From Monilinia fructicola (taxonomy: Eukaryota; Ascomycota; Leotiomycetes; Helotiales; Sclerotiniaceae), in assembly GCA_008692225.1 (NCBI GenBank), contig VICG01000006.1:501501-565500 (forward strand): a stretch of 64,000 nucleotides of DNA. The letters are read 5' to 3'. The notes beneath the pieces were generated by a model, which saw only the letters and a list, made by a program, of their open reading frames with translations, did no database searches and had not been told where the DNA came from. Both the position numbers and the translations under genes were made by a program. Positions 1 to 64,000 of this stretch are shown piece by piece (within the stretch, counting starts at the first letter, position 1; every line of letters starts with the position of its first letter).

Positions 1-1291
1 ATCTTCCTGAAGATAGTTTTGGGACTGAACGTCGGGATATTTTGTATGAATATGCTACGAGATTAATTCAATGAACGGCTTTATTGATAATAGAAACTTA
101 CTGTACAACCATTTTTTTTCTCTCTCCTCGATCAATGCGCTGTGCAGGACAATTTACCTCGTAAGGAATATTTGCTACTGTCTTAGTTGTTCATTGATTC
201 ATTGATGATTAGTTATTAATTCCCTGTCGTCACCCTCCTCATTTCCATTGCCCTCAAATAATATAGAAGTAGTAATCTTCGACTCCCAGCCCGAGTCCAA
301 ATCCCAAATCCTTCAGGTCACCGCACCGCATCGCACCGCTTCTCGGCCTTCCTCCCTGCAAACATATATTCTCTCTCCAGGTCTATCCTCCCATACCAAT
401 ACCTCATTCGAAACTTTAATCTTCACCCCAAATAATCTCACACTATGGCGCTTGAGTCAATGAGTAGATAAGTAGAATCTTGATTGTGGTTTTATATTTT
501 GGAGCCCAATACTGATACTGATGCCACAAGTAACATTTGAGATTAAGAGTTGGGGATTAGGTATGTATGTAGGCATGCATGCATGCAGAAAAGAAGGAAA
601 ATAAAAATAACAAATAGTTGAGAAATTCTTCGCATCTCAAACCCAGGCACAGCAGAATCCGTATAATGAATCGATCATCGGTGGTTGGGCTCTGGTATTT
701 GTTCTTGCTTGCTTCAAAGGTTGGTTACCCGTGCTAATATTGATATATACTCGTACACACACACACATATATATACGAGCAAAGAAACAACTACACTTCA
801 ACCATACTCACCATAGAATCCCCTTTATATCTTTGGATACCTATCCATATTCCAGTTCTAAGCCTATTCAAAGTTCGAGAGGGGGATCTTGGGTTGTTTG
901 TATTTCTGCAATGTGATAGAATGAAATATACGCATATATTACAACACAACACAACAGAACACAACAAACTCTCCCCCGATAAATACTTACCAAATTACAA
1001 TTACAAAACTGCGGATGGATTTGGGGTTGCAGAGTTGAGGTGAGCTGAGCTGGAATTTTATTTTAGTTTTTTGATTGTGGAATAAATGGGATGTAGTTTG
1101 TTGATTTATGATATAATTATCTATGCCCATTTGAAGCAATCCTCTCAGTTCTTTCAATTTTGGTATACCCAGCGCCATTTCCATGATAGAATACATGCCA
1201 CAACACCCTTGAAATACAATTTCCCTTTTCCGCTCCCCGATCAACCGATACAGAAATAAAAACCATGAACAAAACCACTGTAATCTTAACA
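1..1291. other. Intergenic, no gene seen
   Basis: I see no supported gene. The stretch holds a CATG-type short repeat near 572-587 and a mixed CA/TA microsatellite near 756-775. Open frames here are short and of low complexity. Confidence 0.5.
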
Positions 1292-2250
1292 TTAAAATCT
1301 GACGCCGTCCCTTTCCCCATCTTGATCTTTACCCGCCTCCCCGACAATAAACTCCAAAACCTTACAAAACTTCTCGTTTAAAATGCCACCTCTCCACTCC
1401 TCCTCTCCCTCCAATCCCCCACCCCTCGCTTCCAGCCCCGCCTTCCTCGCTCTCTGCTCACTCTCCACCCTTTCCCTCAGCGCCCGATCAACCCTCACCG
1501 GAACCGCCACCACAACCCTAACCAACAAAATCAACATCCTGGCCCTGCCGACTAAATCCCATTTCCACAAACCCCGCAATCTCTTCTGCACCCTCCATAT
1601 CCTCCCCATCTCAATATAGATCAACAGCGCCCAAACCCTCCCTCTCATGACCAGCTCTCGAACTTTCACAAAAGCGATCTCGACAGATGAAGTGATGTCC
1701 GTGTTGATCAGGTGAGGGTATTGCGAATTGAGGGATGTGAGAAGAGAGCGGATGGTGATGAAGTCTCCGGTGAGAAAATCGTGGATTAGGGACGAGACGG
1801 TAGTTTTGAAGAGATTATCTGAGGCTAAAGAAGGCGAGGGATGTTTGGTAGGGAGGGAAGAGGTTGCTGGTGAAGATAAAAATGACGACGTAAGAGAGGC
1901 GGAATCATATGTTCTGCGAGAAGAAGGCGATTTAAGGATTTCAAAAAGAGAAGGCCAGACGTTGGAATGCACTGACAGGTAGAAGGCATTTGGTTAGAAT
2001 AATTGGGGTGGGAGAGCTGTTGAAAACAGCGGGAGAAAATATACCGAGTAGAAAGTGGATGGAAGGGGATTCTGTCCGGATGACATATTTTGGATCGTTC
2101 TAAATAACATCGTCGCAACTCCGCACCTGTAGCCGATCTTTGTGCTCCAAGTATCTTGTATAACTATATGGGTAGGTAAGTGAGTCAGATATTCACTCAT
2201 GCGCTTCCCTTAGTTATATTCATTTGCCTCACAATCTTCCAAGAGAACAT
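1292..2250 (-). pseudogene. J-domain (DnaJ-like) co-chaperone with a single-base frame break
   Basis: Read on the minus strand, an exon at 2163-2045 encodes the front of a J domain: LYKILG, then LRRCYLERSKICHPDR, with the HPD tripeptide at 2082-2074. A 73-bp intron (2044-1972, donor GTATAT, acceptor CAG, branch TTCTAAC) leads to FQRLAFSF. The frame then stops at a run of five T (plus-strand A5 at 1943-1947). The frame one base away continues the J-domain end, FEILKSPSSRRTYDS, and stays open to 1292 (about 215 residues). J-domain proteins stimulate Hsp70 ATPase. The tail has two hydrophobic stretches (ALLIYIEMG and MLILLVRVVVAVPV), so membrane association is possible. The first exon is unsure; an ATG at 2250 spliced to 2163 is in phase. 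The break may be an assembly error or real decay. Confidence 0.7.
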
Positions 2251-4440
2251 AGTAGCTTTACCATGGAAGGATATCGCAACGACCATTTGAAAAATAGATA
2301 AAAATGAAAATGACAGAGAAACATACATCTTCTTCATTCAGAATGCCTAATAGGATAGAAAAAACCAATTTCTAGTCAGCATTTTCTCATTCAACTAAAC
2401 AAAGTGCACTTCATGTTACTGCACCTCAAAAGTCCAACTCCAACTCCAACAATCACATGTCAAAACAAACCAAACAACTCACTTTGAATTACATCATCCT
2501 TAGTTCTATCACTCAAACCGCCAAAATCTCTCTCAATCATTCTCCAAATCTCTTTTCCCCAATATGAATTTCAAAATAAAAATAGATTGTTAAAACCCAA
2601 TACCTAGAATGTGAAAGTAAGAATCAGATGGAAAGCATTTAGCCTTAGAAAAGTAGTAAAGTAAGAAAATGAATGTTATGTTGGATGAAAAACGAGTGTG
2701 GAAAGGCAAAAAACATGGTTGCATTTGAAGGCAAGGTTGGCTATATGTATGTAACCTTATCGGATTGGATCGGTGTTTTCCTTTGGCTGAAGGACTTTCA
2801 CATGGGAAATGGGAAGTGAAAGAGGAAAAAGGGAGGGAGTAGGGCAGCAAAAAAAAGTGAGGCGTGGGTTTTGGTGTGTGTGTGTGTTTGGGTTTGTGTT
2901 ACTGCGGGGAGAGAGACAAGGGGTTCCGGTTGGTGGGAGCGGGATTGGGATAGATGGGATGACTAAATGAGTTGTGCAGAATTTTATGAAAGATATGTAA
3001 CCTTAAGGTTAAAGATCTGTGTGGTTAGATGTCTCGAATTATCTTCACTCTCCACTTAGTTATGATTGAACTCCATCGTACCAACTTCAACTCCAATCCG
3101 TACGTTCTTTCGAGATATCCCCTGATCATTGCCACACCTTGTTTAGACGGCAATTTTGATCAAGATTTGCGGTTATAGTACCTTTGGGTGACTTTGAAAT
3201 TGAGTCCGCACTAAGGTTATGTCCCTTGAATCTTTGTTAGGTCATGATGAAATTAATAAATGTGTGTCCTCTAATTCTCAACCAGAATCCTCCGCTCTCA
3301 TCCTTGCAGGGAGTATATGAGGCGTTTCTTATAACCTGCATAGTTCAAAAGGATGAATTCAGAATTTTCTTAATAGAAGTTTCCCCGGTTTTGGGTGTGA
3401 TTATCGAGGCTGGAGTACACCGGAAAGGTTTCCTGCTGTTGATTAAGTATTAAGTTCGCCAAGTTAACAGTATATATCATAGATCTCATGATTCAAATAT
3501 TGCCATGGTTAGTACGGTGATAAACGTCTCAATCAAATATTGAAACAGTGATAGCCCATTCAGTGCGATAATTTGCTGAGCAATGAAAGATGCCAGTGGA
3601 AGCTTCTTTGTGTAGATTTGTATAGGGCAAGAGACTTTTGGTAGAACAAATTTTCTGAAAGGTGCATGGGTGGAAATCTACAATCAATAACATCAAGACG
3701 GACAGTTTGTATGCTGAATTGCCTGTACTATCATCTAAGACAATATTTATGGGTCAGAGACCCTGTATAACTATCATACGACTGAATGAAATAGGCGGTC
3801 ATGAATCCTCGAGCCTCCGTGAGAGCTTAGGTCGGGTGCGCAACTATGCATTCTCACGAGTAAATCTGACATAGAGCTCTATAGCCAATGAATCAAAGAT
3901 GAAGAATTTCCAGATGAACGATAAAATCGTGGCTCCGAATCTAACTGATTGCCCTGTTACTGATAGGGCGAGTAGATTGCAGTTTCGTTCCAAAATCAAA
4001 GGGAAATACACTTTTCTGTAGTTCAATTCAAGCTCATGTTTCTATTGACCACTTGGTCAGATGAGGCTTGCAAACTTTATGTAGCCTTTTTGGTTTCTTT
4101 CACGCCAGATCATAAAATGGAAAAAGAAACAAATAATTGAAAGAGCCGTATAGCAACATGCGACATCTTCGTCAACCGGCACTCCTTCAACATGTTCAGA
4201 TTGAACAACTTGAAGTCAAACTCCGTTCTTGTTTGTTATGATACACCGATAACATGCTTCTATACTTATTAAGAAACGGCGATCGTTGTGTGTTGTGCTT
4301 GGAAGAAGACAAACGAAGGGAGAACAATATCAATGTCATTTGGGCGTCAAGTAGAATTATTTGATTACTAAGCTTCTTCCCCTCATAACCAAACATCAAT
4401 CCTCCGAAAAAACAATTATATTCCACCACAATTCACAATC
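2251..4440. other. Intergenic, no gene seen
   Basis: About 2.2 kb without a supported gene. It contains a short GT run near 2873-2887 and an AT-rich spacer. Open frames here (for example 3244-3453 and 3662-3874) show no family resemblance I recognise and are not called. Confidence 0.45.
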
Positions 4441-6341
4441 ATGTTCACATCTAGTCAACATCCTGCCAGTGACAAGATCAGAAGCGCAGATTTTGATGAA
4501 AATAGCATCACCTTGTTGTCAACTAGCTGTAAGTTCCTATGGCTATCTTAACAAGCATTTTTCTAACACGTGACCAGCCCTACCAGAATCTTATACCTTT
4601 GAAGATCTGTATCGAGAGCTTGCGAGAGAAAGTGAAGAAGTAAAAGATGTAAGCATACATCCTACCAGCTACTTGGCCCATCTATATACTTATTGGGGTG
4701 ATCAGGAACAGTTAGAATCTATACTCATACTTGCCACCTGCCTGAATGAGCCAACTAGACTAAATGTAAGGGATGATGATGATTGGCACGAGAAGCTCGA
4801 GGATTATCTTTCAAACCAAATATTGCCTGATGGCAAGATCTTTTCGTTGGATGAGACTGATGGTAAGCTATTTCATGCCAAACCATACCTTCGAGCGTGA
4901 ACTCATATTGTTGAGGCGAGGAAGAATCAGGCCAAACGCATAAAATCAAACAGCACAAGGGGAAATATACCCTTTGTATCCTTGCGATATCCAGTCTTCT
5001 TAAAATATTTTCAAAATCATCATGCAAACCAAAGAATTCCACCCTTCTTTCTCTCCTCCCATTCACTAATATTACGAATCCATGGACGACTTCCCAGTCT
5101 CAACAAATCGCTACTGCAATACTAGAGAAACATAACCTTTACATTCAGTCTCCTGAATTCCTAGTCACTTACCTTCTACAATCTTTTATTCGTCCCATAT
5201 TCTCTAAAACCCCTGCTCCAAAATCCGTTACTGCTTCTTCCCGGAAAGCAGCACCATCATCCGCACCACCTCGTCATTTTGATATTCGTGAGTCTTCTCC
5301 TTCAAGACAACCCTGGAGGTCAAATATTCCATATACTCTACCAGTTATACAATGGATCATCGAATCTATCTCTGTACGTCTTCACCCTAGAACCTCGTTT
5401 TTCCCATACTAACACCCGCGCTAGTCGGACATCCTCCGCACCCAAGCATTTCCACTTTTGATCCCCCCCCTCCTCACCCTCCTTGATTCTCCCTCAAACT
5501 CAATCCGTGTTCACACTCTCCAGCTTCTTCCGTCGCTTTTCTTCAAAATGGGCGATAAAATCCTTTTGCAAACGGGGCTGGGTGATGTCTTCGAAGATGC
5601 CATTCACCCCGTCTTGTTATTTCTACCTTCTCTGACACCAGTTGACGATACACTGAAGTTATTGCCAGTGGGGTACAAAGCTCTCTATGCCCTTTGTGAT
5701 GCAAGGTGGCCCGAGAGGAAAGAAGGAGAGGCCGATACCCGTCTCGCAGGACTTATGCATAAACCCTCTAAGCCACAGCGAACCCTTCCAAGTCGCCAGC
5801 CCAACTCCGTCTCGCATTTCTCGACCGAATTATACGCCAGGCTATTCTCCCTGCTCATCTCCACTGCCAAGAAATACCTTCAGTGGTCGAAATACTCATA
5901 TCACAAATCAGTATTATTATCCCCAAGATGGGAATCTGGGGCGTAAGACATTTGAAAGATATCCTACCAGTTACATCCAACATCCTTATCAATCCATTTT
6001 TAACCGATACCTATCCTTCACTTGTTCTAAATACACTAAAAACGTTAAGAGAAGTTATTCTTGTACTTTGGCCACGTATCGGTGTTGAGGGGCATCGATT
6101 GAGCATTTTTCAGGCTCTGGTAATCTCATTTGGAAACGCTCGCTTGGAACCAGGAGAAATTTCCGAACAGAAGAAAAGGGTACATGAGGATATACTGAAA
6201 GAATTGCAGGAAACTGGAAAAGTATTTGTGGCAGCGGTTCGAGGAGCAGAGGATGAGGATGTGAAACGAACATTTGAGGATGAATTGGTCAAAATCATTG
6301 AGACTGATGAGGAACTGGCTAGAATCTTTGGAGTGAATTGA
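4441..6341 (+). CDS. tti2: TELO2-interacting protein 2 (Tti2 family)
   Basis: Tti2 forms the Tel2-Tti1-Tti2 (TTT) complex, an Hsp90-linked assembly factor for PIKK kinases such as TOR, ATM and ATR. Exons are 4441-4528, 4578-4862, 4931-5373, 5425-5740 and 5800-6341, giving 557 residues with phases that close. Recognised stretches are YLLQSFIRPIFSKT, LLTLLDSPSNSIRVHTLQLL and KMGIWGVRHLKDILPV, typical of the HEAT-like helices of this family. Introns 1 and 3 carry CTAAC branch sites and introns 1-3 have normal donors. The last intron (5741-5799) is odd: its donor would be GTCTCG. It is inferred because the frame must change between DARWPERKEGEADT and LRLAFLDRIIRQAIL. A one-base loss between 5772 and 5800 is the alternative. 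Confidence 0.85.
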
Positions 6342-6803
6342 AAAAAACAAGGAGATTGACATCAAGAAAATGTTACCTGAAATTGATTATTCAGTACCAG
6401 TAATATCATACAAAGTTTCCTATCACGAATTACGACTCCGCTCAAAAATGTTCAGGTCTTTAGTACGATAGATGAACATAACATGGTGTCACCAATACAG
6501 CACATTCAGTCATTTCTATGCTGTTACTAACAGCTGTTACTATGGAAATATTCTACGCTAGTATACCACGCTCTTCCTTATAATCTTCGATCTCCTAGAT
6601 GTAGGTCTTTCAACACAACCCATCATTTCCACGACACCCCCAAGATAGAAATATCACAGAGTCTACAACCCGCCCTGGAACTTCCTTCCACAACTCTGTT
6701 GATTATCTACTCCTTAAAATCGACTCCCAACTCCCAACTCCCAACTACCAAGCCCAGACTCCAAAACCATACCCAACATCTCCACAACCATATCATTTCA
6801 AAA
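6342..6803. other. Intergenic / promoter of small gene A
   Basis: Spacer of 462 bp between the TTI2 stop and the first small paralogous gene. The last 150 bp are rich in CA/CT on the plus strand, as in many fungal 5' leaders. No further feature seen. Confidence 0.4.
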
Positions 6804-7277
6804 ATGACATCTCCAACCTCCAACCTCTCAGATCCTCCCCATGACCCCAAAACCAACAATAACACCATCAAAATCACCGATCCCATCACCGAGGCAAACG
6901 ACATCACCAACGCGAAAGCCATCGCCAACACAACCACTACCGTCGCCCTCAAAAACCCCCGCATCCTCAACCCCCTAACCATGTTCTCTCTCAAGCATTG
7001 CTGTTACAAACTCCGCGAACGCATCGTGGAAGATGAAAAGAAGGAGAATGGAGATGAGAAGGGCGAGGCAGATATTAGGGAGTTGGAGAGGAGGGAGATG
7101 GAGATGGAGAGGGACGCGATGGAGGTGAGGGAGAGGGAAAGAAGAGAAATCCAGAGGAGGGAAGCCGAGAGGGAGAGGGTGCAGATGGAGTGGGAGTGGG
7201 AGGTTGAGGAGAGGGAGAGGGAGGCTTTGAAGAGGAAGGCGGAAGAGAGAAGAGGGTGCGAGGGGCCGGGGAGTTGA
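6804..7277 (+). CDS. Small charged coiled-coil protein, paralog A of a three-gene row
   Basis: Hypothetical protein of 157 residues, single exon. The ATG at 6804 has an AAAA context and follows a pyrimidine/CA-rich leader. The N-terminal 50 residues are Thr/Asn/Pro-rich and look disordered. A central segment, LTMFSLKHCCYKLRERIVED, resembles the segments of the two following genes (SLKxxCxxLR core). The C-terminal half is almost wholly Glu/Arg (many ERE and REAERER runs), likely one long charged helix or coiled coil. No signal peptide or membrane segment is seen. The function is unknown. The strongest support for it being a real gene is the shared core with the genes at 8092 and 9084 on the same strand. 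Confidence 0.6.
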   Translation: MTSPTSNLSDPPHDPKTNNNTIKITDPITEANDITNAKAIANTTTTVALKNPRILNPLTMFSLKHCCYKLRERIVEDEKKENGDEKGEADIRELERREMEMERDAMEVRERERREIQRREAERERVQMEWEWEVEEREREALKRKAEERRGCEGPGS

Positions 7278-8091
7278 AGTGTTGTTGGCATTTTGGGTTT
7301 GTGCTTTGGGGTAGGCGGATGGCTGGATTTTGTAATTTGGTGGGTTGGTGGTAGATGAGGAGTTTGGGAAGGGGAGGAGAAATAGGGAAGTGGGTGAAGG
7401 GTGGCAGTATTGTGTAAAGGGTGTAGTCCTGCCAGTTGAGATCACGTGGAAGTAAAGCCTGAAGATGAAACACTTAACATTTCCCACGCTCCTATCTTCT
7501 TAATCTTGATTTACATCATCAATGTACCATATTTGGGCATCTCTGCTATCAGTTTCAACATGCTGTATCAGTAGATACATAAATAAAACCACTACAGTAA
7601 GAACAAAAGATTACATGGAGTAACCGAGCCAGTGGTGATTATAGCTTTGGATCAATATGCGAGATATGCAACCGTTCGTTGATCGAATTTTGAGGATAGT
7701 ATAAGATATGTGATAAGTTAATCCATGGGTCGATTTCACCATCGTAAGAGTGGAGATATTCTATCTGAATCAAATGGCAGTCATGACAATACGCCACCCC
7801 ATCACTTCAATCGACTTCTTCTGATCCAATGTTCGATCCGGCTAGATACGAGTATGCTTAGGTCGTAACCAAGACAAAGGATTGTTCGCTTTCTCTTCTG
7901 AAAACTGGTAGTGTAGAAAAAAGCATTGTTCAATTAGACAAAGAACCAGATAATAATCTTTATATAAAGCCCCTTTTCATCTTTTTCTCTCCCTCCTCAC
8001 TCATAACCTACCCACACAGAACCCAACCCATCCAACCCATCTAACCCTAAAACCCTCAAAAGAAAGCCCATCACCCGACCCCCCAGCCAAA
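7278..8091. promoter_or_regulatory. Spacer with TATA box upstream of small gene B
   Basis: No gene in 814 bp. A TATA-like box (TATATAAAG, 7961-7969) lies about 125 bp before the ATG of gene B and is followed by a long pyrimidine/CA-rich leader, a usual fungal core promoter layout. Confidence 0.5.
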
Positions 8092-8379
8092 ATGCTCGAC
8101 CCAACCCTCGCCCCCTTCCATGTATCCAACATTCGACCCCTCGACCCCGATCCTGCAACCCCATACCCCCACAACCTGCACCTCCGTGGCCACCGAACGC
8201 TCTCCCCACGCACCCTCCACAGTCTCAAAAGATCATGCCGCGAGTTGCGGGATTGGATGCGGTGGGACTATGAAGGCGAGTTGGCTTGGCGAAGAGCGGA
8301 GGGTTGGCAATATGATGAGGAGGAGGTATGGAGGTGGAGACCTGCTGCGATGGAGGGGATGAGGAAGAAGACGAGGTGA
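8092..8379 (+). CDS. Small acidic/Trp-rich protein, paralog B of a three-gene row
   Basis: Hypothetical protein of 95 residues, single exon, starting at the ATG at 8092 (context CCAAA). It carries LHLRGHRTLSPRTLHSLKRS followed by CRELRDWMRWDYEGE. Against gene A it shares R-x-L-x-P-x-T-x-x-S-L-K-x-x-C-x-x-L-R at the same spacing. Against gene C it shares L-x-L-R-x-H-x-x-L-S just before the core. The tail is Trp- and Glu-rich (five Trp in the last 45 residues). No signal peptide or membrane segment is visible. I do not recognise the family. A TATA box sits 125 bp upstream. Confidence 0.62.
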   Translation: MLDPTLAPFHVSNIRPLDPDPATPYPHNLHLRGHRTLSPRTLHSLKRSCRELRDWMRWDYEGELAWRRAEGWQYDEEEVWRWRPAAMEGMRKKTR

Positions 8380-9083
8380 GGTGGGCTATGGTGAATAAAG
8401 AGATGATATGTATCTTGAAGCTGTGAGTTGTGGGAGTTAGCTGAGTAAGTAAAAGAGATTGTATTTGGTGAATCTATTCTCGAGTGAGAGTTGATGGTGC
8501 AAGGGGTTAGTCAATTAGTACTCGGTTACTTGAATGCAGAATCTATTACTCAATCATATTTTTTTTCAAAAAAACCGAAACTTGAACCAAGAAATGCACC
8601 TTATTCATCGTGAAACACGTCATCCGTTGTTTGATAACACAGAGAATTGCTATTGCAAAAGAGTAAAGATAGGGTAGGTGGGTACCTAGGTAGATCGTTC
8701 AGTGGAATAGCCTTTGCACATAGTGTGTGAGCGAAGATAGAGCTATTAGTGTGAAATATAAAGAAATATTACAATATATAAAGAAATATGTTAAAAGCAT
8801 GAATTTGACAATCATAGTGAAATATAGGGTAACGATAAATGATCATTTTAAGCTATAACATAAAAGTATAACTACTCTAACATATATCATATAATCAAGA
8901 GTTATGTGTGGTTTTCGCATGCTATTCTACAGATTCGAACAAGAGACTGAATAGAACAATGCCCATCATCACCGATTCAAACAAAGAAGCAAATACAACA
9001 ATGCCCATAATGCAATTGTAAATGATTATAAAGAAGTGCTCTTTCTTCCCCCCCTCTCTTACCACTACCCATCAACCATCAAG
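8380..9083. other. Spacer between small genes B and C
   Basis: AT-rich spacer of 704 bp. A 17-18-bp near-repeat (AATATAAAGAAATAT) occurs twice around 8753-8790. A phrase like AACAATGCCCATxAT also occurs twice (near 8957 and 8998). No gene seen. Confidence 0.4.
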
Positions 9084-9347
9084 ATGTCCAACCACACAGA
9101 AACTCCAATCCCTCAAATCCCAACACAAGACCCCGAACCCAGCGAACCCAGCGAGCCCTCCGATCCCTACCTCCAGGATCTCGACCTTCGAGACCACCAA
9201 GAACTCTCCTCCGAGCTCCTTATCGGGCTCACTATCTCCTGTGAAGATCTCCGGAAGAGGATGATGGATGATTTCGTGGATCTGTTGTTGGATGCCATGA
9301 TCATGGGGGTTGAGTTGGACGAGTTGTGGGTGTATAAACCTTTTTAG
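9084..9347 (+). CDS. Small acidic protein, paralog C of a three-gene row
   Basis: Hypothetical protein of 87 residues, single exon. The chosen start is the ATG at 9084 (context CATCAAG). An in-frame upstream extension exists but has no ATG I can support. It has a Pro/Ser/Glu-rich N-terminus with a tandem EPSEPSEPS, then LDLRDHQELSSELLIGLTIS and CEDLRKRMMDDFVDLLLDAM. The C-x-x-L-R core and the preceding L-x-L-R-x-H-x-x-L-S align with genes A and B. The C-terminal helix is acidic and amphipathic. Function is unknown; the similarity to A and B is weaker than that of A to B. Confidence 0.58.
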   Translation: MSNHTETPIPQIPTQDPEPSEPSEPSDPYLQDLDLRDHQELSSELLIGLTISCEDLRKRMMDDFVDLLLDAMIMGVELDELWVYKPF

Positions 9348-9737
9348 TGAGGTGCACTACGTGAGATGTGAAGTTTTGGCGAGGCTGGAAAGGTAAAGTG
9401 CATGTACACGATTCATTCATTTCCTTTTGATTATCATGGATGTAATTTCTTTCTTCGACCAGACCTCGTTTTATTCTTAAGTGAGATGAGCAATGTATGC
9501 TAGTCGAGTAGGTTACACTTATAACCCCCCTTATCTTACAATAAAAGTATTTTTTAACAAAACAGAACAAATGTACTCATAAATTCATACTTCTTCCAGT
9601 CAATCGCTTCCGCATGTCATAGAATGTAAATGCATTAATGTTCCTAGTAAGATGCAACAGAAAAATAACTCCTTTCGCTGGATGCCCATACAACACCACG
9701 CTAAGATTTGAACTTCCTTATCCCTAAAATGTAATCC
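9348..9737. other. Convergent 3' spacer
   Basis: 390 bp between the stop of small gene C and the stop of FIG4 on the other strand. AT-rich, consistent with two 3' UTRs facing each other. No gene seen. Confidence 0.4.
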
Positions 9738-12700
9738 CTAATCAATAGGCTGTTGCTTAAATAGACTCTTTCCTGCCAACCACTTCCTATAAGCTTTATA
9801 CCTCTTCTTCTGTCCATCCTCCTCAAGCACCGTCAATGGATTTTCCGCTACCCTTAAAAAGCTCCTATATTCCTCAATTTCCTCGTGATCTTCCTCTCTA
9901 CCCCAACCCCCATTAATTCCACCACTATAACCTCCTTGTCCAGAACCACCATCCCACCCTGCACCTCTGACCCATTCTTCATATTCCTCTACGCCTTCGA
10001 TATCGTGATCGTCGTCTCCTACGACAAGGGATAGGAGTTGTGGATACTCAACGTAGCGCTCATAGTCTTCTTCTTCGCCGAGATTGACACTGGGGTTGAG
10101 TGATTCGCTGACAACCTGGGTGAAAGTCCATTGAGCGGCTTTGCTCTTATCCAAGGGAGTCATTTTCTTCTTTTCAATTCCTCCGACATTGCCACTCAAA
10201 TTGATGTTTGGAGAGTTGTTATTCAACGAATTCAGGAAAGAATCTTCCGTAGAGTGTGATTGCGAATGCGAAGATGTTTCTTTCATAATACCAGGGGGAT
10301 TATGATGAAAATTATGCGGTGCCTTTGAATGATGCGGTACCCTCTCGGAAAGAGGATGAGATTCATGAATGGGTTGAAGCCATCTTTGAAGACCAATCCG
10401 TTTCGCACCCGTAGAAACAGACTTCATCGACGAATCCTCGGGAACTTCATCATCGGCAATTATCCCTGTAGGTTCTGGGAAAGATACTTCTTTCTTCTTG
10501 CCTTTTGAATTTGGTGATACATGAGGAACTGGTTGTTCTTCGACATGAGCGGTAACATCAGCGCGGACTTTGAATGGAGATACGTCGTAACCGACGCGAG
10601 ATTCATCACGGTGCTGGGGACGTGGCATGAGACGGGCAGTGGAAGTCATTTTGCCACCAGGATAGGTGAATATTTTCACAATTGAAGAGATAGAGAGAGG
10701 TTTATAATATTCAATCCAATAGTCATCGAAGTAGTTGACAGGCTTGTTCGCGAGGGCGCCTTGTGGATCCGAATAGGGCGGTAAGATCTTCTTCTCAAGG
10801 AAAGACGGCGTGTACCAATTTATATAGCTACGTCGAGTACGGGGGGACCAAACACGTGGATCGGTGTGATGAAGATAATAATCAGTGGCTAAATCCCAAA
10901 GCAATGGCTGCCCCTGGACGTAAGTGTAATTCCCAAGGAAAAGATTATAGGCTTCTTGTCTTTGACCGTCAAGAAAAGAATTGTTATAGTACCTTCGAAA
11001 ACTTTCTACCATATCTCGTGATTGACTAGTCCATTGGTTTATCTTTCGATAGGTTTCCATAGTATTGACTAGCTGTGAGCCTCCATATTGAATTGCGATT
11101 GTATCACCATGACCGTGGTACATTGATGTGAAGAGGTTTATTGCATCTGTGTCATAGTTGATTGAAGGTTCACTCAAAATCCCTAAAGCATAGAGTTGGT
11201 AACCCAGAGCTCTTTTGCCTATGACAAATTGAGCAGCATTGGTTCGATCCAAGCAATCAATACAGTTTGTCCGAGCAACTCCGTTTTGTACAGTTGGTAT
11301 ACTTGTTTTACCATCCCCATTATGGAAGATTCCAGTACGAGTAACAACTTCATTAGCCATATTTTCAAGAGTACCAATCACATCCTGGTCTCGACTCTTC
11401 GAAGCTCGACTCATATCCCATGGTTTGTGAATGATCTTTTTGTCTTCCGGGAGGAACTGATTCAGATAATTAATCGCATCTGTGAATTCGTATAATAATT
11501 TCGATTCTCTCGGAGTTCTTTCCTTAGCCTTCACCAAGTTCAGTACATATACGGGAGCACCGTATCTTTCGAAAAGGTTATCAAAATGCAACGCAGCGGC
11601 ACTGTAAAATGGATCAACCAAATTCAGCTCGATAGGAGGTTTAGGTGTAACACCAGTATTGTCCTGAGTCCAGTGTAGTGGGATACTTCCGCGATGCTGT
11701 ACGTATGATGTGTAGTTTGGGCTAGCATAGAGCTTTGGACCAGGAGCATGTAATGAAGTTGTCATGTTTTCGGAAACTATCTGTTCGGTTTCGACATCAT
11801 TGGCAACGTATCCCTAGATAAATTAGCTCGCCTTTCAAAATAGTGGTGAGAACATACCATATCATTGGTACCACGTTTCAAGAATCGAGCACCAGCAAAA
11901 TACCTGGAGCGTCTGGCTATGATTGTTATATAGACAATTCGTCCCCAGACAGGTAGCGCTGCTTGTGCAAGATATCCATGAATAACAGGTACACACCAGT
12001 CATACGTATTCTTTAATACGCTTTCCGCGGGCTTTAGCAAGTGGCTATTCCAAACAAACATAGAATTATAGTCTTTGGGATGGGGGGAGGGTTTCCCTGC
12101 TGCCAGAGCAGCTCGCTCTTTCATAATATTATGTTGCAATGTCCTCGTGATATCATAGGAATAACTGAAATAGAAAGACTTATTTAAGTCAAGTCCATTT
12201 AAAATACTGAGAAACCTTGACTCCTCGGTATTTCGAGTATCCGATGATTTGAATCTAGAATTGGTGGACGTGGTTAAAGGTATTAGCTCAGTAGCCTCAA
12301 TAGTATATACGAAGTGACCCCCGATCATAGCATTTTGGTTCCTCTTAGTGATCATATGCATATAATAACAGCCGGTGAATCGTATAAACCCAAGAATTCC
12401 CCATACTGCACTCTTCAATTTCATGCCTCCCGAGCTCTTGTTCCCGTCATCAATAGCGTTGAGTAACTGTGTCATCTCCTTCTTCGTGTATACAATCTCA
12501 TCTTCAGTGATATGCAGTGTACCTATCTCTGCAGTACGATCAATCTTCAGGATTCGAAATCGAGAGTCTAGGATATCTGCTCCTACAACATAGTACCTCG
12601 TAGCTGTCTCATACAGGGAGAACTTCTGCATCGTACAAACACCCAAATCCCCCACCTTCTCGTACTCTGCTCCTTTATTTCTCTTGAAATCTAAATTTGG

Positions 12701-13009
12701 ACTTGAGGTCCTCAAGAATGGCTTACAGACCGAAGCTTCTTCGTCTGTGCCATAGCCACCGATTGACTCTCTCCTTGACCCTTCCTCAGTGGGAGGTATG
12801 TTATAGGACAGAGTTGGCAATCGTGGCACATCTTGCTCATTCTCTTTTACATCTCTGAACTCTGGCATAAGAGGAGACGTCATAGCAGATGTTGATTGTG
12901 AGACTGTAGAAGTATATGTGCTTTCATCGTCGAAATGAACATGCTCATCATTGAGATCAACGGGGAGAGGTGAGTGACCTCGAGCTGGGCCATCTTCTTG
13001 GTCTGCCAT
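9738..13009 (-). CDS. fig4: FIG4-type polyphosphoinositide phosphatase (SAC domain)
   Basis: Fig4 removes the 5-phosphate of PI(3,5)P2 and works in the Fab1/PIKfyve-Vac14 complex on endosome and vacuole membranes. Two exons, 13009-11858 and 11813-9738, with a 44-bp intron in phase 0 give 1075 residues. The N-terminus (about 90 residues) is acidic and Ser/Thr-rich. The SAC domain starts near KFSLYETATRYYVVGADI and includes the CX5R phosphatase loop ARTNCIDCLDRTNAAQF near residue 560. The acidic/Ser-rich C-terminal extension is variable. Length and architecture fit fungal Fig4 rather than Sac1, since there are no C-terminal membrane helices. The ATG at 13009 lies 263 bp from the divergent ESCRT-III gene. 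Confidence 0.92.
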
Positions 13010-13272
13010 GTTGACCTGGCATTCAGTGCTACCATAGATTCATTTCTTGGTCAAAATTAACTAAAAAACTCGAAAGTTCGTGATCATGTCTTTGTTTGTT
13101 GAAGTTTACAAATCTAAGTTGCATATGGAACTCAAACAAGGAATATATTTCGTCACATCACAGGCGTCACTGATAAGGTTTCGCGATAAGAGGTCAAACA
13201 TCTCTGCACAGTAACAACCACAAACTTTGACATCAACAGCTTCATGTAAAATAGAAGCATATTTGGCTCACC
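13010..13272. promoter_or_regulatory. Shared divergent promoter, FIG4 / CHMP7-like
   Basis: Only 263 bp separate the two start codons, so both transcripts must start from this interval. Both products act on endosomal membranes, so co-regulation is possible but not shown. Confidence 0.5.
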
Positions 13273-14722
13273 ATGAGTGAGCTACTCAACTACTTACTCA
13301 ACAATGAACCCCAGTTCCGTCGGTAAGCCTGTATCCCCCAAAATCTTCTCTTCTCCCTCTCTATATAGATGCTGACCAGAACCATCCAGAGCGCGCCTCG
13401 CCGCCTTGTACTCAGACTTCCGCCAACAGCAAACCCTGAATCCAGATGGATACCAGGCAAATATTGAAGCATGGCAGAAGGCATTGGCGAACGCGGCTCG
13501 AGCTGGGGTCATGCCATCCCAGGGGTCGACTCCCGACTTGCTAATTCTGAAAGCTGATGACGAACTCTTGCGCGCATTAAATACAAATGATTGGGGAAGG
13601 CCTTTGTCTCTGGGTGCGGTTATACAGGAAGCTATTGCGAAGAAGAAGTTGATTCCCTTGGGGGAGTTTATGAATGCTAGTGACAGCATCTATGCAAGGT
13701 CTTGGACTATAAAACCTTGGGATATAATAGGTTGGGGATTAAAGCAATTCGGTATATCATTCGGAGCAAGCCGATTGCCAGGTGAAAAATTGGTGATTCT
13801 TGGGAATGTGGAAGAAGCTGCAAAAGCTTTTGCAGGAAGGAGTGTTGTAAAGACGGGGAGAGTGGGCAGGATATATTCAAAAAGGATGTTCAAGGAGGAA
13901 TTTGGTAATGTGCTGGGAGAGAACACTCTTTCAGACGCGGACATGGATGCTTTTCTGAAGTTCCTCGTAAGGGACAAAAAGATAATAGCCTGTGATGGTG
14001 AAACTATTAAGCTGAAATCGCCAACAGACTCCAAGAGCCTAACCATAACTCAGGAGGATATCTCGATAGCATCATTGAAGTCCCTTATCGCAGATCTTGA
14101 AATTCAAACAAAGTTGTTTGCCGGAAGAGTTGAGACGATGGAGCACGCGGCTAAAGAAGCTGTTGCAAAAAAGAACCGTGTATCGGCATTGGCAGCTCTG
14201 AGGTCGAAAAAGAGCGCTGAAAGTAACCTTGCAAACCGTCACGCTACCTTATCACAATTGGAAGAAGTGCTTTCCAAGATAGAGCAAGCTGCTGATCAAG
14301 TCGATCTCGTCCGAATTATGGAATCCAGTACGAAGGTACTGTCAGGTCTCAATAAAGAGATCGGTGGTGTGGAGAGAGTAGATGACGTGGTTGATCAGCT
14401 AAGGGAACAGATGGGGCAAGTTGATGAGGTTGGAGATATCATTGCAGAACCAGGACAGAATAACGTGGACGAAACTGAGGTAGATGATGAACTGGAAGCA
14501 ATGGAGAGGGAAGAGACGAGAAAAATTGAGGAGAAAGAACGCTTGGTCAAAGAAGAGAAAGAGAGGAAGGAAGCTGCTGATACAAAGCGCAAATTGGATG
14601 AGTTGGAGGAAGTGGAGCGGAAAGCGAGAGAAGCTAAGAAGGATGAAGATTTTGTTGATGAGAGCACGAAAAGCATACGAAGGATGTCTTTAGAGGCAGA
14701 GCCAATAGCGGAGCATGCTTGA
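13273..14722 (+). CDS. SNF7-family ESCRT-III protein, CHMP7-like
   Basis: ESCRT-III proteins polymerise on membranes for multivesicular-body sorting and nuclear-envelope sealing. Exon 1 is 13273-13322 (MSELLNYLLNNEPQFRR) and exon 2 is 13390-14722, with a 67-bp intron; the product is 460 residues. The N-terminal half (with ARLAALYSDFRQ and DDELLRALNTNDWGRP) matches the winged-helix part seen in CHMP7 and fungal relatives. It is followed from about residue 220 by a Snf7-type helical core rich in Lys/Glu (EHAAKEAVAKKNRVSALAAL, then SAESNLANRHATLSQLEEVL). The tail is strongly charged, as in this family. It is longer than classic Snf7/Vps20 (about 220 residues), which is why CHMP7 is preferred. 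Confidence 0.85.
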
Positions 14723-16466
14723 GGTGTTTTAACATATTTCCTTGTAAATTGCATTGCCATATGGAGCGTTGATATTTTATAAAATATACAACCAAATTTA
14801 TGACTAGTATACTTTGTCCTGAATGTAGAATTATATGTTAAAAAGGAACTCAGTCCAGATGCTATCGAACTTTGCATCCCGAACTACATGTTTCAAGATC
14901 ATTCATTTATACACGGCTTGCAATGTATATTTTGAATTTGAGCATTCAAGACTATGAGAATGTCTTAGTCTCCAAGCCATGATCATCATGATGCAATGGT
15001 GCGGGATCTCTCTCTCGGGCAACTTGACTCCTCCATATCTACTTCCAGCTCGACTTTTCAGCAGTTCACTACTGAAGTGTCGTCGAAATCTTCTCAAGAC
15101 TGAACAGTTGAACCAACTGTCCAAGCCTCACTTCACTATTATAATCTGATCAGATTGTAATTCGCAATGAGGCTTTATGTCTCAGATAGCTTTTAGTCCT
15201 GAATTACCACCATGTTGAAGATCTAGCACAGCTCCTTAACTTTGATAGGTCATCTAAAGAACTTTCAGACTTGGTCGCGAACGTGACAGCTTCCGGTGAG
15301 CCTCCAGCTTCCAATTCCTCACCCCTCGCCTACGACCAAATCCTCTATTTGATATTTGGAATTTGGAGTTGCATATGTTCAAACATTCGAATCTGTGGGT
15401 TGATTCCTTTTTATAGATAGTACCTGATAGACAGCATGTTAGTCAGCTTAACGGCGTCACTTTTGAGTATTTTCCAGCCTCAAACCTGTACGTAGCAGGA
15501 ACGAAAAGGGCCATGACTTCAGAACCAAATTGCGATGAGCACCAAAATCAATGATATCGAGCCCATCAACCGTATCGAGTGAGTTACTTCTAGGAATGTG
15601 AATCCAGACGCAAGCTTTCCACAATACAAGCCCTATCACTTAACTCTTCTTATATACATCTTATATCCTTTATTCTAAGCTTGCCTCTCTCACAAAACGA
15701 TATCCTATCAAGTCGAATGAGGTTCCATCACAATGGATCTATATCATCGGAGTCACTCTCCCAATCAAGGGAATATAAGAATGTATATAAAATTCATGTT
15801 ACTCGAAATTGAGTTCGTAGACTCTACGAGTTCCCTTCAGCCATATGTAAGTGTGAGAATTTAAACCCCATTTGATATAACCTCGACATTCATTGACTCA
15901 AGCTAGATAGCCAAACTTGGAACATTCACAAGTTGAGCATATGAGCTTAGTCGGAGATTTAACAAGGCATCTTAGGAGGAAAAGTCCGCATAAATCCAGA
16001 TACTGCTGAGCCAGCAATGGTATCTGGTGGCAGAAGTGAAGTTATTGAAGGTCATAATGGTGAAAGGTCTGGTTGGAAGAGGGACGCAGAAAAGGAAGGA
16101 ATAGGATGGGTATCGAGCTGAAGGTTACCTGCAGTCACGATTACTTAATGGCTATCCAAGTACAAGACCGGGTCTCAGTTAGCAATTTAGTAACGATTAA
16201 TTTGGTGGAGTTTGTGGGATCTATGTAATTAATGAAAATATTTGAGTCTCAATGAGGATTCTCTAGGAATGATGATGAATATTTCATGATATGGGGATTC
16301 TCAAAATATGGTTTTCTCGCATCTTGTTGACGGCAATCCAAATCGCTTATACCTGCAATTTGTTGGACACTGGAAAGCAAGAAGAGATTATTGATTACAA
16401 AAAGATTTTTGTGCTTTGAAAAATGGTATCGCTAATGGGGTATATAGTATATTTTGATTTCCACTT
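14723..16466. other. Intergenic, no gene seen
   Basis: About 1.7 kb of moderately AT-rich DNA between the CHMP7-like stop and the RAD18 stop. Open frames here are short and scattered; I recognise no protein, RNA or repeat. Confidence 0.45.
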
Positions 16467-18015
16467 CTATGGCGGCAGCGGCCCTCTCGGATAAGGTTGC
16501 CTGTTAGCCACTCTATCCCGGGCTTCTTGCAGCTGCATTTTAGTCAAACTGGGCTCATGTTGTGAGGACGGTGGGGCAGCCATCAAGTCTTCTGGTAGTC
16601 GCTCTGCACTTCCGTCAAGAAATCGTCCTGACGATTGGGGATTGTTGGTTTCTGAAGTCTCTGACAGTGTTTCGAGATGTAGTATTGACGTATTTTGTGA
16701 ATTTGGTCTCTCTATGTGGACTCCTACAGACGCCTCTTCCTGCTTCTTCATGGCATCACCACTGAGCGAGACACCTTGTAAAGTTTGGCTAGATACCGGG
16801 AGTAGTATTGTGGAAGCTGTCGTGTTGTCACCCGTCTCCACGGGCTGCTTACTTTTGTTCTGACGAGCTTGAGCTACCAAATCTTTGAAGTTGTCTCGGT
16901 GCTCTGAGACCCAAGCTTTTCCGTCAAAATCCTTATCCTTGATATGAGCAGATAATGCGCTTGGTTGTGGTGCTCTTGAACCCAGTGTCCTTTCCCAAGA
17001 TTCAAGGTCCCGCTTCAACTGCGCAACGCCTCTGGGAGTTTTTGCATCGCAATTGGCATTCCATATAGTTGTATACTCTGTTAATCTCTTTCTCATCATT
17101 TCCCTCCCTCCAGCAGCGGAAATCCCTAGGTCTATAAGCTTTTTCTTTAGAGCCTGGTCTTTGATCAAACTAAAATTGACGACAGGTAATCGTTCAGGCC
17201 GTTTTTCGGGTTTGGAAGATGGAAATGTGGGTTTCGACAATATACTCGAGGATGGAGTGGCAGTTTCCGATTCAGCAAGACATCTTCCAATATGAGCTTC
17301 GACACTTTTCGCTGTCATCCGTCGATAGCACACTGGGCATGCAGTAAGACCATCATCTGCGGAGAAGATCAGCCACAAGGATCCTAAGTTCAAACAAACC
17401 ACAAGAGTACTACTAACCAGGTTCGAAATCTTCATCGCCATCCACATCATCAATAACTATTACTTCCTCTGCTGCCTCAGCGCTCTCGAGTCGTCTTGTT
17501 GCTCGTCGAGCTGAAGACCTCGTCCTCTTGTTTGCTTGATCCTCTAGCTCATCTAAGTTTGATATATCGCGCTTCCTCTTCGGAGATGTGTTTGCATGTT
17601 CCACTGAAGGTTTTCTTGCAAGTTCCAATACCGCCGGTCTAGCCCTTTTGAAAGCCTCCACCAAATCCTCAATAGCGGCATTAGATTTAAGTTTAACTTC
17701 CTGATCATTCGTTCGACAAGTCGGACATTTCGAATCATTATTCAGACATCGTCGTATGCAAAGTGAACAGAATGTATGAGAGCAAGATGTAATCATCGGC
17801 GTAGTAAAGAAGTCCTTACAAACTTGACATCGTAATAAAGAATCGACATCTGCAAGTTGGGCGAGTGGTGTATTCAACCAATCTGTTGAATCTGCTATTT
17901 CAAAAGAATCATCCTTCGGTCCTCTGATATTCATTGCTTCTTCTATGAGAGTTTTTGTTGATTTTTGGGTGGCGGTCTTGCTTGTCGCATTCTTTCTTGT
18001 TGACCGAGATGACAT
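16467..18015 (-). CDS. rad18: Postreplication repair E3 ubiquitin ligase RAD18
   Basis: Rad18 with Rad6 mono-ubiquitinates PCNA at stalled forks, opening translesion and template-switch bypass. Exons 18015-17418 and 17356-16467 (61-bp intron, donor GTTAGT) give 495 residues. A C3HC4 RING is complete: Cys63, Cys66, Cys78, His80, Cys83, Cys86, Cys97, Cys100. A UBZ4-type C2HC finger follows at Cys206, Cys209, His221, Cys225. A SAP-like DNA-binding segment (LIKDQALKKKLIDLGISAAG) sits near residues 255-295. The order RING-UBZ-SAP and the length are those of fungal Rad18. A basic KRTRSSARRATRR run near residue 165 is a likely nuclear signal. The start lies 119 bp from the divergent POL32 gene. Confidence 0.95.
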
Positions 18016-18134
18016 CCTAGAAATTTCGCGTAAAGTGGTTTGGCAGAAGTCGCGACGCGTCTACTTGACATCCTCGAAAATAAATCTGGATAACAGTGAT
18101 AGCAACTTTTTCGAAAACCACAAAACAGAAGAAA
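18016..18134. promoter_or_regulatory. Shared divergent promoter, RAD18 / POL32
   Basis: Just 119 bp between the two ATGs. It contains GCGACGCG (18050-18057, on the plus strand), an MCB-like box typical of S-phase genes. The role is inferred from sequence only. Confidence 0.5.
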
Positions 18135-19890
18135 ATGGGGGACTTCAAAAGTTATCTTGCGGCCAGTATCTTGACTGAGGATAAAGTGGTAAGTTTTATT
18201 GTTTAAGTTTTCATTTTATTCTAACTAAGAGTTTCCTAGGTGACTTATCGACTGCTTAGTCGGGTTCTCAAAGTTCATGTAAATGCAGCAAAGGAGTATG
18301 TCAACGTCTAGCTCTGTAATACCTTCTGCTAACAATATTGTAGGATGCTGTTTGAGTTTCATCGAGTACAAAATGCAAAGAAACCAGGAACAATCCATGC
18401 GACATATCTTATTGGTGGAACAAGAAGAAAGGAAGCTCCAGTCCCTATTGAAGTCCGAAAGGATGGCGAAGATGACTACATGCAGAGCAGTCCCTTTGTT
18501 GGTAGTTCCATACCGCTGCCCGAGGGTAGCTCTGCTGAAGGTTCTATATTAAGCATAACATTGACGCGGGAGGAGGATTTGGACAGTAGGAGCATCGTCT
18601 TTGATGAATCTACCCAGTAGCTAACACCTTGCTGCAGAACTTCGGTCAGAATATGAAAACATCTCTTCAATACACATATATAGTTTAGGACCTCATCCAT
18701 TGAAGGTATATAAGTCTTTTTTTTTTGGAAGCCTTCAAGTACTTACACAATTCCAGGAGCTCCAACTCCTCTCCGACTCAACCCGAGAAATACAGACCAT
18801 TTCCAAAACTGAGGATCCCCTCGAATCATACCACAAATATGGGATAATAACCAACCCAAATACCAAACGTCGTACACGCAAATCACCAGCTTTTGCAGTG
18901 ACCGCATCGGCATCAGTTCCATCCAGGCCTGCGGCCGTGAAGGCTAAACCGAATGAAGTCCAAGAAGCTCCTAAATCCTCATCTTCTTCATCTAGAAAGC
19001 CGGAACCAAAATCACAACCATCCAGCGCCAAAGATTTCTTCGGAAATAAGGGAAAGGAAAATGCGAAGCCCAAATCAAAACTACCAGCGGAATCTACAAA
19101 AATGGATTCGACAAGTGCCCCGTCAAGCAAAGAAACAACACCAGCTCCCTCCGAACCAACAAAACTCAAACGCGAATCAAGTAGCATCTTCAAAGCATTT
19201 GCCAAAACTCAACCCAAGAAAGCAAAAACCGAGGAAACAGATTCCAGCACAAAGGAAGATACTCCTATGCTAGAAGCCTCGGATGACGACGATGAAGATA
19301 CATGGATGCCGGCGCCTGTTAGCAGGGAAAGTAAAGAGAAAGACCGCCAGTCCAGAAAAGAAACGCAGGAAAGACTGAGAAAGATGATGGAAGACGACGA
19401 TGACGGGGAAGAAGAGGAAAATGCGGCACCACCTCCAGCCCCCGCAACACCAGCCGAGGAAGCAGAAAACGAAGAAAAACCCGAGGAACCCAAGGACGAA
19501 GACCCCACGGTAACCGCTAGCAACGGGCGAAGAAGAGGTAGAAGAAGAGTTATGAAGAAGAGGACCGTAAAGGACGAAGATGGTTATCTAGGTACATTAA
19601 TCCCTCCCCGCCCCCTCCGTTTCTCCTTCCCTTCCTTCCCCCTACTCCCCTCCCCCCTTTCCACAACCCATCTTATCACGAACCCACCACGAACCCACCA
19701 CGAACCCACCACGAACCACTAACCCAAAACCCCAGTAACAAAACAAGAACAAGCCTGGGAGTCTTTCTCCGAAGATGAACCGCCTCCAGCACCAAAAGCA
19801 AAAGCCCCAGTCTCAACATCCACCAAATCAAAGAAGGATGCGCCGAAGAAAGGACAGGGGAATATCATGTCTTTTTTTGCGAAGAAATGA
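18135..19890 (+). CDS. pol32: DNA polymerase delta subunit 3 (Pol32 / Cdc27 / POLD3)
   Basis: Pol32 links polymerase delta to PCNA and supports translesion synthesis and break-induced replication. Six exons: 18135-18188, 18240-18295, 18344-18585, 18638-18705, 18757-19591 and 19736-19890; phases close to 469 residues. The N-terminal folded part (VTYRLLSRVLKVHVNAAKEM, LFEFHRVQNAKKPGTIHATY) is the winged-helix region that binds the Pol31 subunit. The rest is Lys/Ser/Glu-rich and probably disordered. The extreme C-terminus is a PCNA-binding PIP box, QGNIMSFFAKK. The last intron carries a small tandem repeat. RAD18 lies divergently next door. Confidence 0.93.
19677..19719 (+). repeat. Intronic 11-bp minisatellite in POL32
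   Basis: Four direct copies, the last one partial, of an 11-bp unit CACGAACCCAC lie inside the last POL32 intron (19592-19735), just before the acceptor. The intron is also very pyrimidine-rich in its first 80 bp. Confidence 0.85.
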
Positions 19891-20308
19891 TCTTTCCTGG
19901 CAGGGGGCTGTGGCGAGACCGGGAAATAGGAGAGTTTCTCGGCGCCATTTGTTAGCGAGTCGAGAGTATCTGTCATAGGGCGGGGATTTACATCAACAAC
20001 TGCGAGCGGATCGGATGGCATTTAGCGCGCTGTCTTGGCAAAAGATCATAAGTGATGAGATCAAGCCAGTCTATTGCTATGTCGAGAAATGGGAATATAG
20101 TATATTTGATTTAGATCACTGTCCATGCTGAGATATAAATACATAAAGAATCTGAGTCTCCACCAAGTCCAAATATCGCCAAAGGCATACCTCATCAGCC
20201 TAACACAAATGGCCCACCTGAGAACGACGCCTATAGTAATCGTCACCGCCCACCATCTCATACACCCTGAGATTACATCTTCGACCCAACAGCTAATTAT
20301 GTGTCATC
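19891..20308. other. Convergent 3' spacer
   Basis: 418 bp between the POL32 stop and the GH125 stop on the other strand. No gene seen; likely two facing 3' UTRs. Confidence 0.4.
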
Positions 20309-22033
20309 TCACTTCTCGATATCATAAGGATCAGCATCTTCCCCAAATAAAAGATGTGGTTTGCGTTTCGCAAGATCGAGGATTGTCTGCGCGAAGACAG
20401 AATTTGCCCCTATTAATCTGTTAATATCGTGCGAGTATACTTGGAAAAATAGGGGGGAAGACAGGTAGGGGGTTGAAAAACAATGAAGACACATACAAGC
20501 AAACCAACTTCTAGTATAATCCTGTATCAGGTTCACATTTATACTCTCATGAACCAAACCCAATCGACTCGCTTTCAGGACCAAATTCAAACATTCCTTG
20601 ATTTCGTCATCATTGTCTGAAGTCATGGCTTGTAAGAGTAAAGACATAGGCCATGCATTTTCAGGACCGATATGTGGACCACCTATACCTTTGAATGCTT
20701 TTCCTTCGAGATAATATGGGTTCCCATCCTTGGATAAGATCATTTTTCGAGTATTCTTGTAGATCTCGTCGTCACGTTTGACGAAACCTAGAATTGGGAG
20801 GGCAAGAAGACTAGGCACGTTGGCGTCATCCATGAGTATCTGGCCACCGTAGCCATCCACTTCGTAAGCGAATACTTTGCCCCATTTTTTGTGTTGTACG
20901 ACGGCATGCTTCATGATGCCATCTCTGATACTCTGGGCGCGCTTCTCGAGATTTTGAGCCAAATCTGTACGTTTGACCAACTTTAAAATCTCGGCAGTAC
21001 GTTTGAGTTCGACGGACATCATGGCGTTGGCGGGAATATAGAAACCTAGGATCGAAGTGTCATCTGAAGGTCGGAATGCGCTTCGTATGAGACCCGTTCC
21101 ATAGTTCAAGGGATTCCCAACGCCAGATAATGGTAAAGTTTCAGTTCCCTGGTCAGTACGACGTCTGAACGTGTAGGCATTACGTTGGAAACGGCCAGTC
21201 TTAGAGTCAAAGGTAGATTCAGATTGTTGTTCGAGGACAAGAAGCAGAGTATCCAGTGCAGTTAGCCATCGAGAGTTGATAAAGTCAGTTGATTTGGTAT
21301 GGTTATAGAAGGTATTCCCCAATGCCAAGAAATGAGCAAGAGAATCTAATTCGTACTTGCATTCGAACACAAAAGAGGGTTCGTATGCAGGGTGTACGTT
21401 GTCATCCTGGCCGTTTTGCGATGCAGCAAGTTTCGAGGGCGGGGGAGGTTGAAATGCGTTGCAATATGGTGACTCTATAACATATTCTGCTTGTGTATTG
21501 ATAGCTCCCAATATTAAATTGAAAATAGCTGGATCCTTACTTGCCAATGGCTGGTATTGAAGCAATTGGTTTGTAGAATCTCTGAGCCATTCCGCATTGA
21601 TATCTCCAGTAACCACGAATGACTGCGCTCCCTGCCATTTCTGGCTGTCCCGTAAACCCCGCTTCAATTCTGAGTGTTTTTTGGTTCCATCGACGTGCCA
21701 TCTTACAGTCGTGTCGAGAGTATTGGGGAAAGCATTCTCGAAAAGTCTCGCGAGATCCTTATTCACCATCTTCAATGACATCTCATCGATAACCTTCTCG
21801 ACCAGAGGGGAGGAGAATGTTCGACATTGCTCAACAGGTCTTTGAAATGGCAGGTTCAAAGGTCCATCGGACAGCGGACCATGTCTGTAAGTTGAATACT
21901 TCTTATAATCCGGACATGCTTTTTTGTACTTGTGAGAATCGTTGACTGGTTCTTGTGGTCGATAGGGCGATTGAGCTATTGCGCCCAAAGCTCCTAGCCA
22001 CAGGAGACAGATAAGAAGAGAAAGGTGGCCCAT
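20309..22033 (-). CDS. GH125 exo-alpha-1,6-mannosidase-like secreted protein (Mug157 family)
   Basis: GH125 enzymes remove alpha-1,6-linked mannose from glycans; fungal members are often named Mug157. Exons 22033-20497 and 20409-20309 give 545 residues. A signal peptide is clear (MGHLSLLICLLWLGALGAIA). Family landmarks are SQKWQGAQSFVVTGDINAEW followed by LRDSTNQLLQYQPLA, and ESPYCNAF, all in the expected order; the Asp in GDINAEW is in the region of the catalytic acid. The 87-bp intron (20496-20410) has no in-frame stop and is a multiple of three, so retention would add 29 residues between TRSWFA and NSVFAQT. Splicing restores the family sequence, so it is taken as an intron. Confidence 0.9.
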   Translation of the reverse strand: MGHLSLLICLLWLGALGAIAQSPYRPQEPVNDSHKYKKACPDYKKYSTYRHGPLSDGPLNLPFQRPVEQCRTFSSPLVEKVIDEMSLKMVNKDLARLFENAFPNTLDTTVRWHVDGTKKHSELKRGLRDSQKWQGAQSFVVTGDINAEWLRDSTNQLLQYQPLASKDPAIFNLILGAINTQAEYVIESPYCNAFQPPPPSKLAASQNGQDDNVHPAYEPSFVFECKYELDSLAHFLALGNTFYNHTKSTDFINSRWLTALDTLLLVLEQQSESTFDSKTGRFQRNAYTFRRRTDQGTETLPLSGVGNPLNYGTGLIRSAFRPSDDTSILGFYIPANAMMSVELKRTAEILKLVKRTDLAQNLEKRAQSIRDGIMKHAVVQHKKWGKVFAYEVDGYGGQILMDDANVPSLLALPILGFVKRDDEIYKNTRKMILSKDGNPYYLEGKAFKGIGGPHIGPENAWPMSLLLQAMTSDNDDEIKECLNLVLKASRLGLVHESINVNLIQDYTRSWFACMCLHCFSTPYLSSPLFFQVYSHDINRLIGANSVFAQTILDLAKRKPHLLFGEDADPYDIEK

Positions 22034-22499
22034 TGTAGTTGATTTGGAGATGTGCTGGAGCTCCTGGAGCTATATCGAGCTTTGCTTAGACAATACACCT
22101 ATCTTGACATCTGATTAAACGTGGGTAGGTAGGTAGGTAGGTTGTAGGTAGCTGTTGCTTTCCACAGTTAAAGTTGTGGCATTGAGCTCGCGTTGGTCCA
22201 AGCAATGGCAATGATTGGCGGGTTGTAATTGAAAAGGTCCTGCTTCCTTCGTTCACTCGACAATCATGAGGTGTACATTAAAAGATTCTTCGTCCAAAAT
22301 GTCCACGCTGGGTTGATTTCCAATGAAGTGAGGGTAAATCAAAAAATGTGTTGGAAGTGAAGTTGAAGGCAAAGTTGAAGGAAATGTCAAGGTTACATGA
22401 TAAGGTCAATGAATGAATGAATGAATGATGCGGAATAACATCATCCCGAGGTCTTGGCGGTGGGATGATAAGTTTATCTTGGCTTTCAAGTTCAAAACA

Positions 22500-22529
22500 T
22501 ACGGAGTATAAATAATTATATACTCCGTA
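22500..22529. repeat. Perfect 11-bp inverted repeat (TACGGAGTATA hairpin)
   Basis: TACGGAGTATA is followed after eight bases by its exact reverse complement TATACTCCGTA. Related TACGGAGTATA sequence appears again near 54598-54606. It could be a hairpin, a footprint of a mobile element or a protein site. Confidence 0.7.
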
Positions 22530-24742
22530 CTTTATACGAGTACAAATTCAGTATCCATTAGCAAAATGACAATGCGTACATCTATGGATCCATGGATATT
22601 CTCTTCATTTCGTTATTCATGTTCCTAGCTAAAGTGCCTCTCTTATATCCCACACTTGGGTCTCTTCAACGCTTCAATCTTGATATTTCTATTTTCCTCG
22701 TCCAGTATTGGCTGTTGCGGTTTGCATTCTGGGAATTCATCATGAGTCTAGATAGTTCTATTTCCTCTCAATCATGGTTCTCAGAATAGATACATTGGAA
22801 GTTCGAGAATATCTCCTCCGTACCAAATATGAAGCCTCAACCAACTTTCAGTTTGGCCCAATATTAAAAACATAGAAGCACCTGGGCATGGTGCGAAAGT
22901 TAATGCCAAAACCCAAAGCAGGCAACGAGAGCTCAAGTTCGATAAAGTTGTCTGAGGACATGATACGAATCCTACAATACGAAAATGTACGGTTTTCATC
23001 TGCTCTTCTTTGATTCGAATCCATTTCTATCATTCGCGTAGGTATTTAGGATAATCCAAGTGGATTATTTCATACCAAGAGTGAAGCCAAACGTTTCTTT
23101 GAATCAGTTCGGAAGGAAACTCAGAACCATTTGTCGCAAAAATAGGCTCAGATTGGAAGACACAGTTGCCATTGTTCAATCAAAAGCTATCTAAATTGCA
23201 CGTTCTTTTTTTTGTTTGACTTGAAGACTAGAATTTCTGATTTGGGCTCATACAAATACTTGTTCTGTGGCGTCACTTTGCGGATAACACCACAAAAGCG
23301 TGACGCAGCCTTTGGTCGACCACAAGACAGGTAGCTTGCATGAGCTCTACAATACCTAGATATAGTCATCCATTCGGGTGTACACGCCAGTAAGAATTGT
23401 TTGAATGCTAATGATGCTTCCAACGTCGTTACCTTCTGCAGTCAATGTATCTTTCCCAAAATCCATCATGGGCATGCTGCTGATCACGCTGCCAGCTGCG
23501 CAACATTTTGCGACCTGAACTCGTCCAAATGCGATTGAATATTCAAGATCACGTTATGGGATGTATCTGAGCAGGTGCTCAGCGCGGACTGTTTTTCAAG
23601 ATCACCAGTGGACATAATAATTATGGCTCTTATGAGGGGGTACTGCTAGCTGCGAATCCCGACATTTTGGAGCGACGCGCCATCGTCGCTGGGGGTCACG
23701 GGGATGTTAGTGGCGCGAACAAGAGTCTACAGTATGGGGGTTAGTCTTATTATACGACGTAGGTTTTTGATGGGGATCACACAATAATGTTGGAATTGGT
23801 TGTTCCTCGAGTCATTCATTCTCCACCCTTTCAGCTGCCTATTGCAATTGGACAGTTGCACTGTACACTGTACAGCCATCTATGAGGCAATTCGTGTAAC
23901 CACTTTATCAGTAGTGATACCTAGCCTGCAGATGCACACATACTACTTCCGGAAATCTGGAACATTTGCGGTGGCTGCGAGGATAGTCTAAGTCGATTCC
24001 AAAGACATACTAGTTAGTATACTCGAGTATCTTTGCCCAGGCAGGTAGGTAGGTATACATGGATTTATCATGTAAGTTAAAGATCAAAGAACCAACATGT
24101 ACAAGTATAATCAGGAAGTGATGGACTGACCCGATCTAACCGTTGATGATTATTAATCATTGATTGTGTTTGTTGGTGATACTACCTACCTAATGGGATA
24201 TGTACCAAAAGTAAAAGTATCCACCGACAAGTAGTAACCACTAGTAACGAAGGTAACATTGACTCTACCTACCTCGTAGTACCGATGAATCATAATTACT
24301 AATCAACACCCAGCTGACTAGCAAAGCTTACCTAATACATCCATCCCCGTCATTACCAGGTCACGTTACTTCATTGGTCGGAAGACGGGATTTAACGCCG
24401 CGGAAACACTAAACAGAAATTTAGATTGAGATTTGTCAACATCAGCCACCGAGAGCCACCTTCCAGCATCCAGCATCCTGCATCCTGCATACAATCTCAT
24501 CTTTCTACTTGTGATATCTTGTCCTTCACTCGGGAAAGCTTTCCAATCTTCAAACATTTCTTGTACCTGTTGTACCACAATTTATTAAGCAGTAAGTTGA
24601 CGTCAATTGTGTGACCATTAACCATTTAACCGTTCCACCAAACCATCATCATCATATTGTTGTTATTATTGTTATTATATTATTAAGATTAGATACCTCG
24701 GTATTCACAGGTAGGTAAGAAACAATCATACCCATCGTCCGC

Positions 24743-24812
24743 ATACCTCTCATACCTATTACACCCATCAGACCTATTACACCCATCACACCCATCGCAC
24801 CCATCACACCTA
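24743..24812 (+). repeat. Degenerate tandem repeat (CACCCATCA-like)
   Basis: Six or more imperfect copies of a 9-10-bp unit (ACACCCATCA and variants such as GACCTATT) lie 280-345 bp before the histidine kinase ATG, probably in its promoter or leader. Confidence 0.65.
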
Positions 24813-25087
24813 TGCAATTAATTACCTATACACGCCTACAAGTTGAACAAACTCCCTATCAAGCCCACCTAACCTAAACAATATCGCAATAACCCACCTG
24901 GGCACTGTCAACTGCATGAAGGATCCTTCGTCATACATACAAAAAATCACTTCAGAAATATCTTTCTGAGAGCAAAGGAATCTAATTCCAATGCTGTTGA
25001 TCAAGTTCGCAGCTCCTACGAATCATCGAAGTTATCAGACATCGGAAATGAAAATAGTAGAGGCATGAAGGATATCAGACGCCCTAA

Positions 25088-28000
25088 ATGAAAAGGTTGA
25101 GCCGATGGTTTGCTTCGTCAAACATGGTTGCCCCAGACACGACGAACAATAGAAATGTCGAACCAATTACTCAGAATACTCCAGACCTTTCAAGTCAGCT
25201 TCAGGATATTCACATCGCAAATGCGACTCAAAGTTCCATAGCGACTTCTGCCAAGTCACATTCGTCGCACACTGCCATCCCCGCGACGGCTCAGTCAGGT
25301 TTGTCTTCGGCCCCTTCAGACACAAGCACTTCCCCAATCTCCAAGCCAACAGACGATTGGACCCAAGAGCTTCCCGACTCCGAACATGCTCAATTTTTCA
25401 GAGCCGTAGATTGGGCTGCAACTCCCCTTGGACCGTTGGAATCATGGCGCATTTCGCTGCGACTTCACACGTTGACAACGTTTTCAGATTCGAGGCCTGC
25501 TTGTTTATATTGGTATGATTCAAAAGCAAAACATTCTAGTTCTGTTCTGACGATATCACATTGCTAGGGGACCTCAAAGAGTCGCAATATACAATGAACG
25601 GTTTATTGAGATGGCCGGCAAAACTCATCCAATGTTGATGGGCAGGCCTTTTGAACTGGCTTTCCCGGAGATCTGGAACGACATCAGGGGGGTATTTCTT
25701 CGTGCAGAGACCAGCAAGGTTTCGGTAGACGTCAATGAGATACCTTTAATGGTGGAAAGGGGTGGATATAAGGAGGAATCGTATTTTACTGGAAATTTCA
25801 ATCCTGTTCGACACGAAGATGGAACAGTAGGAGGCTTCTACAATTCTGTAGGTTCGTACTTGGTTTACAAAATTTTCTCGTTTACATCAGATTATACCCC
25901 CAATCTCAACTACCACTCTTCCGTCTTTTCAAAATATCCTCCACACTTTATTGATGAAATAAATCGTTCTTCAAAGCTCGTTTCTAAAGTCAGGGAGACC
26001 GCTTGATCGTCATGGAACTGGGATATTGAAGAGCATAATGAAGTTCTAGGTCTGAAGTCTATCTCGTTGTCAATATTCTGCTTCAACATGAAAAAAAGGT
26101 ACGCGTAGTATATTCGAGATTGATATGCTGCTACTCCACGTGCCTTTTTGTTCTCCGACTCAATTCTAATTCCGTCATTTTTCTCCTAAACCTTGCATTG
26201 ACGAGCAATCACTGACTCCCCGATATGTAGTTGAGGTCACTAAACAGAAGCTCAATGAGAGGAGACTGTCCATGCTAAGTCATTTAGAGTATACTGGTTT
26301 TGGAACGCTCGCTAGTCATATAATGCCTCATCTAGAGTCTAACCCGCTAGATATTCCCATGGCCATGCTATATCAGGTTGACGAACAAAGTGCTTCTGGA
26401 TTCATGGTCTATCTACGGGGTCAAATTGGTTTTCCTGAGGATCATCCACTGGCTGTAAAAGAGGCGGAGCTCAGTAGCTGCCTGGGCCTCTTTCCATACT
26501 TTTGTAAGGCGGGAAATGAGATCCTCACTCTATCCGTTGACGAACGATTCGCGGGAGTCCAATGGCGTGGCCACAAAGATGAGTCTACCGGAATTCACGA
26601 ACCATCAACGGTGTTTACTATTGTCCCTTTATCCAGTGCTGATCGTATCTTTGGATACTTGGTTCTTGGCGCCAATGCACGCCGACCGATCGATGAAGAC
26701 TATAATCAGTTCATGAAATCCATCGCCTCGAGAGTCTCATCGATTGCATCTGCGTTGGCGAGTGCCGAGGAAACGAATCAAAGGGCGATCCGCCTAGAGA
26801 GGGAATTAGCTGAAAATGAGAGACAAATTAGATACATGGCACAAAACGCTCCAGTCGGTATGCTCCAATTGTCAATAGAAGGTAAAATCATCTGGGCAAA
26901 TAATATGTATTATCAAGTTACCGGCCATCCGGGACCCGAGGAACCACAGTACAACTTTTCATTTCTTGATGTATTGGTTGATGATGATAGGGGTCACGCT
27001 TTAAGGGCGTGGGCACAACTGCACCGAGAGGGATCTCATATTGAGACTACTTTGCGGCTCAAGCGTATGTTCGCGCCATCGAGCGGGGAAGCTGATCACG
27101 CTTGCATACTATCACTCTCATTCCCGTATATGGTAAATGGTGAGGTCAAGTCAATCATGAGTTGCGTCACAGATATTTCGGAACTCAAATGGGCTGAAGC
27201 CTCAGAAGCGAGAAATGCCGAGGAAGCGCGGGCGGCAAAACGCCAACAAGAAGAATTTATTGATGTCGTTTCTCATGAGATGCGAAACCCTCTCTCTGCT
27301 ATATTTCAGTGTGCAGACATGATATCGAATTCTTACAAAGACCTATCACATATGGATGCTGCTGAGATCTTAAAAAGCAATATTGAAGCCGCAAACACCA
27401 TCTTCATGTGCGCCAGTCACCAGAAGCGCATTGTGGATGATGTCCTTACGCTCTCGAAGCTCAAGTACATGATGCTGTCTATTTCGCCACGTCCTGATCA
27501 CCCGGCCAACTTACTCCTCCAAGTGGTGAAGATGTTCGAATCTGACTTGATGTCTCAAGAAATCTCAGTCAATACAGAAGCTCAACCTTCTTGGAGCGCA
27601 AATCATATTGATTGGGTCATATTTGACTCTTCGCGTGTGACACAAATTTTGATAAACTTATTAACTAATGCAATCAAATTTACCAAAGGGGAAAGAAATA
27701 GGAACATTACAATTACTTACGGTGCTACTCTTGTTGAACCAGAAAAGAATTTCGACAGCGATATCTACTGGGCACCCTGTGATACGAAGGTTGAAGATTT
27801 GACCCTAAACCCAGATTGGGGCACTGGTGAACAGGTCTTCTTGACGTGCTCGGTCACCGATACTGGAGTGGGCATGCGTACCGAAGAAATACCTCGTCTC
27901 TTTTCACGCTTCGAACAAGCCAGCTCGAAAACTTCTATAAAATATGGCGGATCTGGTTTAGGGCTATTCATTTCTCAACAACTTGCCGAGAAACAAGGGG

Positions 28001-28637
28001 GGAGGATTGGCTTGTCCTCAAAGTTAGGCCAAGGTAGCACTTTTGTGTTTTATGTCAAGGCAAGGCGTTGCATTGAACCACCAAAAGATATCCGGCCACA
28101 TCTGACTCCTGTCTCATCCGGAAGTTCACACTACGATGGATCGAAACCGATGCAAGTTCTGTTAGTCGAGGATAATCTCGTCAATCAAAAAATATTAAAA
28201 AAGCAATTGACCAGAGCTGGCTGCGTTGTACACGTAGCTAATCATGGTGTAGAGGCTTTAGAGGTATTGCGACAATTTTCCTGTTGGCATGAGCCGGTGA
28301 AAGATGCTACAAATCTGGATATTATTCTGATGGATTGGGAAATGCCTATAATGGATGGTCTCACTTGTAGTCGTGAGATTCGAGCATTAGAACAATCTGG
28401 AAAGATCGTGAGGCATCTTGAAATCATTGCAATTACTGCTAATGCTCGAGAAGAGCAGGTTCAGTTGGCACTACATAACGGGATTGTAAGTCTCGCATCG
28501 CTGCTTTCAATTGGAAGGCTATGCTAATACATGCTGGGCAGGATTTCGTCATGTCGAAACCTTTTGTGGTCTCCAATTTACTTGCAAAGATGAGAGAAAG
28601 GCTAAGTGGCATCGATAATGGAACAACTTTTCAGTGA
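25088..28637 (+). CDS. Hybrid sensor histidine kinase (PAS-GAF-PAS-HisKA-HATPase-REC)
   Basis: Two-component phosphorelay sensor, cytosolic by sequence since no membrane helices are seen. Exons 25088-25512, 25568-25851, 26231-28485 and 28542-28637 give 1019 residues with closed phases. After a Ser/Thr-rich N-terminus comes a PAS-like sensor (DWAATPLGPLESW, then GRPFELAFPEIWNDIRG). A GAF-like region follows, then a second PAS (QNAPVGMLQLSIEGKIIW). Kinase motifs are all present: H box VVSHEMRNPLSAIF, N box LINLLTNAIKFTKG, G1 DTGVGM, and GGSGLGLFIS. The receiver has VLLVEDNLVNQKIL, phospho-acceptor DIILMDWEMPIMDG and SKPF, split by a 56-bp intron. The 379-bp second intron is long for this genome. 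Substrate and signal unknown. Confidence 0.9.
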
Positions 28638-30638
28638 ATGAACTACAAGGTATCATCACGTATTTCCCCGTCGGGGATTGGTATTCCACGAGCTTTCAAG
28701 CCAACACCTAAAGTTAATGGACATTCCGGAAATGTTTGGAGAAGAGACTGCGAGCATATCTGCCCAGCTCATTAGTATTAAGATGCCGTTGAAATTTCCG
28801 GTACGAGGAGTAATGACGTGATAAATTAATGATACAACCTAATGGAAATTATGTGCAGCCGTATCTCTGTTCCTGTACCCATACCGCCCTTCATAGCTAT
28901 CTGATTAAATACAGCACCTGAGAACTGGATTCCTGGAACTACAGATACCCTTCCAAGGCACAGGGGGTCTCTGAAAGATGTTAATTAGCTTTCATCATTG
29001 CTATATACCCACACAATCCCACGCTGAGATTGCGCGCCAGCATATGTATGAATCACTACCCATGTCGCTCCCTACCACGATGACAGCACCTGCCATCTAC
29101 CGTGGTATGTGAGCGCCAAAGTAGGAAGATGAAAATCACATCACACTACCACTTATTTCTCCCGTCTCATAAACAATCATGCCAGGTTCAAACCAACGTT
29201 TATGTCCCGATCAGATGATGAAATGTATTTCCCCATAGCGGTGAACGAACAACCACAACTACAATTACAACCACAGTCAACTTTCTGTGAAAGTATCTCG
29301 ACGTGTACTTGTTTCTGTCCCGCACTCTATATGCTGATTACTCATCGTCTTTTATTTGAAGCGTCTGCATGCACGAATAAACACAGATGCTGCTTCCGGC
29401 TTGCTTCCTGCTTGCTTGCTTGCTTGCATTTCCCATCACGTCTCAACTGGCCTCTTTTCATTTCCATGCCGATACATTGCCCATATCCCACATCCATCCA
29501 CCTGATTCCTTGGTGGTACCGGTGCATACATCGAGACGGGGTTTTGCGGAAGAAGAGTTCTCATAAGCATCCGTGCTGTTGTGTGAGCACTCTATGAGCA
29601 CTCGCTGTCTTTTGCGGATGACTTCGTGTCGCGGTAGCTGTGCATGATTTTCAATCTACGCACAGCATCGGTTTCCCGTCTCAACTGGCCAAGGGTGAAG
29701 CGCCTTCCTCGCAGTTTCACCGATTCATCGTGGAAGGTTCGATGCTGCGAACAGATCTTTCTACTCTATAGCATTGAATGATGTTACCATCAAGATCAAC
29801 CCACTTTTCTTCCACTCTTCGGGAACCTTTGGCACAAATCACAACACTACCTCATCATTCCGACCGGAGAATCCTCATCCTCATCCTCAAATTATCGTAT
29901 CATCGATAGCTGTAGGAGAAGCTGGAGAATGCGCTCTCGAGCTTGAACATTGATGGTTCAAGTGATGTAATTTTGCAAGAGAAATCGCCAACGGGCGGCG
30001 CGGGGGGTGGGTCATGATGTTTTGTAATTAACCCGGTGTGTAGGTTATCAGATACGTCTTGGGGAATGAAAGGTGCAACCTTACAAACGTCGAATTGCCG
30101 TGCTGTGACGGGTTACCTTCTTCGCCGGTTCACATACGGTATACACTCTGCGCATTTGCTTGGAGCAGAGACATCTGCATTTCATGACGAATGGAGACGA
30201 ACATGTTTTCGAAGAGCGGGATGCTGGTCCATGCTCGACGATTGACGATCGGGTGACAATCGTGGCGTTCTCGTCTGGAAATGCCATACACGCTTGGGAC
30301 TTGCACTAGATTTGTCATGGGATATTGTCACGGGGCACATGAATGATGGGTGATTGGATGGGTGTAGTTCAGATGTGGATTTCAGCTAGCTATCGAGGGT
30401 TAAGACTTTGTAAAGAGCTGGAGGTACTATGGGACAGCAGCGAATAATGATGGCTAGAATCTAAGACCGCTACCGCAATGTACGGAGATAGGTTGGAACC
30501 ACCCTAAGACTTCGAGGAGGTCCATTGATTATCAATAGGCAAAAAGATGTTCGGATAAGTGTGCCAATTTGTCTAGGGTGTGAAGAGCCCGCAAACTCCA
30601 TCCCCGTCATCAGAATACTGGTCCGCTCCTGGGTGTTC
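28638..30638. other. Intergenic, no supported gene
   Basis: About 2 kb. An open frame at 29202-29597 is Cys/His-rich but has low-complexity CTTGC repeats (near 29400-29426) and no recognisable family, so it is not called. Otherwise nothing seen. Confidence 0.4.
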
Positions 30639-33600
30639 TCAGAATGTCCGGTGCATAAGTCTCGAGGCTGCCTTGGAAATCCTCCTACAGTGGAGTTCTT
30701 CCGCCGAAGCAACATCGTCCTCCCATCTCTCCCCTCTCTCTGCATCACTGACCAGACCGGGACTGTCCCAGCATCGCTCCCACGTGTCGGTTCTGAACAG
30801 CCCGCATCTCCATGTCGAGCCTGCATGTCTCTCACCCTTCTGGATCATAGAGACCACTAGAGATCGGGGCATCCAAACTCGTGCCGTCCATGTTTGAACG
30901 TCCAGCTCGATGGTGCTCCATACAATCACTCCCGCTTTTCTGAATGCATCAAAGTTGGCCCCCTTGAACTGGCTGTTCATTTCGTCGCCCCAAGTGGGAT
31001 CTAGCAGGGGCCGAAGATTGTTCATCAACGATTCGCGGCCCACCTCTCCCAACTCTCTCAGGTATTTGTCGCACCAAAATACGAGGGTGAGATTCAGCGG
31101 CCATGCCGGGGACCTCGTAGAACTGGTGAGGGGGAAGGTATACCTGTAGATGTCATTCTGCGCCGGGAGCGACGATGTCTCCAATCTGAAAGGTAGCATG
31201 GGCAAAAAGATCCGCGCGAGGGTTGCCATTTCATGGCGGAAGGGAATTGTGCAGAGATGTCTTTTATCGTGCTGTTGTTTCAATGCTGAGACTGTTACTG
31301 GTGTCATTCTCGGGGGCCGACAGGTACTGATGACTGTGTTGTCAATGATATTCAAGAGCAGCTCCGCCATCCAATGGTGTGGATATTGAAGCGAGCAAAG
31401 ATAATTCATCAAATGGAATAGAATCGTCAAGTTGACTGGTGAAAAGGCAATGGTATTTTGTGGGTAGATGTCAACGTTGTATGGCAAGGCGAGCCGGAAA
31501 AATAGCCCACAGAACCATTTCTCGAACTCAGTTCGTGGTAAAAAGTTGGACCAGTGAGATTTTGAACAGGGTGGAATAGGTCTATACCAAGTGTATCTAG
31601 TCCAAGGAGCAGATTCGTCTTTTCCAGGTTCGCTGACAACCTCAACCTGAGTAAGCCTTTCCAGCATCTTTTTATCTGTGATGCATTGACAATCTGCGAG
31701 AAATGCGCTCGTGGAATCCCAGCTTACTACATTGTGCGAAAACTGAGATTTCACGACACTGGTTTTCCCAGACCTTAACAGAGGAGTTAAGTAGAGCAAT
31801 TTGGACAAGTGGCCACCGATGTTGTCTCTGTAATTTGAGGTCAGCTCTACTGTTTTTGATTCGAATTTAGATGTGGTCGAGAAACGTTCGAACAGAGAGT
31901 GTGGGGATAATTGACGTAGTTCGCAAAGCATAATCAGGGAGGAGACTAAATTGGAATACAGATGACTTACGGAAGATGAGTCAGATAGATAATGTCAAAC
32001 TTGGTAGGGAGCTTCTCCAATCGTGGGATTCTGGTAAGCGAGACACCAAACCGAAGCCATTCGGCAATCTCAATAACATCCCCACAAAGGACTTCCACAC
32101 ATATTCTTGGCGCCAGGTAACGTAGAGAATCTGCTGTGCGCTTAAAAAACGAGGCCGTGTCATCGAACAAGCGTAGTGAGGTCTGTCCCTCTTTGGATTC
32201 TTCAAGTTGACGTAAAGCGTCAAAGGGATCAGTGCCGCAATTGAACTTCTCCCAGAGGACACTTCTTCGCGTATCTCTGTGCACATCATGGTTCATGACG
32301 ATTGGGTTGAATCTCCAATTGTCTCGAATATGATCGGGGAACGTTTCTGGTTTATGTTTGATCTTCGAAAGTCTGAATAACAAGGGATCACGACATAGGA
32401 GAATCTTTTCATGGGGGGATAAACTTCCGAGCTTGGTGTAGAATTCAGCCTCTTTGTTGCGTTCTTCTCCGGGTGAGATTTCAAGCTTTGAGAATTTATC
32501 CTGGGTGCCTTGCATCATATCTGACTTTGTAAGAGTCTCGAAATCTTTTATTCCGAGCCAGAGATTGAGTACTGCAATATATTTAGGAACATCGGATTCA
32601 TTAATTATGAGCCATTCGAGGGATAAGACGCCCTAAGTTCAGATGTTAGTAGATCGACTGTGTCTCAAATACCAGCAATTGCATCAGATTTTCATGAATG
32701 GCACTCTGTGGGACTTGAAAACAACTCTCGATTTGTCAAATCGGGAAAATGAAAAGAAGGTGAATTAAAGAAAGGGGATCTAAGGAGCTGAAGGGTTTGC
32801 ATACCTTACTGATGAGTCCAAGAATTCTCTCCATTGCGTCGCGGAGCATGCTGTAGATGTACCGGGGCACTATTCTTGATCCACAGATAAACAATATTGC
32901 ATCCAAAGTTCTGCGGCCACGTTCCGACACAGGCCCCGACTTGGAAAGGTCAGTTAGAAATTTCCAAATGATAATAAGCTTGGTGAGAGCGAATATGTTC
33001 CGATCGTTTGCAACAAAATGATATTTTTGGGAGTGCGCAATTCCCTCTTTCTCTGATTCAAGAAGATGAAGCAACGTTGCAAACAGAGAACGTGCGTCTC
33101 CAGTGCCGCCAAGAAAGAATGAAATTTTTCTATCTTCTACTGCAGCACTGTGCGAGAAGAGCGCATAGAAGAGGCTCTCGGGAACGTTTTCTTCAATGGG
33201 GAAACATTCTCTAGTTTCATCCCTGGGCAATAGTTAGCTCAATCTATCCAGCGAATTTAGACTCCAATGGCCCACAGAGAAACACAGTGACGTGGTAAGG
33301 AAGCGGCAATTTTGAGACGCCTCTGACGTTTTTCATCCTTGGAAGCGTTGGGAATAAGTGCTTTCGCTCTTTTTATCTGCAGTTTAAATCTTTCAATGGC
33401 CTCTTCGTCCAGTGGAATTCGTGTCCGCATCACATCCAATCCTACCTTGGCCAACTGGATGCACGACACATATTTCCCCAGATCATAAAACGCGGCGGCC
33501 ACATTACTGAATGGTATCAAAATACAAGGGTTATTTCCGCCAGCGTCTATGGCTTCTTGATATTTTTGTATAGCTATGGATAGACGTTATTAACCATTTT

Positions 33601-33756
33601 GATAATCAAATAGAACAGTCATAGTATAGAGAAAGATGATATCGAGAACTGCATACCTTGTCGATATTTACCGGACCCCCAAAGAATCAGAGCCTCATGA
33701 TTCAGCTTCTTCACAACTTTTCTTATCGAATCAGCCTTGCTCGATGCTGCCGACAT
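30639..33756 (-). CDS. TPR plus DUF4470 domain protein
   Basis: Exons 33756-33657, 33573-33276, 33222-32805, 32632-31971 and 31827-30639 give 888 residues; all phases close. Residues 1-130 form TPR-like helices (KLNHEALILWGSGKYRQAIQ, FSNVAAAFYDLGKYVSCIQL). Next comes a DUF4470 domain with its usual ISFFLGGTGDARSLFATLLHL and KYHFVANDRNIFALTKLIII. Such proteins are common in filamentous fungi, often with a MYND finger; no MYND cysteines are visible here. The remaining 550 residues are not recognised. The exon 2 donor (GTGGGC) is weak but has a GCTAAC branch site and is the only choice that keeps frame. The last intron (144 bp) is a multiple of three but is not open throughout. The biochemical role is unknown. 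Confidence 0.75.
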
Positions 33757-36380
33757 GATGGGCAGAAATCCACGTTGAATGAATGATTGGTAAATGCAGC
33801 GGATGACTTTGAAGAAGCTGCTGAGAAGAAATGACAATTCCCAAGAATTGGCCTTATTGTACTTCAACAAACAAAAGGCAAGCACAATCCATAGAACAAG
33901 ATGGAAGGAAAGACACTTGAAAGAATGGAAAGAATCCCCAACCGCGAGGAATATGAGTTTAAGGTTAAGGTTATCCCGCTCGCAATTTATCCCAAGCTCA
34001 ACATCTGGCCCAAATATTTGAGACAAGAGATCGTCCAAAGAGCATCACATCAAAGCCATGTCGCAGTAAGGAATAGTTCGCATTCCAGATGGTATGTTGC
34101 GAGGAGAAAGATATGTGAATAAATGATGAGTTGAAATACATAGGGAATCAGAAGATACTCTAACTATCGAAAAGTAGTGACACACCTGCTGTCTAGTTCT
34201 TTCACACTGAAGCCCACGTCAAAGGCTCACTGCTGAGAATCGAAAATTCCATATGCCTCATATTTCATCCTTTGCGACCACTTTACAATGAGTAAATTTA
34301 GCTGCAGGTAACAACAGCTAAGATGAAGGGGGTTGTTTACAGCTTGGAACATTTTGGTTATAAACTCTTTATGTAGTAGGGTGCTGGCAGTGAGCTTCAT
34401 TTGGCTAGATTGTTACCAGGCTATCCTCTAGCTATCATGATACTTCTCCTTCCTTCTTTCCTCCTTTATTTTCATGTTCTTAGCTCTTTTATGGTGACTA
34501 GGAGAGGGAAGTAGCTGAGAAGTTGGTAGAAGGGGTTATTTTGGTCTAAGAATTCCAGCTCCAGTCGTTCAGTACTACTGATAAAGACTTCATTGTGAGA
34601 GAACTGTTAGACGATTCTCTATATTCCCTAATATTAGAGGATTATAGGAGTAGTTTTTACTTCTCATTTTCTAAATACCCAAGAGTCGTGCAACAATTGC
34701 AAGGAGCCTTCTCTGACAGCTTGATATGACAATCTGCATAGCTAATTAAAGTATGAAGGAAGGCCTGAACCACTTGGATACGCTTGATAGTCTTTCATGC
34801 CGTTTATATTATATATATAGGAATATCCCATGATATTGTTACATATTACTTATTGAAGATTGAAGACTTCCAGAAAAAGCCTCATACTGATGAATAATGT
34901 GCATTTTATAAATAGGAAGACTTCTTGCCAGTTGCTTTGTATATCCACTATCACAGTCTTCAGGTGATTCTTGTCATTATTATGAGTCGCTAGACTCCTC
35001 CGGGGATTTAAAGGCCTGTAATGGAATTGTAACTGATATTTGGTCCACAGTGAAACTAGCGCAATTGTATGTCAGAAATCTCCTGGTCTATAGAAAGCAA
35101 AGTCAAGCTTGAGTAGTTGCTAATCTTCCGATGTAGAAGCTTGTTTATTGAGTTGATTTCATGGATTTGGTAAGTTTCTGTCGCTTTTGTAAGGTCTCCG
35201 CCGCATATTCAAGGGGTTTAAGAAGCTGTCTGTCAAGCCAGAATTAGTTCATGAGACAAACTAATAAGTTGAAAGCCTGTGCTAAAAAGCTTTGCTGACT
35301 TGAGCTGTCTTTTTCGCCTGGGTTTTTATCAACCCTAATTCAGCCTGCCAGCACAGAACAAGCCAGCCATTCATTACCTTGATAGACTTTGAACATCCTT
35401 TTGTATTCAAATTTTCAGAGATTGTCTCAAAAAGTGTTGCAGTTCACTTTTTGGATTCACTTCTTGCAGCAGATTTGCCAGCCTTAGTTATTATCGAAGC
35501 GATTGGCCTTCATTCAATTAGAACGAAAGCCAGATCACCTTCTTCTCCTCTCACTGCCAGATCTTGAAGATTGACACGAAAGTATGAGACAAGTTCCCCA
35601 ACGGCTGCAATGGAGAAGGATGTTCCGATGAGTAGAAGATTCTTTACATCGGAAGTACCAACATATATCATGATCACGAGTAAAATTACGCTGGAGTTTT
35701 CTTCCATTTCGATGGGTTTGGAGGTTGTGGTCAATCGAAGAATTGTCAATGTTATTGTTGGTAGTGGTGGGAGGTGGTATTGGGTTTTGGTGGCTGATTA
35801 TTCTCCCATCTCCGAAAAGATCGAAAAGGAGTTTACGGTAGCGTGTAGTCGCAGCTCAAGAAGCTTTTGAAGAGGCATTGAGAGTTGTGACTTTGAGAGA
35901 TCAATTGTCTACTTAAATGTAGCACTTTGACGTGATGAGCGACGTCTTGAGAGTTTGACCTGGTGGACTGGCCTTCATACCAAGATTTTAGACTAGTTCG
36001 AGCGAAAGAAACAACATCCCGTGACATGCTAATTTGCCTTCTAAGCAATTTATGCATCGTTTTGAAATAAACGTGATTGATCCTACGAGTAACTCTGACT
36101 ACAAATTGGCTGATGATAAAATTCATTCGATGTGGCTAAGCAGCCCAGCAGAATGCAAAATTTCTCACGACTTCCGGGTTAACCTTGAGCTTGACATTGA
36201 TTTTCACGTAGAACTATGACACGCATTGAATGACGCTTCTTGATCTTCTAGAAAAGCACACGCATTTCATCATATCTATGTTGAAGCTTAACTGCGGATG
36301 ATAATGACAAGTGACAAAAAGGATCATGGTATTCACCTTATGCAAAGTTCATTTGGCTTTATAAGCCCTATAAGTTAATT
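33757..36380. other. Intergenic, transition into accessory region, no gene seen
   Basis: About 2.6 kb. Short open frames (for example 35379-35567 and 35571-35870) show no family resemblance. Base composition becomes more AT-rich toward 36.3 kb. Confidence 0.4.
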
Positions 36381-37640
<1,260 letters not shown>

Positions 37641-38983
37641 ATTTTGGTTCCGTAGGGCATGACAACTGGAATGATGTGAAAGCTTGACATCTAGAACATC
37701 ATTTCCCATCCTGCAGACTCTTAAGAAGCTCATTATCAGTATCTATATGAAAATGATCATGAAAGTCGAAGATTCGAGATGATACTTGGTGATCCTAATC
37801 TTGATACCAAATGAATATAGAATAAAAATCATTCTATAATGTTAAGTCATCTAACACAATCACCATCGAAAATATTCCTCTATTAACACCTTTATTTAAT
37901 TTACGAACTATTTCTGTTGCAAAGCAGCATCTACAATCGAGGAGCTCCAGAAATCGATATTATAGATCTTATATCCCCAAAGCAGGAGCTTTAGCCAGGA
38001 GAGTAAGTTTTTGTTATCCCTTACCCTTTAGGAAGCTTTTGTCCGAACATCAATCTGATCTACTTATGCTCCTCAAAGTATTGCAGAAATTTGCCTTTGA
38101 GAGCTAGCTTGGAGATTTGCGGTTATGAGATCCTATATTAACCGAAGGAGTGTTATATGTGTGAAGCGTGATGCAATTCAAGATTCAGAGATAACGACGA
38201 GAGCGGACATCAAATACAAGAAAACTTTGAAATCCAGTCTAGAAGGGTTACTACAAGTCCTAGAATTGTCCCATTGTTCAACAGTTCATGTGGGTGATCG
38301 TGTGGTATGCGAGTACTATGAAGATTTTGTAGTATGATGGCCATCCTTATATATCGTGCTGGATCTGAGTATGAATCTGAACCTCCACCAAAAAGCCACC
38401 CACTGTAGAGCTAAAATTCAATGGCATTCGTCCTGTAACAGAAAGAACCGGTGACCGCCATACATTGGCGAGTGGATGAGCTGGCAATATCGGGAGCTGG
38501 TGACGCTACTACAATTTATCTCACCCGGTGGGATATAGATTTCCAGGGAATTCAGGTAGAATTCGAGGCAAAGTCTCTTCCTGAAATCCCCCTTTGATTA
38601 CAACTGATCTGACGTACAATCACAGAAGACAGCAAAATTGATTGATCGGCGAAAAAGAGGTAGTAGTTCATGAACAATTTCACCAATATATAACCAACAG
38701 GTGGATCAATATGTTGCGGGTTGTTGAATTTTACGAAGAGAAAATGGTATGGAATGCTAGGTGATAAACAATGAAATTGGGGTTAGTCATACTGAGGTGA
38801 GCTGTAGTGAAGGTCTTTATGGATGAGTAGAGGAGAATGTGGTGGTAAAGAGGGTGTCGTGCATGTTAGAATTTATGTATATCTAGTATAGTGGCACCGG
38901 AGTGGTGAGAAGAGATTGATGCCACAGCTTCTCCATCTGCATACCTTTAACCAAGGTATCTCAACAAAACTATCATCTAGTAT
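37641..38983. other. Intergenic, no gene seen
   Basis: About 1.3 kb between the AT-rich block and the methyltransferase stop. A 70-residue frame at 38125-38337 has no recognisable features. Nothing else seen. Confidence 0.4.
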
Positions 38984-39997
38984 TCATGACTTTGTTGCCA
39001 GAACAAGTACAATTGGCCATTTGAAAGCCCTTATCTCCCGCTCACCACCCATCGCATATTGTAACTTCTTCAAAAGCCCTTGAATTTCATCATTCCCATC
39101 CACTAAACTCTTGACATTGGGAAAACTATAATCTATAAAGTCCTTAACACCTCTCATATCCCACCTTCGTTCCCACATCGAGGGGTCTTCAACTTCAATC
39201 ACTTCCTCCTCCGCCGTTACTTTCGAAATTGGTTCAAGTTCGAAATCACATGCCGCCGGCGTGAAGAAGGTATTTTGCGTACTCTTATTATTCCACTTTC
39301 GTCTCACTACCTTCTCCCATTCGCCAGGCTTCTCGAAAAAGTCCAAATAATCCAACCAACTGATGCAACCCTCAGCTGCCTTCTTCCAACCTTCAGTTCT
39401 TTTAGAACCATGCCCATTGATCAGCTTGGAAAAGATACAATCCAAGATACGATCGAAAATAGGCTGGCAGGTTGAAATATACTCCGGTTCAGAGAAATGC
39501 GGGCGTGCATAAAACCATATTGCGAGTGTACCTCCTGGTTTGAGGATGGTAGAGAACGCGGATAGTGCGGCGGAACCGTCCATCAACGGAAGACATTCAG
39601 CTGCAGCTACCAAGTCTGCACTTTGCGGTTCATGATGAGCTGCTAATTCTTCCGCCATGCAAATTACAAAAGTGAATTTATCACTATCTTTGGAATTCGG
39701 GGTAGGAACCAGGAATCGATGTGCCGCATTAAGAGATGAGGCATTATTGTCGCTTGCTACGACATGTGCAAAACGGGTTGCCAATTCAGAAGCGCCGATC
39801 CCGGATCCGCATCCAACGTCGTGGGCTATTTCGAAAGACGTTGATGCCTTGAAAGAGTGGTAGTCATAGATTATGTTCAAGAAGTTATCTTCTGCATAGT
39901 TGGGTCTGGTAGCTTCGTAGGCGCGCCAGTAGTCATCTTCGGACTGGTTAATGGATGCTACCTTCCAAAAATTCACGGTGTCTTCTTCAGGGTGCAT
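38984..39997 (-). CDS. Class I SAM-dependent methyltransferase, possible RiPP-cluster member
   Basis: Transfers a methyl group from S-adenosylmethionine to an unknown acceptor. 337 residues from the ATG at 39997; the frame stays open upstream but without an ATG, and an upstream exon is possible because AATGCACCC follows a TTTCAG acceptor. The fold is shown by DYWRAYEATRPNY, motif I HDVGCGSGIGASEL (about residues 59-72), and LKPGGTLAIWFYARP (post-motif beta strand). This pattern is that of the fungal trans-aconitate/Crg1-like methyltransferase group. It is the left-most plausible member of the group with UstYa-like genes and the peptide precursor. N-methylation is a known step in ustiloxin synthesis, but the link here is by position only. 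Confidence 0.85.
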   Translation of the reverse strand: MHPEEDTVNFWKVASINQSEDDYWRAYEATRPNYAEDNFLNIIYDYHSFKASTSFEIAHDVGCGSGIGASELATRFAHVVASDNNASSLNAAHRFLVPTPNSKDSDKFTFVICMAEELAAHHEPQSADLVAAAECLPLMDGSAALSAFSTILKPGGTLAIWFYARPHFSEPEYISTCQPIFDRILDCIFSKLINGHGSKRTEGWKKAAEGCISWLDYLDFFEKPGEWEKVVRRKWNNKSTQNTFFTPAACDFELEPISKVTAEEEVIEVEDPSMWERRWDMRGVKDFIDYSFPNVKSLVDGNDEIQGLLKKLQYAMGGEREIRAFKWPIVLVLATKS

Positions 39998-40803
39998 TCT
40001 GAAATAAGATAGAACTGATGAAAATACTGGCGAGAAACTTGTCGAGCACGTACTGACAACCACTTCCTTTTCAAAATATTGAAACAAAATTCAGTAGTTC
40101 AATCTTCTTCATCCGAAAATATCTGCTGGTTCTATCCAATTTACGTCGTAAGTCAAGAGCTAAACGAGAGAAGAATGTGACAGTATGCTTGCTGACGAGA
40201 GCGTCCTCGCCCCTCTCTCCACGTCAGATTCTAATTTCCCACTTAAACACTGTCATAAAGGCTTATCTCAAGCCACATTAATTCTCCGTATGAAAAGATC
40301 GAAAATGTTGTATTTGTTGACCTCAAGATACGTGGTATGACGAAAGCCAATTATTCGCCAATCACGATCACCAGTGGATGAGACTCCTGCACTGATATGA
40401 TGAATTGACAACTTCTGGGAAGAATATGTGGGACCGACAATTATCGTGCTCTCATACTGCATTGAGGTGGCACAGCTGCAAAGCTAAAGGTTCGAAGGCA
40501 TTTGGAGTACATTTATTCTATATACAGTATTCGTTTAGTATAATAGCGTGCTGAGTCATCCGCGTAACCGCCAGATACTATGCTTGCCTATCATCGAGCT
40601 AATTTAGAACTGAGAGTATATGTAGCCAAGCAAATATTAGCACTGAAATCAACCGATAAAAGTCCCCGTTGCATTAGTCACGGGCACTCCATATATGCCC
40701 TCACTTTAGTCATCTGGAAAATATTTTGTCTCAATTTCTTTTAGTAGATTTCTCGCAAAGTTTTGATGAACAATTGCAAGATATCGCTTCCATATTCTTC
40801 AAC
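39998..40803. promoter_or_regulatory. Divergent spacer, methyltransferase / UstYa-like 1
   Basis: 806 bp between two divergent start codons. Contains ATATATGCCC (40690-40699), about 110 bp before the UstYa-like ATG, as a weak TATA candidate. No gene seen. Confidence 0.4.
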
Positions 40804-41795
40804 ATGGCAGGCCTCTCAAAATACTCCAAATTAGAATCTAGATCGCTCGCAGAGGCTGTAGACGTTGAGGTTTTGCCTCGCTCGTCGGACAACAGTGAAT
40901 TTTACTACCCAAACCAATCAAAGAAGCGACCATTCCGCCATATTGTCGCGTATACATTGCTGACCCTTTCTAATATCGCTTTCTTCGGTCTGTGGGCCAG
41001 AGAGCATTATATTTTATCTCACAGCGTCTTTGATACAGATTGCATTCGACCAAAGCTGAGTTTTTGTGCGGCCTAACACTGCAAGTGTGTTGTTAGATAA
41101 CCTACTGACAAGCTTTTTATCATAGCTGCTCCTGCTTATGATGGTGCAATCTCATATGAGCGTCGTCGTCTATTTCGTCCCCTCATTGATAATCCCTTTA
41201 CTGGCCCACCACGCCCTGAGTTGGACGCAGCATATGCCAAAGATCTTGGAGCCTATGACCACCAGAATCACAAATGAAGAATACGCCCACGCTAATCTTG
41301 GGACAACAACGCTTGCTCTTGGGGATGGCTCTGGCTACGTTGCGGAGATGTCAGTATTTCATGAATTGCACTGTATCAAGCGCATACGAAGGCATTTGAA
41401 TTTGGATTATTACTACCCCGGTTTGACGGGCGATGAACTTGAACGTGAAAATGTGCACAGTGGTGAGTTTTGCTTTTGATATGATCATGTTATCCAAACT
41501 GACATCATCAGATCACTGCCTGGAGTATTGGCGTGAAGCAGCTATGTGCCGAGGTGATGCTACCATGGCAACTATGTTCTGGCGTGATGCTGTCCCGACT
41601 TCAAGGGCCTGGTCAGACCACCACGAATGTATCAATTGGGATGCATTTCATAAATGGGCCCGAAGCCGGTCACTCAATATGACAGACCCAAGCATTTTGG
41701 TGAGTTGTTTCAAGAAATCTGATGCCAAATTTAGGGCCACGAGCTGTAATGGTGTTCTAATTCGAAACTTTATAGAATCAAACCGGCCGATTTGA
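40804..41795 (+). pseudogene. UstYa-family (DUF3328) oxidase-like gene 1, with a frame break
   Basis: UstYa-family proteins form cyclic bonds in fungal RiPPs such as ustiloxin. The N-terminus has a basic patch and one membrane helix (residues about 46-65). A weak intron at 41066-41125 (donor GTGCGG) leads to SAPAYDGAISYERRRLF, the normal family continuation. The frame then runs to a stop at 41277-41279. The family sequence (ITNEEYAHANLGT) continues in the frame one base away, pointing to one extra base near the GG at 41248-41249. The first family motif, HELHC, lies at 41360-41374. The second, HSDHC, is split by an intron (41463-41511) with a good GTGAGT donor. The 3' end is unsure. Either a pseudogene or an assembly error; no restored product is implied. 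Confidence 0.75.
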
Positions 41796-42426
41796 CTGGC
41801 TGAGTACACCAGATGGCCGTACGGTATTGAGATCAGATCCTACAGTTGAGGTTTTCCACCCCTGAAATGCAGAGTGGCAGCAAAGAGCTCACGGATCCAA
41901 TTGCTTTGGACTATTCATGCTGAATCTTTGGTTCTTGGAATTTGGAATATTACATATACTTTCTTACCAGTTTTGCCTCATTTGAGGTTGTAGAGAGAAA
42001 TTTTCTCGATTCAAAACTTTTTACCCTGAATATTATTCAAATTATTGTCCGAAGTGGCTCATTGCGGATCCTTGGCAAGTAGGCTACTGTTTCAATAGAT
42101 TTTCAACTAGGCTCTGAATTAATTTTCCATGCTTTCCGGCAAAAATCTTTTAGCTATAATCTAGATACTGAAGTGTTGAGAATCATGCGTTATTACCATG
42201 ATACATGGTACTGAACACAGAAGTCATTGAATATAAAACGCGCATATAGTCGCGTGTCTTTCAATGTTACCTATGAATGGGCCAGCACGATCAAGCTGCT
42301 AGTTTGGTTGCAAAGGTGATCTAGATCAGAAAAAACTTATATTGGATCGACTAGAAAGATTCTTCAAGTATTTAAAATAAGATAATTTTGATGGTTTTAG
42401 CTGAAGTGGCAAGATCTCAACTGGTT
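41796..42426. other. Convergent spacer between the two UstYa-like genes
   Basis: 631 bp, AT-rich, holding both 3' ends. No gene seen. Confidence 0.4.
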
Positions 42427-43278
42427 CTACGAGTGACCTTGATGGCCAGTAAGGCCAGTAACAATCCCCTTATCGGTACTGTTTGCCCAACGTGTTGCAT
42501 ATTCCATGACTGCTCCATAATCTCGACATATCTTCTCTTGTCCCCATCCGTTAGTTGTATGATTCACGGGATCAACAACTTCAAGATTCGTATCGGCTGC
42601 ACACATTATCCCTCTTCGTACGTAGTCAAAACAATGTCGAACATGACCAGTGTCAATCTTGGCTCCATAGAGGTTCGGCTTCTCTGAATCAGCGGTGCCT
42701 GCTCGGATAATATCTAGTTCTTCTTGAGCAGCGTAATAAGCAGTCAGAATGGTGTGCTGGGCCGACGTCAGTTTATGTTGAGCGAAAGAAGGAGTCACCC
42801 ACAAAACAATGCAGTTGGTGAAATACGGCGATGTTTGAGATGAAAGGTGCTATATCAGGCTGGTGAATGAAGCCACGGCCCGGTGGTACGTATGAGTCCC
42901 ACGCAGCTTCAGACTCAGCTGTTGGTGCTTGACTGAATGTCAAGTTATGCTGCCAGATCTGCGTGATATTGCCATCGGGAGCTGCGAAATGAACATTGAT
43001 TAGCGGTAACGAATATGTTAGACTTTGAAAGTTGTGAATGAGTACTAACGTAAAAGACCCCCATATGTAGGTTTAGATGCAACTGAAGTCACTGAATTGT
43101 GTCCGAGGAAAAAGCCTAGAGCACTGGCCAGGAAAAATGTGAGCAGGATCTGGATACATGATCTTTTCCAGTCATGTTCTAGTGATCGGAATGTTGTGGA
43201 GTTATCTGATTCAATATCATAGCTTTCGTTGCTGTCAGTAGTACGTGGGAGGAAAGGTTTTGCTTCCGAGGCCATCAT
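42427..43278 (-). CDS. UstYa-family (DUF3328) oxidase-like protein 2, intact
   Basis: Exons 43278-43050, 42981-42803 and 42756-42427 give 245 residues with closed phases. The start is the first of two adjacent ATGs (43278); the open frame extends upstream only through a GTG. One membrane helix lies at residues 41-59 (CIQILLTFFLASALGFFLG), as in the family, placing the C-terminal domain in the secretory lumen. Both signature HxxHC motifs are complete: HQLHC at 131-135 and HVRHC at 174-178. The family sequence around them (ILTAYYAAQ, FDYVRRGIMCAADTNLE) is clear. It stands divergently, 675 bp from the repeat precursor gene. Such enzymes oxidatively cyclise side chains, often aromatic ones; Trp is the natural candidate here. 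Confidence 0.88.
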
Positions 43279-43953
43279 GAGGATAGGCGAATAACTTTGC
43301 AAAATAACTTTATCAGAACTATTGTTCACCTTCCTTGATGTCTGGACGAAGCATTCCCTCGTTCAAACAAAAGAAACAACAGAGAAGGATCCAAAGTTTT
43401 GTTCCTTGGGCCTTTAGAAGTGGGAAACGCGGAGACCCTGAAGATTTCACAGCGAGAGTGACAGGAGGTGATGGCACATAAACATCAATTAGAAGTCCAG
43501 AGATGCTAACGCATACGGAAACAACGATGTTTTTGTGCCGAGTTACAGTATCAGGGCGCGGAGGTATTTCTGTTTGTTATACATTGTGCTTTTACAGTAC
43601 ATAAGGGCTTACAACCGAGCCTGTACAGTACATAAGGGCTTACAGCCGCGCCTAACAGGGGGGTTCATACCCTGACCATTGCAGGGTGGTACGTGGGGCT
43701 GGAAAAAAGTACCGATCTATCAGAACTATTAGTCAAACTACGAATGCACCATTTAGCGTGCATATGAAAACATAACTAAAGCAGCAACTCATCTATGATT
43801 TCTATTGAGGGGGAGGAGCGACTTCCTAGTAAGATATAAATAACACTACTTTGTGGTCCAACTCCAAGTTAACAATCCGACCGCAATCACTTTATTAATC
43901 CACCCTCAGGACATCCCGAAACCACATCACGTGTATCGCTCAACTACTACATC
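43279..43953. promoter_or_regulatory. Divergent promoter, UstYa-like 2 / RiPP precursor
   Basis: 675 bp between two divergent ATGs. It holds a 31-bp-spaced tandem duplication (43593-43644) and a TATA box (TATAAATA, 43835-43842) about 112 bp before the precursor ATG. Confidence 0.6.
43593..43644 (+). repeat. Tandem 21-bp promoter repeat
   Basis: TACAGTACATAAGGGCTTACA occurs twice, at 43593-43613 and 43624-43644, with similar linker bases (ACCGAGCC / GCCGCGCC) after each copy. Placement between the divergent cluster genes suggests a duplicated regulator site; this is inference. Confidence 0.8.
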
Positions 43954-44264
43954 ATGAAACTCTCAACTTATCTCTTCCCTTCGCTAGTCTTCGTGGGCGT
44001 AAGCTTCGCACTGCCTATCGCAAATGGTAAGTGAAGCTGCCTTCCTCCTCTCAATTTTCAATTTAACAGTTGCGCTTAGCTGCCCCCGACGCTGTCGACG
44101 TCGTCAAAAAAACCTGGCCTGCCACGCGTAGTGCAGATGCTGACGATGTTGTCAAGAATGCTTGGTCGGCTAAACGCGACGCGGATGCTGATGATGTTGT
44201 CAAAAATGCATGGTCAGCGAAGCGTGATGCCGACGATGTTGTCAAGAATGCTTGGTCTGCCTAA
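43954..44264 (+). CDS. Secreted repeat peptide precursor (candidate RiPP / Kex2-processed)
   Basis: Exon 1 is 43954-44026 and exon 2 is 44080-44264 (53-bp intron, GTAAGT donor), giving 85 residues. An N-terminal signal peptide (MKLSTYLFPSLVFVGVSFA) is followed by four tandem repeats of 13-16 residues. The first is divergent (AVDVVKKTWPATR). Two are near-identical and end in a Kex2 site (DADDVVKNAWSAKR). The last ends with the stop codon exactly where KR would begin (DADDVVKNAWSA). This is the build of fungal dikaritin precursors (UstA-like) and other Kex2-processed peptides. The neighbouring UstYa-like genes favour a RiPP. Each repeat has a single Trp, the likely modified residue. The mature product and activity are unknown. 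Confidence 0.88.
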
Positions 44265-44642
44265 TTTTGGAGAAACTATCCCAAGGGTGTCTTTGATATG
44301 GAGGGCGATAGATCAGAGTGAAGAAATCCGGAGGGTTGGGGGTATTATTGATATGTCCAATTCCATAGTAAGGAAGAAATGAGACATCTACTTCTGAAGC
44401 AATGGCTTGTTTGTGTCTGTTGATTACGGGTGAATCATTGCGAACCTTTTTAGTTATCATTGAAACTTCAAGCAAGTACTTAAGTAGATCACGCAAAAAC
44501 AAACTGTAAACTGCAGGTCTGGTCTGATTTAAGAAGAATGCGTTCGTTAAAGAATTTTGAATTTTCGAAAGATGCTTTTGTAAGATAAGAGGTATTTATT
44601 TTCTAAATATAATTTTGTCTGCAGGTCTACGTATCTATTGTA
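44265..44642. other. Spacer between precursor and inverted-repeat element
   Basis: 378 bp; includes the precursor 3' UTR. No gene seen. Confidence 0.4.
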
Positions 44643-45494
44643 AGTCGCCTACCCTACTTCTCGCCACCCCCCCCCTATTTGGCCAACATTTCACACCAAA
44701 AAACAGCTATTTTAACGTATTTATAACTCTTACGAAAAAATAAATATGTATATTTTAAATTTTAACTATAGCTTTTCTATATATAATTATTAATAGATTT
44801 TGAAAATCTTAAATTTTTGCGATTTTTTTATAAAGAGTAATAAAAGAATTATAGAAAAATCAAAAATTTTGGGTTTTAGAATTTGTATAGAAATCACATA
44901 CAAAATTGAAAACTATAAAAAAAATATTTATAACTTTTAAACAAAAATAATCAAAAATAATCTATAATTTTTATAAAATCTATTAATCAATATATAGTAA
45001 ATAAACTATTTAAAATATATATAATAATTTAAAATTATTGAGTAAATCGAAATTAGAAAATTTTTTATCTAAAATTTTATCGTTAAAATCTAAAAATCTA
45101 CATTAAACATTTATTACACATAATGATATACTATTAAAATAATAAATTCAATTGAAACTTAACTTTAAGTTTCTTTAAAATTTTTAGATTATTTTTAGCT
45201 ATTTTTATTAAAGAAATATAACTTTTTTTTGAAAGATTTTGATTTTGTATAGGATTTACATACAAATCGAAAATTGGAATTTTGATTTTTTTATAATCTT
45301 TTATAACTCTTCATTAAAAAATCGCAAAAATTTAAAATTTTCAGAATTTATTAATAATTATATATAAAAGCTTTAATTAAAATTTAAAATATATATATTT
45401 ATTTTTCGTAAAGTTATAAATACGTTAAAATAGCTGTTTTTGGTGTGAAATGTTGGCCAAATGGGGGGGGTGGCGAGAAGTAGGGTAGGCGACT
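44643..45494. mobile_element. MITE-like fold-back element, 852 bp, with TA target duplication
   Basis: The left end AGTCGCCTACCCTACTTCTC is matched by its reverse complement at the right end, and the match continues through TTGGCCAACATTTCACACCA and on for roughly 250 bp per arm. TA flanks both sides (44641-44642 and 45495-45496), the target duplication of Tc1/mariner-type transposons. The interior is AT-rich with no transposase frame, so the element is non-autonomous. It sits between the precursor and the GMC gene. Confidence 0.9.
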
Positions 45495-45830
45495 TAATCA
45501 AGTTGAAAATCATTTTGGGTACAAAACTAATATATAATTAAAGCATCAACTCAAGAATTTTAAACATAAATATTATAGATTGGTAAAAAAATAATAATTT
45601 GATCAAATGCCATTTTATTTACAATTAACCGATCAATGGCCAACATTACAGTCAATAATCACTACTCTGAGACTTTTTGCTTCCGTTTCCCCCTTCATCG
45701 ATTTATGGCATTTTTCCTTACCCACTTCTCGAGAAACGAACTTGGAGCTTTGCATGACAAATTTTTGATTCTCTTCGCGATTTTAACATAATACGGAACC
45801 TAATGAACAAATAAATTTGCACTCTCTAAA
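45495..45830. other. Spacer, no gene seen
   Basis: AT-rich 336 bp between the fold-back element and the GMC stop codon. Confidence 0.4.
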
Positions 45831-47643
45831 CTACTTTCCCTCAGCAATAATCTCTGATGCCAGATCCGCAATTGCGTACAATGAAGCTTGAGGGTGTCCT
45901 CCCAGTGGTGCCGGGAATATGCTTGCATCCACGACTCTCAGTCCCTGAACGCCCTTTACGCGTAAGTCGGTATCCAGCACTTTTCCGATTGCACAAGTTC
46001 CAGCGATATGGAAATGGGGGTTTCCAACGATACGAATCCGGTCTTCGATATCTTTATTGCTACTTTCCACAGTCAACGGTTCTAGCCCTGGACCAGGACC
46101 TACCTCGGTTTCTACAAAACTCTTTACCAACTTCAGTGCCAGTAAGGCATTGCAGTAGCCGACGAGCTCCATGGACTAATACCGCACGGTCTGTTGCCGT
46201 AGAAAAGTAATTCCCTGCAATTACTGGAGGGATATTGGGTGAAGCAGACGCTAATTCAAGTGAGCCTCGAGATGTTGGCAGCGTGAGCATGATCGAGGTG
46301 CCAATGAAACTACCATCAACAGGTACGCCAGGTGCAAGCGGGTTGTACAATATCATGGTTTCGACATGGCTCCGACCGATTTCACTCAGTCTCCCCACGT
46401 CTGACAGGTCACCGTCATCAGCAAGAGCCTCTTTGAGCGTCTCGGCAGGCAAAGCTTCATTGACAACCCAATCGACAGGCATTCCCTTGAAAAAAGCTGG
46501 GTCCGAAAGATCGGGATGTCCAATAGAGAGTCCACGCTCCGGGTTGCGCAGCTTGAAGATTTGAAAGAATGCAAAGTGCTCAAAGAGGTTTTGACCAACA
46601 GCTGGCAAGTCAAAAACAACTGGGATAGAATGACGAGTAAGCACTGCAGCTGGTCCTACTCCAGAAAGTTGGAGCAACTGTGGTGAGCCTACGGCACCGG
46701 CAGAGATTATGATTTCTTTACGAGCTTTTATTTGACGACCATCTCCAAGCACGACAGCTGTGGCTCGTGGCTTTTGGTCTGGAGTCTGTTCGAACAATAT
46801 GCGATGTACAATGGTTTCAGTAACGATACGAACACCAGATAGGTCGAAGGCCAAGTGAGACGGCTGGCGAACACCGTCGTCGAAATTTTCCAGAAATTCG
46901 GATAAGCCTTCAAGTTTGCCAGTGGTTTGTTGGAATTTTGTTCTACCCCAAGCTCGGCCCACTGAAGATCTGGGTGTCAGTAAATTTCCATTGTTTATTT
47001 ATCTTGAAGCAAATGTGTGACAAATGGCTAATTCCGAAAGTGGAGATGGTAGGAAGAACGAAAACTGGACACGCAGCATACATATCTTGGGATGTATGAT
47101 CGATGATTGAATGGTACTCACAGCTTTCCGAATAGGCTCACGCAGCGGATATCTTCTTTTCGGATCACTTGCACTGATGCTAGTCACCTTCATGGGACCA
47201 TCGGAGCCGTAATGGTCTGGATTTGCTGCTGCATCATGGACTGACTCGCTCCTCTGGAAATATGGCAAAAGGCCTTCGTAGCTCCAGCGATCATCACCAA
47301 GAATGCGAGCCCAAGCGTCGTAATCCTTTTTGTCACCGCGAGCCCACCCGCCATAATTTAGCACGCTTCCACCGCCTAGCGTTTTGCCTGCAACAAGTGT
47401 GATAACACGGTCGCCGAGAGCAGGAATAGGCGTTGTTTTATAAGCCCAGTCGAGTTCAGATCCAGGAAGAGCGAACCCTCCTCCTAGACTCGTCGAGTTC
47501 GGGTTTGATGTAGGATCTACACCAGCTTCGAGAATAAGGATGGAGGAAGACGGACCTAGACGCTCTGCGAGGCGACTCGCAAGCGCACAGCCTGTAAGAC
47601 CACCACCGACAATAATGTAATCGAATTCTGTAGGGACTTCCAT
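45831..47643 (-). pseudogene. GMC-family FAD oxidoreductase (choline dehydrogenase-like), two frame breaks
   Basis: GMC flavoproteins oxidise alcohols or amino compounds. Exon 1 (47643-47122) encodes the Rossmann FAD motif FDYIIVGGGLTGCALASRLA and the GGGSVLNYGGWARG loop. A 160-bp intron (47121-46962) leads to WAELGVEQN. The frame then shifts near 46924-46925, where one base appears missing; a long middle section follows in the second frame (IISAGAVGSPQLLQLSGVGP). At 46116-46119 a run of four A (plus strand) appears one too long, and the C-terminal part (HFHIAGTCAIGKV, GGHPQASLYAIAD) continues in a third frame to 45831. All family blocks survive in order. Either a recent pseudogene or assembly indels. 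Position makes it a candidate tailoring enzyme of the RiPP cluster. Confidence 0.82.
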
Positions 47644-48204
47644 AGTTTAAAATTTAAGACAGGATACGAAATAGTACTGGGTAGAGTAAAGGGCAAGAGC
47701 ATGCAAAGGTATTTATATAAACTGTGCCTCATTGAGAGCCTTAGACTTTAACGTATGCAGCCAGTAAGCAGCGGGGTCTCTTTCCTCCCTGTGCCACTGT
47801 GCTGCATAATATTGGAACTGCATGCCGGCCCTATACACTGGCTATAAACTGAGCATGGTGAGATGTCCTCTGTCTTTTAGGGCATGGTATTTTCACGCAA
47901 ACGACACAGTTCGACTCTATTGAGGACTAGATCAATGTCAATTCTAATGGAAACTTTGGGTTGACCTGTGCTTGTTTGAATCCGGTACAGATATATGTAA
48001 CATTTATTAGCTATCGGATTATTAATTCATTCCGGTCAATATGATATATAATCAGATTCCAAGGTTATGCATGTATCTGCCCTTTTGGGCCTAATCTTCT
48101 GCGCTTAAATTAGGTGACATAGGCTAGGCGACTTGGATGTATGATTGGCAGAATCAACGAAGTGGATTATCTTCCCTTCAAGGTTGTTCTCTGTATTCCC
48201 GATA
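47644..48204. other. Intergenic, GMC promoter side
   Basis: 561 bp upstream of the GMC gene. TTTATATAAA (about 47710-47719) is a TATA candidate for it. No gene seen. Confidence 0.4.
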
Positions 48205-48602
48205 CAGTAGAACCTGGGTATAAGGGACTACGTTATATGGGATAATTTGTTATACGGGATATTTATTCCAATTTTGGTAATTTTTGTATGGGGGAACGGG
48301 ATTTCTTAATTTTAAAGGATTACAAAACAAATTATTATTAGTTCTATATAAAAATTGAAGATTTTATTGATTGTCATGTAAAATTTAATAGGGAGATAAT
48401 CTAATTAGTAAGGAATAGCTTAAATGATGATATATCACATGATTTTTTTTATCAAAAATATCAAGGGTATATAGAAAAATAATTAAGCTTAGCTATACAA
48501 ATTTTGTTGATGCCTTGTTGCCTAACTTGTATATACAGGAATCCTGGCTATACAGGATTTAATTGGCCGAATTTTTCGATCCCTTATAACCAGATTCTAC
48601 TG
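48205..48602. mobile_element. MITE-like element, 398 bp, pogo/Tc1-type ends with TA duplication
   Basis: The left end CAGTAGAACCTGGGTATAAG and the reverse complement of the right end CAGTAGAATCTGGTTATAAG match over about 23 bp with three differences. TA flanks both sides (48203-48204, 48603-48604). There is no coding capacity. It is unrelated in sequence to the 852-bp element. Confidence 0.88.
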
Positions 48603-48859
48603 TATTCCCGTTTTAGCGAAGAAAATCAGACCCAAAAGGTTGTAGACTTCATCTGAGATAATAACCTCATTTTCGCGGGAACATCATGCCCAAGAAAATC
48701 CATCGTAGCTCGTATTTCCAGGTTTATAAGGTATTCAAATGTGTCTTTTGCATTATTTGTGTGGATTTATGAAAAGGAGTCCCCAACATTCGAAGCTCGC
48801 TAATGCTAAGACTGAAGATTCACTTCTTGGACAACATTATAGTAATTGTACAATCATAA

Positions 48860-50450
48860 TTATGACATATCCACGGATCGCTCTACCGCAATACCTTTGA
48901 GAGGTGCAATATGGCTGTGTAATGGACCTCCGGCATTGATCCTTGTATTTACCGCGGGGCTGTGATAATGTTGCAAGTCGTCCAGGTTATTCAAGTCTGC
49001 CTGCGATTCTGTCTCCATAGAACTTTCTCCGCGTCTACCGCTTTTGGCTGAACCATAGATATATTTTGAATTTTTGTTTCGATTGTACGAGCTTAGCTCG
49101 ACAGAGCCGGAGTTGGATTGTGACTTTTTCGTCAGGTGTAGCCAAATAGGACGGTAAGTCGGTAGACAGGCGCTTAGAATGGCGCTGGAGAGCTCAATAT
49201 TTGCCCAGAAGAAGACGGGTGATGTATAGACTGAGAGGAAAGTGATCAGTAAGCGGTACGTCTCTTGTCATAAACTGAAATGTATTCTAAAGGGGATAAC
49301 TTACAAGTTTCGTCGTTGTAATGTAGCAGAAAAATTGAGTCTACATGGAAATATGCTAACATACGCGTAACGCTAAAGGCACAGACGCTAAACAGGAAGG
49401 TCAGTTTTCATGTCTATGATGAAAGAATTGGAGATCGATAAAGTGCAGAACCTACGTCGCTCCTAGAAAAAACATCACCAACACCCCCATCTTCTGCTTT
49501 GGACGAAGTTTCAATTGCAAGACCATGGGTATCGGAAGAAGAAGGATTAAAATGTCAACAATCATGTCTGAGATGCTCATAGCATACCACATAGCCACTG
49601 AATTAATACATTTGTCTATGAGCACCGGGCTGTCATCAGTTGCCAATAACTCGTTTTAGTAAATAGATGGGAAGACTTTCACCCATATTTGTGGTGTGCG
49701 AGTTGCAAAAAATGAAAGATCAGAGACCAGAATGGAGAATTGATCGGAATTGAAATAGATTGTACTTACGGCCATAAAACGGCTCAACGAATGGCGTGAT
49801 GGGATAGCATGTGAACAAATTCGCAAAGAAGAACGATATCGTCCATGCAGATACGATTACCAACATAACTCTAGCCGTGAGTACGAAGGCTGCTCCAACG
49901 AAAATATTCATATAGAATACCAGAATAGAGGATTTTATCAACCCAAGACCGATGGTAGTGAGCATATTAATAGCAAACTTACACTTTTAATCAAATTGTT
50001 AGCGTGCTGAGCTTGTAGGTTCGAGATCGTGCAACGGTGCATACCTTTTCATAAACAACAAATCTTGGATCGTCAAGAATCGGTTGCCCATTAGCGTCAT
50101 CTGCTTCATGTTGTCCAAGATTTCCTCTATAGGAAGCTATGAGTTGCATTAGCTCAACCATATGATTTCAGATGCGGAACCAGGAGACACTCACCAGCAA
50201 GTTGAATAGAGCAACAAGCAATCGCAAATACCTTTGAATTAATACAGTTAGATATAAATCAAATCATTTCCTTATTCCCAGATGTATTCACCAGTGCAAC
50301 CAAGATGATATAGTCATCGGCTTGGAAACTACGACGTCCAATATACTTTGCCCAGAGCCTTAGAGCTACTGCGACTATCGGTAGTACAAGAAAGCCCAGC
50401 CCTAGACCTATCATCTGGGTCTTCGAATAATCATCTGCCATATAAACCAT
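48860..50450 (-). CDS. Seven-helix integral membrane protein (fungal rhodopsin-like/PTH11-related family)
   Basis: Seven exons: 50450-50292, 50231-50195, 50136-50045, 49983-49770, 49615-49456, 49387-49305 and 49230-48860; phases close to 371 residues. Hydrophobic segments include MIGLGLGFLVLPIVAVALRL, TTIGLGLIKSSILVFYMNIF, VMLVIVSAWTISFFFANLF, MIVDILILLLPIPMVLQL and MGVLVMFFLGATVCAFSV, then SPVFFWANIELSSAILSACL. The order, with the LRLWAKYIGRRSFQADDYII loop after helix 1 and LLPIPMVLQLKLRPKQKMGV, is that of the fungal integral membrane family often annotated as rhodopsin domain or satratoxin SC1-like. These are common beside secondary-metabolite genes; ligand unknown. The tail is Ser-rich and cytosolic. 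Not tied to the RiPP group except by position. Confidence 0.82.
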
Positions 50451-52637
50451 TTTGGGCAACTTTGAACCGATAGCTGATCAATAAGACAAGACTTGATTGC
50501 AATGATGCTCGTGAATTTCCCCCGGGGTTTGAAGCAAGTTATCGAAATAAAAGAAGACCGAACGGGCGAACTTAATATTATAGTAATCGAACATGAACAT
50601 AATGAACTATCTGGGCATTGCTACATAGTAAAATAAAGCAACAACATAACTCCAGGAGTTGCATTACTAGAATAGTCCATCATGTCACATTTCTCACTGT
50701 CATATTTGTCACCGCGACCGTTATCACCACCATCTAATCGTAAATCCAACAAGCAAATCCAATCCTGCAACAATTCGGGGCTGGAAATAGACAGAGTCTA
50801 CGAGCTCCGTTCCATTCTGATTTTCATCGTCTCTCATACGGCACGGCGTGTAAGCAAATCTCCGAACAACCCCGCACAGTATTCTTCCACATTTCAGTAA
50901 GATTTACACTTCTGTTGCAGAACTTCTGCAGTGATATCCCACTGAGCTCCACACATAAGCGGTTTTGCACAGGCTTCATGGCTGCATTATACACATTCCA
51001 AAAACGTGAACATACCCCTCCACACTAGTCCTATCAACTTTAAAGAATCCGCAATGAATTGTGGAATCACAGCTTTGCAAATTTGTTTGCAAACTATTCT
51101 TCTAAAGCCGTTCCCGCAGGTTTCCGTGATTGCCGTACAAATAAGATCTGCTGCATTCCCTTTCGAGAGATTGAACCGTGATACTCGTGTCAGAGTAGTC
51201 CGATCACGACTTTGCTGTCGTTTCTCATCGTATCTGAAGGCCTTGAACCGGGTTTCAATATGATGTAAGAAAATAGTCAATGCAACCAATGCAGATATAT
51301 ATCTCACCGATAATTATGCAATTGACACATATCAGACTATAGATTCACCGTCTTAGAAGACTGATTGTGCCGCAGCCACCATCTATTTTGGAAAATCCTT
51401 ATGTATATCTGAAGAGAGATTACCTTTTTGGCAGGTGAGAAGGATTGGGGTTGATTTTCAGTTTAGATATACTTTATCTACCGAAAGGCCAGGAAACCTT
51501 GCCCAGAGTTGTATAGAAGATGGGTGGCCGGTAGTGGCTTGTGGGGCTGCTACGATTAAATTGCGGATAACGGGCGGGTTGAATTTATATATAGAATTTA
51601 TAGAATTTATAGAATTCGTGTGATTTTTGTAATTTATAATTATAAAGTTGATATAAAAGGCATGAATGATCTGTAAACTATTAAACTGCGTTTAATGGTT
51701 AATCCGCAGTTAAACTATGATTTATTCTTATAGAGCAGTTTTTCTTAAAATCTTAATAATTTATCTATGAAATAGTTGTTTTTTAATAATTTAGTGTTAC
51801 AGTGTACCTAGGTATTATCAATCTCATGGTCACATGATTATACTAGCCTAATTCGCCTAGCTTGTCTTAGATTAGCTTAGCTTGGCTTAAGTAAGCGGGC
51901 CGATAAATTGGGATCCGCTCACTTTCACAATCCTCATCTTAATTTAATTCAATCAAAACAGTCACATTTAGCTATCAAAAGACTGAATCGAATCACCCTA
52001 CCGGTACGGTTGTTAGTTATCTTCACGCAGCCTAGCTATTTTTTATTACAATGATATCTAAAGAGTTTTTATATTTCAAAATTTATGTGGATGTTGATTT
52101 TAGCCTTTTGATTTTGAAAAGAGAGAGTATAATCAAGAACTACTAGAAATTTCGACAAGATAAAGTCGAATATTCTGGGATATCCTTCCATGAATATCCT
52201 TAATATAAATCGAGTTCTGAAGTAGAAGCTGAATATGAAAAACGCTGTTAGCAGAACGTGATCGTGGTCCGCATTCCAGGGGGGATGTATCATCATGGCG
52301 TTAACAAGAGCGTTGTTTGGATGAACCAATACGACCGGGATCTTTGGCAAGACTTGTCTTTGTATAGATTTTCATGCCGAGTTACCCTGTTACAGTGTCT
52401 TTGAAGGATTGTCGTCACAGTTTTGGCTGCGATAATGTCAGATTCACTTGGATACTTTGTACATGAAGTGGTCTGATACATTAGGGATGCTTGAATCCTT
52501 CAGTCATGTCCGCTACCACATTGTCTTGCACTAGCCTCCTTGAAGTTGTCAACGCATGGAATTGAAAATGCAGCCTATGACAGCCAGTTACAAAATTCGG
52601 ATCGAAATGTGTATCTTCGTTTTACCGTATTGCCTGC
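50451..52637. other. Intergenic, no gene seen
   Basis: About 2.2 kb. It holds a short GAATTTATA tandem near 51588-51618 and the first copy of a 170-bp dispersed repeat (51795-51966). Open frames such as 50987-51307 show no family resemblance. Confidence 0.4.
51795..51966 (+). repeat. Dispersed repeat copy 1 (LTR-like start TGTTACAGTG)
   Basis: About 170 bp shared in direct orientation with 54731-54896, including CACATGATTATACTAGCCTA and AAATTGGGATCCGCTCACTT. It starts with TG and carries a TATA-like TAAATTGG and a promoter-like downstream part, as in a retrotransposon LTR. Its far end was not found, so this is provisional. Confidence 0.7.
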
Positions 52638-53809
52638 TCACCATTCGATCTCCCCCCCGTAGATACTCGGAAAGCGCCCACCGGTGCTCGCCATTGTCGC
52701 TTCATCTATCTGTGTAGGTATACTAATTAGACCGCCGCACTAAATAGGCTTGGATAATGCGAAGCACTTACTGTTTTAGCAAGGAAAGTCGTTGCATTAT
52801 CCACAGATTCTATTGCCTCGGCCATTCCGAAATGTTTCGCACCTTCATTGCCCATATCTGTCTTCACAAATCTACATTTCGCTTGAATTAGCATGACTGT
52901 GCAAATCCTTCCGATTGATGTCCATTGCCTTAGCGATGACCAAAAGCATACTCACCCCGGATATGCACACCAAGCTATTAACTTTCCCTTCTCACCACCA
53001 TGTTCGATATGAATCCTCCTCACCAAAAAGTGGGCCATCGCCTTGCTTGACCCATAAGCAAGCATATCCGGATATGGATACTTCTCCAACCCTGCGATAC
53101 TTCCGTTCACACTTCCCGGGAGAAGGAATTTCGGATGGGGAGATGCGTCTAGGAGAGGGAACACAGCTTGGAATAGTGTAAGAGGCCCTGGGCTTATTAA
53201 TAATGAAGGAGGTATAGAAATGCTGGCACATTTACCGTAGACATTTGTATTAACATGGTCTTGTATCTGTGAGGGTTTGACATCTAGCACGCTGCTAAAG
53301 TGCGTCGCAATCCCGGCGTTGGCAACCACCTGTTCAATCCGCGATTAGCATAAATCTATCAGATCCATGCCTTACTTGCCCTACAACATGATATCTAGGC
53401 CTGTTGATCCGAAGGACTCCATTACTTGTGGAGGTTTCCTTCTCTCTCCTAAAATATATTCGAAAGCGATCAACGTACCACGTCAAGCCTCGTAATTCCA
53501 TACACATCCTTTAGCTCCTTCACCGCGTCCGCAGCATCACTTGCAACATTGCTATCAATCTTCACAACAATCAACTTACTATCTGTACCAGTGAGCAAAG
53601 TAGCAAAGGTCTTGGCAGAAAGATCGGGGTCGCGGACTGCAGCGACAACAATGGTATTATTCCGAGCGAGAAAGTTCGCAACAAGGCCTAGACCAATACC
53701 TAGCTGAACATTAATCGACTTGCAAGGATAAAAGTGAGATAGGAAATGTACAGCACATACCGCGGTTTGCCCCCGTGATAAGGTATATAGAGGGATTTCC
53801 AAAAGCCAT
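52638..53809 (-). CDS. Short-chain dehydrogenase/reductase (norsolorinic acid ketoreductase-like)
   Basis: NAD(P)-dependent carbonyl/alcohol redox enzyme. Six exons: 53809-53761, 53699-53479, 53329-53236, 53187-52956, 52871-52772 and 52709-52638; phases close to 255 residues, a normal classical SDR length. The cofactor motif is TGANRGIG (spanning intron 1), the NAG motif is VVANAGIA, and the active site is Ser in LPGSVNGS with Tyr-x-x-x-Lys in AYGSSKAM. The VVAAVRDP strand end and overall pattern resemble fungal ketoreductases of the AflD type. The third intron is 48 bp and in-frame open, so its removal is inferred from family sequence. Two direct repeats flank the gene. The substrate is unknown. 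Confidence 0.87.
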
Positions 53810-56000
53810 CTGGAGAGTACGTAAGTGGGGGTTGGATTGGCCGATTAGTGATTGTAGATGTTTTTTTATATTGAAAAGATCTAAGGTTATAGTATGGCCA
53901 TACTTTTCTTTACTTATAGTAATAATGGATTCAAGGAGTTAATCCTAACCCCGATTCCTACTGTTTACACAAACATCCGATTGATAAGCTTCTGCACCCT
54001 AAGTCTGGGAAGTAAGTCGTAATTGGTACTGTGCATCTTAAGATTCTATTTTCACCACGATCAATCAGGATACGCGTAAACAAAAAAAACTGGAGGAGGT
54101 GAAACATCCAACTTGTGTAACTGTTGGTATGTTGTATTTCGCGGGCCATCAATGGATCCGGCTTCCTCAGCACGCCCAACACAGATATAATCTATCTGGT
54201 TCATACGAGGTCTGTTTGAGGGATCCACTCCCAAGGCCGGGATTAGATAACGCTTAAATCCGAGGAAAAGCTGCCTTGAAGGGTTTGAAGATGCGGAGAA
54301 GTGGAAACCCTCCCTGCACAACCGGGATGGGGAGATACAGTATGTATTGTAAGATTATATACTGTGGCAGAAAACCCCACAGAGTTCTTATAACCGGTTA
54401 TAAGTATTATTCATATTCGTGCCGCTAGAAGATCCGCGGCTCGGGTAAATTGGCACGTAAAGTAGGTTACAACAATGATCAGCTAGAAGGTGGATCCAAA
54501 ATTTCGCTTGTTTCCGAGTTGCGACAGCATGAGTATACTTACAAGTTAGTAGGGGTAAGGTTACAGTACAGAGTACAGTAATGATTTTAGTACTGTACGG
54601 AGTATACTACTGTACGAATTCGGATGCTGGTCTTATAGCAGCTTTATGGGATAATCTAGAACAAAAGTTCAAACCCCCGCTGTAGAATCTTGTTATTCCA
54701 ATGTAGGATTGTAATGTTTCATTACAGAACTGTTACAGTGTATTATCAATCTTATGGTCACATGACTATACTAGCCTAATTCGCTTAACTTATCTTAGAT
54801 TAGCTTATGTAGCTTAGCTCAAGTAAGCGGGGCCTATAAATTGGGATCCGCTCACTTTCAGAATCCTCATCTTAATTTAATTCAATCACAGTCACAAGAA
54901 CTCAATCATTAATCCAGGTTCTGATGTAAGATGATGAACTTGTGATTCCAATGTAAGTTTGTATTATGAAGAATATCAGTCATAATTTTAAAATTTTAAT
55001 AAGAACAAAATGAATTTTTTTACATTTTTGTTTTGATTTTGAGAAGTATATTAATAATTAGTTAAAAAACTCATTTTCAATGGATCGAAATTAACAACTA
55101 TATAGGATAATTTAACGACTAATTGCAAGATTGTACGAGTTTATAGTAGAAGTCAGGAGTTTTTGTCTAGATTGTCCCAAAAAGTCACTATAAATAGGTC
55201 TAGATCATAAAAAACCTACTTTCTGTTCATGTATTCTTACTATTCTTACCTCAACTCTCCACCTGCCCAGATAGATGGTAATTAATAGATAGATCGCATT
55301 GGCCCAAGCTGTAAACAGTTAGACTCTTTGAGAACCTGATTATCACGCCGACCAGATATCATCCCGGAGTAAGTGCTGTCTGAATAAACTGGGGAAAAGA
55401 ATTATTCTGGGAAGGTCGCACACCGTTGCACAGGGGTCTCAACATCCCCCCTCAAATAACGCGTGTTTTGGATCTGATTTAGTAACTACGTACCCCAACT
55501 AGGCTACAGTGGAGCATCGCTATATGGCAAATGGGATAGCGACTAGCCCCGGCCAACTAACAGACACAGATCACAGGCAGTGTACGGCCTAGAGCAGAGG
55601 ACTGTGAAGGCCTATCCGGTTAGATCTTTGAATCCATATCAATTTTCAAATATCTGAATTATTAGTGCTTACTGTAATACGAAGCCTTGCTAATTCGGTT
55701 CCATGGCACACTCTATAGACATATAATTCCTCGGTTCTACGCGACAGAGCGTGATGTGAGGCTGGAGTGGACTAAATGGTCTGATCGATGCTTGAATAGC
55801 TTCGACATCCAAATTTAATTCAGTTAATTCACTTCAATATACTTTGTAGTGAGTGCATTAGCTTACAAGATATTTAATCAAGTATATAGATTTGTGAGAA
55901 ATACGTTTATTAAACATAGAGCAGGTTTAAGCGATCTAATCAATTTACTGGACACTATGGTGGATTTCTAGGCCAATCCCAAACATCGTAAAATGATATA
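53810..56000. other. Intergenic, no gene seen
   Basis: About 2.2 kb with the second copy of the 170-bp repeat (54731-54896) and a phrase ATTCCAATGTA on both sides of it (near 54695 and 54939). Near 54560-54615 there are several GTACAGTA/TACTGTAC half-palindromes. No protein recognised. Confidence 0.4.
54731..54896 (+). repeat. Dispersed repeat copy 2 (LTR-like start TGTTACAGTG)
   Basis: Direct-orientation partner of 51795-51966 with about 90 percent identity by eye. One deletion (CCTAGG part) separates the copies near their start. If an LTR, the copy could extend to CTCAACA near 55445, but I cannot confirm that against copy 1. Confidence 0.7.
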
Positions 56001-58132
56001 ACCGAGCTCCCTGTATTCTATATGTCCTTATATCTTATATGTTTTTTAATTACCATTTATGATTACTTTAAAAATTTATAATAATTCGGATTTATAAGAT
56101 ATAAAGCTAAAATTTATTTTAATGTATATTAAGGAATAGAATAATAAAATAAAACTATAAAATCCTTCAAATTTTATATTTTAATAGAACCTTAATTTTT
56201 CGATTCCTTTTTATATATATTTCTCTCTTTTTTTATTATTAAAATATTAAGCTTTATTTCTTTAAAGAGTTTTATAATTTTTTTAAATGTTAAATCTACA
56301 ATATTAAAATATATTAAGCTTTTTTAAGCTTTTTTAATAAATTATCTTAACGATTTTAAAGCTTTTTTTACTTTTATTTTGAAATCCTATATAATTTAAT
56401 AATTAATTTTCTTTTAAATTACTTTAATTATAACTTTTATATTCTTTTTTTTTTATTTTTTTCAAACCTTTTTTTATATTTTAGCTTTTTTTCATATTTT
56501 AATATAAATACTTTTATTAATTAGTAATTCTTAATTTTTGTTATTATATTAGAAGATTATATTTAAGTTTTATTAATTTTCTTTTCTAATAGGTTTAAAT
56601 ACTTAGATTAAATCCTTTTTTTTTTAATTTTTAAACCCTTTTCTAAACTTTTTAATTTATATAATTAAATGTTTATTTAAACTACATTTGTTAATATTGT
56701 TTTAAAAAGTTTCTTCGTTATATTTAAATTAGAATTTTAATAAAATTCAAATTTTCAACGATAAAGAATTTTCGATATATATAGAATTCAAATCTTATTC
56801 CTTATTAATAATATTAATATAAATAATAAAGGAGACTTGAATTTAATTATAAAAATAATATCACTTTTATTTATAGAATAAATTCCTACTTTTTTAAAGA
56901 AATATATAATATTATATATTATTTTTATTTAAATTTAAGTTTTTCGAAATATAAGCTAAAAATTATATTTTAATTTTTTTAATAATACCTTTTTTATTAT
57001 ACAAAAATAAATTAAACACTATAGTATATTAATTTAAAAAAGGAAAAAGAATTTAATATTAAAAAATTAAAACTAATATATAAAATAAAAAGAGAGAATT
57101 AATATTATAATTTTTAATTTCTTATATTTTACTATAAATTTTTTATTAATATAATTAAAATACTTATTTACAATTAATAGATAATACTTTCTTTTTGCTT
57201 TTTAATATATATATTATTAAAATACCTTTATTAATTAAATAAAACTAAATATATTAAATAATTACTTATTATTTAATACTTTAAAATAAGTTTAATCTTT
57301 ATATAATACTTTATTAATCTAAGTATTCTAAAAATCCTTTAAATTTCTTTTATAAACTAAAATAAATAAAAAGGCTATTTTGTTAGTATAAATATATACT
57401 AAAAAACTAATAAACTTTTTCAATTAATTTTGTTTAAATTTTTTTTTATTATATACTTTAATATTTATAATCTTTATTATTAATTTATTTATTTTAATTA
57501 TAAAATCTTTTTTATTTTAATTATATATATTCTTTGGAAATATATTATATTTTTCAATTGTTTTTATTAACTAAATAGAAAAAAAAGATATTAGTAAAAG
57601 CCTTTTTAATAATATTAAATAACAATAACACAAAATATAACTAATTAAATTATAGAAATATTTAAACATCTCTATATTATTAACTTTAATATATAAATTA
57701 TTAATATAATAAAAATATTAATATTTAAAACGATTTTTATACCTTTTAATAAAATTTATAATCTAATTTTTTTTATCAAATTCCTAATTATACAATTAGT
57801 AAAAAATATAAATCGTTATATTAATTTGTTAATCTAATTAATAAGAATCTTTTTTTGCTTTACTAAAAAAGATTAATATATATCAGCATATACTATTATA
57901 TAAAAAATAGTTTTGCTTTTATAATATTAAGAAAATGTAAAATAGTTAATTTTATATATTTTAGTTATTTAAGTATATTTAAAATATTTTTGCTTTTAAA
58001 TATAATTTAATACGGTTTTTATATAAGTCTTTAAAAGGATTTTGTTAGATTTTGAATTTATAGTATTTTTATTTTGAAAATCGAAAAAAAGCGTATAAGA
58101 TATAGGGATATATACGATACAGGGAGCTCGGT
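56001..58132. mobile_element. AT-rich DNA transposon relic, 2.13 kb, with TIRs and TA duplication
   Basis: The left end ACCGAGCTCCCTGTAT is repeated in reverse complement at the right end. The match goes on imperfectly for about 45 bp (TATATCTTATA part). TA lies on each side (55999-56000 and 58133-58134), as for Tc1/mariner elements. The interior is over 80 percent A+T by eye with no open frame, fitting heavy RIP. At 2.1 kb, it is large enough to have once held a transposase. Confidence 0.88.
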
Positions 58133-58556
58133 TATTGTAGAGTTGTATAATTTAAAGTTTTATATAAAAGGAATAGTAAATAATAAATAATCTTATGAGA
58201 TTTTCGTAAGAATATCCTAGACTCTTAAAGTTACTATGACTTATATTCAATAAATACAACACACAGCAATTTTCGAATGATCTATATTTATCTTACAAAC
58301 ACTTCCGAAAAGAACAAAGTCAATAGAGTCCACGGGTATGCATGCATTCCCGAAAAAAAGGTTTGGTGTCGAATTTCCACATGGAAATTAAAGCTTGACA
58401 AATGGAGATGATGTTTAACCATGTGCTTTATTGGCAGCAAACTTCTAGCAGCTTCCGTTTTTCTTTATAAATGTGGCCAAAGAAGCTGCATCTCGTCTGT
58501 ATCATCATTCGCAGCCCGCATATCCGTGATTGTAGAAGATCTTTACATCCGCAATC
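58133..58556. promoter_or_regulatory. Promoter side of the BBE-like gene
   Basis: 424 bp between the transposon relic and the ATG at 58557. No gene seen; an alternative frame at 58421-58699 overlaps the real gene and is rejected. Confidence 0.4.
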
Positions 58557-60116
58557 ATGTGGTCGTTCATGTCTGCCGGACTTTTATGTCTTCTCGGCGT
58601 CACTTTTCCGTCCAGTGTCAATGCAAGTCGTCTACGACGTGTAGAGAACGATACAAGTATTTCGCTTTCATTATCCTCAGCGGCGACTATATCGCATAAC
58701 GTATCAACTGTACCGCGGTGGAGCGAATTCAAGGCCCCTAGCCCAGGTACTATCGTCAACGTGGCGACCGAGCAGGATGTAGCCGTTACGGTATGTAGCA
58801 CACTCTTGTTGATAGAGGAGTCTCGGTTAAAGCTATGCTCACATGAATCCAGGTGAAATACTGTATCAAAAATAATATTCCCTTTCTTGCACAGAATGGA
58901 GGACATGGTTGGAGTAGCACGCTTGACCTATACTCGAATGGAATTCTGATCAATTTGGCTGGTCTCAACAAAGTTACATTCAACGATGAAAGTACCGAGG
59001 TTACCTTGCAAGGAGGTGCTTTGGTTGAAAATGTGATCAATGCAGCCTATGAGAACAATGCTCAAGTGTTGACCGGCAACTGCAATTGCGTAGGCGCATT
59101 GGGGGCTGGTCTTGGTGGAGGCTATGGTAATCTGCTGGGTCTTCATGGTTTCAGTGTTGACAACATGCTCTCTTTGAATGTCGTCCTAGCCAACGGGGAT
59201 TATGTTACCGTAACTCCCACTGACAAGGACCTCTGGTGGGCTCTTCGTGGTGCTGGCCCGAATTTTGGCATTGTGACCTCTGCTGTGATGAAAGCATATC
59301 CGGTACCTCAAGCTAACAGTACCGCTTGGACTGGGGCTTTATTTTTCACAGAAGATAAAATTGAGGCTCTCGTTCAAGCTATTGAGAATCTGGACCTCAC
59401 GGGTGGAATGAATATCTTCATGTACTTTCTTACTACCGGTCCTCCATCATACACCCCGACTGTTCTCATAACACCGTTTTACTACGGCTCCGAAGCTGAT
59501 GGCAAAGCTGCATTTCAATCAATCTATGATATCGAGCCATATCTAGATAAGACGGCCGAAACAATATACACTGAATGGAATGCAGGTGCCGCAAACTTTT
59601 GTGAAGATGGTGGACGAAAGCCCAGCTATTCTGCTGGTTTTATGAAGATGGTTCCTTCTGTTTGGCGGGAAATCTGGAACGAGTTTATCACGTTCCTCAA
59701 GCAACCTGGTACTTCGTCCACTACCATTCTTTTGGAAGTATATTCCCTACAGTATGCTCAATCAATTGATGCATCTACTGCTTCATTCAGCAACCGATAT
59801 ATTCGTTTTAATGCTGCAGTTATACCGTGGTATAACGACGCGAGTCTGGATCCTGTCGCCGAGACTTTTGGATCCTCTATCCGAGACCTGTGGCGCTCAG
59901 TCGATCACCTTCCTGGAAATCGAACGTAGGTTGGTCTGTTATCTATACCAAAATCATATGCTGACAACATAATCGTGCAGTTATGTTAACTTTGCCCACG
60001 GTGATGAAACGAACGCAAATGTTTATTCTCCAGAAAATGTACAGAGGTTACGTAAGATCAAGCAATGTTATGATCCCGACAATGTTTTCAGTCATTGGTT
60101 CAACATTAAACCATGA
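58557..60116 (+). CDS. Secreted FAD-linked oxidase, berberine-bridge-enzyme type
   Basis: BBE-like enzymes oxidise sugars, alcohols or alkaloid/peptide substrates with a covalent FAD. Exons 58557-58790, 58853-59925 and 59981-60116 give 480 residues. A signal peptide is present (MWSFMSAGLLCLLGVTFPSS). The FAD_binding_4 domain shows NGGHGWSS with His96 and LTGNCNCVGALGAGLGGGYG with Cys155, the two residues expected to hold FAD by a double covalent link. GAGPNFGIVTS follows. The C-terminal BBE block ends in KQCYDPDNVFSHWFNIKP, where YDPxNxF is the family sign. N-glycosylation sites (NDTS, NVST) are near the N-terminus. It could serve the nearby cluster or act alone. Confidence 0.92.
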
Positions 60117-62687
60117 CAGGCAAGAGCCCGCAATAGATATATAGTGTAATCAGATGGAAAATAATATATATAGGACTCAGGAACTTTGTTCAATGCTTGT
60201 GTGAAAGGCTTTGGCATTCATGGTCCCAAGCCGCTCCTATCGAGACCAGCCCAGTGAGCCAACCGAATGAGTTGTAAAGAATCCTCACAGGTCTCATTTG
60301 TAGCTCCTATTTAAAACTAATGTACTGCACGTTCATTCAAATAGTAGAAATGGAAGCTAAGCAGCTATAGATTTGGAAGCGAAAGTATCCCCTTCGGCAC
60401 AAAAGGGCAGAAGCTTTTTCAATTGATCGTCCGTATATGCGTCTCTTTGGAACTCTATCGAATAATCATGTTGGTCATTGATTTGATTGATTGCTATAGT
60501 CAACGACCTCTGTATGTTTAAGAGTGTTTGAAGCGGCCAGATCGTAGAGAGCTAACAGATATGCAGTAATCACAAAATGGTATGTTCATCATTTGTAAGT
60601 GGAAAAGAACTGCTGGGGCCTATCACCAATATGAAGAAATATCAAAAGATCCGAAAAATAATCAGACTTCCTCCTTTCTGTCCTCTCCTCTCTACTCCTC
60701 CTCCTCTCCTTCCAAAGCATTCCTAGCTAAACGCCAGGGTCTGGTAGCGATTCTTCTGATGTTAGATATTCAAAACTTAATCTAATGATAGAAATGTCTT
60801 GTTGCAACCTCTTTTGAGCCCCTTTGAAGTTAAAGTGGCTAAAAAGAACATGATGGGATATTTCTTTCTCTCTTCACATTCGCAGTTTTCCGTGCTGTAT
60901 ATATTAAATCTAGGAAGATCAGTTTTTGAATATCTATACCCAAATTAAAATTGGTACAAACAACTTGCACCCTTCGATTAGTGCTTTTTTTTAATGTTTA
61001 AATGCTATGACCAATCTTCAATCAAAGGGACTTCAAGCAAGCAATGAAAGATCGTTTAGCATCTGAAGTATATGTTCAGCCAATAATGTAATCCATTCTA
61101 CTAGATTCAAATGCCTAGTGAAGCAAAGTTGGTCTTATACAATAAGAAAGTTTCTTTGTAGCTTACTTGACAAGAACATCTGCTATTTCATTTTATTTGA
61201 CTGAAGAATATCTTAACTCCTTAATTTTCCAAGATCTTTGTGGCTTTGATGGTTCTAATTGAACAGGCTTGACCAGGGTGGTGTGATGTGGTTTGAAGCC
61301 TCAAAGTCCAGCTTGATGGCCGGAGCAGACCTTTGATTTCTATCCCAGGCAAGCGATAGTATCAGCAGAATGTACCAGCATATCTGATAGCTGCTATGAG
61401 ACCCATTAGCTATGAGAATAATCTTCACTGGAAGGTCTTCCGAAAGTATGGAAAGACAGGACCTCCATCCTGAGATAGAAAAATCTCTTCTCGCGTGACC
61501 TAACCCCTCAAAGGTTCGAAAACTGCCGAAAAGAACTCGTATGAGGTCAGAGCTATCTGATGGGGAGACAAACCGCAGTCCCCAACACATCACTTGATGA
61601 TGATGACAAGCAAGAAATATGACCGTTAGACTATCAAATATGCGGTTATTGGCGAGGACTGTGTCACTCTTTCAAAATAATTTGCACTTTGAGTGGGGCA
61701 GAAAATGAAGGGTTCAGATTAGATGCTACAGAGACTGACAAGCGACCTTCTTCCTTGAGACAACTAAGCTCTAGGCTCTCTCACAGCACTGACTGCCGAG
61801 CCCAAGGTTCAAAGGCAATTTCTGGTCATTTGAGAGGGTGGTCCTACTTAAGGTGACGTCCGACGCAACATATTGTACGAATATAGATTGATTGATACCC
61901 TAATCTCAGTCGTAGTGCTCTCCATCCCTGACTTTGATGGCCCTCGCATTGAGCAAAGTGAGTGGGCATGCTAGCCGCCGCTCTCAATATCTACAAGAAC
62001 TGCACTCTCTCCTTCAATCTTGTAGTTCTATTTCAATGGTCTCCTATTGAATCGTTTACCAGTATATGTTTTGTTGCTCTTGCCATTTTTTCAGAGAGCT
62101 TGGTCCGCAAACTAGCTTACCCTCAAGTACCAGCCCGTGGTTTCCCTGCTTAAAGGTTGTTTAGAAAGTTGTTCGAGGAAAACAGGACGGATAAAGATAA
62201 GCAAGGGTAGTAATATGAGACGCTAGATTCTCACAAGTAGGACGTCGCCGTAGAATTCATGCTTCCCTCCTGCCTCCCCAGACAAAAAGTTCGACTTTAA
62301 GACCAAATATTTTCCGCAAAGTTTCATTTCCACTGGATTATTCGTTATTCCACTGCCGAAAACAATTTTTCGTCATATCATTGCACCAAAACTCATGAAT
62401 AGTTCAATAATCACAGTTTTGAAAATCACACTCATTCCATTCACCCCCAGAATGCATGACTAGGCCTTCTTAGTATAACGAATGTTATTTTTTGCATTCG
62501 GTTTCCTCAAGGAAGCTTGAATAGAAAACACCATTATAAAAAAAAGTATCTACATCTCTCCCTACCGCTCTTCCAACTCGCTTCCCGAGAACTCCTGAGG
62601 TTCATCGAGTCTTTTCTATTGTATTAAAATGGGCTAACGCGTTTCTGGAGATGGTGTACCGCAAAATTGCAGATAAACCGCCCGCCC
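60117..62687. other. Intergenic, no gene seen
   Basis: About 2.6 kb. Frames such as 61255-61593 (minus) and 61962-62153 (plus) have no recognised family or clear intron structure and are not called. A CTCCTC run lies near 60680-60715. Confidence 0.4.
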
Positions 62688-63224
62688 TTAACAATTACAC
62701 TCATGAATCCTGCAAAGAACATCATCAGGGAGGAACTGCTGGAAGAAGGCCAAAAAAGCATGCATCTCCGCATCATTTTGAAATTCGACGTAAAATATAT
62801 CTGCTGCTGGGCTATCCGCATCCAGAATGCTCAAGATAGATCGTCCATTCGTGCTGTAGCCCATATCTGCGAAATGCAATGGGGAGATGAGATACTCGGC
62901 ATGCTCCCGATCGGCCTCATTCACGAACCCCAGAGGGTAGCCCCGAAACCAGAACTCGAATTCTTGACTTATTTGGTTGAACTGGATTGACATTCCATCT
63001 AGTTTCTCGTCTCCTGGGCCCGGAAGGTCCTCGAACTTGCATGGGGTGTTGTAGATTTTAAAACTTTCTGGTTCAGCCTGTTCAATTGCGGTCATCTCAT
63101 CAACCGACTTCCCGAGTGATTGGGCTACAGCTATTCTCATTTGTTCCTCATCATCCACAAATTCGGTGTTCGGTAATGTTTGGGACTCTTGTGGAGTAGT
63201 GGGCAGACGAAATGGCGGCTCCAT
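62688..63224 (-). CDS. Hypothetical protein with a ubiquitin-interacting-like motif
   Basis: 178 residues, single exon, ATG at 63224. No family is recognised. Near residues 25-40 the sequence DDEEQMRIAVAQSLGKS fits the UIM pattern: an acidic start, a central Ala two residues before Gln-Ser, and a conserved Ser. A single UIM match can arise by chance. The rest is acidic, with FWFRGYPLGFVNEADREHAE and ILSILDADSPAADIFYVEF suggesting a folded domain. The frame is clean and codon use looks normal, so it is probably real. No signal peptide or membrane helix. Confidence 0.6.
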   Translation of the reverse strand: MEPPFRLPTTPQESQTLPNTEFVDDEEQMRIAVAQSLGKSVDEMTAIEQAEPESFKIYNTPCKFEDLPGPGDEKLDGMSIQFNQISQEFEFWFRGYPLGFVNEADREHAEYLISPLHFADMGYSTNGRSILSILDADSPAADIFYVEFQNDAEMHAFLAFFQQFLPDDVLCRIHECNC

Positions 63225-64000
63225 TCTGTGAATGGAGATATACCGACGTTCAATCTGGATTGAAAGGTTTTAGTGTCCCAATATGTAAATTGAGGCTGCG
63301 TGGAGCGATGTAATAAGTTGGAAGCTTAGTATCTAGAGTGCTGAATCCATGATATAGATGTACAGTGCTCTAATATGTTTAGTCGAAGTCGGTGAAAAGA
63401 AAGAATCAACAGAGGGGAATGAAGTGTTAATGAAGTAACTTTTGTCTGGCAGGATAAAAGCCTCGTTTCGCCTCTTTCCCCGTTTCCATTTGAGCTAGCG
63501 CAACTATTCCTAAATAAGCAAGGATATTATTGTTCATCATGCCCAGGTGACTTTATCAAAGTTCATCTTGAATACCGTTGAAACTTGAAAGACAGTAGTT
63601 GATTAAAGTGCCATTTTCAAAAGTTAGCACAATTCATGGGTACTTGGTGAGTGTAACTTTGATATGCCGTTTACTGTGTTAAATTAGAGCAAGATACTAA
63701 CGAGAGCCTAGCATACTGATACATAATCTATTTGGGATTCAGTAGTAATTAGTTGGATTAGTCTACATGTCTTACTAATGGAGATCTCCCAACTACTGTC
63801 GGTATTTGTGCTCACTGATTGTAAAGTGACTCGTGTTTCTTCTATTAACCCTATCTAGAATACGAGAGACGATGCAAGACCATCTTATGAATCCTTACAG
63901 TCTTATTCATTTCACAACTCTCGAATGTTTAGTTATCTTGACATACATGTCTAGACATTCTAAATGAAACAATTCCATTCAGCTAAATGAAAAAATGGCA
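63225..64000. other. Right-edge intergenic, no gene seen
   Basis: 776 bp upstream of the UIM-like gene to the window edge. No gene, RNA or repeat recognised. Confidence 0.4.

What the first reader, a model, noticed from the sequence alone, without database searches (positions are those of the whole stretch)
38984..47643. Candidate undescribed fungal RiPP cluster built around a Trp-containing repeat peptide
A short secreted precursor with Kex2-spaced repeats lies among two UstYa-family (DUF3328) genes, a SAM methyltransferase and a GMC flavoprotein. UstYa-family proteins beside a repeat precursor are the mark of dikaritin-type RiPPs (ustiloxin, phomopsin, asperipin, victorin-like). Known dikaritin cores I am aware of are mostly Tyr- or Phe-based; here every repeat has one Trp and no Tyr or Phe, so a Trp-linked product would be new chemistry. 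The link between genes is by position and family, not shown.
Basis: partly seen in the sequence, partly recalled or inferred. Interest (0 to 1): 0.92.

Follow-up and report, generated by a model that had tools for sequence, protein, structure and literature searches.

The report
Tryptophan-repeat fungal peptide gene cluster
A brown-rot fungus carries a small gene cluster that probably turns a short secreted peptide, built of tryptophan-bearing repeats, into a chemically modified product; it looks like a new member of a known fungal peptide class whose best-studied products use tyrosine or phenylalanine instead.

Summary
The window lies in a Monilinia fructicola-type genome. At 43954-44264 (+) a two-exon gene encodes an 85-residue precursor: a signal-like head, then four repeats, three with the same unit DADDVVKNAWSA, each with one Trp and no Tyr or Phe. 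It is single-copy. Differences among the three identical units are all synonymous. One relative was returned (P0001). The gene is divergent from a UstYa-family gene with both HxxHC motifs; a second UstYa gene and a trans-aconitate-methyltransferase-like gene follow. UstYa and methyltransferase relatives share contigs in six other assemblies, so that pairing looks conserved. The GMC flavoprotein is not supported as a member. The second UstYa gene and the GMC gene show frame breaks; similar breaks in chaperone genes suggest assembly indels. In the same genome three further precursors near UstYa genes have Trp as only aromatic residue in their repeats (4 of 6 found). A survey already reports W in 20.5% of repeats near such genes. 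I read this as a dikaritin-like RiPP cluster; a Trp cross-link is plausible but unshown.

The parts
43954..44264 (+). RiPP precursor gene: exon 1 43954-44026 (signal-like head), intron 44027-44079, exon 2 44080-44264 (four repeats; 85 aa in all)
   Evidence: single copy in the genome; relative P0001 aligns by eye without a gap across the inferred splice point
42427..43275 (-). UstYa-family gene 2 (HQLHC and HVRHC motifs), three exons by reading, divergent from the precursor
   Evidence: PF11807 E 2.8e-12; 162 relatives at E <= 0.001, best 96% to M. fructicola EYC84_000126, 77% in Clarireedia jacksonii; alignment of 18 relatives A1
40804..41865 (+). UstYa-family gene 1 (HELHC and, across an intron, HSDHC by reading); reading frame broken near 41255
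   Evidence: PF11807 profile 55-93 in one frame (20.3 bits, below the 25-bit cut-off) and 94-166 then 166-220 in other frames, with no room for an intron at the 93/94 step; 3' end approximate, read from the sequence
38984..39997 (-). Class I SAM methyltransferase, trans-aconitate-methyltransferase-like, 337 aa, open frame
   Evidence: PF08241 E 4.9e-11; closest solved relative 3g5t trans-aconitate 3-methyltransferase, E 6.8e-10; 99 relatives at E <= 1e-10
43594..43644 (+). Two exact copies of a 20-bp motif (ACAGTACATAAGGGCTTACA) in the divergent promoter; candidate regulator sites
   Evidence: 2 matches in the window, 0 expected from shuffles; 40 of 42 loci lack the 14-bp core, the other two (L009, L012) cover this same place
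45831..47646 (-). GMC oxidoreductase gene with an apparent frame break; cluster membership doubtful
   Evidence: GMC_oxred_C profile 1-49 and 50-139 in two frames about 12 nt apart; a second break near 46915 suspected by eye only, the piece tested there matched no family
44641..45496 (.). Repeated palindromic (fold-back) element separating the precursor from the GMC gene; not part of the pathway
   Evidence: 38 other nearly full-length copies at 87-91% and two partial ones, 40 candidates scored of 361

Best explanation
This is a dikaritin-like RiPP cluster. The precursor enters the secretory pathway; Kex2 cuts after KR, Kex1 removes the basic residues, and Ste13 strips X-Ala dipeptides (SA-DA, DA-DA or DA; the spacers differ by exactly one such dipeptide). 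Three repeats then give one decapeptide, DDVVKNAWSA, and the first gives VDVVKKTWPA. The copper-dependent UstYa pair oxidises it in the secretory lumen, most likely at the Trp, as a side-chain cross-link or as hydroxylation or desaturation, and the methyltransferase adds a methyl group, possibly as a carboxyl ester like its trans-aconitate relative. Shown here: the precursor, the enzyme families and motifs, and the UstYa-methyltransferase pairing. Inferred: processing order, site and kind of modification, product and function.
For: Repeat architecture beyond chance with synonymous-only drift in the three like units. Homologous precursor with the same core and mostly X-Ala spacers. Divergent gene pair with a duplicated 20-bp promoter motif. 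UstYa 2 carries both HxxHC motifs; in an alignment of 18 relatives the motif residues are invariant or at least 90% conserved, with P0054 lacking the first motif and P0003 lacking one His of the second, both at gene-model gaps. UstYa and methyltransferase relatives share the exact contig length in 6 other assemblies (6,194; 22,582; 32,436; 44,641; 629,383; 2,195,704 nt) among 120 listed of 162 and 99 rows, where about 0.05 coincidences above 3 kb are expected. Repeat precursors lie in 6 of 14 UstYa regions examined in this genome, against a published 7878 in 1461 strains (my division, about 5 per genome). [quoted passage not shown]
Against: No product, transcript or activity was seen. The precursor search returned one protein among 834 candidates, a 63-aa protein on a 956-nt contig, and none from the species with UstYa 2 orthologues (M. 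fructigena, M. laxa, C. jacksonii). Those three species give no methyltransferase row under their own names, and Ciborinia camelliae has a methyltransferase row but no listed UstYa 2 row. UstYa 1 is frame-broken in this assembly. No tyrosinase or peptidase domain was found among the 23 window pieces given to Pfam; the rest of the window was not scanned. In the survey W is not enriched near DUF3328 genes (20.5% with, 24.5% without).
Confidence: 0.68

Rival explanations
1. The repeats give an unmodified linear signalling peptide, processed like alpha-factor, and the UstYa genes act on something else.
For: X-Ala spacers are Ste13 substrates as in alpha-pheromones, and many repeat precursors yield linear peptides (PMC9769878, passages). 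W is about as frequent in repeats without DUF3328 neighbours as with them (PMC7329392, passages).
Against: No Cys-containing pheromone core; in the survey 98.6% of 216 putative fungal pheromones lack a DUF3328 neighbour (PMC7329392, passages); a divergent UstYa gene sits next door; the UstYa-methyltransferase pairing recurs.
Confidence: 0.17
2. The cluster is decaying: frame breaks in UstYa 1 and the GMC gene are real and no product is made.
For: Profile steps cross frames with no room for introns.
Against: Overlapping matches in different frames also occur in chaperonin (C3, C12, C13) and Hsp70 (C4) genes of the same assembly, and a paper notes a lower BUSCO score than expected for the hybrid assembly of strain Mfrc123 (PMC8070815, passages); the precursor, UstYa 2 and the methyltransferase are open.
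Confidence: 0.12
3. The GMC flavoprotein is a full member and oxidises the peptide or a side chain (not exclusive of the main reading).
For: Position only; that GMC genes occur in fungal clusters is recalled.
Against: About 1.6 kb and a transposable-type element lie between it and the precursor; GMC_oxred_C gives 33 matches over the genome, two of them here; no conservation test was possible.
Confidence: 0.15

Closest known systems
Ustiloxin, phomopsin and asperipin clusters (dikaritins, ust-RiPS)
   Same: Signal peptide, Kex2-spaced core repeats, UstYa-family oxidases; an N-methyltransferase in the ustiloxin pathway (PMC7329392 and PMC12048977, passages)
   Different: Their cross-links go through Tyr; here Trp is the only aromatic residue of the repeats; no tyrosinase among the pieces scanned; product unknown
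Victorin and epichloecyclins
   Same: Kex2-type multi-core precursors from plant-associated fungi (PMC9233826, passages)
   Different: Victorin is closed through Phe and Leu, epichloecyclins through Tyr and Ile
Trp-containing Kex2-processed repeat proteins near DUF3328 genes (type P-3 and others)
   Same: Trp in repeats and DUF3328 genes within 15 genes (PMC7329392, passages)
   Different: P-3 (7 members, 4 with DUF3328) is listed from Fonsecaea, Cladophialophora and three basidiomycete genera, W accompanied by P; whether the NAWSA family is in the paper's supplementary tables could not be checked
Plant BURP-domain cyclases (burpitides, lyciumin type)
   Same: Copper enzymes with four planar histidines; Trp cross-links
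   Different: A different protein family; a functional analogy only

Membership tests
Dikaritin / ust-RiPS | N-terminal signal peptide | tested here: met
   Hydropathy only: best 11-mer mean 2.33; four other precursors 1.52 to 2.26; no signal predictor was run
Dikaritin / ust-RiPS | Tandem cores separated by Kex2 sites | tested here: met
   Four repeats; two KR and one TR separators
Dikaritin / ust-RiPS | UstYa-family gene beside the precursor with HxxHC motifs | tested here: met
   Two genes within 3.2 kb; one frame-broken in this assembly
Dikaritin / ust-RiPS | Tyr or Phe in the core (usual, not definitional) | tested here: not met
   Only Trp in the four repeats and in the repeats of P0001
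Dikaritin / ust-RiPS | Oxidatively cross-linked product | not testable with these tools
   Needs LC-MS
Dikaritin / ust-RiPS | Tyrosinase (ustiloxin and phomopsin only) | tested here: inconclusive
   None among 23 window pieces given to Pfam; not all ORFs were scanned
Alpha-pheromone precursor | Leotiomycete-type pheromone core with two Cys | tested here: not met
   No Cys in the precursor; feature from a PMC6339444 passage

The most novel reading that the evidence does not exclude
UstYa-family di-copper enzymes in this fungus work on tryptophan: the decapeptide DDVVKNAWSA is closed through its indole, then methylated, and the genome holds four separate Trp-only UstYa-linked precursors (NAWSA, AELW, LIEWAD, PWDE), a fungal counterpart of the plant Trp-linked burpitides.
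Probability: 0.33. Interest if true: 0.72.

Novelty: new variant of a known kind. Interest (0 to 1): 0.52.

Why it matters
UstYa (DUF3328) enzymes were only recently shown to be copper-dependent (PMC12435403, passages), and the cross-linked fungal products in the passages I read go through Tyr or Phe, apart from the unrelated amatoxins with their Trp-Cys bridge. Several Trp-only precursors near UstYa genes in one sequenced plant pathogen give concrete, mass-predictable substrates with which to ask whether the family also modifies Trp. If yes, it would widen the known chemistry of fungal ribosomal peptides; if no, it would show that Trp repeat peptides stay linear despite UstYa neighbours.

Tried and rejected
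GMC as a core member: rejected for now (element between, common family, no conservation test). Alpha-pheromone: rejected (no Cys). Real pseudogenisation: held as a rival, since overlapping matches in different frames in conserved chaperone genes point to assembly indels; I judged these from coordinates and profile positions, not by reading the DNA. The 1,353-nt contig shared by P0051 and P0203 was dropped from the pairing count: too short for both proteins (235 and 341 aa). AlphaFold model of the C. jacksonii UstYa 2 orthologue: mean pLDDT 56, too poor to use beyond noting that the two motif regions fall on predicted helices 126-153 and 171-191; no fold search was made. UstYa alignment against solved structures: no match at E <= 1. 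NCBIfam: no match for UstYa 2's orthologue, only sub-cut-off matches for the methyltransferase and a GMC piece. A search for the letters NAWSA gave 41 papers; the ten listed were unrelated. Background for the precursor scan is small: nine loci, 34 kb, where the only true hit was this locus itself (L012 overlaps it) and one other was an Arg run. The criterion was loosened between (precursors in 4 regions including the window; 6), so it was not fixed beforehand; a still looser scan of the five empty 19.8-kb regions and three small ones added none.

Full report
Where it is. The second UstYa gene is 96% identical to M. fructicola EYC84_000126. The host genome has 20 contigs and 44.03 Mb, and the contig length printed for that protein and for the methyltransferase, 2,602,481, fits between this genome's contigs C5 (2,656,653) and C7 (2,592,823). 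A paper mentions a 20-contig M. fructicola genome by De Miccolis Angelini et al. and a hybrid Illumina and PacBio assembly of strain Mfrc123 with a lower BUSCO score than expected, both under the same reference (PMC8070815, passages). I take the window to be that assembly or a near copy; this is inference.

The precursor. Exons 43954-44026 and 44080-44264 give MKLSTYLFPSLVFVGVSFALPIANA followed by APDAVDVVKKTWPATR, SADADDVVKNAWSAKR, DADADDVVKNAWSAKR and DADDVVKNAWSA. The spacers before DDVV are whole X-Ala dipeptides (SA-DA, DA-DA, DA), so Kex2, Kex1 and Ste13 trimming would give one decapeptide from three repeats; this parse is mine, with the Ste13 rule (XP/XA removal) from PMC9769878 (passages). 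The three identical 12-residue units differ only at synonymous sites, by 5, 3 and 6 nucleotides pairwise. The gene is single-copy. The only protein returned from a search of about 5.8 billion, P0001, reads ...SFAAPLADAALDADDAVRNAWSAKRGTVADADDVVRNAWSAKKGKRDADADDVVRNAWSA; by eye it aligns to the window's protein without a gap across the inferred splice point. That search reaches only relatives sharing exact 5-residue words.

The neighbours. UstYa 2 (42427-43275, minus) is divergent from the precursor across about 680 bp that hold two exact copies of a 20-bp motif. Its annotated model P0002 lacks the first HxxHC, apparently because a longer intron was chosen; P0003 and P0004 have it. UstYa 1 (about 40804-41865, plus) has HELHC and HSDHC by reading, but the Pfam profile crosses frames between positions 93 and 94 at about 41255. 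The methyltransferase (38984-39997, minus) is open; its nearest solved relative is trans-aconitate 3-methyltransferase, and its only other match in the genome is 33% identical over part. The GMC gene crosses frames inside GMC_oxred_C and lies behind a repeated palindromic element.

Are the frame breaks real? Chaperonin matches at C12 (1397088-1397705 and 1397701-1398132), C13 (1146342-1146959 and 1145989-1146348) and C3 (614888-615556 and 615553-615777), and Hsp70 matches at C4 (2239668-2240603, 2239400-2239681 and 2238789-2239427), overlap by 4 to 28 nt while continuing along the profile; by coordinate arithmetic the neighbours lie in different frames, and in the Hsp70 case the first and third pieces share a frame. 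An intron cannot explain that. I read these as assembly indels, so the breaks in UstYa 1 and the GMC gene are weak evidence of decay.

Conservation of the module. Of 120 listed UstYa 2 relatives (of 162) and 99 methyltransferase relatives, eight pairs share an exact contig length: the own genome, six others, and one dropped as a coincidence (1,353 nt). Jittered lengths give 0.05 expected above 3 kb. Four of the six contigs are 6 to 45 kb; two (629 kb, Aspergillus homomorphus; 2.2 Mb) are long, so there 'same contig' need not mean adjacent. No tool here could fetch those contigs, so whether they hold a precursor is unknown. Against: M. fructigena, M. laxa and C. jacksonii appear in the UstYa list and not by name in the methyltransferase list (rows stand for 90% clusters, so a close Monilinia copy could hide in the own-genome row P0122, which has 3 members).

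The same genome as control. PF11807 gave 30 matches. I examined the window and 13 other regions: ten of 19.8 kb and three of 9.8-9.9 kb. Six of 14 hold a repeat precursor: this one; C7:1565499-1565849 (...TAELW, AAELW or IAELW before KK, KR, RK or the stop, between two UstYa genes, with a P450 fragment and a Fung_rhodopsin gene nearby); C5:119084-119302 (PLIEWADTKK, PLLEWADTKK, PLIEWADTR; P450 and UstYa nearby); C1:2437794-2438210 (APWDEKRWDEKR); C3:3521268-3521800 (TAIVYPAEKR, in two frames); C14:222090-222731 (LLYGYGQEKR). Four of six have Trp and no Tyr or Phe in the repeats. The three other Trp precursors also show, by reading, a signal-like head followed by a short intron (the C5 head is the least hydrophobic).

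What is in print. Umemura 2020 (PMC7329392, passages): 7878 repeat precursors in 1461 strains, 22% with DUF3328 genes nearby; W in 20.5% of their repeats against 24.5% without DUF3328; Y in 65.6% against 38.2%. So Trp repeats beside these genes are catalogued but not enriched. Its supplementary tables could not be opened, so the NAWSA family may be in them; its main text names Monilinia once, in the genus list of the pheromone type G-2. DUF3328 is a di-copper family (PMC12435403, passages). Searches for UstYa, DUF3328, dikaritin or ust-RiPS together with Trp, tryptophan or indole showed no fungal Trp-linked dikaritin in the titles and abstract starts listed (4 of 4, 7 of 8, 25 of 170, 25 of 60 and 15 of 5,458 papers), in an open-licence library only; subscription papers are missing. 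Monilinia with RiPP (12 listed) showed nothing on this cluster by title or abstract start, and the main text of the M. fructicola genome paper does not contain 'RiPP'.

Verdict. A credible UstYa-linked Trp-repeat RiPP cluster, not found described in those searches; chemistry unproven.

Noticed in passing
window 44641-45496: Palindromic (fold-back) repeat element of about 0.86 kb with 38 other nearly full-length copies at 87-91% and two partial ones (40 candidates scored of 361); it matches its own reverse complement at 79%.
   Followed up: partly
L024/L025 (G000:C7:1565499-1565849): Repeat precursor with Trp-only repeats (..TAELW) between two UstYa genes.
   Followed up: partly
L038 (G000:C5:119084-119302): Repeat precursor with three LIEWAD-type repeats, Trp only, with P450 and UstYa genes 4 to 7 kb away.
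   Followed up: partly
L036 (G000:C1:2437794-2438210): Repeat precursor APWDEKRWDEKR, Trp only, about 2.3 kb from a UstYa match.
   Followed up: partly
G000:C3, C12, C13 chaperonin and C4 Hsp70 genes: Overlapping matches in different frames suggest residual indels in this assembly.
   Followed up: partly
window 36950-37145: Long TTA/TAA microsatellite in an AT-rich stretch (about 20% GC).
   Followed up: no
window 49452-50477: Fung_rhodopsin match in a fragmented membrane-protein frame set next to the GMC gene; one also lies between the C7 UstYa genes.
   Followed up: no
window 58847-59929: FAD_binding_4 oxidase gene; relation to the cluster untested.
   Followed up: no
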